A stretch of DNA of 64,000 nt from Pseudomonas tumuqii (GTDB lineage: Bacteria > Pseudomonadota > Gammaproteobacteria > Pseudomonadales > Pseudomonadaceae), in contig NZ_JAAOJA010000003.1 of assembly GCF_013184545.1 (NCBI RefSeq), positions 248,001-312,000 of the forward strand, written 5' to 3'. The stretch's first letter is position 1, and each line of letters begins with the position of its first letter. The position numbers were made by a program, and so were the translations under genes. Below, one piece after another: positions 1 through 64,000 of the stretch. The notes under the pieces were generated by a model that made no database searches, was not told the DNA's origin, and saw nothing but the letters and a program-made list of their open reading frames with translations.

Positions 1-792
1 GGCAAGGGTGGCGTCGGCAAGACCAATGTGTCGGTGAATCTGGCGCTGGCGCTGGCTGATCTCGGTCGGCGGGTAATGGTGATGGACGCCGACCTGGGTC
101 TGGCCAATATCGACGTGCTGCTGGGCCTGACGGCCAAGCGCACGCTGGCCGATGTGATCAGTGGCGAGTGCGAACTGCGCGACGTGGTGCTGCAAGGTCC
201 CGGCGGCATTCGTATCGTGCCCGCGGCCTCCGGCACGCAAAGCATGGTGCAGCTCTCGCCGATGCAGCATGCCGGCCTGATTCAAGCCTTCAGCGACATC
301 AGCGAAAACCTCGATGTGCTGATCATCGACACGGCTGCCGGTATTGGCGACTCGGTGGTCAGTTTCGTCCGCGCCGCCCAGGAAGTGCTGGTGGTGGTGT
401 GCGACGAGCCGACCTCGATCACCGATGCCTATGCCCTGATCAAGCTGCTCAACCGCGACCATGGCATGAGCCGTTTCCGCGTGCTGGCGAATATGGCGCA
501 CAGCCCACAGGAAGGCCGCAACCTCTTTGCTAAGCTGACCAAGGTTACCGACCGCTTCCTCGACGTCGCGCTGCAATATGTCGGCGCGGTGCCTTACGAT
601 GAATCGGTACGCAAGGCCGTGCAGAAACAGCGTGCGGTCTACGAAGCTTTCCCGCGTTCGAAGTGTTCCCTGGCGTTCAAGGCGATTGCCCAGAAAGTCG
701 ATGCCTGGCCACTACCGGCCAATCCGCGCGGCCATCTGGAATTTTTCGTCGAGCGCCTGGTGCAGCAGCCGACCGCGGATACGGCGATATGA
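1..792 (+). CDS. fleN: FleN (FlhG) flagellar number regulator, 5' partial
   Basis: MinD/ParA-type ATPase that limits flagellar number, in Pseudomonas by antagonising the master activator FleQ. The window opens inside the gene: the first codons read the deviant Walker A motif GKGGVGKT, so only about 15-20 N-terminal residues are missing. The MinD-type switch motif (VMDADLGLANIDVLLGL) and the IIDTAAGIGDSVVSF motif follow, and 263 residues are visible. Its stop overlaps the fliA start (ATGA), so the two are translationally coupled, as in other Pseudomonas flhF-fleN-fliA operons. Identification is by family recognition plus synteny. Confidence 0.95.
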   Translation, partial: GKGGVGKTNVSVNLALALADLGRRVMVMDADLGLANIDVLLGLTAKRTLADVISGECELRDVVLQGPGGIRIVPAASGTQSMVQLSPMQHAGLIQAFSDISENLDVLIIDTAAGIGDSVVSFVRAAQEVLVVVCDEPTSITDAYALIKLLNRDHGMSRFRVLANMAHSPQEGRNLFAKLTKVTDRFLDVALQYVGAVPYDESVRKAVQKQRAVYEAFPRSKCSLAFKAIAQKVDAWPLPANPRGHLEFFVERLVQQPTADTAI

Positions 793-1535
793 CAGCAGCT
801 TCTGGACTCCGTATGTACAGCAAGGCTCAGACCCAGGACGCCCAGCACCAGTTGATCGAGCGCCACGCGCCCTTGGTCAAGCGGATTGCCTATCACTTGT
901 TGGCGCGCTTGCCGGCCAACGTACAGGTGGATGACTTGATCCAGGCCGGTATGCTTGGCCTGCTCGAAGCCTCGAAGAAATACGACTCCAGCAAAGGTGC
1001 CAGTTTCGAAACCTTCGCCGGCATCCGCATTCGCGGCTCGATGCTCGATGAGGTGCGCAAAGGCGATTGGGCGCCGCGTTCGGTGCATCGCAACAGCCGC
1101 ATGGTCAGCGACGCCATTCGGGTAATTGAAGCTAGAACCGGTCGCGACGCTAAAGATCAAGAGGTTGCGGCCGAACTCCAATTGAGTCTCGAGGATTACT
1201 ACGGCATCCTTGGCGACACTTTGGGCAGTCGGCTGTTCAGTTTCGACGATCTGTTGCAGGACGGCGAACATGGCGGGCTGCACGAAGACGCCAGCTCCAC
1301 CCACCCCGAACCCTCGCGAGAACTGGAGGACGAGCGCTTCCAGGCGGCGTTGGCCGATGCCATCGGCCACTTGCCCGAGCGGGAGCGGCTGGTGTTGGCG
1401 CTGTATTACGATGAGGAATTGAACCTCAAGGAAATTGGTGAGGTTCTGGGGGTTAGCGAATCGCGCGTCAGCCAGTTGCATAGCCAGTGTGCCGCACGCT
1501 TGCGGGCACGCCTGGGGGAATGGCGAGCGAGCTGA
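789..1535 (+). CDS. fliA: RNA polymerase sigma factor FliA (sigma-28)
   Basis: Flagellar sigma-28, which transcribes late flagellar, stator and chemotaxis genes. The product is 248 aa, normal for the family. Region 2 is visible around residues 20-90 (HAPLVKRIAYHLLARLP, DLIQAGMLGLLEA, FETFAGIRIRGSMLDE). Region 4 is near the C terminus (LPERERLVLALYYDEELN and the helix-turn-helix LKEIGEVLGVSESRVSQL). I chose the ATG at 789, which overlaps the fleN stop and gives the usual MTAASGLRMYSKA N terminus; an in-frame ATG at 813 is the alternative. It lies immediately upstream of the che genes that are typical FliA targets. Confidence 0.97.
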   Translation: MTAASGLRMYSKAQTQDAQHQLIERHAPLVKRIAYHLLARLPANVQVDDLIQAGMLGLLEASKKYDSSKGASFETFAGIRIRGSMLDEVRKGDWAPRSVHRNSRMVSDAIRVIEARTGRDAKDQEVAAELQLSLEDYYGILGDTLGSRLFSFDDLLQDGEHGGLHEDASSTHPEPSRELEDERFQAALADAIGHLPERERLVLALYYDEELNLKEIGEVLGVSESRVSQLHSQCAARLRARLGEWRAS

Positions 1536-1648
1536 GCAGTTAAATCAGCAGTCCGTTGGAAAACCAGCGAAATAGTTTTGCGGCGGCCTGTCAGGCCGGT
1601 TTCACGATTGAAAGCGTGCCCAGGTGCTGGGTTCGTTTGGGACTGTAC

Positions 1649-1661
1649 GGAGGTCGACTTG
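1649..1661 (+). promoter_or_regulatory. Ribosome-binding site that selects a TTG start for cheY
   Basis: A GGAGG Shine-Dalgarno core at 1649-1653 lies 5 nt before an in-frame TTG at 1659. It is 17 nt from the ATG at 1671 at which this family is usually started. No other purine-rich site lies between them, so spacing favours the TTG. Confidence 0.6.
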
Positions 1662-2045
1662 GACAAAAACATGAAAATCCTCATCGTTGATGACTTTTCA
1701 ACGATGCGCCGGATCATCAAGAACCTCCTGCGCGACTTGGGGTTCACCAATACCGCAGAGGCCGATGATGGCACCACTGCGCTGCCGATGCTGCACAGCG
1801 GCAGTTTCGATTTTCTGGTGACTGACTGGAATATGCCAGGCATGACCGGGATCGACTTGTTGCGTGCGGTGCGCGCCGACGATCGCCTGAAGCACCTGCC
1901 GGTGTTGATGGTGACCGCTGAAGCGAAACGCGATCAGATCATCGAGGCCGCACAAGCCGGGGTGAATGGCTATGTGGTCAAACCGTTCACAGCCCAGGTG
2001 CTGAAAGAAAAGATTGAAAAAATCTTCGAGCGGGTCAACGGCTGA
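1659..2045 (+). CDS. cheY: Chemotaxis response regulator CheY
   Basis: Single-domain receiver that carries phosphate from CheA to the flagellar motor switch. The acidic pair is in ILIVDDF, the phospho-acceptor Asp is in [12 protein letters not shown] (residue 56 from the TTG, 52 from the ATG), the conserved Thr/Ala is in LMVTAEA and the Lys in YVVKPF. I start it at TTG 1659 because that codon has a well-spaced Shine-Dalgarno sequence. The added MDKN also brings the N terminus closer to the enterobacterial CheY length; the conventional start is ATG 1671. cheZ follows after 19 nt, so the kinase output and its phosphatase are made together. Confidence 0.95.
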
Positions 2046-2064
2046 TGTCTGCCGCGAGGGCACT

Positions 2065-2853
2065 ATGGAACACGATGATTCCGCTCAGGGTGACTTCGAG
2101 TCGACCCTGAAAATTCACGCGCGCCAATTGGTAGAGAGCCTGGAACACGGCGATTTTGGCGAAGCGGTGCAACTGATCAACGATCTCAACAAGGTGCGCG
2201 ACCGTGGTCTGTATCACGAGGTCGGCAAGCTGACGCGCGAGCTGCATAACGCCATCGTCAATTTCCAGCTCGATCCACGGGTGCCGCACGCCAAGGAAGT
2301 GTCGCAAATCACCGACGCCACCGAGCGCCTGAACTATGTGGTGACGATGACCGAGAAAGCGGCCAATCGCACCATGGATCTGGTCGAGCAGAGTTCACCG
2401 CTGGTCAACGGCATCGGCGCCGAGGCGCAGAGCCTGAGTGCCGACTGGGGCCGCTTCATGCGCCGGGAAATGGGCGCCGAGGGGTTCCGCGACCTGGCCA
2501 GGCGGATTGAACTGTTCCTCGCCAACAGCGAGCGTGACAGCGTCCAGGTGTCCGCCCAGCTCAACGACATCCTGCTCGCGCAGGATTATCAGGATTTGAC
2601 CGGTCAGGTGATCAAGCGGGTGACCCAGCTGGTCACCGAAGTGGAAAGCAACCTGCTCAAACTGGTGCTGATGGCCAGTCAGGTCGACCGTTTTGCCGGT
2701 ATCGAGCATGACCACGCCGTGCTGCGTGCTGAACAAGAACAACAAAAAGAGCCTTCCCACGGTGAAGGTCCGCAGATTCATGCCGATAAGCGTGAAGACG
2801 TCGCATCCAATCAGGATGACGTCGACGATCTGCTTTCCAGCCTGGGATTTTAG
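2065..2853 (+). CDS. cheZ: CheY-P phosphatase CheZ
   Basis: Dephosphorylates CheY-P to terminate the chemotactic signal. The product is 262 aa, the usual Pseudomonas length, and mostly helical. The QDYQDLTGQVIKRV motif around residues 173-186 is the signature containing the catalytic Gln. The C-terminal tail DDVDDLLSSLGF is the acidic-hydrophobic CheY-binding peptide, separated from the helical bundle by a charged flexible linker. It sits 10 nt before cheA. The tail resembles, in its DD..LL pattern, the repeats in the CheA linker (see findings). Confidence 0.95.
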   Translation: MEHDDSAQGDFESTLKIHARQLVESLEHGDFGEAVQLINDLNKVRDRGLYHEVGKLTRELHNAIVNFQLDPRVPHAKEVSQITDATERLNYVVTMTEKAANRTMDLVEQSSPLVNGIGAEAQSLSADWGRFMRREMGAEGFRDLARRIELFLANSERDSVQVSAQLNDILLAQDYQDLTGQVIKRVTQLVTEVESNLLKLVLMASQVDRFAGIEHDHAVLRAEQEQQKEPSHGEGPQIHADKREDVASNQDDVDDLLSSLGF

Positions 2854-2863
2854 GAGCACGTCT

Positions 2864-5032
2864 ATGAGCTTCGGCGCCGATGAAGAAATCCTCCAGGACT
2901 TCCTGGTGGAGGCCGGCGAGATTCTTGAACTACTGTCCGAGCAGTTGGTGGAGCTTGAAAGCCGCCCGGACGACATGAATCTGCTCAACGCTATTTTTCG
3001 CGGGTTCCATACCGTCAAAGGTGGTGCCGGTTTTCTCCAGCTCAATGAGCTGGTGGAATGCTGCCATATCGCAGAAAACGTCTTCGACATCCTGCGCAAG
3101 GGTGAGCGGCGCGTCGACTCCGAGTTGATGGATGTGGTGCTGGAAGCACTCGATGCGGTCAATGGCATGTTCACCGAAGTGCGTGAGCGCGTCACACCGA
3201 CGCCGGCCACGCGGGAGCTGCTGGCGGCCTTGGCGCGTCTGGCCGAGCCGGCGGCGAGCGTTGCGCTCGAGCCGCCCGTTGCCGAGGTTGCCGAGGCCGC
3301 TGCTGGCGATATCACCGACAGCGAATTCGAACAGTTGCTCGATGCGCTGACCGAGGCGCCTGGCCAGGTGGCGAGCACTAGCGTCGGCAGTGATGAAATC
3401 AGCGATGACGAGTTCGAGTCGTTGCTCGACGAGTTGCATGGCAAGGGCCAGTTCGCCCCGCCGCCAGTGGTCGGCAATGTCGCGGTGCAACCAGCAATGG
3501 GCGCTGCCGGCGACGAGATCACTGACGACGAATTCGAGGCGCTGCTCGACCAGCTGCATGGCAAGGGCCAGTTCGCTGCGCCTGCAGCGCCTGCAGCGGC
3601 GCCGGTCGCAGCGCCCGTTGCGCCGGCGACGGGCAACGAAATCACTGACGACGAATTCGAGGCATTGCTCGATCAGCTCCATGGCAAGGGCAAGTTTGTC
3701 GAGCCGGCCGCGCTCGCCAAGGCGCCCGCAGCAGTAGCGGCGGCCACTCCAGCCAAACCCGCAGCTGCCGCGCAGCCCTTGGCCAAACCCGCGGCCAAGG
3801 TTGCTCCGCTGAAAGCGCCGCCGCCGGCCGCCGCGGTCGCCGACAAGGCGCCAGCACCCAGCGAAGCGGAAACCACCGTACGGGTGGATACCGCGCGCCT
3901 GGACGAGATCATGAACATGGTCGGCGAACTGGTGCTGGTGCGTAACCGCCTGGTGCGCCTGGGCTCCAACAGCGCCGATGAGGCCATGGCCAAGGCCGTC
4001 TCCAACCTCGACGTGGTCACCGCGGATTTGCAGACGGCGGTGATGAAGACGCGCATGCAGCCGATCAAGAAGGTCTTCGGTCGCTTCCCGCGCCTGGTCC
4101 GCGATCTGGCGCGCAGCCTGAAGAAAGAGATCAATCTGGAACTGGTCGGTGAAGAAACCGACCTCGACAAGAACCTGGTCGAGGCGCTGGCCGATCCGCT
4201 GGTGCACCTGGTGCGCAACGCCGTCGACCATGGCATCGAAACCCCGGAAGAGCGCGAGGCCGCGGGCAAGTCGCGCGGCGGCAAGGTGGTGCTGTCGGCC
4301 GAGCAGGAAGGCGATCACATCCTCCTGTCGATTTCCGACGACGGCAAGGGCATGGACGCCGATGTGCTGCGCGCCAAGGCCGTGGAGAAGGGCCTGCTGG
4401 ATAAGGACGCGGCCGACCGGCTCAACGAGTTCGAATGCTACAACCTGATCTTCGCCCCGGGTTTCTCGACCAAGACCGAGATCTCCGATGTGTCAGGCCG
4501 CGGGGTCGGCATGGACGTGGTGAAGACCAAGATTTCCCAGCTCAACGGCACGGTCAACGTGTTCTCGGTCAAGGGCCAGGGCTCGAAGATCGTCATCAAG
4601 GTACCGCTGACCCTGGCGATCATGCCGACGCTGATGGTGATGCTCGGTAACCAGGCCTTCGCGTTCCCGCTGGTCAACGTCAACGAAATTTTCCACCTCG
4701 ACCTGTCGCGCACCAACGTGGTCGATGGCCAGGAAGTGGTGATCGTGCGCGACAAGGCATTGCCGCTGTTCTACCTCAAGCGCTGGCTGGTCCGCAGCGC
4801 TGCCCATGAGGAGCAGGGCGAGGGCCATGTGGTGATTCTCACCGTCGGCAGCCAGCGCATCGGTTTCGTCGTCGATCAACTGGTCGGTCAGGAGGAAGTG
4901 GTGATCAAGCCATTGGGCAAGATGCTCCAGGGCACTCCGGGCATGTCTGGCGCGACCATCACCGGCGATGGACGCATTGCCTTGATTCTCGACGTGCCGA
5001 GCATGCTCAAGCGCTACGCGCGGCGCATCTGA
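2864..5032 (+). CDS. cheA: Chemotaxis histidine kinase CheA with linker repeats
   Basis: Central kinase of the polar chemosensory array; 722 aa. The Hpt domain is at about 1-110 with phospho-His49 ([12 protein letters not shown]). The P3 dimerisation helices begin near residue 335, followed by the HATPase ([28 protein letters not shown]) and a C-terminal CheW-like domain. Between Hpt and P3 no ordinary P2 domain is obvious. Instead there are four acidic repeats of the form D-E-I-T-D-D-E-F-E-x-L-L-D, near residues 148, 177, 216 and 258, then a Pro/Ala/Lys-rich linker. The start ATG follows TAGGAG. By analogy with Vibrio, the repeats may include the LID region that binds ParP; that is an inference. 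Confidence 0.96.
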
Positions 5033-5039
5033 TTGTTCG

Positions 5040-5065
5040 CGGCGCCGCCTCAGGCGGCGCCGTTT
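5040..5065 (+). terminator. GC-rich hairpin between cheA and cheB
   Basis: A perfect 10-bp stem (5040-5049 with 5053-5062, core GGCGCCGCC) has a 3-nt loop and runs directly into TTT and the cheB Shine-Dalgarno sequence. The short T run makes it a weak terminator at most; it could instead act as an attenuator or mRNA-stability element that lowers cheB output relative to cheA. Confidence 0.5.
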
Positions 5066-5075
5066 AGGAGTGTTT

Positions 5076-6188
5076 ATGGTGGTCAAGGTGTTGGTGGTGG
5101 ACGATTCCGGCTTTTTTCGCCGGCGCGTTTCGGAAATTCTCTCTGCCGATCCGAATATCCAGGTGGTCGGTACGGCGACCAATGGCCGCGAAGCCATCGA
5201 TCAGGCGCTGGCACTCAAGCCCGACGTGATCACCATGGACTACGAGATGCCGATGATGGACGGCATCACCGCCGTGCGAAACATCATGCAGCGCTGCCCG
5301 ACCCCGGTGTTGATGTTCTCCTCGCTGACCCACGAAGGCGCGCGCGTCACCCTGGATGCGCTGGATGCCGGGGCTGTGGATTTCCTGCCGAAGAATTTCG
5401 AAGACATTTCGCGCAACCCGGAGAAGGTCAAGCAACTGCTCTGCGAGAAGGTGCATACCATCGCCCGCAGCAATCGCCGCGGGATTGTCGCGGCGCCAGC
5501 GCCGAGTGTCAGCACGCTGGGAAAGCCGGCAGCGCTCAGTAGCCTCGGTCGCCCCGGCGTCAGCACCCCGGTGCCGGCGCCAGCCTCCGCGTCGGTTACT
5601 GCGCGCGCGAGTGCGCCCAAGCGCAAGTCCTACCGGCTGGTGGCCATCGGTACCTCGACCGGCGGGCCTGTGGCGCTGCAGCGGGTACTGACCCAGTTGC
5701 CGGCCAACTTCCCGGCGCCGCTGGTGCTGATCCAGCACATGCCCGCGGCTTTCACCAAGGCATTTGCCGAGCGTCTGGACAAGCTGTGCCGGATCAGCGT
5801 CAAGGAGGCCGAGGATGGCGATCTGTTGCGTCCGGGCTTGGCACTGCTGGCGCCGGGCGGCAAGCAGATGATGATCGACGGTCGCGGCGCGGTGCGGATT
5901 CTGCCGGGCGATGAGCGCCTGAACTACAAGCCCTGTGTCGACATTACCTTCGGCTCGGCGGCCAAGGCCTTTCACGACAAGGTGCTGGCGGTGGTCTTGA
6001 CCGGCATGGGCGCCGATGGGCGCGAGGGCGCGCGCCTGCTCAAGCAGGAGGGCAGTCACGTGTGGGCGCAGGATGAGGCCAGCTGCGTGATCTACGGCAT
6101 GCCGATGGCGGTGGTCAAAGCCAATCTGGTGGACGCCATCTACAGCCTCGACGACATCGGTCGGCACTTGGCAGAGGCTTGCGTGTAA
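5076..6188 (+). CDS. cheB: Chemotaxis methylesterase/deamidase CheB
   Basis: Demethylates chemoreceptors as the adaptation enzyme. It is 370 aa: an N-terminal receiver (VLVVDDS; phospho-Asp55 in [12 protein letters not shown]), an Ala/Pro/Ser linker of about 60 residues, and a C-terminal esterase domain. The catalytic triad motifs are AIGTSTGGP (Ser), LIQHMP (His) and LTGMGADG (Asp). The ATG at 5076 is chosen because AGGAG ends 5 nt before it; an in-frame GTG at 5070 overlaps that ribosome-binding site. Its TAA overlaps the motC ATG by one base. Confidence 0.96.
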
Positions 6189-6928
6189 TGGATGTGCTGA
6201 GCCTGATAGGGGTCATCCTGGCGTTCGTCGCCATTCTGGGTGGCAATTATCTGGAGGGTGGTCATGTCGCGGCGCTGCTCAATGGCCCGGCGGCGTTGAT
6301 CGTGATTGGCGGCACCCTGGGCGCGGCGTTCCTGCAGGCACCGGTCAGCGTATTCAAGCGGGCCCTGGTGATCCTGCGCTGGATTTTCTTCCCGCCGCAC
6401 ATCGATCTGGTCGGCGGCATCGAACATGTCGTCGGCTGGAGCATGACCGCGCGCAAGGAAGGCCTGCTCGGCCTCGAGGCGATGGCCGATACCGAGACTG
6501 ATCCCTATGCACGCAAGGGCTTGCAGCTGCTGGTCGACGGCGCCGAGCCGGAAGCCATCCGCAGCATCCTCGAGGTCGATCTGTACACCCAGGAAGGCCG
6601 CGATATCCAGGCCGCCAAGGTCTACGAGAGCATGGGTGGCTACGCACCGACCATCGGCATCATCGGTGCGGTGATGGGCCTGATCCACGTGATGGGCAAT
6701 CTGGCCGATCCGAGCAAGCTCGGCAGCGGCATCGCCGTGGCTTTTGTCGCCACCATCTACGGGGTCGGTTTCGCCAACCTGCTGCTGCTGCCCATTGGCA
6801 ACAAGCTCAAGGCCGTCGCCCTGCGTCAGTCGCGCTACCGCGAGATGTTGCTGGAGGGCATTCTGTCGATCGCCGAAGGTGAAAACCCGCGCTCCATCGA
6901 GTTGAAGCTGCAAGGCTTCATGGAGTAA
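6188..6928 (+). CDS. motC: Flagellar stator protein MotC (MotA family)
   Basis: Proton-channel stator subunit of the second Pseudomonas stator pair, MotCD, associated with swarming and surface motility. It is 246 aa with four membrane segments: two near the N terminus (IGVILAFVAILGGNYL, AALIVIGGTLGAAFLQ), a cytoplasmic loop, then two in the second half (APTIGIIGAVMGLIHVM, AVAFVATIYGVGFANLLLL). The SKLGSGIAVAF stretch with its nearby Pro is typical of MotA. It is coupled to cheB by a one-base TAATG overlap and followed 2 nt later by motD. Confidence 0.95.
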   Translation: MDVLSLIGVILAFVAILGGNYLEGGHVAALLNGPAALIVIGGTLGAAFLQAPVSVFKRALVILRWIFFPPHIDLVGGIEHVVGWSMTARKEGLLGLEAMADTETDPYARKGLQLLVDGAEPEAIRSILEVDLYTQEGRDIQAAKVYESMGGYAPTIGIIGAVMGLIHVMGNLADPSKLGSGIAVAFVATIYGVGFANLLLLPIGNKLKAVALRQSRYREMLLEGILSIAEGENPRSIELKLQGFME

Positions 6929-6930
6929 CC

Positions 6931-7803
6931 ATGGCTCGTCGCAGGCACCAGGAAGAGCACGAAAATCATGAGCGCTGGCTGGTCTCCTACGCGGACTTCA
7001 TTACCCTGTTGTTCGCCTTCTTTGTGGTGATGTATTCGATGTCCTCGATCAACGAGGGCAAGTACAAGATTCTCTCCGACAGCCTGACCGGGGTGTTCAA
7101 CCAGCCCGACCGGGCGATCAAGCCTATCCCCGTGGGCGACCTGCGTCCGCGAACCACCGAGCCGGATCGCGCGCTGGTCGATGAGGACGAGCCGCCCAGT
7201 CAGCCGGCGGACTCTCTGCAGAGCATTGCCGAGAGCATGCGCCAGGCGTTTGCCGGGTTGATCGACTCCAAGCAGTTGAAGGTCAGCGGCAACGAGTTGT
7301 GGGTCGAGATCGAACTCAGTTCCAGCCTGTTGTTCCCCAGTGGCGATGCCTTGCCGAACAATGCGGCATTCGACCTTATCGAGAAGATTGCCAAAATTCT
7401 GGCACCTTACGAGAATCCGGTGCATGTCGAGGGCTTTACCGACAACCTGCCGATTAAGACCGCGCAGTACCCGACCAACTGGGAGTTGTCCGCAGCCCGG
7501 GCGGCCAGCATCGTGCGCATGCTCGCGATGGATGGGGTCAATCCCGGGCGGATGGCATCGGTGGGCTATGGTGAGTTTCAGCCGGTGGCGGATAACGCGA
7601 CGGCCGATGGCCGGGCACGTAACCGACGCGTGGTGTTGGTGGTGTCGCGCAACCTCGATGTGCGCCGCAGCGTGAGTGGTGTGGGCAGTTCCAATGCACG
7701 CCCCGATAGCGCCTTGCAGCGGGCTGGCACGCAACCTGCACCACCGCCTGCAGTGCAGGCCCCGCCAGCGGGTGCCGTCAATCCTCCGTCGTTTGCCCGC
7801 TAG
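6931..7803 (+). CDS. motD: Flagellar stator protein MotD (MotB/OmpA family)
   Basis: Peptidoglycan-anchoring partner of MotC; 290 aa. A short basic cytoplasmic start is followed by a single membrane helix at about 20-40 (SYADFITLLFAFFVVMYSM), whose Asp is the proton-binding residue of the channel. An OmpA-like peptidoglycan-binding domain spans about 120-245 (HVEGFTDNLPI, NWELSAARA, GRARNRRVVLVV). The tail is Pro/Ala-rich and disordered. It starts 2 nt after motC, consistent with stoichiometric expression. Confidence 0.95.
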   Translation: MARRRHQEEHENHERWLVSYADFITLLFAFFVVMYSMSSINEGKYKILSDSLTGVFNQPDRAIKPIPVGDLRPRTTEPDRALVDEDEPPSQPADSLQSIAESMRQAFAGLIDSKQLKVSGNELWVEIELSSSLLFPSGDALPNNAAFDLIEKIAKILAPYENPVHVEGFTDNLPIKTAQYPTNWELSAARAASIVRMLAMDGVNPGRMASVGYGEFQPVADNATADGRARNRRVVLVVSRNLDVRRSVSGVGSSNARPDSALQRAGTQPAPPPAVQAPPAGAVNPPSFAR

Positions 7804-7854
7804 GGCGACGCCTGTTCTCGGTAGGATCTGGATCATGCCGGGAGGACAAACAAG

Positions 7855-8643
7855 ATGAGAGTCTGGGCAGTAGCCAATCAAAAGGGTGGTGTGGGCAAGA
7901 CCACCACCGCCATCGCCTTGGCCGGCCTGCTGGCCGATGCCGGTAAGCGCGTGGTCGTGGTCGATCTCGACCCCCATGGCTCGATGACCAGTTATTTCGG
8001 CCACGATCCGGATGCGCTGGAGCACAGCTGCTTCGACCTGTTCCTGCATCAGGGCGTGGTACCTCAGGGGCTGCCGGAGCAACTGCTGTTGCCCACCAGC
8101 CATGAGCGCATAGCCCTGTTGCCATCGAGCACCGCCTTGGCCACGCTCGAACGTCAATCGCCCGGGCAGAGTGGGCTGGGCCTGGTCATCGCCAAGAGCC
8201 TGACGCAGCTATGGCAGGGTTACGACCATGCGGTGATCGACAGTCCGCCGCTGCTGGGCGTGCTGATGGTCAATGCGCTGGCGGCCAGCCAGCATCTGGT
8301 GATTCCGGTGCAGACCGAGTTTCTCGCAGTCAAGGGCCTGGAGCGCATGGTCAGTACCCTGGCGATGATCAACCGGTCGCGCAAACAGGCGTTGCCCTAC
8401 AGCATCGTGCCGACCCTGTTCGACCGGCGTACCCAGGCCTCGCTGAGCACCTTGCGCCTGCTGCGCGACAGCTATCCCGAGCACCTGTGGCCAGCCTATA
8501 TTCCGATCGACACACGCTTGCGTGATGCCAGCCGCGCAGGCCGTACGCCCTCGCAGTTCGACCCCAACAGCCGCGGTGTACTGGCCTATCGGGCGCTGCT
8601 CAAGCACCTGTTGACGCAGCAGTTGGCCGCGCAGGTGGCTTGA
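7855..8643 (+). CDS. ParA-family ATPase, ParC-like array positioning protein
   Basis: Deviant Walker A ATPase (NQKGGVGKTTTAIALAG at residues 9-25, then VVVDLDPHGS and VIDSPPLLGVLMVNAL); 262 aa. It is not a chromosome or plasmid partition gene: it lies between motD and a CheW-domain ParP gene. In Vibrio and Pseudomonas this position holds ParC, which places chemotaxis arrays at the cell pole and ensures their inheritance. The start ATG follows GGGAGGACAAACAAG. Family and context assignment are firm; the polar-array role is known from homologues, not shown by the sequence. Confidence 0.9.
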   Translation: MRVWAVANQKGGVGKTTTAIALAGLLADAGKRVVVVDLDPHGSMTSYFGHDPDALEHSCFDLFLHQGVVPQGLPEQLLLPTSHERIALLPSSTALATLERQSPGQSGLGLVIAKSLTQLWQGYDHAVIDSPPLLGVLMVNALAASQHLVIPVQTEFLAVKGLERMVSTLAMINRSRKQALPYSIVPTLFDRRTQASLSTLRLLRDSYPEHLWPAYIPIDTRLRDASRAGRTPSQFDPNSRGVLAYRALLKHLLTQQLAAQVA

Positions 8644-8671
8644 GATGAAGGTTAATGTCGAGCCGAAGCGT

Positions 8672-8699
8672 TCAAGTATGTCGCCACTGCGGCCGATAG
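8672..8699 (+). promoter_or_regulatory. Probable FliA (sigma-28) promoter ahead of parP-cheW
   Basis: TTCAAG at 8672-8677 and GCCGATAG at 8692-8699 match the sigma-28 -35 (TCAAG/TAAA) and -10 (GCCGATAA) consensus, with a spacer about one base longer than ideal. It lies 31 nt upstream of the parP ATG in an otherwise empty gap, so parP-cheW can probably be transcribed independently of the upstream operon. Confidence 0.55.
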
Positions 8700-8730
8700 G
8701 TTGTACAGGTAATTTTTACGGATTCCATCT

Positions 8731-9531
8731 ATGAGCCGTCCCGTCGCCATCGCCACGCGTCCCCAGTTGGCCTTGCAGTCCTATCTGGACAGCTTGTTGC
8801 AGGAGGCTGCTGTCGAATTGGCCGAGAGCAGCAGCCTCGACGAGTTCGAGGCCGCGGTGCTGGAGGAGCAGACGCGCGATGCCGGCCTGTTCTCCGCTAC
8901 GCCCGTGCAGGCACTGGCTGAACCGCTGGTGGTCGTGCCGGTGATCGAACTGGCGCCTGCTGTGGTCGCCCGGCCGGTGTCGGTTGAGCCGGTGATCGAC
9001 GTCCATCTACCCGCTACAACGTTGAATCTGCTGCCCGGCCTGCAGCCGGGAGAGCGGCCGGAGTGGGCACAAGAGCCGTTCGAATGCCTGTTATTCGACG
9101 TCGCCGGCCTGACCCTGGCCGTGCCGCTGGTGTGCCTGGGTTCGATCTTTCCGCTGGCGGGGCAGGAGTTGACGCCATTATTTGGCCAGCCGGACTGGTT
9201 TCTCGGCATACTGCCGTGCCAGGCCGGTAACCTGAAAGTCCTGGATACCGCGCGCTGGGTCATGCCTGACCGTTATCGCGATGATTTTCGCCAGGGTTTG
9301 CAGTATGTGATTTCAGTCGAAGGCTATGAATGGGGCCTGGCCGTGCATCAGGTCAGCCGATCGATTCGCCTGGATCCAAGCGAGATCAAGTGGCGCACCC
9401 AGCGCACCCTGAGACCTTGGCTGGCCGGCACCGTGATCGAACACATGTGTGCCTTGCTGGATGTGACGGCCCTGGCTGAATTGATCGCCAGCGGCGCGGC
9501 CAAGCGCATGGTCAATGGCCAGATTCACTGA
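8731..9531 (+). CDS. CheW-domain protein ParP
   Basis: 266-aa protein: a variable acidic N-terminal half (to about residue 120), then a CheW-like domain (FECLLFDVAGLTLAVPLVCLG..., DWFLGILPC, KVLDTARWVM). This matches ParP, which links CheA and receptors to ParC at the pole; its CheW-like part corresponds to the array-integration domain described in Vibrio. It is preceded by a sigma-28-like promoter and followed by cheW. The short helical segment SSSLDEFEAAVLEEQ near residue 30 is reminiscent of the DEFE repeats of CheA here, which may be coincidence. Confidence 0.88.
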   Translation: MSRPVAIATRPQLALQSYLDSLLQEAAVELAESSSLDEFEAAVLEEQTRDAGLFSATPVQALAEPLVVVPVIELAPAVVARPVSVEPVIDVHLPATTLNLLPGLQPGERPEWAQEPFECLLFDVAGLTLAVPLVCLGSIFPLAGQELTPLFGQPDWFLGILPCQAGNLKVLDTARWVMPDRYRDDFRQGLQYVISVEGYEWGLAVHQVSRSIRLDPSEIKWRTQRTLRPWLAGTVIEHMCALLDVTALAELIASGAAKRMVNGQIH

Positions 9532-9633
9532 TTGAGAGATAACGGGCTCGCCCTTGCGGCGGCCCTGACCGATGATGACCAGCGGTTTGAACCGCGCACG
9601 CCGCCCAGTGCGGCTTACGACGAGGCTAGGGAT

Positions 9634-10113
9634 ATGAAGAAGAATTCTGCACAAGGCGCTGAAGATCCCATCCTGCAATGGGTGACCTTCCGCCTGGACA
9701 ATGAAACCTATGGCATCAATGTGATGCAGGTTCAGGAAGTGCTGCGCTACACCGAGATCGCGCCGGTGCCGGGCGCCCCGAGCTATGTGCTGGGCATCAT
9801 CAATCTGCGCGGCAACGTGGTGACGGTGATCGACACCCGCCAGCGCTTCGGTCTGGACTCGGCGGCGGTGACCGACAATACCCGCATCGTGATCATCGAG
9901 GCGGACAAGCAAGTGGTCGGCATCATGGTCGACAGCGTGGCCGAGGTGGTCTATCTGCGCCAGTCCGAGGTGGAAACCGCGCCGAATGTCGGCAACGACG
10001 AGTCGGCCAAGTTCATCCAGGGCGTGTGCAACAAGAATGGCGAGCTGCTGATTCTGGTCGAACTGGACAAGATGATGAGCGAAGAAGAGTGGTCCGAACT
10101 GGAGAGTATTTAA
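9634..10113 (+). CDS. cheW: Chemotaxis coupling protein CheW
   Basis: Couples chemoreceptors to CheA; 159 aa, the usual Pseudomonas length. Two SH3-like subdomains show the family pattern (WVTFRLDNETYGINVMQVQEVL, APSYVLGIINLRGNVVTVIDTR, RIVIIEADKQVVGIMVDSV, ELLILVELDKMM). The ATG at 9634 gives the conserved start. The 102-nt gap after parP is longer than most in this operon. It is followed 3 nt later by the DUF2802 gene. Confidence 0.96.
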   Translation: MKKNSAQGAEDPILQWVTFRLDNETYGINVMQVQEVLRYTEIAPVPGAPSYVLGIINLRGNVVTVIDTRQRFGLDSAAVTDNTRIVIIEADKQVVGIMVDSVAEVVYLRQSEVETAPNVGNDESAKFIQGVCNKNGELLILVELDKMMSEEEWSELESI

Positions 10114-10116
10114 ACC

Positions 10117-10515
10117 ATGTTCGAGATCGCGCTGATCCTGCTTGGGCTGGTGTGCCTGGGGTTGGTCGGCACCTGCGTCTGGCTGATCATGCAGCAGCGC
10201 CAGCTGGCATTGCTGCAGGCCGAGCGGGACGCGGCGCGCGATCTGCAGTTCAGGGAATTGAGTAAACGCCTGGATATCTATCTGGCCGGTAGCGTGCGCA
10301 TGGGCGAAGAACTGCACGAACTGCGGCAGATCGTTGCGCCGCTGCCGGACAAGCTCAGCCAGATCGAGCAGCGCGACCCCAGCAGCCTGTCGTTCACCCA
10401 GGCCGCGCGCCTGGTCGGCCTGGGCGCCAGCGTCGATGACCTGACTCAGTCCTGCGGCCTGAGCAAGGCCGAGGCGGAGCTGATCAGCAAGCTCAATCAA
10501 CCGAAAAACCGCTAG
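10117..10515 (+). CDS. DUF2802 membrane-anchored protein
   Basis: 132-aa protein found after cheW in Pseudomonas flagellar clusters. It has one N-terminal membrane helix (residues 1-25, FEIALILLGLVCLGLVGTCVWLIM), a coiled-coil-prone stretch rich in Gln, Arg and Glu (to about 60), and a C-terminal helical domain (TQAARLVGLGASVDDLTQSCGLSKAEAELISKL) that looks like a helix-turn-helix fold. Its function is unknown; gene order suggests an accessory role in flagella or chemotaxis. It ends the + strand operon. Confidence 0.85.
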   Translation: MFEIALILLGLVCLGLVGTCVWLIMQQRQLALLQAERDAARDLQFRELSKRLDIYLAGSVRMGEELHELRQIVAPLPDKLSQIEQRDPSSLSFTQAARLVGLGASVDDLTQSCGLSKAEAELISKLNQPKNR

Positions 10516-10536
10516 TTGCCAATTTGTCGCTGCGCT

Positions 10537-10608
10537 TTCGTAGCCCGAATGCATTCGAGGGCGATCATGGGCTCGCCCCGGATTGCATCCGGACTCCAGG
10601 AGCCGCCT
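10537..10608. repeat. REP-like fragment
   Basis: Starts with a GTAGCCCG/GCATTCG-type sequence and contains CCGGATTGCATCCGG. It lies between the 3' ends of convergent operons. It is related to the GTAGCCCGGAT elements at 19994, 26038 and 30255 and is a weak match. Confidence 0.4.
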
Positions 10609-10614
10609 TCTGCG

Positions 10615-10950
10615 CTAGCGGGGCGGGCCGTCGAGTAGCGCTAGCGGCGGGCTGATGTCGTTGTCGCGCTTATCGCTCTGGAAGCCCGGCGGGCACTTGC
10701 CCTTCAAGTGCCAGGCAAAGGCGATGATCTCGGCAATGCAGCGATACAGTTGCTCGGGGATCGCCTCGCCCAGTTCCAGGCGTGCCAGCAGGCGCACCAG
10801 ATCGGCATTCTCGTAGATCGGCACTGCATATTCGCGGGCAATTGCCAGGATCGCTTCGGCCAGTTCGTCATCGCCCTTGGCGCTGAGGCTGGGAGCATTC
10901 TGCCCGTCATAGGTCAGGGCGATGGCTTGGCGCGGTGCTGGTTTTTTCAT
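10615..10950 (-). CDS. FlhB C-terminal-like (FhlB) protein
   Basis: 111-aa protein equivalent only to the cytoplasmic C-terminal domain of the flagellar export switch protein FlhB. The stretch from IALTYDG through ELAEAILAIAREYAVPIYENADLVRLLARLELGEAIPEQLY aligns with the part of FlhB after its autocleavage site. The NPTH cleavage motif itself and all membrane helices are absent. Its ATG overlaps the stop of the upstream fliK-like gene by 4 nt, so the pair is translationally coupled. Such stand-alone domains are known; their role in switching export specificity is inferred. Confidence 0.85.
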   Translation of the reverse strand: MKKPAPRQAIALTYDGQNAPSLSAKGDDELAEAILAIAREYAVPIYENADLVRLLARLELGEAIPEQLYRCIAEIIAFAWHLKGKCPPGFQSDKRDNDISPPLALLDGPPR

Positions 10951-12509
10951 GCAGTTTCGTCAACCCAGCGTTGTTCCAGGCTGGTCCTTGGTCCCTGGGG
11001 GGGAGTGCCTTGCTTGCACGCCAGTTCGCCGACAGTCAGGCCGGCGGCGGTCAGACGTTCACGCAGGGTGTTCAGCTCGGCGTCGATCAGGCTGGCGGTA
11101 CGCGGGCGCTCGGCCCATAGCTGGCTGGACAGGCCGCCGCGGACCAGTTGCACCTGGACTTGCAACGGCCCCAGCGGTTCCAGGTCGAAGGCCAGTTCGA
11201 CCTTCCACAGCGCTTCCTTGTGGTCGTTACCCGGCGATTTCTGCGGTGCTTCGTGCTGGATTTTTACCTGCAGGGGCACCAGTTCGCGCTGGTCGCGCAT
11301 AGGCAGCTCCAGTTGCCAGGTGGTCAGCAGGTTGCCGTCCGGGCCGACCTGGCTCTGCGCCAGGCTGGACAGTTGATGGGTTTGCAGGCGCGAGACGGCG
11401 GCGGCGGCCAGTTTCAGCAGGGTCTGCAGATCGGCGTCACCCTCCATCGCCTGCAGCAGGCGCGATGGCAGGGGAAAGCGCAATGCCTGTTGGCGTGCGC
11501 TGGCTTGGCCGAGGGAGCCGAGGATGTCGCGGGCGAATGCCGGCAGCGCCTGGGCCATGGCGGCGCTGGCATTGGCCGTGGCCAGCGGTGCACCGCTCGC
11601 CAGGGTGGGCAGCAGTTGGTTGACCAGACGCAGCAGGTTGGCTTTCAGATCTGCAGGCAGGGCATGGCCCTGGCCCCCGAGCAGTTTGCTTTCGAGGAAC
11701 AAGCCGCTGTTTTCTATGGCCTGGCTCAGCCCTTTGCCGGTACTGAGTTGGGCGGCATCGGGCAGGGCGTTGAACAGTTTGTCGATGCTGGTACGCAGGC
11801 CTTCCGGCAGCGCCTCCTTGCCTCCTGCGCCTTGCAGGGCCCTGAACAAGCCTTCCAGCGAGCCCTGGCGGTTTTGCTGACTGGCCAGTTGCTGGCTCAA
11901 CTCGAGCTGATCGAGACGCCCGCTGAGGGGCAGGAAATTCAGGGCCTGGCTGCCTTGCACCTGGGCGCTGAGCAGGCTGCCGAGGGGCAGGGCCAAGGGG
12001 GTTTCCAGCGACAGCTTGCTGCCCGCCAGCGGGGTGTTGAGCAGGCTCACTACCACCTTGTAGAGCACCTGCTGTGATTTCGCCTGGACCAGTTGTTCGC
12101 GCGTCACGACCTTGCCTTGCAGCAGTGTGCCGATTGGCAGTTGTTCGAGATCCAGGCTGGTCAGGGCCTTCTCGCCACCGGCGAGCAGCGCCACGGCCAG
12201 GCGGCTTTCCGACAGCGCCGTGACCATCAGGGCAGTGCCCTGGGCAAGGGGGCGCGGGCTGCTGGCCTGCAGGGTTGTCTGGCGACCATTGTCCAGCGTC
12301 AGCTTGAGCAGCAGTTGGAAGCTATGTGCCACTCCCTTGAGAGCAGCCACTTCCTTGAGGACGATCACTTCGGCCTTGGCGCTCTCGCCGCTGGCCAACA
12401 GGCCTTGCAGCGGCTGCAGCAGCTTAAGCGCCAGATCGCTGGCCGGTGCGCTGGCACGGTTGCTGGTTGGTGCTGGCGCTATTGGGCGGGAACTGCTGAT
12501 TTCGCTCAT
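10947..12509 (-). CDS. fliK: Flagellar hook-length control protein FliK-type
   Basis: 520-aa protein rich in Leu, Gln, Ala and Ser with a FliK-type C-terminal domain. The conserved core is near residues 400-500 (LLTTWQLELPMRDQRELVPLQVKI, LEPLGPLQVQVQLVRGGLSSQLWAER, LNTLRERLTAAGL). I start at the ATG at 12509 (MSEISSSRP), since the longer open frame adds only Arg/Pro-rich sequence. It is paired with an FlhB C-terminal-like gene, which fits a ruler-and-switch function. A second, canonical fliK may exist elsewhere; the window cannot tell. It is transcribed divergently from ccmA. Confidence 0.8.
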   Translation of the reverse strand: MSEISSSRPIAPAPTSNRASAPASDLALKLLQPLQGLLASGESAKAEVIVLKEVAALKGVAHSFQLLLKLTLDNGRQTTLQASSPRPLAQGTALMVTALSESRLAVALLAGGEKALTSLDLEQLPIGTLLQGKVVTREQLVQAKSQQVLYKVVVSLLNTPLAGSKLSLETPLALPLGSLLSAQVQGSQALNFLPLSGRLDQLELSQQLASQQNRQGSLEGLFRALQGAGGKEALPEGLRTSIDKLFNALPDAAQLSTGKGLSQAIENSGLFLESKLLGGQGHALPADLKANLLRLVNQLLPTLASGAPLATANASAAMAQALPAFARDILGSLGQASARQQALRFPLPSRLLQAMEGDADLQTLLKLAAAAVSRLQTHQLSSLAQSQVGPDGNLLTTWQLELPMRDQRELVPLQVKIQHEAPQKSPGNDHKEALWKVELAFDLEPLGPLQVQVQLVRGGLSSQLWAERPRTASLIDAELNTLRERLTAAGLTVGELACKQGTPPQGPRTSLEQRWVDETA

Positions 12510-12563
12510 TGGCGGGTTACACCCTGTCGAAAATGCCCACTGCGGGGGGCAGGGCATGGCATG

Positions 12564-12569
12564 TATAAT
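12564..12569 (+). promoter_or_regulatory. -10 element for the ccm operon
   Basis: A perfect TATAAT lies 93 nt upstream of the ccmA start, in the gap between divergent fliK and ccmA. No convincing -35 is visible 17 bp upstream. Confidence 0.4.
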
Positions 12570-12661
12570 CGCGCCCCGTCTGGGTCGGCTGCGCATTTAA
12601 CTTGCGTCAGTATAGCGGCCGGGGCACTGCCGACTTGAACCGCTTTTTAGGTAAATATGCC

Positions 12662-13297
12662 GTGACCAGCCCTCTTCTCGAAGCCGTGGCGCTCACCTGT
12701 GAGCGGGATTGGCGTATGCTTTTCGAACGGCTTGAGCTGCGCTTGGCGGCCGGCGAGATGTTGCAGATTTCCGGCCCAAACGGCAGCGGCAAGACCAGCC
12801 TGCTGCGTTTGCTCGCCGGGCTGATGCAGCCAACGGCCGGCGAAGTCCGCCTGAATGGCCAGCCGCTGGGTTCGCAGCGCAGCGAGCTGGCGCGCAATCT
12901 GTTGTGGCTTGGCCATGCCGCCGGGATCAAGGGCCTGCTCACCGCCGAAGAAAATCTGGCCTGGTTATGCGCGCTGCATCGTCCGGCCGAACGCACGGCG
13001 ATCTGGCAGGCGCTGGAGGCCGTCGGCCTGCGCGGTTTCGAGGATGTGCCCTGTCATACCCTGTCTGCCGGTCAGCAGCGTCGTGTCGCGCTGGCCCGCT
13101 TGTATCTGGATGGGCCGCCGTTGTGGATCCTCGATGAACCCTTCACCGCCCTCGACAAGCTCGCCGTGGCGCAACTGGAAAACCATCTGGCCTGGCACTG
13201 CGAAATGGGCGGTCTGGTGCTGCTGACCACCCACCACACGCTGACGGTCAAGCCCGCCGGTTACCGCGAGCTAGATCTGGGGCAGCGCAGCCTATGA
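12662..13297 (+). CDS. ccmA: Heme exporter ATP-binding protein CcmA
   Basis: ATPase of the CcmABCD complex that releases holo-CcmE from CcmC during cytochrome c maturation. It is 211 aa with Walker [13 protein letters not shown] signature [13 protein letters not shown] and Walker [14 protein letters not shown] start at the GTG at 12662, giving [11 protein letters not shown] as in Pseudomonas homologues. An upstream ATG at 12657 is out of frame and terminates after two codons. Its stop overlaps the ccmB start (ATGA). It is the first gene of a nine-gene ccm operon. Confidence 0.96.
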
Positions 13298-13965
13298 GTA
13301 ATGTGTTCAGTTTGCTGGTCGCCCGCGAAGCGCGACTGTTGTTTCGCCGGCCTGCCGAGCTGGCCAATCCGCTGGTGTTCTTCGCCATCGTGGTCGCCCT
13401 GTTTCCGTTGGCCGTGGGGCCGGAGACGCAGCTGTTGCAAACCCTGTCGCCGGGGCTGGTGTGGGTGGCGGCATTATTGGCCGTGCTGCTCTCGCTGGAT
13501 GGCTTGTTTCGCAGCGATTTCGAGGATGGCTCGCTGGAGCAGTGGGTCCTTTCGCCGCACCCCCTGCCTCTTCTGGTATTGGCCAAGGTACTGGCAAACT
13601 GGCTGTTTTCCGGTCTGGCCCTGGTGCTGCTGGCACCCTTGCTGGCCCTGATGCTTGGCTTGCCCGGGCGCTGCCTGCCGGTGCTGCTGTTCTCGCTGCT
13701 GCTCGGCACGCCGGTGCTGAGCCTGCTCGGCGCGGTCGGTGCGGCGCTGACGGTGGGCCTCAAGCGTGGCGGCCTGTTGCTGGCGCTGCTGATTCTGCCG
13801 CTGTATATCCCGGTGCTGATTCTTGGCAGCGGAGCGTTGCAAGCCAGCCTGCAAGGATTGCCGGCGGTCGGTCACCTGTTGTGGCTGGCCAGCCTCACCG
13901 CGTTGGCGGTGACCTTGACACCTTTTGCCATTGCCGCCGGTCTGACCATTAGCGTCGGCGAGTGA
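13294..13965 (+). CDS. ccmB: Heme exporter protein CcmB
   Basis: Membrane component of the CcmABCD complex; 223 aa with six hydrophobic segments. Typical family sequence includes ARDEARLL-like [20 protein letters not shown] at the N terminus and [13 protein letters not shown] in the first loop. It is coupled to ccmA by a 4-nt ATGA overlap. The following gene, ccmC, starts about 50 nt downstream, the only real gap in the proximal operon. Confidence 0.95.
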
Positions 13966-14017
13966 TTTACAACCGTGCTACCGAGGACGGCCTGTGCGGC
14001 CATTACCTCGGAGAATG

Positions 14018-14785
14018 ATGAGTAATCTGATGAACTGGACGTGGTTTCACAAGCTGGGCTCGCCCAAGTGGTTTTATGAAATCAGCGGGCGCTGGCTGCC
14101 CTGGCTGAGTGCGGCTGCTGCCTTGTTGCTGGCGGTGGGGCTGGTCTGGAGCCTGGCCTTTGCGCCGCCGGACTACCAGCAGGGCAACAGCTTCCGCATC
14201 ATCTATATCCATGTGCCGGCAGCGTTTCTTGCCCAGTCGGTGTACGTCATGCTGGCGGTGGCCGGTGTGGTCGGCCTGGTATGGAAAATGAAACTCGCCG
14301 ATGTCGCGGTGCAGCAGGCCGCGCCCATTGGTGCCTGGATGACCGTGATCGCCCTGGTGACCGGGGCCATCTGGGGCAAGCCGACCTGGGGCACCTACTG
14401 GGTCTGGGATGCGCGCCTGACCTCGATGCTGATCCTGCTGTTCCTGTATTTCGGCGTGATCGCCCTCGGTCAGGCCATCAGTAATCGCGACAGTGCGGCC
14501 AAGGCCTGCGCGGTGCTGGCCATCGTCGGGGTGATCAACATTCCGATCATCAAATATTCGGTGGAGTGGTGGAACACCCTGCACCAGCCCGCCACCTTCA
14601 GCGTCATCGAGAAACCGGCCATGCCGCTGGAAATGTGGTTGCCCCTGCTGATCATGGTGCTCGGCTTCTACTGTTTCTTCGGCGCCGTCTTGTTGCTGCG
14701 CATGCGCCTCGAGGTGCTCAAACGCGAGGCGCGCAGCAGTTGGGCCAAGGCCGAGGTCAAAACGCACGTGGAGAAAAGCCTATGA
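14018..14785 (+). CDS. ccmC: Heme exporter protein CcmC
   Basis: Loads heme onto CcmE. Six membrane helices and the periplasmic WWD-type tryptophan motif ([22 protein letters not shown]) mark the heme-handling family. There are three in-frame ATGs: 14015, 14018 and 14030. I take 14018 because GGAG at 14010-14013 is best spaced for it, giving 255 aa; [16 protein letters not shown] at 14030 is where conservation begins. The stop overlaps the ccmD start by 4 nt. Confidence 0.94.
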
Positions 14786-14958
14786 GTTTCACCTCGTTCG
14801 CCGAGTTTCTCGCCATGGGCACCCATGGGGCCTACGTCTGGTCGTCCTTTGCCATCAGCCTGGCCGTGCTGGCGCTGAATGTCGTGCTGCCGCTGCTGGC
14901 GCGCCGCCGTTACCTGCAAGACGAGGCGCGTCGTTTGCGCCGGGAGGAGTCGCAATGA
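14782..14958 (+). CDS. ccmD: Heme exporter protein CcmD
   Basis: 58-aa single-span membrane protein that stabilises the CcmC-CcmE complex. An N-terminal segment with the family-typical [15 protein letters not shown] precedes one transmembrane helix ([19 protein letters not shown]) and a basic cytoplasmic tail ([16 protein letters not shown]). Overlaps of 4 nt with ccmC upstream and ccmE downstream support the reading. Confidence 0.94.
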
Positions 14959-15422
14959 ACCCTGTTCGCAAGAAGCGCCTGTTGATCATCCTGGCGATCC
15001 TCGCCGGCGTGGGCATCGCCGTGGCCTTGGCCCTGAGTGCGCTGCAACAGAACATCAACCTGTTCTATACCCCGACCCAGATCGCCAGCGGCGAGGCGCC
15101 GCAAGACACGCGTATCCGTGCCGGCGGGTTGGTCGAAGTGGGCTCGGTCAAGCGCTCCAGCGACACTCTGGATACCGACTTCGTGGTGACCGACGGGGCG
15201 GCCAGCGTGACCATTCGCTACCGCGGTATCCTTCCGGATCTGTTCCGCGAAGGCCAGGGCATCGTGGCCATGGGCAAGGTCAATGCCGATGGCGTGTTGA
15301 TCGCCGACCAGGTGCTGGCCAAGCACGATGAAAACTACATGCCGCCGGAAGTCATGCAGGCATTGGAGCAAAGCGCAATGAAGCAAAAGCATGACGCGGC
15401 CACCCAAGGGGGGGCGCAATGA
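14955..15422 (+). CDS. ccmE: Heme chaperone CcmE
   Basis: Periplasmic, membrane-anchored chaperone that carries heme to the CcmF/H ligase. It is 155 aa: a basic N-terminus, one membrane helix (about 8-29), then an OB-fold domain. The covalent heme-binding His124 is in the canonical KHDENYMP motif, with Tyr128 four residues later. Short C-terminal tail ends [13 protein letters not shown]. Overlaps ccmD and ccmF by 4 nt each. Confidence 0.96.
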
Positions 15423-17392
15423 TTCCCGAACTCGGTCACCTGGCGATGATCCTGGCTCTGTGCCTGACCCTGGTGCAGGCCAGTCTGCCGATTATCGGCG
15501 CCTGGCGCGGCGATCGGCAGTGGATGAGCCTGGCCGTTCCTGCGGCCTGGGGCCAGTTCGCCTTCCTGGTCTTCGCCTTCCTGTGCCTGACCTACGCCTT
15601 CATGGTCGACGATTTTTCCGTCGCCTATGTGGCCCACAATTCCAACAGCGCGCTGCCCTGGTACTACAAGTTCAGTGCGGTGTGGGGCGCCCATGAAGGC
15701 TCGCTGCTGCTCTGGGCGCTGATCCTCGGCGGCTGGACCTTCGCCGTGTCGATCTTCTCCCGCCAGTTGCCCGAGGAGATGCTCGCCCGCGTGCTCGGGG
15801 TGATGGGCATGATCAGTGTCGGCTTCCTGCTGTTCCTGATCGTCACCTCCAATCCGTTCGAGCGCTTGCTGCCGAATACCCCGCTGGACGGCCGTGACCT
15901 CAATCCGTTGCTGCAGGATTTCGGCCTGATCATCCATCCGCCGATGCTCTACATGGGCTACGTCGGCTTCTCGGTGGCCTTCGCCTTCGCCATCGCCGCC
16001 TTGCTCGGCGGCAAGCTGGATGCGGCCTGGGCGCGCTGGTCGCGACCCTGGACCATAGTCGCCTGGGCCTTCCTCGGCATCGGCATCGCCCTGGGCTCCT
16101 GGTGGGCCTATTACGAACTCGGCTGGGGCGGCTGGTGGTTCTGGGATCCGGTAGAGAACGCCTCCTTCATGCCCTGGCTGGTCGGCACCGCGCTGATCCA
16201 CTCCCTGGCGGTGACCGAGAAGCGCGGCGTGTTCAAGAGCTGGACCGTGCTGCTGGCGATTGCCGCCTTCTCCCTGAGTCTGCTCGGCACCTTCCTGGTC
16301 CGTTCCGGGGTGCTGACCTCGGTGCATGCGTTTGCCACCGACCCTGCGCGTGGCGTGTTCATCCTGGCCTTCCTGTTAATCGTGGTCGGTGGTTCGCTGA
16401 CCCTGTTCGCCATCCGCGCGCCGGTGGTCAAGAGTCAGGTCGGGTTCGCCCTGTGGTCGCGCGAGACCCTGCTGTTCGTGAATAACCTGATCCTGGTGGT
16501 GGCGGCCGCGATGATTCTGCTCGGCACCCTCTATCCGCTGGTGCTGGATGCCATGACCGGGGCCAAGCTTTCGGTCGGCCCGCCGTACTTCAACGCGCTG
16601 TTCGTGCCGCTGATGGGCCTGCTGATGGCGATGATCGCGATCGGCGTGCTGGTGCGCTGGAAGGACACGCCGCTGCGCTGGCTGCTGGGCATGCTGGCCC
16701 CGGTGCTGATCGGCAGCGTGGCATTGGCCGCGCTGGCGAGCGTGTTGCTCGGTGACTTCAGCTGGGCGGTGCTGGGCGTCTGCCTGCTGGCCAGTTGGGT
16801 GGTGTTGGCCGGGGTGCGCGACATTCATGACAAGACCCGCCACAAGGGCCTGCTCAAGGGTTTGCCGAGTCTGGGCCGCAGCTACTGGGGCATGCAGACG
16901 GCGCACCTCGGCCTGGCCGTGTGCGCCCTCGGGGTCATCCTGACCAGCATGGGCAGCTTCGAGCGCGACATGCGCATGGCGCCAGGCGACTCGGTGGAGA
17001 TGGGCGGTTACCAGTTCATCTTCGAGGGTGCCGAACACTTCGAAGGGCCGAATTTCACCTCGGACAAAGGCACCGTGCGGATTCTCGAAGATGGCCAGCA
17101 GATCAGCGTGCTGCACCCGGAGAAGCGCCTGTATACCGTGCAGCAGTCGGTGATGACCGAGGCCGGAATCGACGCCGGCCTTACCCGCGACCTGTTCGTG
17201 GCGCTGGGCGAGCCGCTGGGCGGCGGCGCCTGGGCCGTGCGCGTGCACATCAAACCGTTCGTGCGCTGGATCTGGTTCGGCGCCTTGCTGATGGGCCTGG
17301 GTGGCTTCCTCTCGGCGTCCGACAAGCGCTACCGGATGAAGGTCACCACCCGCGTGCGTGAAGCCCTCGGTATGGCGGGGGCGCAAACATGA
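15419..17392 (+). CDS. ccmF: Cytochrome c heme lyase subunit CcmF
   Basis: Large integral membrane subunit of the heme ligation complex; 657 aa with about 15 hydrophobic segments. The WWD signature is [19 protein letters not shown] near residue 240, and the conserved [20 protein letters not shown] loop precedes it. A soluble periplasmic segment lies near the C terminus (about 510-620) before the last helix. It overlaps ccmE and ccmG by 4 nt each, as expected for a tightly coupled operon. Confidence 0.97.
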
Positions 17393-17925
17393 AGCGGCTG
17401 ATCCTGTTGTTGCCGTTGGCGATCTTTCTCGGTGTGGCGCTGTTTCTCTACCGCGGCCTGTTTCTCAATCCCTCCGAGTTGCCTTCGGCGTTGATCGGCA
17501 AGCCATTCCCGGCGTTTTCCCTGCCGGCGGTAGAGGGCGGTCAAACCATCAGTCAGGCCGACCTCAAGGGCCAGCCGGCGCTGGTCAATGTCTGGGCCAC
17601 CTGGTGCGTGGCGTGCCGGGTCGAGCACCCGGTATTGAACAAGCTGGCGCAGCAGGGTGTGACCATCCATGGAGTCAATTACAAGGATGACAACGCCGCG
17701 GCGCAGAAGTGGCTGGTCGAATTCCACGACCCCTACCAGCTCAATATCAACGATGCGCGCGGCTCGCTGGGCCTGGATCTGGGAGTGTACGGCGCGCCCG
17801 AGACCTTCCTGGTCGACAAGGAAGGCATCATCCGCCACAAGTTCGTCGGCGTGATCGACGAGCGGGTCTGGCGCGAACAGCTGGCGCCGCTCTATCAAGA
17901 ACTGGTCGACGAGGTCAGCCCATGA
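17389..17925 (+). CDS. ccmG: Thiol:disulfide interchange protein CcmG/DsbE
   Basis: Membrane-anchored periplasmic thioredoxin that keeps apocytochrome CXXCH cysteines reduced. It is 178 aa with one N-terminal membrane helix and a thioredoxin domain. The active site is CVAC at residues 73-76 in VWATWCVACRVEHP, and the family glutamate/GVY region is visible (LGVYGAPETFLVDKEG). It overlaps ccmF and ccmH by 4 nt. Confidence 0.96.
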   Translation: MKRLILLLPLAIFLGVALFLYRGLFLNPSELPSALIGKPFPAFSLPAVEGGQTISQADLKGQPALVNVWATWCVACRVEHPVLNKLAQQGVTIHGVNYKDDNAAAQKWLVEFHDPYQLNINDARGSLGLDLGVYGAPETFLVDKEGIIRHKFVGVIDERVWREQLAPLYQELVDEVSP

Positions 17926-18419
17926 AGCGTTTGCTCAGTGCCGCCGTGCTCGGTCTGGCCCTGCTCGGCACCGCCCAGGCGGCCATCGACACCTACGAGT
18001 TCGCCGATGAGGCGGAGCGCCAGCGTTATCGCAGCCTGATCGAGGAACTGCGTTGCCCCAAGTGCCAGAACCAGAACATCGCCGATTCCGATGCGCCGAT
18101 CGCCATGGACCTGCGTGCGCAAGTCTATCGCATGCTGGAGGAGGGCCAGAGCAACGAGCAGATCATCGATTTCCTGGTGTCGCGTTACGGTGATTTCGTC
18201 CTCTACAAACCGCCGGTCACGGCGCGCACCCTGTTGCTCTGGTACGGGCCGGCCGGTCTGTTGGTCGGCGGCTTCGTGCTGCTCGGCGTGGTGGTACTGC
18301 GTCGTCGGGGCAAGAAGTCCGCGGGATCGAGCGGCCTTTCCGCCGATGAGCAGCAACGCCTGGCTGCTCTGCTCAGCCAAAGGCCTACCCATCAAACGCC
18401 TCAGGATAAGAAAGACTGA
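17922..18419 (+). CDS. ccmH: Cytochrome c maturation protein CcmH (CycL)
   Basis: Thiol-oxidoreductase subunit of the heme ligase. A signal peptide (residues 1-20, ending GTAQA) is followed by a three-helix domain with the redox motif LRCPKC (Cys45 and Cys48) and the [13 protein letters not shown] sequence, then one membrane helix near residue 105-125 and a basic cytoplasmic tail. It is 165 aa. This is the short, split form: the TPR part is encoded separately as the next gene. Stop and next start overlap (TGATG). Confidence 0.95.
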
Positions 18420-19624
18420 TGATCGAATTCTGGCTGTCCGCCGGCCTGCTGTTGCTGGCTGCCCTGGGTTTTCTGCTGATACCGGTCCTGCGCGGCCGCA
18501 AGGCCCAGGCCGAAGAAGACCGCACCGCATTGAATGTCACCCTCTATCAGGAGCGCCTGCAGGAGCTGGAAAATCAGCGTCAGGCCGGCACGCTCAGCGA
18601 GGAGCAATGGCAAAACGGTCGCGATGAAGCGGCCCGCGAACTGTTGGCCGACACCGACGGTGCCGAGAGCAAGGCCAGGGTCGGTGTGCTCGGCAGCAAG
18701 GTGCCGCTGACCGCCGCCTTGCTGATGCCGCTGCTGGGTTACGGTCTGTACCTGTACTGGGGCGCGATCGACGACGTCGAGCGCGCGCGAACCTTCGCCG
18801 AGCAGCCGCAGACCATCGAGGCGATGACCGCGCGCCTGGAGGCGTCGGTGAAGGCTGATCCGAAGTCCGCCGAAGGCTGGTACTTCCTCGGCCGTACCTA
18901 CATGGCCCAGGACCGTGCCGCCGACGCTGCCACTGCCTTCGAGCGCGCGGTGGACACCGGCGGACGCGAGCCGGAGTTGCTCGGCCAGTGGGCCCAGGCG
19001 TTGTATTTCGCCGGCGACAAACAATGGACCGAGCAGCTGCAGGCGCTGACCGATGAGGCGTTGAAGGCCGACCCGGCGGAAGTCACCAGCCTCGGCCTGC
19101 TCGGCATCGCCGCCTATGAAGAAGAGCGTTTCGAGGAGGCCATTGGCTTCTGGGAGCGTCTGGTCGCCGTATTGCCCGAGCAGGATCCCTCACGCCAGGC
19201 CATCCAGGGCGGCATCGCCCGTGCCCGCGAACGCCTGGCTGGGCCGTCGGATGCGCCGCCGGCTGCCGCCGCAAGCGGGCAACTGAGGGTCAAGGTCGAC
19301 CTGGCGGCGGCATTGAAAGACAAGGTAGAGCCGGGCGACAGCGTGTTCGTCTTCGCCCGTGCCGCCTCCGGTCCGCCGATGCCGCTGGCGGTCAAGCGCC
19401 TGACCGTGGCCGATCTGCCGGCCGAGGTCAGCCTGTCGGACAGCGACGCGATGATGCCGCAACTGAAAATTTCCGGGTTCGCCCAGGTGCAGCTGGTGGC
19501 GCGTATTTCGCGCAGCGGCAATGCCACCGCCGGCGAATGGATCGGTCGTAGCCAGCCGTTGGCCAGCAGCACCACCGAGCCGCAACAGCTGACCATCGAC
19601 ACGGCGGACGGCCAGGCGCAATGA
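18419..19624 (+). CDS. ccmI: Cytochrome c maturation TPR protein CcmI (CycH)
   Basis: Apocytochrome chaperone that presents substrates to CcmF/H; 401 aa. Two N-terminal membrane helices flank a cytoplasmic loop with a Leu-zipper-like segment ([23 protein letters not shown]). TPR repeats follow at about 145-280 ([54 protein letters not shown]). A C-terminal domain (about 290-400) resembles the cytochrome-biogenesis immunoglobulin-like domain. Last canonical ccm gene; overlaps the lipoprotein gene by 4 nt. Confidence 0.94.
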
Positions 19625-19941
19625 ACAGATGGCTAGCGATTGGCCTGGCCATCGGCTTGTCGAGCCTTGCCGGCTGCGCGGTGCAGGGCACGGCGCCGAT
19701 CAGCCAATTGCCGGTGAGCAAGTCACACCCGCGTTATGCGCCGCCGCCGGGGGTGGAAAGCCACTGGGATGCGGGGTTGGGCGTCTATGTGGTGTGGGGC
19801 GCGCGTGATCTGTATTACCGCGAGCGCACCTACTACCGCTGGAGCAGCGGCTGGAGTTGGGCGACCAATCCGCAAGGGCCGTGGCAGCCGACCGACAGCA
19901 GCGGCGTGCCGCCGGGCCTGTACCGTCGCTACGCGCCGTAA
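19621..19941 (+). CDS. Small lipoprotein of unknown function
   Basis: 106-aa predicted lipoprotein: a short hydrophobic signal with lipobox LAGC (Cys19), then a mature domain rich in Tyr, Trp, Pro and Arg ([39 protein letters not shown]). I do not recognise a named family. Its ATG overlaps the ccmI stop by 4 nt, so it is likely the last gene of the ccm transcript. An envelope role is inferred from the lipobox only. Residue +2 after Cys is Ala, which does not suggest inner-membrane retention. Confidence 0.75.
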
Positions 19942-19993
19942 CGCTGTCTCTGCGTCAGGCCGAGTGTGCAGTGTCGTAGGGACCGCCGCTCCG

Positions 19994-20020
19994 CGTAGCC
20001 CGGATTTTATCCGGGCTACG
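19994..20020. repeat. REP palindrome (GTAGCCCGGAT family)
   Basis: Perfect 12-bp inverted repeat (CGTAGCCCGGAT and ATCCGGGCTACG) with a TTT loop, between the convergent lipoprotein and pirin genes. It may also work as a bidirectional terminator or mRNA 3' stabiliser. Confidence 0.75.
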
Positions 20021-20034
20021 GTCATATGCCGCAA

Positions 20035-20889
20035 TCAGGCCAGCACGCCATCACGCAAGTCACGCAGCGCCTGCTCGATTTCTTCCCGGGTATTCATCAC
20101 GAACGGCCCGTATTGCACGATCGGCTCGCCCAAAGGTTTGCCGGCAATCAGCAGTAGTTTGGCGCCGTCGCGGCTGCTCAGGCGCAGTTCGCCGCTATCG
20201 GACAAGCGCACCAGACGTCCGGCGGGCACCGTCTGCGCACTGGCGCCCGGTAACTCAAGCGTGCCTGCGTAGACGTACAGCATGGCGCGATGGCCGTCAG
20301 GCAGGCGCGGGGCGATCTGGCTGCCGGCCGGCAGGCGCAAGTCGAACAGCTGCGGCTCGGTGTGCGGGCGTTGCACGGCGCCGCCTTGTTGCCGTTCGCC
20401 ATCGTCGAACTGCCCGGCGATCACCACCACCTCGACGCCGCCGGACGTGGTCAGGCGCGGAATCTCGCTGGCGGGAATGTCGCGGTAGCCGGGGGCGCCG
20501 AGCTTGTCCTTGGCCGGCAGGTTGAGCCACAGCTGGAAGCCGCGCATGGCCCCTTGTTCCTGTTCGGGCATCTCGCTGTGGATGATGCCGCGGGCGGCGG
20601 TCATCCACTGCACGCCGCCGCTTTGCAGCAGGCCGACGTTGCCCAGGTGGTCTTCATGACGCATGCGGCCTTCGAGCATGTAGGTGATGGTCTCGAAACC
20701 GCGGTGCGGGTGCGGCGGGAAGCCGGCGATATAGTCGTCCGGATCGTCCGAGGCGAACTCATCGAGCATCAGGAAGGGGTCGAAGCGCTCGATCCCGCCG
20801 CCGCCAATCACTCGGTTCAGGCGCACGCCAGCACCGTCGGATGCGGGTTGGCCGGGCTGGATGGCGAGTACGCTGCGTAGTGGGCTCAT
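20035..20889 (-). CDS. Pirin family protein (bicupin)
   Basis: 284-aa two-cupin protein. The pirin N-terminal cupin is clear: FDPFLMLDEF, then the metal-binding motif FPPHPHRGFETITYMLEG and HEDHLGN, and the RGIIHSE signature, which supply the His/Glu ligands. The C-terminal cupin begins near residue 170 (LRLPAGSQIAPRLPDGHRAMLYVYAG). Start ATG 20889 gives MSPLRSVLAIQPG. Pirins are Fe(II) proteins with quercetinase or regulatory roles; the role of this one cannot be fixed from sequence. Confidence 0.92.
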   Translation of the reverse strand: MSPLRSVLAIQPGQPASDGAGVRLNRVIGGGGIERFDPFLMLDEFASDDPDDYIAGFPPHPHRGFETITYMLEGRMRHEDHLGNVGLLQSGGVQWMTAARGIIHSEMPEQEQGAMRGFQLWLNLPAKDKLGAPGYRDIPASEIPRLTTSGGVEVVVIAGQFDDGERQQGGAVQRPHTEPQLFDLRLPAGSQIAPRLPDGHRAMLYVYAGTLELPGASAQTVPAGRLVRLSDSGELRLSSRDGAKLLLIAGKPLGEPIVQYGPFVMNTREEIEQALRDLRDGVLA

Positions 20890-21098
20890 GGGGCATCTCC
20901 TCAAATTGGAATATGCCCATCCTATGCCTACCAATCAGATTGATGGTTGCGAAATTCGCGACATAATGATCAGTTTATTAGATTGTCGGTGGACTTGCCG
21001 CGAACAGCAGAAGACGCTCGCGCGACGGCACTCGATATTTCCACCGCTTCTGAGCCGCGCCAGGTTAAGACTCTGGGGCGGCCCTATGGTCGCTCGCT
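20890..21098. other. Gap between mlaA end and pirin start
   Basis: About 210 bp with no gene. It contains a small palindrome GCGAAATTCGC at 20949-20959 about 60 bp upstream of the pirin start, in an AT-rich stretch that is the likely pirin promoter region. No terminator for mlaA is obvious. Confidence 0.5.
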
Positions 21099-21887
21099 CT
21101 ATTCGGCAATCAGCAGCTTGCGCGACTCGTTGTAGAAGTAGCGGATCTTCTCGTATTCGAACGGCGAGTTGAGCTGGCCGTAACGGAAGTTGACGGTGGA
21201 GCGCTGATCGACCGTCTCGAGCAAGAATATTTCCGGATGATTGTTGCTGGCTTCGGCCACGTTGAGCCAGTTGACCTGGCTCTTGGCGCTGAAATCCATC
21301 ACCAGTCCGCCGGTGTCGCGCAGGTTGGAGGGGCCGAGCAGTGGCAGCATCAGGTAAGGGCCGGCCGGTGCGCCGTAGAACCCCAGGGTCTGGCCGAAGT
21401 CTTCGCGCTGTTTCGGCAGGCCCATGCGGCTTGCCGGATCCCACAGCCCGGCCACACCGATGGTGGTGTTGAGCAGCAGGCGGGCGGTGGTCTGCATCGT
21501 GCGCTTGGTTTTCAACTGCAGCAGGCTGTTGAGCAGGTTTGGCACGTCGCCGAGGTTGCTGAAGAAGTTGCTCACCCCATGTTGCACAACAGTCGGGGTG
21601 ACATAGCGATAACCGTCGACTATGGGCAGAAACACCCACTGATCGAAGCGGTAGTTGAAGTGGTAGACGCGCCGGTTCCAGGACTCCAGGGGGTCATAGA
21701 CATTCAGGGCACCCAAGGTCGAGCGTTCGAACTCGCGCTGATCCAGGCCAGGATTGAACTGCAGGTGTTGCAGCGGTTGCTTGAAGCCGTCTTCATCGGC
21801 GTGATGCTGGGCCTGAGTCAGGCCGCTGGTCATTAGCAGGGTCAGCAGCAGGGTCAGCAGCAGGGTTGTCGCAGGAGGCTTAACCAC
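21099..21887 (-). CDS. mlaA: MlaA/VacJ family outer-membrane lipid-asymmetry protein
   Basis: Outer-membrane component that removes mislocalised phospholipids through the Mla pathway. The family core is clear: DPLESWNRRVYHFNYRFDQW, VQHGVSNFFSNLGDVPNLLNSLLQ, GQTLGFYGAPAGPYLMLPLLGPSN and DTGGLVMDF. I start it at the GTG at 21887, which has GGAG 7 nt upstream and lies inside the end of the preceding hydrolase gene, giving 262 aa. The N terminus is a hydrophobic Leu/Thr signal without an obvious lipobox Cys, so it may be a soluble secreted form rather than a lipoprotein. Confidence 0.9.
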   Translation of the reverse strand: MVKPPATTLLLTLLLTLLMTSGLTQAQHHADEDGFKQPLQHLQFNPGLDQREFERSTLGALNVYDPLESWNRRVYHFNYRFDQWVFLPIVDGYRYVTPTVVQHGVSNFFSNLGDVPNLLNSLLQLKTKRTMQTTARLLLNTTIGVAGLWDPASRMGLPKQREDFGQTLGFYGAPAGPYLMLPLLGPSNLRDTGGLVMDFSAKSQVNWLNVAEASNNHPEIFLLETVDQRSTVNFRYGQLNSPFEYEKIRYFYNESRKLLIAE

Positions 21888-23178
21888 GGAAGAACTCCAG
21901 CATGGCGTCGCTGTTGACGCGGTAGTTGAGGTTGCCGCAGTGCCCGCCAAACGGGTAGACGGTCAGGCGATCGCCCAGGGTTCGGCGCAGAAAACCCAGG
22001 TCGCCAGGACCGAGGATGAGGTCATCGGCGTTGTGCATTACGGCGATTTTGCTGGATTCTTTCAGATAGTCCTCGACGGCATAGAGGCTGACCTGATTGA
22101 TCATCTGGGTGATGCTGCCGCCGTCAAGGCGAGCCCGCCACATCGGGATCAGCTGCTCGGTGATGTAGCAGTCGAAGTCGCATTGCAGGGCACGTTTGAA
22201 AAATGGTGTGAGGCTGGTGCTGTCGTTGATCGGGTAGCGCGCCGGGGTGATCAGGCCGCGCCGGTTGATCAGGTCTGAGGTGAAGGCGATATCGGCAGCG
22301 GCGAAGCGGAACACCGTACCAATCAGCATGGCCATCTGCTCGTCGGAAAGTTGCTCCTTGGAGCGCTGGAAGTCGAAGAGCATCGCATCGTTGAGGTCGA
22401 CGTAACCCTTTTCCTGGAAATAACGGGTCAGCTTGGCCAGCACCGTCTCATAGAAGGTGGTGCTGCTGTTGATGCCTTCGACCTGGGTTTGTACCAGGCG
22501 GTCGAGGTTGCTGGTCGAGGTGTAGAGGTTGACCGGCGGATTGAGCAGCAGCACACGTTTGAAGTTGAAGCTGCGGCGGGTTTCGTCGAGCTGACTGACG
22601 AATGCCGCTTGCAGGGCGCCCAGGCTGTAGCCGGTCAGGTGGAAGGCACTGACCTTCAGGCGCGGGTGCTGGGCGCGCACGGCCTGCATTGCTCGGTACA
22701 GATCGTCGGCATCTTCGCCGGTGAGGCCCGGTGTGGCAAAGCGCGAGGCAGCAGTCATGAAGTCGTAGCTGGTCGGTGAGGACAGTTGCACCACGTGGTA
22801 ACCGGCGCCGTAGAACAGTTTCTTCAGGTACTCCGCAGTGCTGCTGGCGTAAGGCATGCCCGTGCCGGCGATGATGAAAATCAGCGGTGCCTCGCCTTTC
22901 TGCTTGGCCAGGCGATAACCCATCTTGGTCACCGGCCAGAAGTTATCCGGCAGTTCGAACTCGCGCTCCGGGCGCAGCCTGACCCGGTAGTCCTGCTGGT
23001 CAATGTCGGCATCGGCCGGCAGTTGCGGTTGCAGTTCGGCCGGCGTGGTGGCGATGGTCGCCTCGAACGGGTTGGTCAGTGGGTAACCATAGCTTTGCGC
23101 GTCGATCTCGGCGGCCAACAGTGGCCCACCGAGGGTTATGCCGCACAGCAGAGCAGCGAGGCGATATACAAGCGGCAT
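21880..23178 (-). CDS. Secreted alpha/beta hydrolase
   Basis: 432-aa protein with a signal peptide (residues 1-23, ending LLAAE). The hydrolase core has LIFIIAGTGMPY (oxyanion region), the nucleophile elbow AFHLTGYSLGALQAAFV with Ser in GYSLG, and a late HNADDLILGPGDLGFL (acid) and YPFGGHCGNL (His). Orthologues sit beside mlaA in other Pseudomonas. The 8-nt overlap with mlaA suggests translational coupling and a shared envelope-lipid context. The substrate is unknown; a lipase/esterase role is inference. Confidence 0.85.
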   Translation of the reverse strand: MPLVYRLAALLCGITLGGPLLAAEIDAQSYGYPLTNPFEATIATTPAELQPQLPADADIDQQDYRVRLRPEREFELPDNFWPVTKMGYRLAKQKGEAPLIFIIAGTGMPYASSTAEYLKKLFYGAGYHVVQLSSPTSYDFMTAASRFATPGLTGEDADDLYRAMQAVRAQHPRLKVSAFHLTGYSLGALQAAFVSQLDETRRSFNFKRVLLLNPPVNLYTSTSNLDRLVQTQVEGINSSTTFYETVLAKLTRYFQEKGYVDLNDAMLFDFQRSKEQLSDEQMAMLIGTVFRFAAADIAFTSDLINRRGLITPARYPINDSTSLTPFFKRALQCDFDCYITEQLIPMWRARLDGGSITQMINQVSLYAVEDYLKESSKIAVMHNADDLILGPGDLGFLRRTLGDRLTVYPFGGHCGNLNYRVNSDAMLEFFRG

Positions 23179-23255
23179 GAATTAAATCCCTTTAAAAGAG
23201 GGCTGATTGATCGAGTTGAAAGAAGTGAGACAACCGAACCTTCGGAGAGTGCCGA

Positions 23256-23744
23256 TCAAGCCGATTTTTGACTCAGGTCGTGCAGCGCCGGGCCGGTCAG
23301 GCGATACTGCGTCCAGTCATCCAGCGGCTGAGCGCCCAGGCGTTTGTAGAACTCGATGGCCGGTTCATTCCAGTCCAGCACCGACCATTCCAGACGTCCG
23401 CAGCCGCGCGCTATAGCCAGGCTCGCCAGCTTGCCGAGCAAGGCAGAGCCAAGTCCCGTCCCGCGGGCGCTGGAGCGTACATAGAGATCTTCGAGATAGA
23501 TACCGGGTTTGCCGAGAAAGGTCGAGTAATTGTGGAAGAACAGGGCAAAGCCTGCGGCCGTGCCATCGACTTCGCCGATCAGCACTTCGGCAAAGGGGTG
23601 CGCTCCAAACAGGTGTTCGCTCATTTGTGCCGGGTCGGCTACCACCTGATCGCTGAGCTTCTCGTACTCGGCCAGTTCGCGGATAAAACCGATGATCAGC
23701 GCAACATCGTCACGCTGGGCACTGCGGATGTGCAAATGGGACAT
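23256..23744 (-). CDS. GNAT family N-acetyltransferase
   Basis: 162-aa acetyltransferase. The acetyl-CoA binding motif A is IYLEDLYVRSSARGTGLGSALL, with the RGTGLG pyrophosphate loop, and motif B follows (LEWSVLDWNEPAIEFYKRLGAQ). The N-terminal IRSAQRDDVALIIGFIRELAEYEKL pattern resembles the spermidine/diamine acetyltransferase-like subgroup, so a polyamine or small-amine substrate is possible but not shown. It is a monocistronic gene. Confidence 0.88.
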   Translation of the reverse strand: MSHLHIRSAQRDDVALIIGFIRELAEYEKLSDQVVADPAQMSEHLFGAHPFAEVLIGEVDGTAAGFALFFHNYSTFLGKPGIYLEDLYVRSSARGTGLGSALLGKLASLAIARGCGRLEWSVLDWNEPAIEFYKRLGAQPLDDWTQYRLTGPALHDLSQKSA

Positions 23745-23896
23745 GGTCGCTCCTTGAGTTGCTGATCAGGCGAGCATGCGGTGTGGCCCTGGGTCTTGCA
23801 AGGTGTGTCCAGCATCATCGGGCCACTTCAGACGGCTCGAAGTCATTGCTCGGAGCGTCAGGCGGCTGCAGGCGGCGAGCGTTTTTTCACAGCCTC

Positions 23897-24121
23897 TCAA
23901 GCCTGATGGTGCAACCAGGCATGTTTCGGTAATTTTGGTGTCGGACTCGAACGCTTTTCCAGGCGTTGCCAGAGCTTCTCGTGAAAGTAGAAGCCAACCG
24001 AGTTGCACAGAGGCTCGATGGCGGCGACCAGGCCACTGGCCGCGACACTACCAGTCAGCGCATAGGTCACCGCAAAGGCGATGCAGAAGTGCATCAGAGT
24101 GAAGGTTAGGGTCTTGAATAT
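23897..24121 (-). CDS. DUF2061 membrane protein, apparent ATA start
   Basis: Small DUF2061 inner-membrane protein with two hydrophobic stretches and the family signature VAAIEPLCNSVGFYFHEKLWQR. The family usually begins M-x-K-T-L-T-F. Here that N terminus is encoded (FKTLTFTLMHFC), but the aligned initiator codon at 24121 is ATA, with AGAGG 6 nt upstream. An in-frame TAG lies just beyond, and the first normal ATG is 9 codons later (24094, 65 aa). Either initiation is at a rare ATA, or the start has mutated and a shorter protein is made. The function of the family is unknown. Confidence 0.75.
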   Translation of the reverse strand: MFKTLTFTLMHFCIAFAVTYALTGSVAASGLVAAIEPLCNSVGFYFHEKLWQRLEKRSSPTPKLPKHAWLHHQA

Positions 24122-24385
24122 GGCTGGCCTCTAATGAGAAGTATTAGCGATTACTTGTGAGGTTAGCGGCTGCATGCTGATTGAAGAAATGCGTCATTTT
24201 TATGTTGTTGATAGTTTTTGATAATTTAAATGGTTGTCGAGCAGTACGCAGCCGCGAGAAATCGTCAATAAAATGCGCGGGTGAGTTTGACAAGGCGATG
24301 CTGGCGGCTAACTTGAAGTGCGCGGCGCATGGATGTCCCGCGCTGCTCACAATTGACTTGAGCTTTTCTGAAATGGAGTTCCAAC
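24122..24385. other. AT-rich divergent promoter region
   Basis: About 260 bp between the DUF2061 gene and the divergent ComEA-like gene, noticeably more AT-rich than its surroundings (for example around 24193-24232). I see no gene in it. It presumably carries both promoters. Confidence 0.4.
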
Positions 24386-24709
24386 ATGCATAAGCGCTAT
24401 CTCTCCTCCCTGCTGTGTGCCGTTCTGACCGCAGCTGCTCTCAGCGTCTCCGCCGCCGAAACCACCAAGACTGCTCCCGCGAAGCCTGCGGCGGTGCAAG
24501 TGGCAGAGGTCGGCAAAATCAATCTCAATACGGCCGATGCTCCCACGCTGCAGCGTGAGCTGAGCGGTATCGGCGAGACCAAGGCCAAGGCGATAGTGGC
24601 GTACCGTGACGCCCACGGCGCCTTCACCTCGGTTGATGAGCTGCTTGAGGTCAAGGGCATCGGCGAGTCCATCCTGGCGAAGAACCGCGACAAGCTGAGC
24701 ATCAATTAA
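24386..24709 (+). CDS. ComEA-type helix-hairpin-helix protein
   Basis: 107-aa exported protein: a signal peptide (residues 1-24, ending VSAAE), a short Ala/Pro/Lys linker, then two helix-hairpin-helix motifs (INLNTADAPTLQRELSGIGETKAKAIVAYRD and FTSVDELLEVKGIGESILAKNRDKL). This is the soluble ComEA/YbaV form, which in competence systems binds incoming DNA in the periplasm. No other competence gene is adjacent. GGAG lies 7 nt before the ATG. A strong terminator follows. Confidence 0.92.
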   Translation: MHKRYLSSLLCAVLTAAALSVSAAETTKTAPAKPAAVQVAEVGKINLNTADAPTLQRELSGIGETKAKAIVAYRDAHGAFTSVDELLEVKGIGESILAKNRDKLSIN

Positions 24710-24727
24710 CCGATACGCTGGAAGATC

Positions 24728-24753
24728 AAGGCCGGTCAATGACCGGCCTTTTT
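24728..24753 (+). terminator. Rho-independent terminator after the comEA-like gene
   Basis: Stem AAGGCCGGTC / GACCGGCCTT with an AAT loop, followed by a T run, 18 nt after the stop codon. Confidence 0.9.
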
Positions 24754-24868
24754 GCATGTTGGGGGTGACCGCCAGGCCGGTCCTGCAATACAGTTCGCGT
24801 TTTCTGGACGGCCACCGGCAGTCCTGTGCGCATCGGCAGGTGCGGATCAACGGACGGTTATCTTTTCG

Positions 24869-25996
24869 ATGAATGCGATGTCTCCCCAGGCGATCTACCA
24901 GCATGCCCTTGACCACCATGGTTTCCAGGTGGATGACGCCCAGCAGCGGGCGGTGAGGGCGCTGGAAAACTGCCATCAGGCGTTGCATCGGCCTGGAGAC
25001 AGTGCGCAGCCAGTCAGCGGGGTTTATCTCTGGGGGCCGGTAGGACGCGGCAAGACCTGGCTAATGGATCAGTTCTATCAAAGCCTGCGAGTGCCCGCGC
25101 GCCGTCAGCATTTTCATCATTTCATGCGCTGGGTGCATCGCCGCCTGTTCCAGTTGACCGGCACTCCCGATCCCTTGCGGGCCTTGGCTCGTGAGCTGAG
25201 CGCCGAGGTCAGTGTGCTGTGTTTCGACGAGTTGTTCGTCAGTGACATTGGCGATGCCATTTTGGTCGGGCGCTTGTTGCAGCTGATGTTCGAGGAGGGC
25301 GTTGTGCTGGTTGCCACATCCAACCAGGCGCCGGAACAGCTATATGCCGACGGTTTCAATCGGGAGCGCTTGCTCCCGGCGATAGTGGCCATCAACCGGT
25401 ACATGCAGGTTGTCGGTGTCGATGGCGGGCAGGATCACCGCCTGCACCCGGGCATACAGCATCAGCGCTATTGGCAGGCCGAGCCGGATCGACCCAGTGC
25501 GCTGCAGGAGGTTTTTCGCCGGTTAACGGTGGGCGCGACGCCATCTGATCGCCCCGTTGTGCTTGGGCAGCGATCCATTCGCGTGGTGCAACAGGCTGCT
25601 GCGGTGATCTGGTGCCGCTTTGCCGATCTGTGCGAACAGCCGGTCTCGGCGCTGGATTTCATTGCCCTGTGCGATCATTTCTCGGTCATAGTGCTCAGCG
25701 AGGTGCCAGCCCTGAGCGGCCAGCAGAAACCAGGCACTATCGCCCGTGGTACCGAGGATGGTATCGAGCGGGTGGCGGCCGGCGACCGCGAACTGCCCGC
25801 GCTGGCGGCGCATGACGATAGCGTGCGGCGCTTCATTGCCCTGGTGGATGAATGCTACGACCGCCGCATACCGCTCTACCTGGAAGCTCAGGTGCCACTG
25901 GAGGCGCTATATACCGAGGGTTACCTGGCTTTCCCGTTCCGTCGCACCCTGAGCCGGCTGCGGGAAATGCAGCTGCAACGGTTTTCTGCGGTTTAG
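24869..25996 (+). CDS. zapE: ZapE/AFG1-like AAA ATPase
   Basis: 375-aa P-loop ATPase of the ZapE (AFG1) family. Walker A is GPVGRGKTW, followed by FHHFMRWVHRRL, Walker B VLCFDELFVSDIGDAILVG, and the sensor region VLVATSNQAPEQLYADGFNRERLLPAI. The C terminus has the family ending YDRRIPLYLEA. E. coli ZapE acts at constricting Z-rings. Pseudomonas usually has a second, canonical zapE near rplM, so this may be a paralogue. Start: ATG 24869 or 24878; neither has a strong Shine-Dalgarno. Confidence 0.82.
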   Translation: MNAMSPQAIYQHALDHHGFQVDDAQQRAVRALENCHQALHRPGDSAQPVSGVYLWGPVGRGKTWLMDQFYQSLRVPARRQHFHHFMRWVHRRLFQLTGTPDPLRALARELSAEVSVLCFDELFVSDIGDAILVGRLLQLMFEEGVVLVATSNQAPEQLYADGFNRERLLPAIVAINRYMQVVGVDGGQDHRLHPGIQHQRYWQAEPDRPSALQEVFRRLTVGATPSDRPVVLGQRSIRVVQQAAAVIWCRFADLCEQPVSALDFIALCDHFSVIVLSEVPALSGQQKPGTIARGTEDGIERVAAGDRELPALAAHDDSVRRFIALVDECYDRRIPLYLEAQVPLEALYTEGYLAFPFRRTLSRLREMQLQRFSAV

Positions 25997-26037
25997 CCGG
26001 TGTCGGCCCCCTGCGCAGATTGGTAAGGGCAGTCCCG

Positions 26038-26097
26038 TAGCCGGGATGAGCTCCAGCGTAATCAGCGGAGAGCTTCCCGGATTGCGCTTGGTGCCCA
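26038..26097. repeat. REP-like element (GTAGCC...CTCCAGCGTAATC type)
   Basis: Contains GTAGCCGGGATGAGCTCC, AGCGTAATC and TTCCCGGATTGCGC. In reverse orientation this matches much of the element at 30255-30324. It lies between the zapE-like gene and the tRNA-Asn repeat array. Confidence 0.55.
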
Positions 26098-26100
26098 CTG

Positions 26101-26280
26101 AAAACAAAAAAAGCTCCGGGATTAACCGCAGGTAATAAAAAACCCGGCTGGATGGCCGGGTTCTCGAATTTGGCTCCGCGACCAGGACTCGACAGCGCAG
26201 CTGAACGCGCTTCAGCGCGGCCCCGGAGGGTGAGCTTGGGCGAATAACCTGGGACGCAGTCCCAGGTGAGAGTCCGACAG
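26101..26280 (-). repeat. tRNA-Asn distal repeat, unit 3 (most distal)
   Basis: About 180 bp unit, read on the - strand downstream of tRNA-Asn. In order it holds a hairpin (CCTGGGAC-TGC-GTCCCAGG), a second hairpin around GCTGAA/TTCAGC, the last 22 nt of tRNA-Asn (26171-26192, including CCA), and a terminator (CCCGGC/GCCGGG plus T run, 26135-26161). It is almost identical to unit 2: I count one substitution and one or two single-base indels. Confidence 0.88.
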
Positions 26281-26460
26281 AAACAAAAAAAGCTCCGGGA
26301 TTAACCGCAGGTAATAAAAAACCCGGCTGGATGGCCGGGTTCTCGAATTTGGCTCCGCGACCAGGACTCGACAGCGCAGCTGAACGCGCTTCAGCGTGGC
26401 CCCGGAGGGGTGAGCTTGGGCGAATAACCTGGGACGCAGTCCCAGGTGAGAGTCCGACAG
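26281..26460 (-). repeat. tRNA-Asn distal repeat, unit 2
   Basis: Same structure as unit 3. The tRNA-Asn 3' segment is at 26350-26371 and the terminator hairpin at 26314-26341. The spacing from the unit 3 tRNA segment is 179 bp. Confidence 0.88.
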
Positions 26461-26607
26461 AAACAAAAAAGCCCCGGTATTAAACGAGGCTCTTGAATTT
26501 GGCTCCGCGACCAGGACTCGACAGCGCAGCTGAACGCGCTTCAGCGTGGCCCCGGAGGGGTGAGCCTTGGCGAATAACCTGGGACGCAGTCCCGGTGAGA
26601 GTCCGCA
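26461..26607 (-). repeat. tRNA-Asn distal repeat, unit 1 (closest to the tRNA), shorter variant
   Basis: About 147 bp. The tRNA-Asn 3' segment is at 26500-26521. The terminator region differs from units 2 and 3: AGCCTCG/CGGGGCT stem with a T run at 26466-26492. The spacing to the real tRNA 3' end is 148 bp, about 30 bp less than between units 2 and 3. Confidence 0.86.
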
Positions 26608-26611
26608 GGCA

Positions 26612-26639
26612 ATAAAAAACCCGGCTGGATGGCCGGGTT
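26612..26639 (-). terminator. Terminator immediately after tRNA-Asn
   Basis: On the - strand, AACCCGGC-CATCCA-GCCGGGTT followed by a T run, 9 nt beyond the tRNA CCA end. The same hairpin recurs after the tRNA 3' segment in repeat units 2 and 3. Confidence 0.85.
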
Positions 26640-26647
26640 CTCGAATT

Positions 26648-26723
26648 TGGCTCCGCGACCAGGACTCGAACCTGGGACCCAATGATTAACAGTCATTTGC
26701 TCTACCGACTGAGCTATCGCGGA
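26648..26723 (-). tRNA. tRNA-Asn (GTT)
   Basis: 76-nt cloverleaf with acceptor TCCGCGA paired to TCGCGGA and an encoded CCA. D-arm is TAGCTCAGTCGGTAGAGCA, the anticodon GTT corresponds to 26688-26690, and the T-arm is CCAGG-TTCGAGT-CCTGG. Its last 22 nt are repeated three times downstream. Confidence 0.97.
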
Positions 26724-26735
26724 ACAACGGTGCGT

Positions 26736-26763
26736 ATCCTACTGATTAGGAAGGGGAAGTCAA
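26736..26763 (-). promoter_or_regulatory. Sigma-70 promoter of tRNA-Asn
   Basis: On the - strand: -35 TTGACT (26758-26763), 16-bp spacer, -10 TAGGAT (26736-26741), followed by a GC-rich discriminator. It lies 12 bp upstream of the mature 5' end. Confidence 0.8.
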
Positions 26764-26788
26764 GTATCTCGGACTTCCCCTGGCCGGT

Positions 26789-27985
26789 TCAGAGAACCTG
26801 GGCGATGGCCTGGGTAACGACCGGCAGATTACGCTGGTTGAGCGCGGCGACGCAGATACGTCCGGTGCCAACGGCGTAGATGCCGAACTCGTTTTTCAGA
26901 CGTTCCACCTGTTCGGTGGTGAGACCCGAGTAGGAGAACATGCCACGTTGCTGGGCGACGAAGCCGAAGTCGCGTTTGGCGCCCAGGGCGGCCAGTTGTT
27001 CGACCATGGCCATGCGCATGGCGCGAATGCGCTCACGCATTTCGCCCAGTTCGGCTTCCCACATGGCCCGCAGTTCGGGAGTGTTGAGCACTGCCGCGAC
27101 CACGCTGGCACCGTGGGTCGGCGGGTTCGAGTAGTTGGTGCGAATCACCCGCTTGAGTTGCGACAGCACCCGGTTGGTTTCATCTTTCGAGCCGGTGACG
27201 ATGGACAGCGCGCCGACCCGCTCGCCATACAGCGAGAACGACTTGGAAAAGGAGCTGGAGACAAAGAAGGTCAAGCCGGATTCGGCGAACAGGCGCACGG
27301 CCGCGGCGTCTTCCTCGATGCCGTCGCCAAAGCCCTGATAGGCGATGTCGAGGAAGGGTACATGCTCGCGCTCACGGAGGATCTCGAGAATGGCCTGCCA
27401 GTCGTCCATGCTCAGGTCGACGCCGGTCGGGTTGTGGCAGCAGGCGTGCAGTACCACGATCGAGCGGGCGGGCAGGTTCTTCAGGTCTTCGAACAGGCCG
27501 CCGCGATTCACGCCATTGCTGAAGGCATCGTAATAGCGGTAGTTGCGCACGGGGAAACCCGCTGCCTCGAACAGTGCGCGGTGGTTTTCCCAGCTCGGAT
27601 CGCTGATGGCAACCGCTGCATCAGGCAGCAAGCGCTTGAGGAAGTCCGCACCGATTTTCAAGGCGCCAGTGCCGCCCAGGGCCTGGGCGGTAATCACCCG
27701 GCCTTCCTTCATCAGGGCCGAGTCGGCGCCGAACAACAGGGTCTGCACGGCCTGGTCGTAAGCGGCGATGCCCTCGATCGGCAGGTAGCCACGGGGCGCA
27801 TGGGTGGCCGTCAGCGCATTTTCTGCTTCTGCCACGGCCCGCAATAGCGGAATTCGCCCATCTTCATTGGTGTACACGCCAACACCGAGGTTGACCTTGG
27901 TGGGGCGGGTATCGGCGTTGAATGCTTCGTTGAGGCCCAGGATGGGGTCGCGCGGAGCCATTTCGACGGCAGAGAACAGACTCAT
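26789..27985 (-). CDS. Aromatic/aspartate aminotransferase (class I)
   Basis: 398-aa PLP-dependent transaminase of the AspC/TyrB family. NLGVGVYTNEDG near the N terminus, HACCHNPTGVDLS (Asn binding the cofactor), and the Schiff-base Lys at about residue 248 in SSSFSKSFSLYGERVGAL are all present, as is the C-terminal Arg region. I start at ATG 27985 (MSLFSAVEMAPRDP), which is the conserved family start. It is divergent from uvrB, as in P. aeruginosa. Whether aspartate or aromatic substrates dominate cannot be decided here. Confidence 0.93.
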   Translation of the reverse strand: MSLFSAVEMAPRDPILGLNEAFNADTRPTKVNLGVGVYTNEDGRIPLLRAVAEAENALTATHAPRGYLPIEGIAAYDQAVQTLLFGADSALMKEGRVITAQALGGTGALKIGADFLKRLLPDAAVAISDPSWENHRALFEAAGFPVRNYRYYDAFSNGVNRGGLFEDLKNLPARSIVVLHACCHNPTGVDLSMDDWQAILEILREREHVPFLDIAYQGFGDGIEEDAAAVRLFAESGLTFFVSSSFSKSFSLYGERVGALSIVTGSKDETNRVLSQLKRVIRTNYSNPPTHGASVVAAVLNTPELRAMWEAELGEMRERIRAMRMAMVEQLAALGAKRDFGFVAQQRGMFSYSGLTTEQVERLKNEFGIYAVGTGRICVAALNQRNLPVVTQAIAQVL

Positions 27986-28160
27986 GGATGCGGCAGCTCG
28001 AAGGAAGAGGGATAAATGTCTGCAACGCCCCGCTAGGGGTTGCGTAAGTGGGCCGGTAGTATAACGACCCATAACGTGTGTCGCGACAGCGGGTACACGC
28101 ATTTCAGCTGTTTTGACGTACGCTTTCAGATCGCGTCACAGTCGTTTGTCGAGGTTAGTC

Positions 28161-30176
<2,016 letters not shown>

Positions 30177-30254
30177 TTACTGGCGGGGCAGGTCTGCTGA
30201 CGGTTGTTGATTCTGGCGGGCTCATGAGCAGCGCCGCAGTTGCGGGCCGAGCAT

Positions 30255-30324
30255 GTAGCCTGGATAAGCCTTGACGTAATCCGGGAGGCGTTCCCGGATT
30301 ACGCTGGAGCTGATCCGGGCTAGC
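30255..30324. repeat. REP-like double palindrome
   Basis: Outer arms GTAGCCTGGAT and ATCCGGGCTAGC enclose a perfect 11-bp inner palindrome (GTAATCCGGGA / TCCCGGATTAC at 30276-30302). It lies in the 167-bp gap between the convergent uvrB and rdgC genes and belongs to the same family as 26038-26097. Confidence 0.7.
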
Positions 30325-30343
30325 GGATTGTTCCCGGGCGAGC

Positions 30344-31264
30344 TTAGATGCCCTGGGGCGTCTCTTCGCCACCCAGGGCTTCGAACAGCGCGGGGAGGAA
30401 CTCGACGAAGGTCAGCATCATCAGGGTGAAGCTGGCGTCCTGTTGGCCGAGGGCGTCGTCGCCGCCATCCTGTTCAGCCTGATCCTGCAGCAGGTCCTCA
30501 AAGCGCAGGCGTTTGACCACCAGTTTGTCGTCGAGCATGAACGACAGCTTGTCCTGCCAGGCCAGCGACAGCTGGGTGACCTGTTTGCCGGAGGTCATGT
30601 GCAGCTGGATTTCGTCGCCGGTCAGGTCCTGGCGTTTGCAGCGCACCACGCCGCCATCTTCGTGGGTGTCGCGCAGCTCGCATTCGTCGAGCACATGGAA
30701 GTCGTCGGCGGCTTTCTGCGTCTTGACCCACTCGGTCATGGTGGCGCTGGGGGCAATCTTCACGGTCAGTGGGCGTACCGGCAGCGAGCCGATGGCTTCA
30801 CGCAGGGTGGAGAGCAGGTCTTCCGCGCGCTTCGGGCTGGAGGCGTCGACCAGAATCAGGCCCTGTTTCGGCGCGATGGCGGCGAAGGTCGCCGACTTGC
30901 GGATAAAGGCGCGCGGCAGGAAAGTCTGCACGATGTCATCCTTGAGCTGGTCGCGTTCCTTCTTGTAGACCTTGCGCATCTGCTCGGCTTCGATCTCGTC
31001 GACTTTCTCCTTCAAGGCATCGCGCACTACGCTGCCGGGCAGGATGCGTTCCTCCTTGCGCGCCGCGATCAGCAGGAAATCGCCGCTGGCATGCACCAGT
31101 GGCGCATCGCCGCCTTTGCCGAAGGGGGCGACGAAACCATAGGTGGTCAACTCCTGGCTGGCACAGGGCCGCGCCGGTTTGGCGGCCAGTGCGGCTTCGA
31201 GTGCCTCGACATCGAAGGGGACGTTTTGGGTGAGGCGATAAACCAGCAGGTTACGAAACCACAT
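30344..31264 (-). CDS. rdgC: Recombination-associated protein RdgC
   Basis: Nucleoid-associated, ring-forming DNA-binding protein that inhibits RecA; 306 aa, the usual length. The start [13 protein letters not shown] is diagnostic, as are [46 protein letters not shown] and the C-terminal [26 protein letters not shown] choose the ATG at 31264 rather than the slightly longer open frame. It is convergent with uvrB. Confidence 0.95.
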
Positions 31265-31514
31265 GAGGGGGTGACTCTCCATATAACGTGAAAGTCGCGA
31301 AGCGACGCCATCCTTCTATCCTTCTCCCCCTGGGAGAAGGTGGCGCGCAGCGACGGATGAGGGAAGCGGGTATGCCGCGAGCGGCTCTTTATGCTTCGGG
31401 CGCCTCTGGCGGCCTACCCGTTAACGCAAAGCGCGCATTATTCTCCCCTTGGCGCCTCAGGCCAACCCTGCGCTAAGCCTTTGGCACGTCGATAAAAAAT
31501 TTTTAAATCAGTGC
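31265..31514. other. Gap upstream of rdgC with a CTTCTCCC hairpin
   Basis: No gene seen. It holds a small palindrome (CTTCTCCC-CCT-GGGAGAAG, 31321-31339) followed by a GCGACGGATGAGGG sequence, a dispersed element common in Pseudomonas intergenic DNA, and an AT-rich stretch next to the tRNA promoter. Confidence 0.5.
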
Positions 31515-31543
31515 TTGCCAAGGTGAGGTCGGCTGTCTAGAAT
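31515..31543 (+). promoter_or_regulatory. Sigma-70 promoter of the tRNA-Val/tRNA-Asp unit
   Basis: TTGCCA (31515-31520), 17-bp spacer, TAGAAT (31538-31543), followed by a GC-rich discriminator. It lies 21 bp before the mature tRNA-Val. Confidence 0.85.
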
Positions 31544-31564
31544 GCGCCCCACTTCGAGAGTGAA

Positions 31565-31640
31565 GGGTGATTAGCTCAGCTGGGAGAGCATCTGCCTTAC
31601 AAGCAGAGGGTCGGCGGTTCGATCCCGTCATCACCCACCA
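31565..31640 (+). tRNA. tRNA-Val (TAC)
   Basis: 76-nt cloverleaf: acceptor GGGTGAT/ATCACCC with encoded CCA, anticodon TAC at 31598-31600, T-loop GTTCGATC. It is followed 20 nt later by tRNA-Asp, probably on the same transcript. Confidence 0.97.
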
Positions 31641-31660
31641 ATTCGCTTTTGAAGTTACGC

Positions 31661-31737
31661 GCAGCGGTAGTTCAGTCGGTTAGAATACCGGCCTGTCACG
31701 CCGGGGGTCGCGGGTTCGAGTCCCGTCCGCTGCGCCA
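31661..31737 (+). tRNA. tRNA-Asp (GTC)
   Basis: 77-nt cloverleaf: acceptor GCAGCGG/CCGCTGC with encoded CCA, anticodon GTC at 31695-31697, T-loop GTTCGAGT. It is the second gene of the tRNA-Val/Asp pair. Confidence 0.97.
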
Positions 31738-31926
31738 TTTTTTTACCTCGCTCCATCTCTGCTATGCCCCTTCCGCAATACTCGCTGTATCCCTTCGAAA
31801 ATCCGCTTAAACACCTGAACTTATACGCATTTTCTAGTTCGTATCCTGGTAGCCAGTGATTGCGGCAGCCTGCTAAGCTCGCGCCTTCACTCGATTGCCC
31901 TAGGGCGCACCGAACAAGGAATAAGC

Positions 31927-32643
31927 ATGAAACAGCATCGTTTAGCGGCGGCGGTCGCTCTGGTAGGCCTGGTTCTCGCGGGTTGTGATTCGCAAACCAA
32001 GGAAATCAGCCTGGAGACTCCGGCGCAGAAAGCCTCCTACGGTATCGGCCTGAACATGGGCAAGAGCCTGGCGCAGGAAGGTATGGATGACCTCGATTCG
32101 AAAGCCGTGGCTCAAGGCATCGAAGATGCCATCGGCAAGAAAGAGCAACGCCTGAAAGACGACGAGTTGGTCGAGGCTTTCGCGTTCCTGCAGAAGCGTG
32201 CCGAAGAGCGCATGGCTACCATGAAGGAGGAGTCGGCCAAGGCTGGTAAGAAATTCCTCGAAGAGAACGGCAAGCGTGAAGGGGTGGTCACCACCGAATC
32301 CGGTTTGCAGTACGAAGTGCTGAAAAAAGCCGAAGGCGATCAGCCGAAAGCCACTGACGTGGTGAGCGTGCACTATGAAGGCAAATTGACCGATGGTAGC
32401 GTGTTCGACAGTTCTATCGAGCGCGGTAGCCCGATCGAACTGCCTGTCAGCGGTGTGATTCCTGGGTGGGTCGAAGGCCTGCAGCTGATGCATGTCGGCG
32501 AGAAGTACAAGCTCTATATCCCGAGCGAGCTGGCATACGGCGAGCAAAGCCCGACTCCGGCAATTCCGGCCAACTCGGTACTGGTGTTCGAGTTGGAACT
32601 GCTGGAAATCAAGGCCGCCGCCGCTGCTGGTGCCGAGCAGTAA
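31927..32643 (+). CDS. FKBP-type peptidyl-prolyl isomerase, Mip/FklB-like lipoprotein
   Basis: 238-aa envelope isomerase. The lipobox LAGC (Cys20) follows a short signal. The N-terminal helical dimerisation domain (QKASYGIGLNMGKSLAQEG... KAVAQGIEDAI) is followed by the FKBP domain from about residue 120 (VSVHYEGKLTDGSVFDSS, SGVIPGWVEGLQLMHVGEKYKLYIPSELAYG, LVFELELLEI). This is the Mip/FkpA/FklB layout, which assists folding of envelope proteins. A strong terminator follows. Confidence 0.93.
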   Translation: MKQHRLAAAVALVGLVLAGCDSQTKEISLETPAQKASYGIGLNMGKSLAQEGMDDLDSKAVAQGIEDAIGKKEQRLKDDELVEAFAFLQKRAEERMATMKEESAKAGKKFLEENGKREGVVTTESGLQYEVLKKAEGDQPKATDVVSVHYEGKLTDGSVFDSSIERGSPIELPVSGVIPGWVEGLQLMHVGEKYKLYIPSELAYGEQSPTPAIPANSVLVFELELLEIKAAAAAGAEQ

Positions 32644-32702
32644 GCGCTAGGCGTTTGACGAACCAGGAATAGTTCCGGGTTCGACAGGTCGCCAAGGTTG
32701 CA

Positions 32703-32737
32703 GACAACGCCCCGTTTCGACGGGGCGTTGTCGTTTC
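32703..32737 (+). terminator. Terminator after the FKBP gene
   Basis: Perfect 12-bp stem (GACAACGCCCCG / CGGGGCGTTGTC) with a TTTCGA loop, followed by GTTTC, about 60 nt after the stop codon. Confidence 0.8.
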
Positions 32738-33057
32738 TGTCGATTAAAAAATCGAACCCGAGACTGACTGGCGGGTCGGAAAAAAGACCAGAATGGAATT
32801 CTGGCGTCATGGTTATGCACATTTAACCGGGCACCTGACATGGCCTTGCCATGCGCTTCTTGGAAAACTCTTTGCAAATTTCAAGTTATTGATTTAAAAC
32901 AACTTTAATGGCTGGATAAAAAATGTCCGATCTGAAGCGAGGCCGCATGGGCTGGGCGTTTGATAGGCTCATCTGAAATCTGTTCACAAGGTTATCCACA
33001 GCTTTAGTGGATAACCCAAGCCAGCCCAGCAGACATGCGGGTTGCCGAGGAATACCC
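32738..33057. other. AT-rich gap upstream of the YkvA-like gene
   Basis: 320 bp without a gene. The middle (about 32870-32925) is AT-rich, and the right end holds a pair of inverted DnaA boxes (separate entry). Confidence 0.5.
32990..33016. promoter_or_regulatory. Inverted pair of DnaA boxes
   Basis: A consensus DnaA box TTATCCACA (32992-33000) faces TTATCCACT on the opposite strand (33006-33014). Together they form a perfect 10-bp inverted repeat (GGTTATCCAC / GTGGATAACC) with a 7-nt spacer, 42 nt upstream of the next ATG. The regulatory role is inferred. Confidence 0.5.
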
Positions 33058-33507
33058 ATGAAACAGCCGTGGAATTTTTCCAGTTATCTACGTACTGCAC
33101 AGGTTTTTTTACGGCGCGGTCGGTTACCTGCCCTGCTGCTGGCGGTAGCACGCAAGAGTGCAAGGCAAGGCGGGCGCTTCAGCGCTTTGAAAGAAGATTT
33201 GCGGCTCCTGCAAGGTCTCTGCATGGCCTGGTGGCGCGGTGAGTATCGAGCGATCAGCTCGCAGGCGTTACTGGCGGTAGTGGCGGCGCTGCTGTATTTC
33301 ATCACGCCACTGGATGGGCTGCCGGATTGGTTGCCGGTGGTTGGCCTTATCGATGATCTGGCCGTGCTGGCCTGGGTGCTGCGCACCTGGAGCGATGAGC
33401 TGGCGGCATTTCGGGCCTGGCGGGAAGCCCAGACGCCCGAGACGCTCGAGGTTATCGAGCGCTTGCCGGATGGGCAAAACCCGGCGTTGGAAAAATCGAA
33501 GCCCTGA
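33058..33507 (+). CDS. YkvA-family (DUF1232) membrane protein
   Basis: 149-aa protein with a DUF1232 core: YRAISSQALLAVVAALLYFITPLDGLPDWLPVVGLIDDLAVLAWVL, where the sequence ITPLDGLPDW-L-P-VVGLIDDLAV is the family signature. It spans one or two membrane helices. A basic N-terminal region precedes it and a charged tail follows. I chose ATG 33058 with CGAGG 7 nt upstream. The function of the family is unknown. An inverted DnaA-box pair lies in its promoter region. Confidence 0.88.
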   Translation: MKQPWNFSSYLRTAQVFLRRGRLPALLLAVARKSARQGGRFSALKEDLRLLQGLCMAWWRGEYRAISSQALLAVVAALLYFITPLDGLPDWLPVVGLIDDLAVLAWVLRTWSDELAAFRAWREAQTPETLEVIERLPDGQNPALEKSKP

Positions 33508-33513
33508 GAGGTT

Positions 33514-33590
33514 GTGAAAAAACTCGCGCCTACTGCGACCGCCTTGACGTGACGCAGTAGGCGCCGACCGATTACCTCGGGCGGTGCAGC
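33514..33590. repeat. Dispersed palindromic repeat (GCGCCTACTGC family), copy 1
   Basis: 12-bp arms GCGCCTACTGCG (33526-33537) and CGCAGTAGGCGC (33553-33564) surround CTTGACGTGA. Flanks GTGAAAAA on the left and ATTACCTCGGGC on the right are also shared with the copy at 53004-53080. Confidence 0.8.
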
Positions 33591-33618
33591 CTTGCCGGCG
33601 CGGCACAACGCTGGCGGG

Positions 33619-34407
33619 TTACTGGGGAGGCCGCCCGGGGATGTCATCGAGCATTCGTGCGATCGCACCCGAGTCGCGCAGTTCCAGCAACACCTCATCC
33701 AGCCTGTCGGCACTGATCGGCAGGTGCTGACCATAGATGCAATACAGGTCATAGCGCTGTATCACCCAGTCACTGAAGTGCAGCGGCAGCTCCGGGCGTT
33801 GGGCCAACTTGTAGGCCAGGGGGCGGCGCATGTCGATCAGCGCATCCAGCCGTTGCCTGCTCAACAGGTTCAGCCCGCTGTCGAGATCACGGACATTCTG
33901 GCGCGTCACCAGTTCACGCGCGAAGGCCTCCATCAACGGCAGGCTGTAGATATAGCCGAGCTGGGTGCCGAGGACTTTGCCGTGCAAATCTGGCAGTCCT
34001 GTCACGGGCGCTTGCCGGTCATGCAGAAGGAGTACGTCCTCCTCCTGGTAAAGTTTGGCTGACCAGCGATAGCGCTGTGGTTCGGCCACCCAATCCGGGT
34101 TGGCGTTGCAGATCAGATGAATGCGTCCGCGCTGAATGAACTCTTCAATGCGCCTGTTCGGGGTCTCGACGAAGTGCACCTCGAGATTCAGGCGTTGGCC
34201 GACCCGGCTGCCAAGTCGGTGGGTGAAACCACCAAGCAGTTGATGATTACGGACCTCGACATAAGGCATGCCGTCGGCAGGGGAGAAGCCCCAGCGCAAT
34301 GCTTCTGCGCCGCTCATGGCACTCCAGCAGCCCAGCAGAAGAATCGCCAGTACTCTCAAAATACCCCCGCAGCATCGCCCTGACAGTGTCAAGGCAGTAT
34401 AGGTCAC
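33619..34407 (-). CDS. Periplasmic amino-acid-type substrate-binding protein
   Basis: 262-aa protein of the extracellular solute-binding family 3 fold (ALRWGFSPADGMPYVEV, FIQRGRIHLICNANPDWVA, LPDLHGKVLGTQLGYIYS, DALIDMRRPLAYKLAQ). A hydrophobic signal peptide (ILRVLAILLLGCW) ends near residue 35. The only upstream candidate start is GTG 34407, so the exact N terminus is uncertain. No ABC permease is adjacent. In Pseudomonas such orphan proteins often serve as sensory or scavenging binding proteins; the ligand is unknown. Confidence 0.82.
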   Translation of the reverse strand: MTYTALTLSGRCCGGILRVLAILLLGCWSAMSGAEALRWGFSPADGMPYVEVRNHQLLGGFTHRLGSRVGQRLNLEVHFVETPNRRIEEFIQRGRIHLICNANPDWVAEPQRYRWSAKLYQEEDVLLLHDRQAPVTGLPDLHGKVLGTQLGYIYSLPLMEAFARELVTRQNVRDLDSGLNLLSRQRLDALIDMRRPLAYKLAQRPELPLHFSDWVIQRYDLYCIYGQHLPISADRLDEVLLELRDSGAIARMLDDIPGRPPQ

Positions 34408-34493
34408 GCCCTTTAGAGTATCGGGCTGTTAACATAGCCCCCTGCAAGGAAGGTGCTGAGGCTGTCGGTACTGCTTTCCACGGAGAGTCGAGA

Positions 34494-34814
34494 ATGAAAG
34501 TGCAAGTAATCAAACGTGATGGCGAGCCCGAATATGCGGTACTGCCCTGGGCCGATTACCTGGCCTTGTTGCAGGCCTCGGGCCACGTTGCGCAAGTGCC
34601 GGAAGCGGCTGCGGGTGCAGTCAAGCCGGCGCTGAGCGAGTTGACGCGTTTGCGTGAAGAAAAGGGCTTGTCGCTGCAGGAGTTGGCCCGTTCGGTGGGG
34701 GTCAGTCCGCATTATCTGGGCATGATCGAAAGCGCCGAGCGCGAGCCGGATGCAGCCATCAAGCGGGCCTTGGCCTGGACGCTCGGGGTCGCAGGCTGGG
34801 AGGAGAAGCTTTGA
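34494..34814 (+). CDS. XRE-family helix-turn-helix protein
   Basis: 106-aa protein. The N-terminal 25 residues (MKVQVIKRDGEPEYAVLPW-ADYLALL) resemble the start of Phd/HigA-type proteins. After an Ala-rich linker, a lambda-repressor-type HTH occupies about 48-90 (LTRLREEKGLSLQELARSVGVSPHYLGMIESAERE). It heads a compact three-gene operon (HTH, unknown, Sel1), with its stop overlapping the next TTG start. A regulator or antitoxin-like role is possible; the sequence does not decide. Confidence 0.85.
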   Translation: MKVQVIKRDGEPEYAVLPWADYLALLQASGHVAQVPEAAAGAVKPALSELTRLREEKGLSLQELARSVGVSPHYLGMIESAEREPDAAIKRALAWTLGVAGWEEKL

Positions 34815-35176
34815 GCGTAAGTATCAGTCGTCAGCATTGGCAGGCCTTGCTCGATGAGTTGGAGGATGCCCGGCGTCAGCGTCATCTGCTGACCTATCGG
34901 GCCTTGGTCGAGCGTCTGGCCTTGCCAACCCCGGCGATGCAAACGCTCACCGCTGCGTTGGAGCATCTGGCGGCCCTGGATGCCCGTGCCGAACGGCCAC
35001 TGCGCAGCGCCCTGGTGATCAGTCAGGGAGCGAGTCGGTTGCCGCGAACCGGATTCTTCGACTGCGTGACTCGTCTTGGCCGCTTTAACGGTGCTTCGGA
35101 CGGCGTAGCAGCCGCGTCCTGGCATGCGGCCGAAGTGGTACGGGTGTTCGAGTTTGATTACACCGAGGAGCTCTAG
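34811..35176 (+). CDS. Conserved hypothetical protein (TTG start)
   Basis: 121-aa protein I cannot name. It has a helical N-terminal half (ISRQHWQALLDELEDARRQRHLLTYRALVERLAL) that resembles a small winged-helix arrangement, then ERPLRSALVISQGASRLPRTGFFDCVTRLGRF, a pattern of the type ALVv...LPg.GFF seen in several uncharacterised proteins. The TTG at 34811 overlaps the stop of the HTH gene by 4 nt, and the next gene begins immediately after its stop, so it belongs to the operon. Confidence 0.75.
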   Translation: MSVSISRQHWQALLDELEDARRQRHLLTYRALVERLALPTPAMQTLTAALEHLAALDARAERPLRSALVISQGASRLPRTGFFDCVTRLGRFNGASDGVAAASWHAAEVVRVFEFDYTEEL

Positions 35177-35644
35177 GTGCTTTGGCGACTGCGGGCGCGG
35201 ATAGGCTATGGCGTGGCCCGGCGACTGTTCCACTGGTCGTGGTTGGTCAAGCAGCCACGCGGCTGGCGCTGGCTTGAAGGCCAGTTCGCGCGCATGGCCA
35301 ACCTCGGCGATGTTGCTGCGCAGAGCTTCTACGGGCATATCCTGCTGTTTCGTGGCCAGGGTTTTGGCGCCCGTGAAGAAGGCGTGCGTCTGTTGCGTCT
35401 GGCCGCCACTGGTGGCGATGCCAAGGCCGCCTATCGGCTCGGCGTACTGAGCCTGGCGGGTGATACCCGGCAAGCCGCCGATGGCCTTGAGGCCGCACGC
35501 TGGTGGACGCTGGCGGCCGCGGCTGGCCACCCCCTGGCCGCCCAGCGCTTGGCCGATCTGTATCGCGAGGGCGGCCCGGGCTTGCCGGCCGATACCGAAC
35601 TGGCGGCACGCTTTGTCCAGAGGGCCCGGGAGCTGGGATTGTAG
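35177..35644 (+). CDS. Sel1-repeat protein (GTG start)
   Basis: 155-aa solenoid protein with three Sel1-like repeats: LGDVAAQSFYGHILLFRGQGFGAREEGVRLLRLAATGGDAKAAYRLGVL..., then ADGLEAARWWTLAAAAGHPLAAQRLADLY and ADTELAARFVQRARELG. A basic N terminus (LWRLRARIGYGVARRL) precedes them. It starts with a GTG directly abutting the previous stop. Sel1 repeats mediate protein-protein contacts; the partner is unknown. Last gene of the three-gene operon. Confidence 0.85.
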   Translation: MLWRLRARIGYGVARRLFHWSWLVKQPRGWRWLEGQFARMANLGDVAAQSFYGHILLFRGQGFGAREEGVRLLRLAATGGDAKAAYRLGVLSLAGDTRQAADGLEAARWWTLAAAAGHPLAAQRLADLYREGGPGLPADTELAARFVQRARELGL

Positions 35645-35806
35645 CGGGGTAGAGGAGGATCCTGCGGGGGGCGCAACGCTGCCCGCTTGGCTATCCCGGT
35701 TGCCGTGATCGGCGATCCGAGGGCGCCGCAGGAATGCCGCAAGCTGGCGCCTACGCTCTGCTTATTCCCTGATAAGAATTTCAAGCCTGTGAGCGAGGTG
35801 ATTGGC

Positions 35807-37567
35807 TTACGCCGACAGCTTGTACGTATCGATGATATGCAGGCTGTAGCCGGGCACCGCCTTGGCGTGGCGTTTAGCCTCGGATGCCAGGCCGGCGAGC
35901 TGGCTGGCGTCCAGTTGTGCGCACTGTTCCGGGCGCAAGTGCACCACGCCCAGTGACAGGGAGAGCAGCGCGAACTCCTGGCGCTGGCCCTGTCGGCTGT
36001 GGGCGACCAGGCAACCCGCTTGCAGATGCTCGTCGCTGTAGAAGCGTCGGCACTGACTTTGAAAGTCTTCCAGCAGGCGATTGAGGCGGGCGCGCCAATC
36101 GTGCGAGCCGAGCACCAGCAGGAAGTCGTCGCCGCCAATATGGCCGACGAAATCGCGGGCAGGGTCGACCCGCTCGCTCAGGCATTGCGCCAGGCTCAGC
36201 AGTACTTCATCGCCTTTGGCATAGCCATAGATGTCATTGAACGGTTTGAAGTTGTCGATATCCACATAGCAGATCACAGCTTCACGGGCTTGCTGCAGCA
36301 GGCGCGTCAGGCATTGCTGGATAGGTACATTGCCCGGTAGCAAGGTCAGCGGGTTGGCGTAGCGTGCCTGCTGGATCTTCAGTTCGGTGATCAGCTTGAG
36401 CACATCGATCACCCGCCCCAGCCCCAGATATCTGCCGTCCTGGGTGATGATGAAGTCCTCCTCGATGCGCTGACGGGCACGGCTGGTGAGCAGGCGGCTG
36501 ACCTTCTGTAGGGACTGCTTCAGTTCGACGGCGAGGAAGTCATGGCTCATCAGGCGGCTGATCGGCTTGCGGGCGAACAGGTCGGTGGCAAAGGGCTTGA
36601 GCAGCGCTTCGGACAGCGCATGGCGGTTGACGATACCGACCGGTTGCCCATGCTCATCGACGACGGCCAGGGAGTTGAGGTTGGCCTGGGCACGGAAGGC
36701 TTCCAGCACCTCGGCGATCGGCGTGTGCCGGGCTACTGCCGACTGTTCGTTGAGCAGGGCGCTGAGGTTGCTGCCTTCCTCACTCAGGACCAGCGCATTG
36801 CCGTTGAGCTTTGGCAGCAGCTGGTGTGCGTCCTGTGGCGGTTGTTCCTGCGGGCGACAGAGCAAGTAGCCTTGCAACAGGTCAATGCCCATTTCCGCCA
36901 GTACGACGAGTTCTTCTTCCAGCTCGATACCTTCGGCAATCACCTGGGCGCGTGATGCCTTGGCCATCTTCAGGATCGAGCCCACGAACTCGCGCTTGAC
37001 CGCATCCTGATGAATGCCGTCGATGAAGTGGCGGTCTATTTTCACGTAATCCGGGCGCAGTTCTGACCATAGGCGCAGGCTTGAATAGCCAGCGCCCAGG
37101 TCGTCCAGGGCAATCGAGAAACCCATGGCGCGGTAATGATGCAGGGCGGTGTCGAGGAGGGCGAAATCCTCGGTGGGCGACTGCTCGGTCAGCTCGATCA
37201 CCACCTGACTGGGAGGGATGCCATAGGCTTGCAGCAGTTGCAGGGTACGCCCGGGTTGATGGCCGGGCTCCAGCAGTGAGTCCGGGGATACGTTGAGAAA
37301 CAGCTTGCCTGGCAGTTGCAGTTCGCTGAAGCGCCTGCAGGCATTTTTTCGACAGGCCACTTCTAGCTCGCCCAGTCGTCCGGCAGAGCGTGCCACGGCG
37401 AACAGATTGATTGGCGAGTGCAGTGGGCTGTTGGAGGGGCCGCGGGTCAGGGCTTCGTAGCCGAGGATACGGCGTTCGGAAAGGCTGATGATCGGCTGGA
37501 ACAAACTATGCAGGTCGCCGTGAGCGAGAATATGGTTCAGCGCGCTCAGTTGCTCGGTGACGGTCAT
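35807..37567 (-). CDS. EAL-CBS-GGDEF cyclic-di-GMP protein
   Basis: 586-aa cytoplasmic protein with reversed order: EAL domain (about 10-250; E38-A39-L40, NVSPDSL, IELTEQSP, DDLGAGYSS, PDYVKIDRHFIDG, IAEGIE), then a CBS pair (about 270-400), then GGDEF (about 420-580). The EAL catalytic residues look intact, so phosphodiesterase activity is likely. The GGDEF signature reads GGDDF at 478-482, and no RxxD I-site lies just upstream, so cyclase activity is doubtful. The CBS pair could sense adenine nucleotides. The neighbours are prc and the Sel1 operon, matching P. aeruginosa gene order. Confidence 0.93.
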   Translation of the reverse strand: MTVTEQLSALNHILAHGDLHSLFQPIISLSERRILGYEALTRGPSNSPLHSPINLFAVARSAGRLGELEVACRKNACRRFSELQLPGKLFLNVSPDSLLEPGHQPGRTLQLLQAYGIPPSQVVIELTEQSPTEDFALLDTALHHYRAMGFSIALDDLGAGYSSLRLWSELRPDYVKIDRHFIDGIHQDAVKREFVGSILKMAKASRAQVIAEGIELEEELVVLAEMGIDLLQGYLLCRPQEQPPQDAHQLLPKLNGNALVLSEEGSNLSALLNEQSAVARHTPIAEVLEAFRAQANLNSLAVVDEHGQPVGIVNRHALSEALLKPFATDLFARKPISRLMSHDFLAVELKQSLQKVSRLLTSRARQRIEEDFIITQDGRYLGLGRVIDVLKLITELKIQQARYANPLTLLPGNVPIQQCLTRLLQQAREAVICYVDIDNFKPFNDIYGYAKGDEVLLSLAQCLSERVDPARDFVGHIGGDDFLLVLGSHDWRARLNRLLEDFQSQCRRFYSDEHLQAGCLVAHSRQGQRQEFALLSLSLGVVHLRPEQCAQLDASQLAGLASEAKRHAKAVPGYSLHIIDTYKLSA

Positions 37568-37586
37568 GACGGGTCTCGATATCCAG

Positions 37587-37623
37587 AAAAAAGGCAGGGG
37601 CTGATATCGCTATCAGCCCCTGC
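37587..37623 (-). terminator. Terminator of prc
   Basis: Perfect 13-bp stem (GCAGGGGCTGATA / TATCAGCCCCTGC) with a 4-nt loop. On the - strand it is followed by CTTTTTT, about 50 nt past the prc stop and directly upstream of the EAL-CBS-GGDEF start. Confidence 0.9.
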
Positions 37624-37672
37624 ATTTCACGACAGATTGATGACCCTTTGATGACAGCCGTAAGCGGCTAAC

Positions 37673-39754
37673 TCACTGCTTGGCCAGCCGCGAACTCAAT
37701 CCCAGGAAGTCCAGCAGGATATGCCCGCTTTCGGCGAGGAAGGCATCATCTTCCGGCTTGGTTTTTTCAGGCTCGACCGGCGCGGCGTCTTCGTCCTCCT
37801 TTTTCAGTTCGCTGAGCAGGTCTTCACCCTTGGCTTTGCGGCGGCTGTTCTCGATCACCAACTGCTGCGCTTCTATATCGGTCTGTTGCGCACGGCGTTT
37901 GCCTTCGTTGAGGCTGACGCGGGTTTCATCCATGAGCTTTTGCGCCAGAGCGAGGCGCTCGCGGGTGAAGGTGAAGTCCGGATTCTTCGCGGTACGGCTA
38001 TCGTAGCGAGTCTGCAGCTCCTCCAGGAACGGCTGGATCGGATCCAGTTCGGGGGTGATCGCCGCTTTGATGCTGTCCCACGGCAAGGCCTCGGGCAGGG
38101 CGCTTTCGCCGATTTCCTTGGTGTCCATCACGTCGGGGTACTGGATATCCGGGATCACCCCCTGGTGCTGGGTGCTTTGCCCGGAAACGCGGTAGAACTT
38201 GGCCAGGGTCAGCTTGAGCTCACCGTGATTGAGCGGTTGAATGGTCTGCACCGTGCCTTTGCCGAAGGTCTGGCCGCCGAGGATCAGGGCGCGGTGATAG
38301 TCCTGCATGGCGCCGGCGAAAATCTCCGAAGCAGAGGCGGACAGGCGGTTGACCAGTACCGCCAGGGGGCCTTTGTAGTAGATACCGGTATTTTCATCCG
38401 CCAGCACATCGACCCGGCCGTCGCTGTTGCGGACCAGTACGGTTGGTCCCTGGTCGATAAACAGCCCGGTCAGTTCGGTGGCTTCCTGCAGGGAGCCGCC
38501 GCCGTTGTTGCGCAGGTCGATGACCACGCCGTCGACTTTTTCCTGCTCCAGTTCGGCGATCAGGCGTTTGACGTCGCGGGTCGTGCTCTTGTAATCCGGA
38601 TCGCCGGCGCGAAAGGCCTTGAAGTCCAGATAGAACGCGGGAATCTCGATGATGCCCAGTTTGTAGTCGCGCCCTTCGTGGGTGAGTTGCAGCACGGATT
38701 TCTTCGCGGCCTGCTCCTCCAGCTTGACCGCTTCGCGGGTGATGTTGACCACCTTGCTGGTCTCGTCATTCGGCGCGTTGCTTGCCGGAATCACTTCCAG
38801 GCGCACCAGCGAGCCTTTCGGGCCGCGGATCAGCTTGACCACTTCGTCCAGGCGCCAGCCGATCACGTCGACCATTTCGTCGCTGCCCTGGGCAACGCCG
38901 ATGATCTTGTCCGCCGGTGCAATCTGCTTGCTCTTGTCGGCCGGACCTGCGGGTACCAGGCGCACGACTTTGACGTGCTCGTTGTCGCTTTGCAGCACCG
39001 CGCCAATACCTTCCAGCGACAGGCTCATATTGATGTCGAAGTTCTCTGCGCTGTCCGGGGAGAGGTAGCTGGTGTGCGGGTCGTAGGACATGGCAAAGGC
39101 GTTGATGTAGGCCTGGAATATATCCTCGCCGCGGGTCTGGCGCAGGCGTGCCTGTTGATTCTTGTAGCGCTTGACCAGCAACTCCTGAATTGCCTTGGGT
39201 TCCTTGCCGGCGATCTTCAGGCGCAGCACTTCGTCTTTGACGCGCTTGCGCCACAGGTCGTCCAGCTCGGCCAGGTCCTTGGCCCAGGGGGCCTCTTCAC
39301 GGTCGATCAGCAGGCTCTCGTCGACACTGAAGTCAATCTTGTCGACGCCTTGTTCGAGGATGTTCAAGGCAAACTGCAGGCGGCTTTGCAGACGCTCCAG
39401 ATGGCGCTTGTAGATCAGGAAGCCCGGTTCCAGATTGCCGCTTTTCAGCAGGTCGTCGAACTCGTTGCGCCACTGGTCGAATTCGGCGATGTCACCCGCG
39501 GTGAAGTAACTGCGCGAGGGGTCGAGCATCTTCAGGTAACCCTGATAAATCTTCACCGAGCGCTCGTCGTTGAGCGGCGGCTTGTTGTAATGGTGACGAT
39601 TGAGCAGCTCTACGACGTTGAGGCTGGCGATGACCTGCTCGCGATTCGGCTGCAAGTACTCCCACGGATCGGCACTGGTGGTTTTCGCAGACAGCGGCAA
39701 AGCACTTAAACCGAGGCTAAGGGCGAGGAGGGTGCTAAGCAGTGATCGCTTCAT
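37673..39754 (-). CDS. prc: Tail-specific carboxy-terminal protease Prc (AlgO-like)
   Basis: Periplasmic S41 protease; 693 aa from ATG 39754 with a signal peptide ending LPLSAKT. The N-terminal helical region is followed by a PDZ domain (about 245-330, SLEGIGAVLQ...VKVVRLVPAGPADKSKQIAPADKIIGVAQG). The catalytic core has VDGVVIDLRNNGGGSLQEA, the Ser in NRLSASASEIFAGA and the general-base Lys in GGQTFGKGTVQ. A C-terminal DUF3340-type region follows. In P. aeruginosa the orthologue at this locus (AlgO) influences MucA degradation and alginate. An in-frame ATG at 39775 is an alternative start. Confidence 0.95.
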   Translation of the reverse strand: MKRSLLSTLLALSLGLSALPLSAKTTSADPWEYLQPNREQVIASLNVVELLNRHHYNKPPLNDERSVKIYQGYLKMLDPSRSYFTAGDIAEFDQWRNEFDDLLKSGNLEPGFLIYKRHLERLQSRLQFALNILEQGVDKIDFSVDESLLIDREEAPWAKDLAELDDLWRKRVKDEVLRLKIAGKEPKAIQELLVKRYKNQQARLRQTRGEDIFQAYINAFAMSYDPHTSYLSPDSAENFDINMSLSLEGIGAVLQSDNEHVKVVRLVPAGPADKSKQIAPADKIIGVAQGSDEMVDVIGWRLDEVVKLIRGPKGSLVRLEVIPASNAPNDETSKVVNITREAVKLEEQAAKKSVLQLTHEGRDYKLGIIEIPAFYLDFKAFRAGDPDYKSTTRDVKRLIAELEQEKVDGVVIDLRNNGGGSLQEATELTGLFIDQGPTVLVRNSDGRVDVLADENTGIYYKGPLAVLVNRLSASASEIFAGAMQDYHRALILGGQTFGKGTVQTIQPLNHGELKLTLAKFYRVSGQSTQHQGVIPDIQYPDVMDTKEIGESALPEALPWDSIKAAITPELDPIQPFLEELQTRYDSRTAKNPDFTFTRERLALAQKLMDETRVSLNEGKRRAQQTDIEAQQLVIENSRRKAKGEDLLSELKKEDEDAAPVEPEKTKPEDDAFLAESGHILLDFLGLSSRLAKQ

Positions 39755-39880
39755 GCTGACTCGACGTAAGGACATTTGATAACGCATATTAGGCCATCTA
39801 TCTGGGCGCCAGGTTCCATCGGCGCAATGCAAAAGCCGACGTTAAATGTCGGACTCGGTTAAATGCACTATGGAGGCAGC

Positions 39881-40846
39881 GTGAAGGCATTGCAAGGCGT
39901 GGAAGGGCGCGTGGAGTGGGCGGAGCAACCCACCCCGGCCTGTGATGTAGGGCAGATTCGTATTCGCGTGGCAGCCGCCGGCCTGAACCGGGCCGACCTG
40001 TTGCAGTGCGCCGGTCTGTATCCGCCGCCGCCGGGGGCCAGCGATATATTGGGCCTGGAATGCGCCGGCGTGGTCAGTGAGGTCGGCGCTGGCAGTGACT
40101 GGAAGGTGGGCGATCGGGTTTGCGCGCTGCTGGCCGGCGGCGGCATGGCCGAGGAGGTGGTAATCGATGCACGGCACGCCTTGCCGGTGCCCGAAGGCGT
40201 CTCCCTGCATGAGGCGGCTGCCTTGCCGGAGGTGTATGCCACGGCCTGGCTCAACCTGTTCCAGTTGGCGGGCTTGAAACCCGGGGAAAAGGTCCTGTTG
40301 CATGCGGGGGCCAGTGGCGTGGGGTCGGCGGCGATCCAGTTGTGCAAGGCATTTGGCAGCCCGTGCTGGGTCAGCGTCGGCTCGGCCGAGCGGCTGGCCT
40401 ATTGCGAAGCCCTGGGTGCCCAGGCGGGCGTGTTGCGTGGCGACGACAACCTGCAGGCCTTGCGCGATTTCGCCCCCTTCGATGTGATCCTCGATCCGGT
40501 TGGCGGCAACTACGCCGCGCTCAACCTGGAGTTGCTGGCGCTCGATGGTCGCTGGGTGAATATCGGTCTGATGGGCGGTCGCAAGGCCGAGCTGGATCTG
40601 GGCTTGCTGCTGGGTAAGCGCATTCAATTGATCGGTTCGACCCTGCGCAGCCGCGATGATCAGTTCAAGGCCGATCTGCTGCGCGATCTGCAGCAGCAGG
40701 TGTGGCCGCTGTTTGCCGAAGGCCGGCTGAAGCCGCAACTGGCGCGCAGTTTCCCGATCGGGGACGCGCAAACGGCCTTTGCCGAACTGGCGAGCAACCG
40801 GGTTAACGGCAAACTGGTGTTGGTGATAGACCCGACCCTGACCTGA
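39881..40846 (+). CDS. Zinc-free NAD(P)H:quinone oxidoreductase
   Basis: 321-aa MDR-superfamily protein of the quinone oxidoreductase (PIG3-like) group: VAAAGLNRADLLQCAGLYPPPPGASDILGLECAG at the N terminus, and the Rossmann motif LLHAGASGVGSAAIQLCKAFG. It lacks the zinc-binding Cys/His set of alcohol dehydrogenases. I choose the GTG at 39881, which has GGAGG 4 nt upstream, over the in-frame ATG at 39863. It is divergent from prc, with 126 bp between the start codons. Confidence 0.9.
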   Translation: MKALQGVEGRVEWAEQPTPACDVGQIRIRVAAAGLNRADLLQCAGLYPPPPGASDILGLECAGVVSEVGAGSDWKVGDRVCALLAGGGMAEEVVIDARHALPVPEGVSLHEAAALPEVYATAWLNLFQLAGLKPGEKVLLHAGASGVGSAAIQLCKAFGSPCWVSVGSAERLAYCEALGAQAGVLRGDDNLQALRDFAPFDVILDPVGGNYAALNLELLALDGRWVNIGLMGGRKAELDLGLLLGKRIQLIGSTLRSRDDQFKADLLRDLQQQVWPLFAEGRLKPQLARSFPIGDAQTAFAELASNRVNGKLVLVIDPTLT

Positions 40847-40858
40847 AGGCGGGTTTCG

Positions 40859-40895
40859 ATTGGCTTAATCAATCGAAACCATGGCGGCAATCAAT
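40859..40895 (+). promoter_or_regulatory. OxyR-type operator upstream of ahpC
   Basis: Four tetramers in the OxyR register: ATTG, 7 nt, CAAT, 7 nt, ATGG, 7 nt, CAAT (consensus ATAG-N7-CTAT-N7-ATAG-N7-CTAT). The site ends where a -35 would lie for the TAAGAT -10 at 40918-40923, as expected for an OxyR-activated promoter. Confidence 0.6.
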
Positions 40896-40962
40896 AAGCT
40901 TTCTGCGCTGAAGTGGCTAAGATGCGCCCTGTAGCTTCTTCAACCCTCACAAGGAATTAGAG

Positions 40963-41526
40963 ATGTCCCTCATCAACACCCAGGTTCAACCCTTCAAGGC
41001 CAACGCTTTCCACAACGGCAAGTTCATCGAAGTCACCGAGCAGTCCCTCAAGGGCCAGTGGTCGGTTCTGATCTTCATGCCGGCAGCCTTCACCTTCAAC
41101 TGCCCGACCGAGATCGAAGACGCTGCCAACAACTACGCCGCGTTCCGTGATGCCGGTACCGAGGTGTACATCGTCACCACCGACACCCACTTCTCGCACA
41201 AGGTCTGGCACGAGACTTCCCCGGCTGTGGGCAAGGCCCCGTTCCCGCTGATCGGCGACCCGACCCACGCGCTGACCCGCGCTTTCGGCGTGCACATCGA
41301 AGAAGAAGGCCTGGCCCTTCGCGGCACCTTCCTGATCAACCCGGAAGGCGTGATCAAGACCGTGGAAATCCACTCCAACGAAATCGCCCGCGACGTCTCC
41401 GAAACCCTGCGCAAGCTGCAAGCCGCCCAGTACACCGCCAGCCACCCGGGCGAAGTCTGCCCGGCCAAGTGGAAGGAAGGCGAGAAGACTCTGGCTCCCT
41501 CCCTGGATCTGGTTGGCAAGATCTAA
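40963..41526 (+). CDS. ahpC: Alkyl hydroperoxide reductase AhpC
   Basis: Typical 2-Cys peroxiredoxin; 187 aa. The peroxidatic Cys is in FMPAAFTFNCPTEIED and the resolving Cys in SHPGEVCPAKWKEGEKTL near the C terminus. The WHETSPAVGKAPFPLIGDPTHALTRAFGV loop is typical of AhpC. Reduced by AhpF, encoded next. An OxyR-type site and a TAAGAT -10 lie upstream. It is separated from ahpF by a palindromic element and a terminator, so ahpF may depend on read-through. Confidence 0.97.
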   Translation: MSLINTQVQPFKANAFHNGKFIEVTEQSLKGQWSVLIFMPAAFTFNCPTEIEDAANNYAAFRDAGTEVYIVTTDTHFSHKVWHETSPAVGKAPFPLIGDPTHALTRAFGVHIEEEGLALRGTFLINPEGVIKTVEIHSNEIARDVSETLRKLQAAQYTASHPGEVCPAKWKEGEKTLAPSLDLVGKI

Positions 41527-41537
41527 TAGTGCCGATC

Positions 41538-41615
41538 CGTAGGGTGGATGACGCTGTGTTCATCCACCACTGCTGATTGTCAATGGTGGATGGGTGAAGC
41601 GTCATCCACCCTACG
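41538..41615. repeat. GTAGGGTGGAT nested palindrome, copy 1
   Basis: Perfect 18-bp outer arms (41538-41555 and 41598-41615, core GTAGGGTGGATGACGC) and 9-bp inner arms CATCCACCA (41561-41569) / TGGTGGATG (41584-41592). A diverged copy with the same nested layout lies at 59688-59763. Confidence 0.85.
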
Positions 41616-41655
41616 CCAGCCTTTAAGAGCCTTACCCGATTCTTAACGGTCCCCG

Positions 41656-41685
41656 ATGCCCGGGCGTGATCCGTCCGGGCATTTT
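41656..41685 (+). terminator. Terminator between ahpC and ahpF
   Basis: 8-bp stem ATGCCCGG / CCGGGCAT with an 11-nt loop, followed by TTT. It lies 130 nt after ahpC and 37 nt before ahpF, so it could reduce ahpF transcription relative to ahpC. Confidence 0.65.
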
Positions 41686-41721
41686 ATTGCCCCGAATTTT
41701 TGTCATTGAGGACTTCCCGTC

Positions 41722-43278
41722 ATGTTGGACGCCAATCTGAAAGCCCAGTTGAAGACCTACCTCGAGAAGGTCACCCAGCCGTTCGAGATCGTCGCGTCCC
41801 TCGATGACAACGACAAATCCCGTGAACTGCTCGGCCTGCTGCAAGACATTGTCGGCCTGACCGACAAGATCACCCTCAAGACCGATGGCAGCGACAGTCG
41901 CACGCCGTCGTTCTCGCTCAATCGCCCCGCGGCGGATATCAGCCTGCGTTTTGCCGGTATTCCCATGGGCCACGAATTCACCTCGCTGGTGCTGGCGTTG
42001 CTGCAGGTCGGTGGTCATCCCTCGAAGACCGCCGCGGACGTGATCGAACAGATCAAGGGCATCGAGGGCGAATTCAATTTCGAAACCTACTATTCGCTGT
42101 CCTGCCAGAACTGCCCGGACGTGGTCCAGGCGCTGAACCTGATGGCGGTGCTCAACCCCAATATCCGCCACGTCGCCATCGACGGCGCGCTGTTCCAGGC
42201 GGAGGTCGAAGCGCGGCAGATCATGTCGGTACCGAGCCTCTATCTGAACGGCGAGCTGTTTGGCCAGGGTCGCATGGGTGTGGAAGAAATCATCGCCAAG
42301 ATCGACACCAACGCCGGTGCCCGCGATGCCGACAAGCTCAACGCCAGGGCGGCCTTCGACGTGCTGGTGGTCGGCGGTGGCCCGGCTGGCGCCGCCGCGG
42401 CTATCTATGCCGCGCGCAAAGGCATCCGTACCGGGGTGGCGGCCGAGCGTTTCGGCGGCCAGGTGCTCGATACCATGGCCATCGAGAACTTCATCTCGGT
42501 GCAGGAAACCGAAGGGCCGAAGCTGGCCCGCGCCCTGGAAGAACACGTCAAGCAGTACGACGTGGACATCATGAACCTGCAGCGTGCCAGCGCCATCATT
42601 CCGGCCAGGCAGGCGGGTGGCCTGCATGAGGTGAGGTTCGACAGCGGCGCGTCGCTGCAGGCCAAGACCCTGATTCTCGCCACTGGCGCACGCTGGCGGG
42701 AGATGAACGTACCCGGCGAGCAGGCCTACCGCGGCAAGGGCGTGGCCTACTGCCCGCATTGCGATGGTCCGTTGTTCAAGGGCAAGCGGGTGGCGGTGAT
42801 CGGTGGCGGCAACTCCGGCGTGGAAGCGGCCATCGACCTGGCCGGCATCGTCGCCCATGTCACCCTGATCGAGTTCGACAGTCAGTTGCGCGCCGATGCG
42901 GTGCTGCAGAAGAAACTGGCCAGCCTGGCCAACGTGACCATCATCAAGAGCGCGCTGACTATCGAAGTGCTGGGCGATGGGCAGAAGGTCAAGGCGCTGG
43001 TCTACAAGGATCGCAATACTGACGAGCTGCACAGCGTCGAACTGGAAGGCATCTTCGTGCAGATCGGTCTGTTGCCCAATAGCGACTGGCTCAAAGGCGT
43101 GATCGAATTGTCACCGCGCGGCGAGATCATCGTCGATGCCAGGGGCGGCACCAATGTGCCCGGTATCTTCGCCGCCGGCGATGTGACCACCGTGCCGTAC
43201 AAGCAGATCGTCATCGCCGTGGGCGAGGGCGCCAAGGCTTCGCTGAGCGCCTTCGATCATCTGATCCGCAGCAACTGA
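41722..43278 (+). CDS. ahpF: Alkyl hydroperoxide reductase subunit F
   Basis: NADH-dependent flavoprotein that reduces AhpC; 518 aa. The N-terminal double-thioredoxin domain carries the redox pair in [12 protein letters not shown] (about residues 129-132). The C-terminal part is thioredoxin-reductase-like: [19 protein letters not shown] (FAD), the redox pair in [30 protein letters not shown] (NADH) and [16 protein letters not shown]. Its last 12 codons ([14 protein letters not shown]) recur almost exactly 4.1 kb downstream after lpd. Confidence 0.97.
43231..43266 (+). repeat. Direct repeat A: ahpF 3' end, original copy
   Basis: 36 bp inside the ahpF 3' end, from GCCAAGGCTTCGCTGAGC onward. 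It matches 47400-47435 at 34 of 36 positions by my count. Confidence 0.85.
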
Positions 43279-43305
43279 TGCGCTAGGCGCTCTGCGCTAA
43301 AAATC

Positions 43306-43337
43306 AGCGGACAACCTTGATCGGTTGTCCGCTTTTT
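43306..43337 (+). terminator. Terminator of ahpF
   Basis: 11-bp stem AGCGGACAACC / GGTTGTCCGCT with a TTGATC loop and a T run, 28 nt after the stop codon. Confidence 0.9.
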
Positions 43338-43394
43338 GTGCCCGAGGCTTTATCCGGCAGAGACTGAATGGCTGGGCGCATCGTTTCGGCATAT

Positions 43395-43441
43395 TAAATT
43401 ATCATCGACATACAATTTATATATTATGAGCGCAATGTAAA
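43395..43441. promoter_or_regulatory. AT-rich regulatory region upstream of the SDR gene
   Basis: Contains TTAAATTATC, GACATACAATTTA and ATATATTATG. These words, in the same order, resemble those around the palindrome at 44649-44670. Likely promoter/operator shared by one regulator. Confidence 0.4.
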
Positions 43442-43493
43442 TGGGTGCACCCTAGCTGCACGCCCACCCTAGCCGCACTCCAGGAGACAGCTC

Positions 43494-44288
43494 ATGAACA
43501 CGCAAAACGACAAAGGCATTGCCCTGATCACCGGCGCTTCCTCAGGCATTGGTGCCACCTACGCCGAGCGCCTGGCGCGTCGCGGTTATGGCCTGTTGCT
43601 GGTGGCCCGGGATTTGTCGCGTCTGCAGGCCTTGGCCAAGCGCCTGAGCGAGGAGTACGGCGTGCAGGTCGAGGCCATGCAGGCCGACCTGACCGACAAG
43701 GCCGACCTGCTGGCCGTCGAACGGCGTTTGCGCAGCGATAGCGCCATTAGCTTGCTGGTCAACAACGCCGGCATGGCCATGAATGGCACCCTCGCCGAAG
43801 CCGATCTGGACACTGTCGAGCGCTTGATCCTGCTCAACATCGTCTCGCTGACCCGCCTGTCCGCCGCCGCTTCCGCCAACTTCGGCGCGGCAGGGCGGGG
43901 CGCGATCATCAATATCGCCTCGGTAGTCGCCCTGGCGCCGGAAATGTTCAACGCCGTCTACAGCGCCAGCAAGGCCTATGTACTGAGCCTGAGTCAGACC
44001 CTGCAGGGGGAAGTCGGCACGCTCGGCGTGCAAGTGCAAGCGGTGTTGCCGGGCATCACCCGTACCGAGATCTGGGAGCGCAGTGGCATGGACGAATCGG
44101 CATTGCCACCGAGCATGACCATGGAGGTCGGCGAGATGGTCGATGCCGCCTTGGCCGGTTTCGATCAGGGCGAACGGGTGACTATCCCTTCATTGCCGGA
44201 TGTCGCCGACTGGGCCGAGCTGGTCGCCGCCCGCGCCAAGCTGGGGCCAAACCTGTCGCATAGCCGTGCGGCTGTTCGTTATAAGTAG
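43494..44288 (+). CDS. Short-chain dehydrogenase/reductase
   Basis: 264-aa classical SDR. The NAD(P)-binding motif TGASSGIGATYAERLARRGY is at residues 13-32, followed by LVNNAGMA, the catalytic Ser in NIASVV, and Tyr/Lys in YSASKAYVLSLSQ. The basic residue pattern ARD after the first strand suggests NADP(H). Substrate unknown. It has GGAG 7 nt before the ATG, an AT-rich promoter region, and a terminator after it. Last codons overlap the 3' end of the small antisense gene. Confidence 0.92.
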   Translation: MNTQNDKGIALITGASSGIGATYAERLARRGYGLLLVARDLSRLQALAKRLSEEYGVQVEAMQADLTDKADLLAVERRLRSDSAISLLVNNAGMAMNGTLAEADLDTVERLILLNIVSLTRLSAAASANFGAAGRGAIINIASVVALAPEMFNAVYSASKAYVLSLSQTLQGEVGTLGVQVQAVLPGITRTEIWERSGMDESALPPSMTMEVGEMVDAALAGFDQGERVTIPSLPDVADWAELVAARAKLGPNLSHSRAAVRYK

Positions 44289-44602
44289 GTGGATGGGAAT
44301 AAGGCCCTGGCGCAGGTGCTCAGGGCCTTTTTATCGGCGCAATGCCAGGTGTTGAGTGTGGCGTTGGCCTGTTCGATCAGCAGTTCGCGGGCACCGTGCA
44401 GCAGCCGGTCGGACAGCTCGGGGTCGCCGACGCTGCGCGACAATAGCAAGCGGCGCCCATTCCAGCGGGATGAAATCGAGCAGATGGCCAAAGGGTGGCG
44501 AGGGCAGCTCGCCGCTGCCGATGCGGTCAAAGAATTCCTCTGGCTGCAGTTCACTGACCTGGGCCAGGCGTTGAGCTTTTCTTCGCGTGATGGGGTGGTC
44601 AT
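44279..44602 (-). pseudogene. Small gene with two apparent compensating frameshifts
   Basis: The uninterrupted frame encodes 107 aa from ATG 44602, with AAGGAG 9 nt upstream. Its start (MTTPSREEKLNAW) and end (LLLSRSVGDPELSDRLLHGARELLIEQANATLNTWH) look protein-like. Its middle is Ser/Cys/Arg-rich with AGG and TCA codons. Over about 44463-44562 the neighbouring frame instead reads AQVSELQPEEFFDRIG then SGELPSPPFGHLLDFIPLEW, a far more natural sequence. One G lost near 44562 and one gained near 44456 would restore a single frame. I do not recognise the family with certainty; it could also be an intact but odd small protein. Confidence 0.45.
44301..44333. terminator. Bidirectional terminator after the SDR gene
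   Basis: 9-bp stem AAGGCCCTG / CAGGGCCTT with T runs on the + strand side. It lies 12 nt past the SDR stop, inside the 3' end of the opposing small gene. Confidence 0.75.
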
Positions 44603-44648
44603 GGGATGAGGCTCCTTGGTCTGCGATGAGTGGCAGGGATCGGTCAAT

Positions 44649-44670
44649 TTAAATTATGGACATAATTTAA
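44649..44670. promoter_or_regulatory. AT-rich palindromic operator between divergent genes
   Basis: Perfect 10-2-10 palindrome: TTAAATTATG, GA, CATAATTTAA. It lies between the small reverse gene (start 44602) and the Bcr/CflA transporter (start 44741). A second, imperfect AT-rich repeat follows to about 44697. The form suits a MarR- or TetR-type repressor; no such gene is adjacent. Confidence 0.6.
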
Positions 44671-44740
44671 TGATTTATATTATGGTCGAAATATTAAAGG
44701 TTGGCGACTGCCGCTGACCGCAGAACAGAGGACGCGCGCC

Positions 44741-45949
44741 ATGCATCGTTACCCATCACCGTCCCGCAGCTTGCTGCTGATCCTGGTGGCCCTGACCGCG
44801 TTGGGGGAAATCTCCACCCAGTTGATCATCCCCAGCCTGGGCGCCATCGAGCTGATCATGTCGGCTCGCCCAGGCAGCAGCCTGCTGGCGCTGTCGGCCT
44901 TTGTCGCCGCCTTCGGCCTTGGCCAGCTGTGGCTGGGGCCGCTGTCGGACCGGATTGGCCGGCGTCCGGTATTGCTCGCCGGGTTGGCGCTTTATCTGCT
45001 GGCCACGCTGTGGATGCTCGCGGCCAGCAGCATGGGTGAATTTATCGCCGCCCGCGTGCTGCAGGGCCTGGGCGCTTGCGCCGCCCTGGTGTTGGCGCGT
45101 GCCATCGTCAGGGACGTGTGGCAGGTGCAAGCCGGTCCGGCGCTGGCCTTGACGGTCATCGGCATGCTCTGCGCCATCGCCCTGGCGCCGATGATTGGCG
45201 GGCTGTTGACCCTGTATGGCGGCTGGCGCGCGCCGATCCTGCTGGCCTTGTCGATCGGCCTTGGCGCGGTGCTGGCGGTACTGAGCCTGTACCGCGAAAG
45301 CAACCCGTATCTCGATCCGCAGGCCGGGCAGTGGCGCGGGCTGGCCGGCAACTATGCCGACCTGCTGCGCGCCGCCTCATTCCGTGCCCTGGCCCTGACG
45401 CTGGCCTGCACCTACGGGGCGATGTTCGCGGTGATTGCCGGTTCTTCGGCGGTATATATCGGCCTGCTCGGACTGAGTCCGGCACAGTACGGCATCACCT
45501 TTGGCGCGATTGTCTCGGCGCTGATTGCCGGCGCGTTGTTCACCCAGCGCAGGATCATGCAATTGGGCCCCGAGAAGATCGTCGCCATCGGTGTGGCCTT
45601 GGTTGCGGCGGGTGCTGTCGCCACCCTGCTGGTCTACCTGCTGTTCGGTTTGTCGCTGCTGGGGCTGTCCGTCCCCCAGGTGCTGGTGACCCTGGGCGGC
45701 GGCATGTTGCTGCCGGCTGCGGTGGCTGGCGCGGTGATTCCTAATGCGCATCGTGCCGGCCTGGCGGCGGGCTTTATGGGCTTTGCGCAGATGGCGGGAG
45801 CCACTTGCAGTGGTGTGCTGCTGAGCCTGCTGGCGGATGGCACGGCTTGGCCTATGGTTGGCTTGAACGCTTTATTCGCCGTAGCGGCGTTTAGCGCCTT
45901 TCATCTGCTGCGCCCACGGCCGGCAGTGGGTGCGGCGCTGGCTCGGTAA
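44741..45949 (+). CDS. MFS multidrug transporter, Bcr/CflA family
   Basis: 402-aa 12-helix major facilitator protein. The motif A loop LGQLWLGPLSDRIGRRPVLLAGL after TM2 and the ARVLQGLGACAALVLARAIVRDVW sequence in TM4 are the Bcr/CflA signature. TM1 starts with LLLILVALTALGEISTQLIIPSLG. Proton-driven drug or metabolite export is expected; the substrate is unknown. The AT-rich palindrome upstream suggests control by a ligand-responsive repressor. Confidence 0.92.
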   Translation: MHRYPSPSRSLLLILVALTALGEISTQLIIPSLGAIELIMSARPGSSLLALSAFVAAFGLGQLWLGPLSDRIGRRPVLLAGLALYLLATLWMLAASSMGEFIAARVLQGLGACAALVLARAIVRDVWQVQAGPALALTVIGMLCAIALAPMIGGLLTLYGGWRAPILLALSIGLGAVLAVLSLYRESNPYLDPQAGQWRGLAGNYADLLRAASFRALALTLACTYGAMFAVIAGSSAVYIGLLGLSPAQYGITFGAIVSALIAGALFTQRRIMQLGPEKIVAIGVALVAAGAVATLLVYLLFGLSLLGLSVPQVLVTLGGGMLLPAAVAGAVIPNAHRAGLAAGFMGFAQMAGATCSGVLLSLLADGTAWPMVGLNALFAVAAFSAFHLLRPRPAVGAALAR

Positions 45950-45988
45950 CCCCGCGCAACCCATTTGCGCAGCCAAAGGAGCGACTGC

Positions 45989-47389
45989 ATGAGCAGCTAT
46001 GACGTGCTGATAATCGGCGGCGGACCGGGCGGCTACAACGCCGCCATCCGCGCCGGGCAACTGGGTCTCAAGGTGGCCTGCATCGAGGGCCGCGAGACCC
46101 TCGGCGGCACCTGCCTGAATGTCGGGTGTATGCCGTCCAAGGCGTTGCTGCATGCCTCGGAGCTATACGAGGCGGCGCTGGGTGGCGAGTTTGCCAGCCT
46201 CGGCATCGAGGTCGAGCCGCGTCTCGACCTGGCGCAGATGATGAAGCAGAAAGACGCCAGCGTGACGGCTCTGACCAAAGGCATCGAATTCCTCTTTCGC
46301 AAGAACAAGGTCGAATGGATCAAGGGCTGGGGGCGCTTGAACGGCCCGGGCAGGGTCACGGTGAGCCTGGCCGATGGCAGCCAGCGTGAATTGCAGGCCA
46401 AGGACATCGTCATCGCCAGCGGCTCGGAGCCGACGCCGCTGCCCGGGGTGACCATCGACCACCAGCGCATCCTCGATTCCACCGGCGCGCTGGCGCTGCC
46501 GGAGGTGCCCCGGCACCTGGTGGTGATCGGTGCCGGGGTGATCGGCCTGGAACTGGGCTCGGTGTGGCGGCGTCTGGGCAGCCAGGTCACGGTGGTGGAA
46601 TACCTCGACCGCATCTGCCCGGGCCTGGATGACGAAACCGCCAAGACCTTGCAACGCACCCTGAGCAAGCAGGGCATGGCCTTCAAGCTCGGCAGCAAGG
46701 TCACGGCCGCTGCGTCCAGCGCCACGGGCGTCGAACTCGGCCTGGAACCTGCGGCTGGCGGGGCGGCCGAGCAGTTGCAGGCCGACTATGTGCTGGTCGC
46801 CATCGGCCGCCGCCCCTATACCGCAGGCCTGGGCCTGGAAACCGTTGGCCTGACTACCGACAAGCGCGGCATGCTGGAAAACCAGCAGCATCGTAGCGGC
46901 GTGCCGGGCATCTGGATTATCGGTGACGTGACTTCCGGGCCGATGCTGGCGCACAAGGCCGAGGACGAGGCCATCGTCTGCATCGAACGCATTGCCGGGC
47001 ATGCCGCCGAAGTCAATTACGGCGCAATTCCCAGCGTGATCTACACCAAGCCGGAAGTCGCCACGGTGGGCCAGACCGAGGAGCAGCTGAAAGCTGCAGG
47101 GCGCGCCTACAAGGTCGGCAAGTTTCCCTTCAGTGCCAACAGCCGGGCGAAGATCAATCACGAGGCCGAAGGCTTCGTCAAAGTGCTGGCCGACGAGCGC
47201 AGCGACCAGATCCTCGGCGTGCATATCATCGGTCCCAGCGCTGGCGAGCTGATCGGCGAGTACTGCGTGGCCCTGGAGTTCAGCGCCTCGGCCGAAGACA
47301 TCGCGCTGATCTGTCACCCGCACCCGACCCGTTCCGAGGCCTTGCGCCAGGCGGCGATGAATGTGCATGGCCGGGCGATGCAGGCGTGA
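45989..47389 (+). CDS. lpd3: Dihydrolipoyl dehydrogenase (Lpd3-like)
   Basis: 466-aa flavoprotein disulfide reductase. FAD motif IIGGGPGGYNAAIRAGQLG, redox disulfide GGTCLNVGCMPSKALLH, NAD motif VVIGAGVIGLELGSVWRRLG, second FAD motif IWIIGDVTSGPMLAHKAEDEA and the C-terminal His-Glu pair in CHPHPTRSEAL are all present. It most resembles the stand-alone lpd3 of Pseudomonas rather than the lpd genes inside 2-oxoacid dehydrogenase operons. AAAGGAG precedes the ATG. A duplicated fragment of the ahpF 3' end follows its stop. Confidence 0.93.
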   Translation: MSSYDVLIIGGGPGGYNAAIRAGQLGLKVACIEGRETLGGTCLNVGCMPSKALLHASELYEAALGGEFASLGIEVEPRLDLAQMMKQKDASVTALTKGIEFLFRKNKVEWIKGWGRLNGPGRVTVSLADGSQRELQAKDIVIASGSEPTPLPGVTIDHQRILDSTGALALPEVPRHLVVIGAGVIGLELGSVWRRLGSQVTVVEYLDRICPGLDDETAKTLQRTLSKQGMAFKLGSKVTAAASSATGVELGLEPAAGGAAEQLQADYVLVAIGRRPYTAGLGLETVGLTTDKRGMLENQQHRSGVPGIWIIGDVTSGPMLAHKAEDEAIVCIERIAGHAAEVNYGAIPSVIYTKPEVATVGQTEEQLKAAGRAYKVGKFPFSANSRAKINHEAEGFVKVLADERSDQILGVHIIGPSAGELIGEYCVALEFSASAEDIALICHPHPTRSEALRQAAMNVHGRAMQA

Positions 47390-47391
47390 GG

Positions 47392-47456
47392 CCCTGGTGG
47401 CCAAGGCTTCGCTCAGCGCCTTCGATCAGCTGATCGGTTCGGTCTGCGGCGGCTGA
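47392..47456 (+). pseudogene. Remnant of an ahpF 3' end downstream of lpd
   Basis: Starting 2 nt after the lpd stop, in the +1 frame relative to lpd, the DNA reads [21 protein letters not shown] then TGA. This corresponds to the AhpF C terminus ([16 protein letters not shown]). The matching 36 bp are 47400-47435, 34/36 identical to 43231-43266. There is no start codon or ribosome-binding site, so it is a fossil. It shows that the ahpF end was duplicated, leaving a 4.1 kb block between the copies. Confidence 0.75.
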
Positions 47457-47490
47457 TTGGGCGCCTGCCCAGGTCTGGCAATGGCCAAGG

Positions 47491-48414
47491 CTATGTCGGT
47501 GATGTCGTGCCCTGGATCGGAGCTGTCTCGGGTTGGTGCGCTGCAAGCCCTTGCAGATGGTCCACCACATCCGGTGCGCCGGCCAGGCGCAGGCCTTCAC
47601 CCAGGGCGCTGGCCGCAGCGGAGTGCTTGGGCAGCAGGAGGAATTCCGGCGCACCCGGGTTGCGCAGCAGTGACAGGCGGGCATAAGGCAGGCCGGTATC
47701 CAGCAGCAGGCTCATGAACGCCGGGTCGCTCCAGGCGGCGCCGGGCATGGCCAGGACGTGATAGCGCTGTTGCAGTTCGCTCAGGCCGCTACTGCTCAAG
47801 CGATAGCGGGACAGTTCGGCGGGTAGGACGATTTCCAGTTGGCGGCGGCGTGCATAGGCGACGGCGCAGGCCAGGGCTTCGCTGTGCTGCTCGCCGCCCC
47901 AGAATATCCGCTCGCCGTGCCAGCTGGCCTGGCGCAGGCTGATGCGTTCGCCGGCAAGGAAGCGCGGCAAGGCCTGGCTGATGGCTCTGACGAAGTCTTT
48001 GTAGCTGATGATGCGCACCTGGCGGCAGGCTTGGCTGGCGGCGTAATCCTCGAAGCAGGTGAAGTGGGTCTGCTCGGGGTCGCAGTTGCTCAGGCCGTCG
48101 ATCAGGCGCAGGTCGAACGACTCCAGCTGCTGCTGTTGCACCTCGACGATTTTGATCAGCACGGCATGGGCCTGGGCTTTGTCTTCCTGCACCGGGCCGG
48201 ACAGGGCGCCGCGCGGCAGTTCGACCAGGCGTTGCAGTGGCGGGCCTTCGAGCCAGCAGATGCTGTCGCGGGTTGCGGGCATGGCGTTGAAGGGCAGGTG
48301 CAGGCGGCTGGCACGTTCGAGTATCAAGCGCGGCGCACGACTGCTCAAACCCAGGCGCTGGATCAGGGCGGCAAGGCGTGAGCTGAAGGAGGAGGGTTGA
48401 TCGAACAGGCTCAT
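47491..48414 (-). CDS. DUF6685-type Pseudomonas protein
   Basis: 307-aa cytoplasmic protein conserved in Pseudomonas; no domain of known function recognised. The N-terminal part is basic and Leu-rich (SSRLAALIQRLGLSSRAPRLILERASRLHLPFNAMPATRDSICWLEG). The centre holds SFDLRLIDGLSNCDPEQTHFTCFEDY and IISYKDFVRAISQALPRFLAGE. ATG 48414 gives MSLFDQPSSF. It is divergent from the DUF2835 gene. The name DUF6685 is from memory of similar proteins and is less certain than the gene itself. Confidence 0.75.
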   Translation of the reverse strand: MSLFDQPSSFSSRLAALIQRLGLSSRAPRLILERASRLHLPFNAMPATRDSICWLEGPPLQRLVELPRGALSGPVQEDKAQAHAVLIKIVEVQQQQLESFDLRLIDGLSNCDPEQTHFTCFEDYAASQACRQVRIISYKDFVRAISQALPRFLAGERISLRQASWHGERIFWGGEQHSEALACAVAYARRRQLEIVLPAELSRYRLSSSGLSELQQRYHVLAMPGAAWSDPAFMSLLLDTGLPYARLSLLRNPGAPEFLLLPKHSAAASALGEGLRLAGAPDVVDHLQGLAAHQPETAPIQGTTSPT

Positions 48415-48565
48415 GACCGGGTGCGAACTCCAAGGACACCGGCGCAAGTGTGGCAGAGCCACAAGGCGGTTGCACAGGCTTTGCTGGTCAAAATGGCGGG
48501 TTCCGCGCGGAGCCTGGTGGTTGCTTGTGGCAAGATTAGCGCATTCATTATGCCAAGGTGTCTGC

Positions 48566-48787
48566 ATGGCCAGTCTGCTGCTGGATCTCGCGTTATCGGC
48601 CGAGCGCATGCGTGCGGTCTATCAGGGACGGGCCAACCGCATCCTGGTGCAGAGTCGTGATGGTCGGCGGGTCAGTGTGCCGGCCCATCATTTCCGGCCG
48701 TTCTTGACTCACGAAGGCGTCTACGGTTGCTTCGAACTGGAGTTTAACCCGGCTGGCCAGTTACTCAGCCTGCGCCGCCTGGGCTGA
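48566..48787 (+). CDS. DUF2835 family small protein
   Basis: 73-aa protein with the DUF2835 pattern: LALSAERMRAVYQGRANRILVQSRDGRRVSVPAHHFRPFLTHEGVYGCFELEFNPAGQLLSLRRL. It is a single small beta-rich domain, probably cytoplasmic. The function of the family is unknown. It lies between DUF6685 and pyrD, an arrangement seen in other Pseudomonas. Confidence 0.88.
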   Translation: MASLLLDLALSAERMRAVYQGRANRILVQSRDGRRVSVPAHHFRPFLTHEGVYGCFELEFNPAGQLLSLRRLG

Positions 48788-48868
48788 TGCCGCTCGCCGC
48801 TGCTGCTGACGTTGCGGCCAGCACGGGCGCTGGCTCGACCTTTGCTCGCTAGCTGTTCCCCCGGCCTG

Positions 48869-48874
48869 TATAAT
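48869..48874 (+). promoter_or_regulatory. -10 element for pyrD
   Basis: Perfect TATAAT 42 nt before the pyrD ATG, followed by a GC-rich CGCCGCC start region. No clear -35 is visible at 16-18 bp. Confidence 0.4.
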
Positions 48875-48916
48875 CGCCGCCTTTCCGCCTTCGCCATTAT
48901 CGAGCTAAGCCTGCCC

Positions 48917-49945
48917 ATGTATACCCTGGCCCGCCAGCTACTGTTCAAACTCTCCCCGGAAACCTCCCATGAGCTGACCATCGATCTGCTCGGTGCTGGC
49001 GGACGTTTGGGGCTCAATGGTCTGCTGTGCAAGGCGCCGGCGAGTTTGCCGGTCAAGGTGATGGGGTTGGAATTTGCCAATCCGGTCGGCTTGGCGGCCG
49101 GCCTGGACAAGAATGGCGATGCCATCGACGGCTTCGCCCAGCTGGGTTTCGGCTTCGTCGAGATTGGCACCGTGACACCGCGTCCGCAGCCGGGCAATCC
49201 CAAGCCGCGGCTGTTCCGCTTGCCGGAGGCCGAGGCCATCATCAATCGCATGGGCTTCAACAACCTCGGTGTCGACCATCTGCTGGGCAGGGTGCAGGCG
49301 GCCAAGTACAAAGGCGTGCTCGGCATCAATATCGGCAAGAACTTCGATACCCCGGTCGAGCGCGCGGTAGACGATTACCTGCTGTGCCTGGACAAGGTCT
49401 ATGCCCACGCCAGTTATGTGACGGTCAACGTCAGCTCACCGAATACCCCGGGCCTGCGCAGCCTGCAGTTCGGCGACTCGCTCAAGCAGCTGCTCGAGGC
49501 CTTGCGCCTGCGTCAGGAAGACCTGACCCGGGAGCATGGCAAGCGCGTGCCGCTGGCCATCAAGATTGCCCCGGACATGAGCGACGAAGAAACCGTCGAG
49601 GTGGCCAGGGCGCTGGTCGAGGCCGGTATGGATGCGGTGATTGCCACCAATACCACCCTCAGCCGGGAAGGCGTCCAGGGCCTGGAGTTCGGCGATGAGG
49701 CCGGCGGTCTGTCCGGCGCGCCGGTGCGCGACAAGAGCACCCATATCGTCAAGGTTCTGGCGGCGGAGTTGGCAGGGCGTTTGCCGATCATTGCGGTGGG
49801 CGGCATCACCGAAGGCAAGCACGCCGGCGAGAAAATCGCCGCCGGGGCAAGCCTGGTGCAAATTTATTCCGGGTTCATTTACAAGGGCCCGGCGTTGATC
49901 CGCGAAGCGGTGGATGCGATTGCCGGATTGCCGCGCAAGGGCTGA
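48917..49945 (+). CDS. pyrD: Dihydroorotate dehydrogenase (quinone), class 2
   Basis: Membrane-associated FMN enzyme of pyrimidine synthesis, oxidising dihydroorotate with quinone; 342 aa. The class 2 N-terminal extension ([22 protein letters not shown]) forms the membrane-binding helices. The active-site Ser is in [54 protein letters not shown] and the C-terminal FMN-phosphate motif [15 protein letters not shown] are clear. It stands between DUF2835 and rmf as in other Pseudomonas. Confidence 0.97.
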
Positions 49946-49986
49946 ACGACGCTGGCTTTTGTGGGGAATGACGTATTACAGGCAAT

Positions 49987-50011
49987 AAAAAAGGGCTCCC
50001 TGAAGGAGCCC
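49987..50011 (-). terminator. Terminator of rmf
   Basis: On the - strand GGGCTCC-TTCAG-GGAGCCC followed by TTTTTT, 65 nt past the rmf stop. It also faces the end of pyrD, but its T run is only on the - strand. Confidence 0.85.
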
Positions 50012-50075
50012 CTGGGCTCTCGCCCGCCGCCCGGATGGGGCGTGCTTGATGAAGTCGGTAGATTCCTTGAGTCAG

Positions 50076-50291
50076 TTAGCCGACTGCGTTGAGTTCGTTG
50101 AGTCGATGGATACCGGCGGTGCCGGTCAGTCCGTCCCAGTTGTCACCGCGACCTTCGCGCCAGCCGTTTAACCAGGCTTGACGAACGGACGGAAGAGTAA
50201 AAGGACACATTTCGCGGGATTTGCCATGGATGCCGTACTGGTAGCCGCGCAAAAAAGCTCTTTCTAATGGATCACGCTTAAGTCTTCTCAT
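50076..50291 (-). CDS. rmf: Ribosome modulation factor
   Basis: 71-aa basic protein that dimerises 70S ribosomes into inactive 100S particles in stationary phase or under stress. Family sequence is intact: MRRLKRDPLERAFLRGYQYG, SREMCPFTLPSVRQAWLNGWREGRGDNWDGLTG. Monocistronic with its own terminator. The roughly 440 bp upstream, to rlmKL, has no other gene and likely carries its promoter and leader. Confidence 0.97.
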   Translation of the reverse strand: MRRLKRDPLERAFLRGYQYGIHGKSREMCPFTLPSVRQAWLNGWREGRGDNWDGLTGTAGIHRLNELNAVG

Positions 50292-50730
50292 AGGGTATTG
50301 CCCTCAATGTTGACTGTTATGTCCCTTAGACCTCGGCGACCTCGTCGCGAGGTCAGGCAGAAAGATCTGCCAGAGGAGAAAGCCGCTGCCGGCGTGGCGG
50401 TTCTACCTCGTGCCCTCGTCGTTGCAACGAAGGCCTGGGTAGATTTCTATCGAATGCTTGGGTGCCTGGGAATGATCGTTTTGTCATAAGGAAGTAACAC
50501 TTTTGCCGCTCAGGCCATAAGGCGACACGCAAGAGGTTCTGTTTCCTGGGACTATTACCCATGGCGCGGGCGTTTGCAGCGTGCGTACTGGTGTTTCGCC
50601 ACTGCGAATTAATCGCGGTTGCATGCTCTGTTTATTCCGATGAAGGGTCGCCTTGCGACGTTTTGTCACTTATTTTGGCCGTGTTGACTCGTTCACCTGC
50701 CGTTTACTGCCTTAGGCACTGGATATCCCC
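50292..50730. other. Long gap between rmf and rlmKL
   Basis: About 440 bp with no convincing gene. It contains inverted-repeat potential near 50329-50354 (GACCTC...GAGGTC) on the rmf leader side. It should hold the rmf and rlmKL promoters; I could not place them with confidence. Confidence 0.5.
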
Positions 50731-52998
50731 ATGTCGGATCGTTACGAACTCTTTCTCACTTGCCCCAAGGGCCTGGAAGGCTTGCTGCTTGAAGAAGCCG
50801 GCAACCTGGGGCTCGAGGAGGCGCGCGAGCATACGTCCGCCATTCGGGGCGTTGCCGAGATGGAGACGGCTTATCGCCTGTGCCTGTGGTCGCGCCTGGC
50901 CAACCGGGTATTGCTGGTGCTCAAGCGCTTTCCGATCCAGGACGCCGAAAGCCTCTACGAAGGCGTGCTGGAGGTCGACTGGTTCGAGCACCTGGAACCC
51001 AACGGCAGCCTGGCCGTGGAGTTCAGCGGCAATGGTTCGGGGATCGACAACACCCACTTCGGGGCGTTGAAGGTCAAGGACGCCATCGTCGACAAACTGC
51101 GGCAGAAGGACGGCACGCGGCCGTCGATCGACAAGCTCAACCCGGACATGCGCGTGCATCTGCGCCTGGATCGCGGCGAGGCGATTCTTTCCCTTGACCT
51201 GTCCGGGCACAGCCTGCACCAGCGCGGCTACCGCCTGCAGCAGGGCGCCGCGCCGCTCAAGGAAAACCTCGCCGCCGCCGTGCTGCTGCGTGCCGGCTGG
51301 CCGCGTATCGCCGCCGAGGGCGGCGCCCTGGCCGACCCCATGTGCGGGGTCGGCACCTTCCTGGTGGAAGCGGCCATGATCGCTGCCGACATCGCGCCGA
51401 ACCTCAACCGCGAGCAGTGGGGCTTCAGCCATTGGCTGGGGCATGTCCCGGCCTTGTGGAAGAAGCTGCACGCCGAAGCCGAGCAGCGCGCGAGCGAAGG
51501 GCTGGCTAAGCCGCCGTTGTGGATTCGCGGTTACGAGGCCGATCCGCGTCTGATCCAGCCGGCACGCAACAATATCGAGCGGGCCGGGCTGAGCCACTGG
51601 ATCAAGGTCTATCAGGGCGAGTTGGCGACCTTCGAGCCGCGCCCGGACCAGAACCAGAAAGGCCTGGTGATCTGCAATCCCCCCTATGGCGAGCGCCTGG
51701 GTGATGAGGCCAGCCTGCTGTATCTCTACCAGAACCTCGGCGAACGCCTGCGCCAGGCCTGCATGGGCTGGGAGGCGGCGGTGTTCACCGGCGCGCCGGA
51801 TCTGGGCAAGCGCATGGGCATCCGCAGCCACAAGCAGTACGCGTTCTGGAATGGCGCGCTGCCGTGCAAGTTGCTGCTGATCAAGGTGCAGCCGGAGCAG
51901 TTCGTCACCGGCGAGCGGCGTACCCCGGAGCAGCGTGAACGCGAGCGCGAGCAGGCAGAAGCCGACAAGGCACCGCTGGAGCCGCTAGAGCGCCAGTACA
52001 ACAAGAACGGCAACCCGCTTAAACCGGCGCCGGCTCCTGTCGTCGAGCAGGCCCGCTTGAGCGAAGGCGGGCAGATGTTCGCCAATCGTCTGCAAAAGAA
52101 CCTGAAACAGCTGGGTAAATGGGCGCGCAAGGAAGGCATCGACTGCTACCGGCTGTACGACGCCGACATGCCCGAATATGCCCTGGCCATCGACCTCTAT
52201 CACGACTGGGTGCACGTACAGGAATACGCCGCGCCGAAATCCATCGACCCGGAAAAGGCCCAGGCGCGGCTGTTCGATGCCCTGGCAGCGATTCCCCAGG
52301 CGTTGAACGTCGACAAGAACAAGGTGATCATCAAGCGCCGCGAGCGCCAGAGCGGCACCAAGCAGTACCAGCGGCAGAACAGCCAGGGCCAGTTCATGGA
52401 AGTCAACGAAGGCGGGGTGAAGCTGCTGGTCAACCTCACCGACTACCTCGACACCGGACTGTTCCTCGATCATCGGCCGTTGCGCCTGCGCATCCAGCGT
52501 GAGGCCGCCGGCAAGCGCTTCCTCAACCTGTATTGCTACACCGCCACGGCGAGCGTGCATGCAGCCAAGGGCGGCGCGCGCAGCACCACCAGCGTCGATT
52601 TGTCGAAGACCTACCTGGACTGGGCACGGCGCAACCTGTCGCTCAATGGCTTCTCGGACAAGAACAAGCTGGAGCAGGCCGATGTGATGAGTTGGCTGGA
52701 GGAGGATCGCGGCGAATACGATCTGATCTTCATCGACCCGCCGACCTTCTCCAACTCCAAGCGCATGGAGGGCGTGTTCGACATCCAGCGCGACCACGTG
52801 CAGTTGCTCGACCTGGCCATGGCGCGCCTGGCGCCGGGTGGGGTGTTGTATTTCTCCAATAACTTCCGCAAGTTCCAGCTCGATGAGGGGCTGGCGGCAC
52901 GTTATGGGGTGGAGGAAATCAGCGCCGCGACCCTGGATCCGGACTTTGCCCGCAACCCGAAGATCCACCGTGCCTGGCGTTTGACCACGCAAGGCTGA
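50731..52998 (+). CDS. rlmL: Bifunctional 23S rRNA methyltransferase RlmKL
   Basis: Fusion enzyme making m2G2445 (RlmL part) and m7G2069 (RlmK part) in 23S rRNA; 755 aa. The N-terminal THUMP domain is within about 1-160. The RlmL methyltransferase has ADPMCGVGTFLVEAA (SAM site) and the catalytic NPPYGERLGDE. A charged linker of about 60 residues (EQREREREQAEADKAPLE) precedes the RlmK half, with FLNLYCYTATASVHAAKGG and FIDPPTFSNSKRMEG. The length is slightly above that of the E. coli enzyme because of the linker. Confidence 0.96.
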   Translation: MSDRYELFLTCPKGLEGLLLEEAGNLGLEEAREHTSAIRGVAEMETAYRLCLWSRLANRVLLVLKRFPIQDAESLYEGVLEVDWFEHLEPNGSLAVEFSGNGSGIDNTHFGALKVKDAIVDKLRQKDGTRPSIDKLNPDMRVHLRLDRGEAILSLDLSGHSLHQRGYRLQQGAAPLKENLAAAVLLRAGWPRIAAEGGALADPMCGVGTFLVEAAMIAADIAPNLNREQWGFSHWLGHVPALWKKLHAEAEQRASEGLAKPPLWIRGYEADPRLIQPARNNIERAGLSHWIKVYQGELATFEPRPDQNQKGLVICNPPYGERLGDEASLLYLYQNLGERLRQACMGWEAAVFTGAPDLGKRMGIRSHKQYAFWNGALPCKLLLIKVQPEQFVTGERRTPEQREREREQAEADKAPLEPLERQYNKNGNPLKPAPAPVVEQARLSEGGQMFANRLQKNLKQLGKWARKEGIDCYRLYDADMPEYALAIDLYHDWVHVQEYAAPKSIDPEKAQARLFDALAAIPQALNVDKNKVIIKRRERQSGTKQYQRQNSQGQFMEVNEGGVKLLVNLTDYLDTGLFLDHRPLRLRIQREAAGKRFLNLYCYTATASVHAAKGGARSTTSVDLSKTYLDWARRNLSLNGFSDKNKLEQADVMSWLEEDRGEYDLIFIDPPTFSNSKRMEGVFDIQRDHVQLLDLAMARLAPGGVLYFSNNFRKFQLDEGLAARYGVEEISAATLDPDFARNPKIHRAWRLTTQG

Positions 52999-53003
52999 GA
53001 ACT

Positions 53004-53080
53004 GGTGAAAAACTGTCGCCTACTGCAGGCGTCTTGACGTGACGCAGTAGGCGCCGGCCCATTACCTTGGGCAGTCCGCG
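53004..53080. repeat. Dispersed palindromic repeat (GCGCCTACTGC family), copy 2
   Basis: Arms CGCCTACTGC (53017-53026) and GCAGTAGGCG (53044-53053) with CTTGACGTGAC between them. Flanks GGTGAAAAACT and ATTACCTTGGGC match the copy at 33514-33590. It lies just after rlmKL. Confidence 0.8.
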
Positions 53081-53242
53081 ATCCGCAGCAGGCAGTGTTC
53101 CAAGGTTATTAGTTCGGCACAGAAGCTGGCGGCTTGTCGCTATGCTCCGAAGCCGCCCTACCTCCGCACGGACTGCCCTGCATTCCAAAGCAGAAGCGCA
53201 TCAGCCCTTGAGCTATGGTGCCTGAACAGGCTAATACGCCTG
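53081..53242. other. Remaining gap between rlmKL and yheU
   Basis: About 160 bp between the repeat and the 3' end of yheU. I see no gene or clear terminator in it. Confidence 0.4.
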
Positions 53243-53482
53243 TCACTCGCTGAGCGCTTGCAGCCATTCCTTGGGCACATCGCGTTTCAGTGCCAGCTGG
53301 CATTGCTGGCTTTCCGGATCGAAGACGATGACCGCTTCGCCTTTGTCGAGGGCGCGGCGCACACGTTGCACGCGGGTTTGCAGCGGGGTTTCGTCGCCGT
53401 TGTCGGTGCCCTCGCGGGTGACGAAGTCCTCGATCAGGCGGGTGAGGGTGTCGGCTTCGAGCAGGGACGCGGGGATCAGCAC
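53243..53482 (-). CDS. yheU: YheU-family protein (GTG start)
   Basis: 79-aa protein of the UPF0270 family: MLIPASLLEADTLTRLIEDFVTREGTD-, then ETPLQTRVQRVRRALDKGEAVIVFDPESQQCQLALKR. The start codon is GTG at 53482. Function unknown, though conserved across gamma-proteobacteria. It lies between rlmKL and the hybrid kinase gene, in the same direction as the latter. Confidence 0.88.
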   Translation of the reverse strand: MLIPASLLEADTLTRLIEDFVTREGTDNGDETPLQTRVQRVRRALDKGEAVIVFDPESQQCQLALKRDVPKEWLQALSE

Positions 53483-53664
53483 GGTTTGTTTCTCCAGAAC
53501 GCAGCGGCGATGCTAACGCGCCCTGGGCGTGCTGGCCATGCCTGCATCTCACCGTCAGTCGCACGCCCCTGGCCCGGGTGGCTGCTCAGGTTGCGATTAA
53601 CCCGTAGGGAGATCCGGGCGGCGCTCCGCTCGGCGCGCAGCGACAGCCCGCCAGATCGCGGCGC

Positions 53665-56418
<2,754 letters not shown>

Positions 56419-56508
56419 CCGCGCCCCCCCATTATCGTTAGCGGGGGCGCGCAAACACGCCACGCCGTCATCCCATGCCCGCCACTTTGCCCGGATGTGG
56501 GTTGGCCT

Positions 56509-57699
56509 TCAAGCGTCCTTGTCGCGCTGGCCGAGCAGGCTGTCGACGGTCGGCACACGGGTTTCGCTTTCCATCTGCGCATCGTGTTCCAGTTGATGGC
56601 TGAAACGCTCCAGCGAACCCTTGGCCGGTTGCGCGTCGCTGGCGAACACCGGCGGGCTCAGCAGGTAGGCGCCGAGCAGACGGGTCAGGGCCGCCAGGCT
56701 GTCGATATGGGTGCGCTCGTAGCCGTGGGTGGCATCGCAGCCGAACGCCAGCAAGGCGGTGCGGATGTCATGGCCGGCGGTGACGGCCGACTGCGTGTCG
56801 CTGTGGTAGTAGCGAAACAGGTCACGGCGCACCGGGATCTCGTTCTCGCTGGCCAGGCGCAGCAGGTGCCGCGACAGGTGATAGTCGTAGGGGCCGCCGG
56901 AGTCCTGCATGGCCACGCTGACCGTGTGCTCGCTGGATTGCTGGCCGGGCGCGACCGGGGCGATGTCGATGCCGACGAACTCGCTGACATCCCAGGGCAG
57001 GACGGCGGCGGCGCCGGAGCCGACTTCCTCGGTGATGGTGAACAGCGGGTGGCAGTCGATCGGCGGTTCGATACCGCTGCCGACTATGGCCTTGAGCGCC
57101 GTGAGCAGGGCCGCGGCGCCGGCCTTGTCGTCGAGGTGGCGGGCACTGATGTGGCCGCTGTCGGTGAACTCGGGCAGCGGGTCGAAGGCCACGAAGTCGC
57201 CCACCGAGACGCCCAGCGACTCGCAGTCGGCGCGGGTGGCGCTGTAGGCGTCCAGGCGCAACTCGACGTGATCCCAGCTGATCGGCAGCTGATCGACCTC
57301 GGTATTGAAGGCGTGCCCGGAGGCCATCAGCGGCAGCACGCTGCCACGGATCACCCCGGTATCGGTGAACACGCTGACCCGGCTGCCTTCGGCGAAGCGG
57401 CTCGACCAGCAGCCCACCGGGGCCAGGGCCAGGCGGCCGCTGTCCTTCAGCTCGCGGACAATCGCGCCGATGGTGTCGAGGTGGGCCGACACCGCGCGAT
57501 CCGGGCTGTAACGACGGCCCTTGAGGGTGCCGCGAATGGTGCCGCGGCGGGTCATCTCGAAGGGGATGCCGATCTCTTCCAGGCGCTCGGCGACGTAACG
57601 CACGATGGTGTCGGTAAAGCCGGTCGGGCTGGGAATGGCGAGCATCTCCAGTAGGACTTTCTGCAGGTAGTCGAGATCGGGTTCGGGTAGTGGCTGCAT
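56509..57699 (-). CDS. M42-family aminopeptidase of the NAGGN osmolyte cluster
   Basis: 396-aa co-catalytic zinc peptidase. Metal ligand motifs are VSAHLDTIGA (His/Asp), ISARHLDDKAGAAALL (bridging Asp), FTITEEVGSG (catalytic Glu pair), VGIDIAP and the late DATHGYERTHIDSL (His). I start at ATG 57699 (MQPLPEPDLDYLQ). It lies 130 bp after ngg and 90 bp before the hybrid kinase. In this cluster the enzyme is annotated as osmoprotectant NAGGN hydrolase, probably turning over the dipeptide; that role is inferred from context. Confidence 0.9.
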   Translation of the reverse strand: MQPLPEPDLDYLQKVLLEMLAIPSPTGFTDTIVRYVAERLEEIGIPFEMTRRGTIRGTLKGRRYSPDRAVSAHLDTIGAIVRELKDSGRLALAPVGCWSSRFAEGSRVSVFTDTGVIRGSVLPLMASGHAFNTEVDQLPISWDHVELRLDAYSATRADCESLGVSVGDFVAFDPLPEFTDSGHISARHLDDKAGAAALLTALKAIVGSGIEPPIDCHPLFTITEEVGSGAAAVLPWDVSEFVGIDIAPVAPGQQSSEHTVSVAMQDSGGPYDYHLSRHLLRLASENEIPVRRDLFRYYHSDTQSAVTAGHDIRTALLAFGCDATHGYERTHIDSLAALTRLLGAYLLSPPVFASDAQPAKGSLERFSHQLEHDAQMESETRVPTVDSLLGQRDKDA

Positions 57700-57732
57700 G
57701 GCAGTCTCCTGGTTGGGCCGCGTAGGAGCCAG

Positions 57733-57771
57733 CTTGCTGGCGATCGGGGGGAAGCTAAGATCGCCAGCAAG
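57733..57771. repeat. CTTGCTGGCGATC palindrome
   Basis: Perfect 13-bp inverted repeat CTTGCTGGCGATC / GATCGCCAGCAAG with a 13-nt loop, in the ngg-peptidase gap. A common REP type in Pseudomonas; it could modulate read-through or mRNA stability between the two genes. Confidence 0.8.
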
Positions 57772-57829
57772 GACTAGGCGTTCCCCTGGCACCTACAGAG
57801 GGTGTATGGCGAGCAGCCGGCTGCTTTGC

Positions 57830-59566
57830 TCAGCCCACCTGGCTGAGCGGGAACAGCAGGTCGATGAAGCGCTCGGCGGTCGGTTGCGGTTGGTGGTTGG
57901 CCAGGCCGGCGCGTTCGTTGGCTTCGATGAACACGTGTTCCGGCTGGTCGGCCGCCGGCACCAGCAGGTCGAGGCCGACCACCGGGATGTCCAGGGCGCG
58001 GGCGGCCTTGACCGCTGCTTCGGCCAGGGCCGGGTGGAGGATTTCGGTGACGTCCTCGAGGCAACCGCCGGTGTGCAGGTTGGCGGTCTTGCGCACGGCC
58101 AGGTGCTGGCCCTGGGGCAGGATGCTGGCGTAGTCGACCCCGGCGGCATGCAGGGTGCGCAGGGTTTCCGCGTCCTTGGGGATGCGGCTCTCGCCGCCGG
58201 TGGCGGCCTGGCGGCGGCGGCTCTGGGCGTCGATCAGGTCGCCGATGCAGTGGCGGCCGTCGCCGATCACTTCGGCCGAGCGGCGGATGGCCGCGGCGAC
58301 CACCTCGAAGCCGATCACCAGGATGCGCAGGTCATGGCCTTCATGAAAACTTTCCAGCAGCACGCGGCTGTCGAAGGCGCGGGCGCGTTCGATGGCGTCC
58401 TGCACCTCGGCCGGGCTGCGCAGGTCGACCGCCACGCCCTGGCCCTGTTCGCCGTCCACCGGCTTGACCACCAGGCTGCCATGCGCGGCGAGGAAGGCGG
58501 CGTTCTCTTCGGCGCTGCCGGCCAGGCGCTGGGCCGGCAGGCTGAGGCCGGCGCGGCTGAGGGCGCGGTGGGTCAGGCGCTTGTCCTGGCACAGGGTCAT
58601 GCTCACCGCGCTGGTCAGGTCGGTCAGCGATTCACGGCAGCGAATGCGCCGGCCACCGTGGCTGAGGGTGAACAGCCCGGCTTCGGCGTCGTCCACCTGC
58701 ACCTCGATGCCGCGGCGCAGGGCCTCGTCGACGATGATCCGCGCGTAGGGGTTGAGGTCCGCCGCGGGGCCGGGGCCGAGGAACAGCGGCTGGTTGATGC
58801 TGTTCTTGCGCTTGATGCTGAAGGTCTGCAGTTCGCGAAAGCCGAGCTTGGCGTAGAGGCCCTTGGCCTGGCGGTTGTCGTGCAGCACCGAGAGGTCGAG
58901 GTAGCTCAGGCCGCGGCTCATGAAGTGTTCGATCAGGTGGCGCACCAGCACTTCGCCGACCCCGGGACGGTTGCAGCGCGGGTCGACCGCCAGGCACCAG
59001 AGGCTGCTGCCGTGTTCCGGGTCCTGGTAGGCCTTGTGGTGGTTGAGGCCCATGACGCTGCCGATCACCGCGCCGCTGTCTTCGTCCTCGGCAAGCCAGT
59101 ACACCGGCCCGCCCTGATGCCGCGGGGTGAGCTTGCCCGGTTCGATCGGCAGCATGCCGCGCATCTGGTAGAGGCAGTTGATCGCCTGCCAGTCCTCGGC
59201 ATTCTGCGCGCGGCGGATGCGGTAGCCGCGAAAGCCGCTGTGCGCCGGGCGGTAGTCGCTGAACCACAGGCGCAGGGTGTCCGAGGGATCGAGGAATAAT
59301 TGCTGTGGCGCCTGCGCCAGCACCTGCTGCGGGGCGGCGACGTACAGGGCGATATCGCGCTCGCCCGGTTGCTCGCTCAACAGGGCTTGCGCCAGCTCGG
59401 CGGCGTCGGGGTAGGTGTGGCCGATCAGCAGGCGTCCCCAGCCGCAGTGCAGGGCCAGGGGTTGGCAGGGTTCGGCCCCGTGATCCTCGGCGAAGCGCGC
59501 CTGCAGGCGCTCATAGGAGGGCGCCTGGCCGCGCAGAAGACGTTGGTTGAAGGCAGTAGCGCGCAT
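57830..59566 (-). CDS. ngg: N-acetylglutaminylglutamine synthetase
   Basis: 578-aa fusion enzyme that makes the dipeptide precursor of the osmolyte NAGGN. The N-terminal GNAT domain (about 105-260) has CLAVDPRCNRPGVGEVLVRHLIEHFM. The C-terminal ATP-grasp ligase (about 290-570) has GSLVVKPVDGEQGQGVAVDL, VLLESFHEGHDLRILVIGFEVVAAAIR and VVGLDLLVP...FIEANERAGL. Start ATG 59566 (MRATAFNQRLLRGQ). The open frame continues upstream but only as Arg/Pro-rich noise. Acts with AsnO. Confidence 0.94.
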   Translation of the reverse strand: MRATAFNQRLLRGQAPSYERLQARFAEDHGAEPCQPLALHCGWGRLLIGHTYPDAAELAQALLSEQPGERDIALYVAAPQQVLAQAPQQLFLDPSDTLRLWFSDYRPAHSGFRGYRIRRAQNAEDWQAINCLYQMRGMLPIEPGKLTPRHQGGPVYWLAEDEDSGAVIGSVMGLNHHKAYQDPEHGSSLWCLAVDPRCNRPGVGEVLVRHLIEHFMSRGLSYLDLSVLHDNRQAKGLYAKLGFRELQTFSIKRKNSINQPLFLGPGPAADLNPYARIIVDEALRRGIEVQVDDAEAGLFTLSHGGRRIRCRESLTDLTSAVSMTLCQDKRLTHRALSRAGLSLPAQRLAGSAEENAAFLAAHGSLVVKPVDGEQGQGVAVDLRSPAEVQDAIERARAFDSRVLLESFHEGHDLRILVIGFEVVAAAIRRSAEVIGDGRHCIGDLIDAQSRRRQAATGGESRIPKDAETLRTLHAAGVDYASILPQGQHLAVRKTANLHTGGCLEDVTEILHPALAEAAVKAARALDIPVVGLDLLVPAADQPEHVFIEANERAGLANHQPQPTAERFIDLLFPLSQVG

Positions 59567-59687
59567 TGGAGAAGTGTCCTTTGCTGTTGAGTCGCGCCCG
59601 GCTTGGTTGCGGGTCGCGAAGGGTGTCGTGACAGCCCCGGATTGCCTCCGGGCTACGGCGACGGTAGGCACTCCACAGGGGAGCGCT

Positions 59688-59763
59688 GTAGGGTGGATGT
59701 CGCTTTTTACATCCACCATGACGGCGGTGATGGTGGAAAACGCTTCGCGGTTTTCCACCCTAC
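59688..59763. repeat. GTAGGGTGGAT nested palindrome, copy 2
   Basis: Outer arms GTAGGGTGGA (59688-59697) and TCCACCCTAC (59754-59763), inner ATCCACCAT / ATGGTGGA, plus a hairpin at GGAAAACGC/GCGGTTTTCC. Same nested design as 41538-41615, more diverged. It lies in the asnO-ngg gap; a REP-like CCCGGATTGCCTCCGGGCTAC-type piece precedes it near 59637. Confidence 0.75.
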
Positions 59764-59766
59764 GTG

Positions 59767-61536
59767 CTACAGGCCTTGCTCGCTCAGCCACAGGTTGAGC
59801 GCCGCCAGCTGCCACAGCTTGGAGCCGCGCAGCGGGGTGAGCTGGCCGTGCGGGTCGGTCAGCAGGCGGTCGAGCATGGCCGGGTTGAACAGTCCGCGAT
59901 CCTGGCTCGGGTCGACCAGCAGGTCGCGCACCCAGCCCAGCGTTGCGCCTTCCAGGTGCTTGAGGCCCGGCACCGGGAAGTAGCCTTTCTGGCGGTCGAT
60001 TACCGCCGCCGGGATCACCTGGCGCGCCGCTTCCTTGAGCACGTGCTTGCCGCCGTTGGGCAGCTTGAAGCGTCCGGGGATGCGCGCGGACAGCTCGGCC
60101 AGGCGGTAATCGAGGAACGGCGTGCGCGCCTCCAGGCCCCAGGCCATGGTCATGTTGTCGACCCGCTTGACCGGGTCGTCGACCAGCATCACCGTGCTGT
60201 CCAGGCGCAGCGCCTTGTCCACCGCGGCGCTGGCGCCGGGCTGGGCGAAGTGCTGGCGGACGAAGTCGCCGGCCGCATCGTTGGTCAGCCACTCGGGCTG
60301 CACGCAGGCGGCGTACTCGTCGTGCTCGCGGTCGAAGAACGCCTGGCGGTAGGCCGCGAAGGCATCGTCGGCGCCATCCACCAGCGGGTACCAGTGGTAG
60401 CCGGCGAACAGCTCGTCGGCGCCCTGGCCGCTCTGCACCACCTTGCAGTGCTTGGCCACCTCGCGCGACAGCAGATAGAAGGCGATGCAGTCATGGCTGA
60501 CCATCGGCTCGCTCATGGCGCGGAAGGCGGCCGGCAATTGTTCGAGAATCTCGTTCTCGCCGATGCGCAGCTGGTGGTGGCGGGTCGTGAAGCGCTCGGC
60601 GATCAGGTCGGAATACTGGAATTCGTCGCCACGCTCGCCGCCGGCATCCTCGAAACCGATGGAGAAGGTCGACAGATCTTCCACCCCGGCCTCGCGCAGC
60701 AGGCCGACCAGCAGGCTGGAATCGACGCCGCCGGAGAGCAGCACGCCGACTTCCACGGCCGCACGCTGGCGAATCGACACCGCCTCGCGCATGCCGTCGA
60801 GCACGCGCTCGCTCCAGTCTTCCAGGCTGAAGTCGACTTCATCGCGCCGCGGCCCGAACTGCAGGTTCCACCAGGTCTGCTGTTCGCAGTTGCCCTGGGC
60901 ATCGATGCGCATCCAGCTGGCCGCGGGCAGTTTCTCCACGCCGGCGAGGATGGTGCGCGGCGCCGGGACCACGGCATGAAAATTCAGGTAATGGTTGAGG
61001 GCGATGGGGTCGAGGGTCTTGCCGATATCGCCGCCTTGCAGCAGCGCCGGCAGGCTGGAGGCGAAGCGCAGGCGCTGGCCGGTGCGCGACAGGTAGAGCG
61101 GTTTGACCCCCAGGCGATCCCGGGCGATGAACAGTTGCTGGCTGTCGCGCTCCCACACGGCGAAGGCGAACATGCCATTGAGCTTGGGCAGCAGATCCTT
61201 GCCCCAGGCGTGGTAGCCCTTGAGCAGCACCTCGCTGTCGCCACCCGAAAAGAAGCGATAGCCGAGGCCTTGCAGCTCGCTGCGCAGTTCCGGGTAGTTG
61301 TAGATGGCGCCGTTGAATACCATCGACAGGCCCAGATCGCTGTCGATCATCGGCTGGCCGGAGGCTTCGGCCAGGTCCATGATCTTCAGCCGGCGATGAC
61401 CGAGGGCGATCGGGCCCTGGCTGTAAAAGCCGTGGGCATCGGGGCCGCGAGGGGCCAGGTGGTGGGTGATTCGCTCGACCGCGGCCAGATCGGCCGGTCG
61501 CTGATCAAAACGTAATTCTCCAGCTATTCCGCACAT
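59767..61536 (-). CDS. asnO: N-acetylglutaminylglutamine amidotransferase (AsnB-like)
   Basis: 589-aa class II glutamine amidotransferase that amidates the NAGGN dipeptide. Cys2 of MCGIAGELRF is the Ntn nucleophile, and the glutaminase domain (about 1-210) contains ALGHRRLKIMDLAEASGQPM and MVFNGAIYNYPELR. The synthetase domain has the PP-loop LLSGGVDSSLLVGLL and the late VVQSGQGADELFAGYHWY. Length and gene order (asnO, ngg, M42 peptidase) match the osmoprotection cluster of Pseudomonas. A 200-bp gap with repeats separates it from ngg. Confidence 0.95.
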   Translation of the reverse strand: MCGIAGELRFDQRPADLAAVERITHHLAPRGPDAHGFYSQGPIALGHRRLKIMDLAEASGQPMIDSDLGLSMVFNGAIYNYPELRSELQGLGYRFFSGGDSEVLLKGYHAWGKDLLPKLNGMFAFAVWERDSQQLFIARDRLGVKPLYLSRTGQRLRFASSLPALLQGGDIGKTLDPIALNHYLNFHAVVPAPRTILAGVEKLPAASWMRIDAQGNCEQQTWWNLQFGPRRDEVDFSLEDWSERVLDGMREAVSIRQRAAVEVGVLLSGGVDSSLLVGLLREAGVEDLSTFSIGFEDAGGERGDEFQYSDLIAERFTTRHHQLRIGENEILEQLPAAFRAMSEPMVSHDCIAFYLLSREVAKHCKVVQSGQGADELFAGYHWYPLVDGADDAFAAYRQAFFDREHDEYAACVQPEWLTNDAAGDFVRQHFAQPGASAAVDKALRLDSTVMLVDDPVKRVDNMTMAWGLEARTPFLDYRLAELSARIPGRFKLPNGGKHVLKEAARQVIPAAVIDRQKGYFPVPGLKHLEGATLGWVRDLLVDPSQDRGLFNPAMLDRLLTDPHGQLTPLRGSKLWQLAALNLWLSEQGL

Positions 61537-61586
61537 AATTCCTTACCGGTGTTGCCGTTGGGGAGTGGTTCGGAGTTGCCGAGCCT

Positions 61587-61598
61587 TTTACAGGTAAA
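61587..61598. promoter_or_regulatory. Small palindrome in the asnO-marR gap
   Basis: TTTAC-AG-GTAAA, midway between the divergent starts (61536 and 61648). Candidate operator for the MarR protein; short and therefore weak. Confidence 0.3.
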
Positions 61599-61647
61599 CA
61601 AATAAATGCTTTCATGTCAAAGCGATCATTCGAGTTAAAAGGCAGAT

Positions 61648-62121
61648 ATGGCGGATAAAATGGTTTCTACTGAAATAGATTTGTCATCTGTGATGGCGCT
61701 CGATCTGCCGATTTTCCAGTCGCTCAGGCGCCTGCAACAGGCCGGTGAGGTGCATGCCAAGCGCCTGGCCCGTTTCGGCGGGCTGACGCCCATGCAGTTG
61801 ATGATCCTGCAGGTGCTGGCCGGCGAGGCACGACTGACCGCCAGCGACCTGAGCGGGCGGGTCAGTCTGACGGCGGCGACGCTGTCGGGCATGCTCGATC
61901 GTCTGGAGGAGCGCGGCCTGTTGCAGCGCCAGCGCGACGACCAGGATCGCCGTCGCCAGTGGTTGCTGCTCAGCGATGCCGGCCGCGAACTGGTGCAGCA
62001 GGCGCCGACCCTGCTGCCGCCGGAGTTTCGCCAGCGCTTCGCCGCGCTCAAGGATTGGGAGCGGCACAGCCTGACCGCCGCGCTGCTGCGCGCGGCGGAA
62101 CTCTGCGGGGAGATGGAGTGA
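61648..62121 (+). CDS. MarR-family transcriptional regulator
   Basis: 157-aa winged-helix regulator. Dimerisation helix near the N terminus; recognition region LTPMQLMILQVLAGEARLTASDLSGRVSLTAATLSGMLDRLEERGLLQRQRDDQDRRRQWLLLSDAGREL, with the typical D-x-R-D-R-R wing. It is divergent from asnO, as at the P. aeruginosa NAGGN locus, so it may regulate the osmolyte genes; this is inferred from position only. The ATG lies after AAAAGGCAGAT. Confidence 0.93.
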   Translation: MADKMVSTEIDLSSVMALDLPIFQSLRRLQQAGEVHAKRLARFGGLTPMQLMILQVLAGEARLTASDLSGRVSLTAATLSGMLDRLEERGLLQRQRDDQDRRRQWLLLSDAGRELVQQAPTLLPPEFRQRFAALKDWERHSLTAALLRAAELCGEME

Positions 62122-62165
62122 GACGGTGGGGAGCCAGGAGCGACAGCGCGGGGTCTCTACACCAT

Positions 62166-62435
62166 TCAGGTGTACTTGGTGAAAATGGTGCGAACCCGGG
62201 CCAGGGTTTCACTGGGGTCGTGCTCGGGGTCGAGTACGGCTTCTTCCAGCAGGCAGGCGAGCATCTCCTGGTAGGCCTTGTCCAGCGCCTTGCGGGCGGC
62301 GGCGAATTGCTGGGCGATGGCCTCGCAGTCCTCGCTGCGGCGGATCATTGCCTGGATGCCGCGGATCTGCCCTTCGACCCGGGCCAGGCGTTTGAGCATC
62401 GCGTCTTGATGGGCGGCGCGGGTTTGTTCGCTCAT
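62166..62435 (-). CDS. CsoR/RcnR/FrmR-family metal- or sulfur-sensing repressor
   Basis: 89-aa all-helical repressor. The family core is KRLARVEGQIRGIQAMIRRSEDCEAIAQQFAAARKALDKAYQEML. Cys in SEDCEAI matches the first ligand Cys of CsoR/CstR. The second helix ligand position is not the usual His/Cys pair that I can identify, though a Cys is present in MLACLLEEAV; a CstR-like persulfide sensor is thus possible. It overlaps the DUF3365 gene upstream by 4 nt, and a CsoR-like palindrome lies before that operon. Confidence 0.88.
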   Translation of the reverse strand: MSEQTRAAHQDAMLKRLARVEGQIRGIQAMIRRSEDCEAIAQQFAAARKALDKAYQEMLACLLEEAVLDPEHDPSETLARVRTIFTKYT

Positions 62436-62992
62436 GGTGTTGCCTCCGCCAGCGTGCGGCGCAGGGTGAAGGCGCCACGCAGTTCGCCCAGGCGAAAGCC
62501 GCTGGCCTGGTCCGCGGGGTAGCCTTGCTTGATCTGCGCCGCCACCTCGGGCTTGATCGCCTGGCCGTGACAAGCCAGGCACGGCTCGCCGGTGGCGATG
62601 GCTTGCATGTAACGGAACTCGCCGTCGACGACCGCCGACGCGCTCATCTGCGTCAGCGCTTCGCCGGCGCGTTGCCGCTGTAAGAAGTCTTCCAGTACCT
62701 GACGTTCCCAGGCATCCGGCTGATTGTCCGGGTTGCGCAGGCGCAGAGCGGTGCGCCCGACTTTCCAGGGGTGCTGGCTGTGCTCCACGGCGATAGTCGG
62801 CGCGAGCAGTTGGCAGGCTTGCACGGCCTGCACCGGGCCGCCCTCAGCGACTGCTTGTTTTACCGTCTGCATCAGCTGTTGCTGGAAGGGTGGGATGAGG
62901 CCGGCGGCTTCGCGTTCGAGGCTGGCCAGGTCGGCAGCAGGAGCGGCCCAGGCCAGCGTCGGCAGGGCGGCGAGTACGAGGATCAGGCGCAT
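62432..62992 (-). CDS. DUF3365 c-type heme protein
   Basis: 186-aa exported protein with a signal peptide (1-16, ending LAWAAP). It carries the Tll0287-like/DUF3365 domain and one c-type heme motif, CLACH, near residue 139 (IATGEPCLACHGQAIKPEV), preceded by GRTALRLRNPDNQPDAWER. The family is periplasmic and thought to sense redox or gases through heme. Its last codons overlap the CsoR-type repressor gene, so both are expressed together behind the palindrome at 63014. Confidence 0.88.
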   Translation of the reverse strand: MRLILVLAALPTLAWAAPAADLASLEREAAGLIPPFQQQLMQTVKQAVAEGGPVQAVQACQLLAPTIAVEHSQHPWKVGRTALRLRNPDNQPDAWERQVLEDFLQRQRAGEALTQMSASAVVDGEFRYMQAIATGEPCLACHGQAIKPEVAAQIKQGYPADQASGFRLGELRGAFTLRRTLAEATP

Positions 62993-63013
62993 GCGGTGTC
63001 ACTCCGTGTCTGT

Positions 63014-63029
63014 ATACCCCGTAGGGTAT
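63014..63029. promoter_or_regulatory. CsoR-type operator
   Basis: Palindrome ATACCC-CGTA-GGGTAT, 22 bp upstream of the DUF3365 start. The ATACCC/GGGTAT half-sites with a short GC/TA centre match known CsoR/CstR operators. Autoregulation of the DUF3365-repressor operon is the simplest reading. Confidence 0.65.
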
Positions 63030-63073
63030 GCGCGGGTCGTGAATCCAGGCAAGCGCCGCGTCCGGGGTTGCGA

Positions 63074-64000
63074 CTATTGGCCGCGGATCAGCAGGCGCAG
63101 GGCGAAGCGGTTGGGGTGGCAGGCCTCGGCGACATCGCGGGGCACGGGCAGCGGTTCGGCATCGAGCCAGGCGGCAATCAGTTCGCCGGACAAGGGCGCG
63201 GTGATCAGCCCGCGCGAACCGTGGCCGCTGTTGATATACAGGCCGTCGAGCCAGGGGCAGGGGGTATCCGGCACCTGGCGGGCATCCTTGGCCAGCACCG
63301 CGTAGGCCGCGAGAAAGGCCGAGCGGTCAGCAAGGGGGCCGACGATGGGCAGGTAGTCCGGGCTGGTGCAGCGAAAGGCGGCGCGGCCCTCGAGCTGGGC
63401 CGGGTCGAGCTGGGCGCTGTGCAGGCGTTCGGCCAGGTCGCTCGAGATTTCTTCGAGCAGGCCAAGGTTGTCCGCATGATCGGCGCGGTTGAGTGTCAGG
63501 TCGTCGCTTTTGAAGTCGAAACTGGCGCCCAGGGTGTGTTCGCCGAGGCGCATCGGGGCGATATAACCCGAGGCGCAGACCACGCTGCGCAGTGCCGTGC
63601 TCTGCGCGGTGGCCGGTATTCGGCTGATCTGCCCGCGAATGCGTTTGAGCGGCAGCTCGGCGCTGTAGGGGAAGCGCTTGATCTCGGCGGCGCCGGCCAG
63701 CACCACCACGGCGGCACTGGCCAGGAGATCCGCGCCGTTCCAGGCCTGCCAGGTTTGGCCGTCGCGGCGCAACTGCAGCGCTTCCTGGTGCAGTTGCAGG
63801 CGAATGTTCGGCTGCTCGGCCAGCAAGCGGCACAGCGCCGGCGGGTGCACCCAGCCGGCCTGCGGGTAGAACAGCCCGCCGGCCGGCAGCTGGATGCCGG
63901 CCTGGGCTTCGGCGCTGACCTGGTCGAGGTTGACCAGCAGATCGCTGGGGAAGGCCGCCGCCAGTTGCGCCTGGCGCTGCGCTTCCTTGGCGTCGAGGGC
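63074..64000 (-). CDS. mnmC: MnmC C-terminal FAD oxidoreductase domain, 5' end outside the window
   Basis: Final 308 residues of the bifunctional enzyme that converts cmnm5 to nm5 and then mnm5 at tRNA wobble U34. Visible family features include QLPAGGLFYPQAGWVHPPALCRLLA, VVVLAGAAEIKRF, LPLKRIRGQIS, SGYIAPM, FRCTSPDYLPIVGPL and the FAD-binding end GLYINSGHGSRGLITAPLSGELIAAWL. The frame stays open to position 64000; the N-terminal methyltransferase domain lies beyond the window. Confidence 0.93.
   Translation of the reverse strand, partial: ALDAKEAQRQAQLAAAFPSDLLVNLDQVSAEAQAGIQLPAGGLFYPQAGWVHPPALCRLLAEQPNIRLQLHQEALQLRRDGQTWQAWNGADLLASAAVVVLAGAAEIKRFPYSAELPLKRIRGQISRIPATAQSTALRSVVCASGYIAPMRLGEHTLGASFDFKSDDLTLNRADHADNLGLLEEISSDLAERLHSAQLDPAQLEGRAAFRCTSPDYLPIVGPLADRSAFLAAYAVLAKDARQVPDTPCPWLDGLYINSGHGSRGLITAPLSGELIAAWLDAEPLPVPRDVAEACHPNRFALRLLIRGQ

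Follow-up and report, generated by a model that had tools for sequence, protein, structure and literature searches.

The tRNA-Asn gene in a 64,000-nt stretch of Pseudomonas tumuqii DNA (contig NZ_JAAOJA010000003.1, positions 248,001 to 312,000; hereafter, the window) is followed by a three-unit array of tRNA-linked repeats (TLRs), probably a recombination-driven palindromic repeat that is parasitic on tRNA 3' ends. A chain of hairpins nested in a copy of the T-loop was found behind 16 tRNA species, mostly in the class of the window (Gammaproteobacteria), and is new here. Also new are a rule for the orientation of this hairpin core, a scarcity of wobble pairs in its stems, and tail copies that track the allele of the host tRNA, with the copied T-arm 5' half often off-allele. 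With one core motif, a T-loop address, and an orientation rule, scattered TLR cases would become one testable family, and the three together point to an origin at the DNA level, by insertion and conversion.

The host gene, tRNA-Asn(GTT), lies at positions 26648-26723 on the minus strand, as do all features of the array, and has the T-arm CCAGG-TTCGAGT-CCTGG. Its last 22 nt are repeated three times with 0 errors, at 26500-26521, 26350-26371, and 26171-26192 (each 22/22 identical to the tRNA), exactly as the preliminary description had it. Start-to-start spacings for the tRNA end and the tail copies are 148, 150, and 179 nt. Of the unit lengths given earlier (about 147, 180, and 180 bp), the first and last fit these values and the middle one does not. 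The 179-nt spacing is longer by ~30 nt because of a second terminator remnant. The last two array copies share 99% identity across 129 nt.

Between tails, a hairpin with a T-run comes first and is followed by a near-copy of the T-arm in inverted orientation. The 5' half of the T-arm is next, and a chain of small hairpins then runs up to the tail. Immediately 3' of the tRNA is terminator 1, a hairpin with a T-run at 26611-26639 that was read by eye and received no score in a consensus scan. Unit 1 continues with the inverted T-arm near-copy (26589-26604, read from the sequence), the T-arm 5' half GTCCCAGGTT (26576-26585), and the hairpin core (26521-26575), the latter two spanning 26521-26585; the first base of tail copy 1 is common to the end of the core. 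A terminator-like hairpin follows at 26464-26494. In unit 2, the inverted near-copy, a listed inverted repeat to the tRNA, is at 26439-26455, and the T-arm 5' half (26426-26435) and core (26371-26425) occupy 26371-26435. Behind tail copy 2 are two successive hairpin/T-run remnants (26284-26341, read from the sequence), the first resembling terminator 1 and the second being part of the other type. Unit 3 has its inverted near-copy, likewise a listed inverted repeat to the tRNA, at 26259-26275, with the T-arm 5' half (26246-26255) and core (26192-26245) at 26192-26255. A trailer with hairpins and T-runs (26104-26170), 3' of the last tail copy, ends the array.

The hairpin chain has the layout TTATTCG-hp-CTCACCC..GGGCC-hp-GTTC-hp, where hp is a hairpin, and is nested in the T-loop copy. 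Alignment of a unit with the tRNA makes the nesting apparent: the tRNA reads GTCCCAGGTT|CGAGTCC...CCA, and the unit reads GTCCCAGGTT|ATTCG...core...GT|CGAGTCC...CCA. A terminator had been proposed behind each tail. A hairpin and T-run can be read by eye at these places; the consensus scan scored a single array site, the stem at 26494-26467 behind tail copy 1. With two terminator-like sites in the 1-kb stretch versus a shuffle mean of 1.0, the scan alone gives no support for terminators.

Part of the array is traversed by a 156-amino-acid reading frame (26212-26682, minus strand), as would be expected if the units were a translated repeat resembling the tpr frame. Spacings of 148 and 179 nt are not multiples of three, and those in four relatives are 143, 147, 148, 149, 158, and 160 nt, so that successive units do not share a single frame. 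A tpr-like gene is disfavored on these grounds, and we consider it very improbable.

Distribution of the array within the genus was analyzed with two patterns. The first, which made no use of the core, specified two copies of the last 12 nt of the tRNA, 137-167 nt apart, with no mismatch. Matches were obtained in 24 of 296 same-genus genomes and in none with the reversed pattern, indicating that the array is not a chance arrangement. In the remaining 272 genomes, no exact pair of tail copies was present within this spacing range, which argues against an essential role, with the limit that diverged arrays would be missed by this pattern. The second pattern, TTATTCGN{0,25}CTCACCCN{2,6}GGGCC, used the core only and matched 31 of 298 same-genus genomes (control, 2). 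By our own reading, a called tRNA-Asn precedes a hit in 24 of the 31, four have units of the Asn type whose tRNA is truncated or masked, and three have dispersed copies only.

The aminotransferase gene that adjoins the array in the window also adjoins all 23 of the 23 loci with a called tRNA-Asn among L036-L065. One array locus, L006 in genome G012, is an exception, with no aminotransferase hit within its 3 kb; upstream of its tRNA-Asn, at about 1950-2400, is an open stretch that we take to resemble an IS110-type transposase. A second tRNA-Asn gene belongs to an Asn-Pro-Lys cluster and had no tail copy within 230 nt at the 15 loci inspected, one of them partly masked. A unit at the main locus in L009 appears decayed. 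Given the aminotransferase-linked loci, the tail-less Asn-Pro-Lys locus, and the decayed unit, the array appears to be an old resident of a single locus that has been lost or has decayed in places. A relaxed core pattern gave 13 hits in the genome of the window, three of them in the array, versus three for the backwards control; in 12 other genomes, the control had hits in eight. Dispersed intergenic repeats with palindromic arms also carry the core motif (L036, L042, L068-L074, and other Pseudomonas loci), and some genomes have several dispersed core copies, such as G286 with five pattern hits.

The core pattern finds TLRs without knowledge of the tRNA, and its range extends beyond the genus. 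It matched 30 of 369 genomes sampled across the class and 30 of 398 sampled across the phylum, with no control matches in either sample and some genomes common to both. Nineteen of the 30 phylum matches belong to the class of the window, and 11 belong to one outside family (f226), in which some hits lie behind tRNA-Ser or tRNA-Gln. At least one core hit, that in genome G978, looks like chance. At least 118 core stretches were obtained by scanning named genomes. Serratia, Yersinia, Klebsiella, Erwinia, Marinobacter, Alcanivorax, Salinisphaera, and Stutzerimonas are represented among the 80 listed, and the few listed from other groups may reflect chance or contamination. A Klebsiella record of chromosome size, a hit from the plasmid collection, has the same layout behind tRNA-Phe. 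Searches of plasmids and phages returned mostly plain tRNA-Asn genes, judged by appearance among the 20 matches listed for each.

These searches provided at least 265 distinct core contexts, a non-random sample of loci, for analysis. A tRNA gene is located no more than 600 nt 5' of the core in 130 of the 265, and a tail copy (≤5 errors in 20 nt) stands beside the core in 121 of these tRNA-linked hits. For the other 135, no tRNA was called within 600 nt upstream. They include loci where the tRNA is cut off or masked, two with a 5S end within 900 nt, and others that are intergenic repeats with palindromic arms. This half of the sample stands against a tRNA-parasitic repeat as the explanation. 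The preliminary description had named wide occurrence of the unit away from tRNA genes as evidence against its interpretation; such occurrence was found for the core and not for the whole unit.

Site-specific integration at tRNA genes leaves copies of the tRNA tail, so that the array might be the relic of integrative elements, its tail copies being successive attachment sites of islands that integrate at tRNA 3' ends. The tail copies themselves and a unit break that falls in the T-loop are what such a history would leave. A mere 126-157 nt separates successive tail copies in the window, however, with no integrase or island in between. The same core is also found in distant bacteria at a total of 16 tRNA species, as well as 3' of 5S rRNA and at sites that have no tRNA gene nearby. 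We therefore regard an integrative origin as quite unlikely.

Orientation of the core depends on the tRNA species. The core is on the tRNA strand behind tRNA-Asn (46/46), tRNA-Phe (14/14), and tRNA-Met (1/1) and on the opposite strand behind the 13 other species (69/69). In all cases with the opposite orientation, T-loop residue 59 is A (GTTCGAA, or GTTCAAA for Gly), and in all cases with the same orientation it is not A (GTTCGAG, GTTCGAT, or GTTCAAG). Core orientation thus agrees with residue 59 in 130 of 130 hits (69/69 with A and 61/61 with another base). A perfect split of three versus 13 species would arise by chance once in 560, a figure to be read with the reservation that the species are not independent. 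The rule may partly reflect common descent because Asn and Phe account for 60 of the 61 hits with the same orientation.

Two sets of units that were collected without the core agree with the rule. Sixteen Escherichia coli units found by their tail copies alone (4 Tyr, 3 Arg, 3 Ser, and 6 Lys) all have the opposite orientation and A59; one of them, the first tyrT unit, was already among the 265. This set came from 17 scanned regions, one of which (L331) has no tRNA, and fuzzy matches on the tRNA strand in long spans that include neighboring tRNA genes were left out of the count. Each of 33 distinct tail-bounded Asn units, most from loci already in the first set, has the core on the tRNA strand, and one also fuzzy-matches the other strand. 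The simplest reading of these sequence patterns is that insertion occurred at TT^CG, with preference for the strand containing ATTCG and, failing that, GTTCG.

The Asn arrays occur with two T-stem alleles, whose 5'/3' strands are CCAGG/CCTGG and CCTGG/CCAGG, and this allowed each part of a unit to be compared with its own tRNA. The tail could be parsed in 38 of the 46 Asn units (eight unparsed). It is exactly the 3' strand of its own tRNA in 13 of 13 units under CCAGG/CCTGG and in 23 of 25 under CCTGG/CCAGG; the remaining two tails carry one further substitution, and the other T-stem allele was seen in 0 of 38. Among readable units, the inverted T-arm copy carries its own allele in five of seven under the first allele (CCAGG), with the other allele in two; under the second (CCTGG), the figure is 24 of 25, with G in one. 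For the T-arm 5' half, all 11 readable units under the first allele have the expected A. The 30 readable units under the second have A (19) or C (11), and none has the T of the tRNA. From these counts, the tRNA serves as the source of the tail or the tail is kept the same as the tRNA, and the upstream part is free to drift. Tail tracking would fit gene conversion or, alternatively, processing-related selection acting on the tail. The failure of the copied T-arm 5' half to track the tRNA allele speaks against a tRNA-parasitic repeat as the explanation.

The stems of the core differ from those of the tRNA. In the distinct variable hairpins from 94 distinct cores, there were 790 Watson-Crick, 6 G-T, 14 A-C, and 19 other pairs (829 in total), a count that excludes 47 distinct hairpins without a parsed stem and the CCC/GGG hairpin fixed by the pattern. 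The tRNA acceptor and T stems of the same loci had 1254 Watson-Crick, 47 G-T, 5 A-C, and 2 other pairs. Core stems thus have few wobbles and no clear strand preference, unlike tRNA stems. In a structured RNA, G-U pairs would be expected on the strand that is transcribed, as seen for the tRNAs. An apparent strand bias in an earlier count that kept repeated hairpins (11 A-C versus 1 G-T) shrank to 14 versus 6 with distinct hairpins and was discarded. Predicted RNA folds of the three window units were unremarkable (z-scores of -1.42, -1.81, and -1.27). Because wobbles are few and without clear strand preference and the RNA folds are ordinary, the pairing looks like a property of DNA, that is, of palindrome upkeep.

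These results bear on the possibility that the array encodes functional small RNAs, with units released from the tRNA-Asn transcript that bind Hfq or Rsm/CsrA-type proteins or pair with targets, in the manner of RrA, RrB, and RrF. RrB, which has the same core motif, is described as a processed product of read-through transcription to which Hfq and CsrA bind (PMC8144298), and RtT RNAs of Actinobacillus are reported as Northern-positive (PMC4986893). Covariation support is reported for part of the rtT structure (PMC8250186) and, together with the Hfq and CsrA binding of RrB, speaks for an RNA role in some members. By analogy, a regulatory RNA role in some members of the family is plausible. In the window, a single promoter-like site was found directly upstream of tRNA-Asn (26763-26736; shuffle mean, 0.2), as a transcribed array would have it. 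Against a functional small RNA array are the ordinary folds of single units, a core strand that varies with the tRNA, stems without an RNA-type wobble bias, and the many same-genus genomes (272/296) in which the tail-copy pair was not matched. On balance, we consider such a function unlikely as the main explanation of the array.

A palindromic repeat parasitic on tRNA 3' ends is the more probable reading. Each unit is a palindromic DNA cassette made of an inverted T-arm copy, a T-arm whose loop is split by the hairpin chain, the tRNA 3' end, and a terminator. In the proposed scheme, the ancestral core may have entered a T-loop copy, part of a T-arm palindrome, at the TT^CG step, with its orientation set by the strand offering (A)TTCG. 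Growth of the array would occur by unequal recombination between tail copies, and tails would be kept equal to the tRNA by conversion with the tRNA gene or by selection for processing. Read-through from the tRNA would presumably transcribe the units, with cleavage at the copied tRNA end, in line with what has been proposed for RrB. Among the options listed in the preliminary description, a selfish, tRNA-parasitic repeat is the one that the evidence presented here favors, and we infer that the array is mainly selfish.

A broader and more tentative reading is that the core is a mobile module that inserts at TT^CG where a DNA palindrome has its loop, the loop sequence determining which strand is used. 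A single hairpin-targeting family would then include TLRs, rtT, the rrnB T1-T2 spacer, and some of the dispersed palindromic repeats. Targets of such a module may include tRNA T-arms, the 3' arm of 5S rRNA, and ERIC- or BIME-like repeats, and the module would carry or acquire a copy of the host RNA 3' end, so that the gene stays intact. We regard this as possible, with a probability well below that of the tRNA-parasitic repeat.

The preliminary description stated that an equivalent of the array was not known for tRNA-Asn in Pseudomonas. That statement requires qualification. A class of such repeats, known since 1978, is described in E. coli K-12, where Stenum et al. (2021, PMC8144298) count 22 TLRs at ten loci, rtT/rttR and the rrnB T1-T2 small RNA being among them. 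The 3' end of these repeats matches the upstream tRNA or rRNA exactly over 18-19 bp, and Egan & Landy 1978 and Rudd 1999 are cited there. RtT-family RNAs adjoining tRNA-Asn and tRNA-Lys are reported in Actinobacillus (PMC4986893). The texts returned by our literature search gave no account of Pseudomonas TLRs, nor of T-loop nesting or the orientation rule. TLRs are described as having no known function, a starvation phenotype of the tyrT repeats having been retracted (PMC8144298). Elements resembling rtT are reported inside BIMEs (PMC2965389), and rttR is listed as REP-containing (PMC12306157).

The window array resembles the E. coli K-12 TLRs in its position 3' of a tRNA (in E. coli, a tRNA or 5S gene), its copies of the host 3' end, a common short core motif, and several units per locus (one to five in E. 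coli and three behind tRNA-Asn in the window). All 16 E. coli K-12 units found by tails alone carry the short core motif of the window with at most two substitutions. The window units differ in being located at tRNA-Asn, in having the core reversed relative to the tRNA, and in each being followed by a hairpin with a T-run. The parallel drawn earlier with E. coli tyrT/rtT is sound and extends further than was apparent there, in that both are tRNA-linked repeats with a common core motif. Similarity to rtT/rttR of tyrT-tyrV (Rfam RF00391) extends to the layout, with tail copies, 178-nt units, and a core with similar linkers, but not to the orientation of the core relative to the tRNA, which is inverted in the window array. 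The RF00391 covariance model, at its gathering score, had no match in the genome of the window, the window array, or L004/L008, which rules out RtT as the formal family of the array.

RrA, RrB, and RrF provide a further comparison. Their genes, rrA, rrB, and rrF, are located between T1 and T2 of rRNA operons and are reported to be transcribed by read-through into RNAs of ~173 and ~115 nt. Hfq and CsrA are interaction partners of these RNAs, and the copied 3' end has been suggested as a site of RNase E cleavage (PMC8144298). The T1-T2 spacer of rrnB (L272, E. coli K-12 4171450-4172250) has the core motif after position 307, one substitution and one insertion away from our pattern. Before T2, the same spacer repeats 13 nt of the 5S 3' end without error. 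These elements differ from the window array in having 5S rRNA as host and in their reported binding of Hfq and CsrA (PMC8144298). The rrnB T1-T2 double terminator is a heavily used vector tool, and the core motif is thus present in its spacer.

ERIC, BIME, and other palindromic repeats with internal hairpins are a last group for comparison, since the core occurs in dispersed intergenic repeats. An ERIC-like arm, defined as an 18-nt motif (≤4 errors, no chance control), was found within 200 nt of the core at ten of the 50 loci L273-L322 (L274, L279, L293, L298, L299, L305, L307, L309, L315, and L319), which suggests that the core forms part of some longer ERIC repeats. Such an arm was found at only seven of the 135 strict-pattern hits without a tRNA. 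The link with ERIC is weak. We know of no tRNA tail copies in ERIC- or BIME-type repeats.

The longest run of units that we noticed, at L303 (G1034:C5:241200-244200), has five pattern hits with 167-bp spacing behind tRNA-Tyr. In the window, positions 24752-25996 hold a gene, named by eye, that we take to encode a ZapE-like ATPase; it lies between the array and a comEA-like gene. Among the compared loci L001-L065, the ZapE-like gene was seen beyond the genome of the window only in L061 (G243), and the comEA-like gene is nearer to the array in several others. The window also has a match to the rmf RNA family (RF01755, 102.8 bits) at 50309-50454 on the minus strand.
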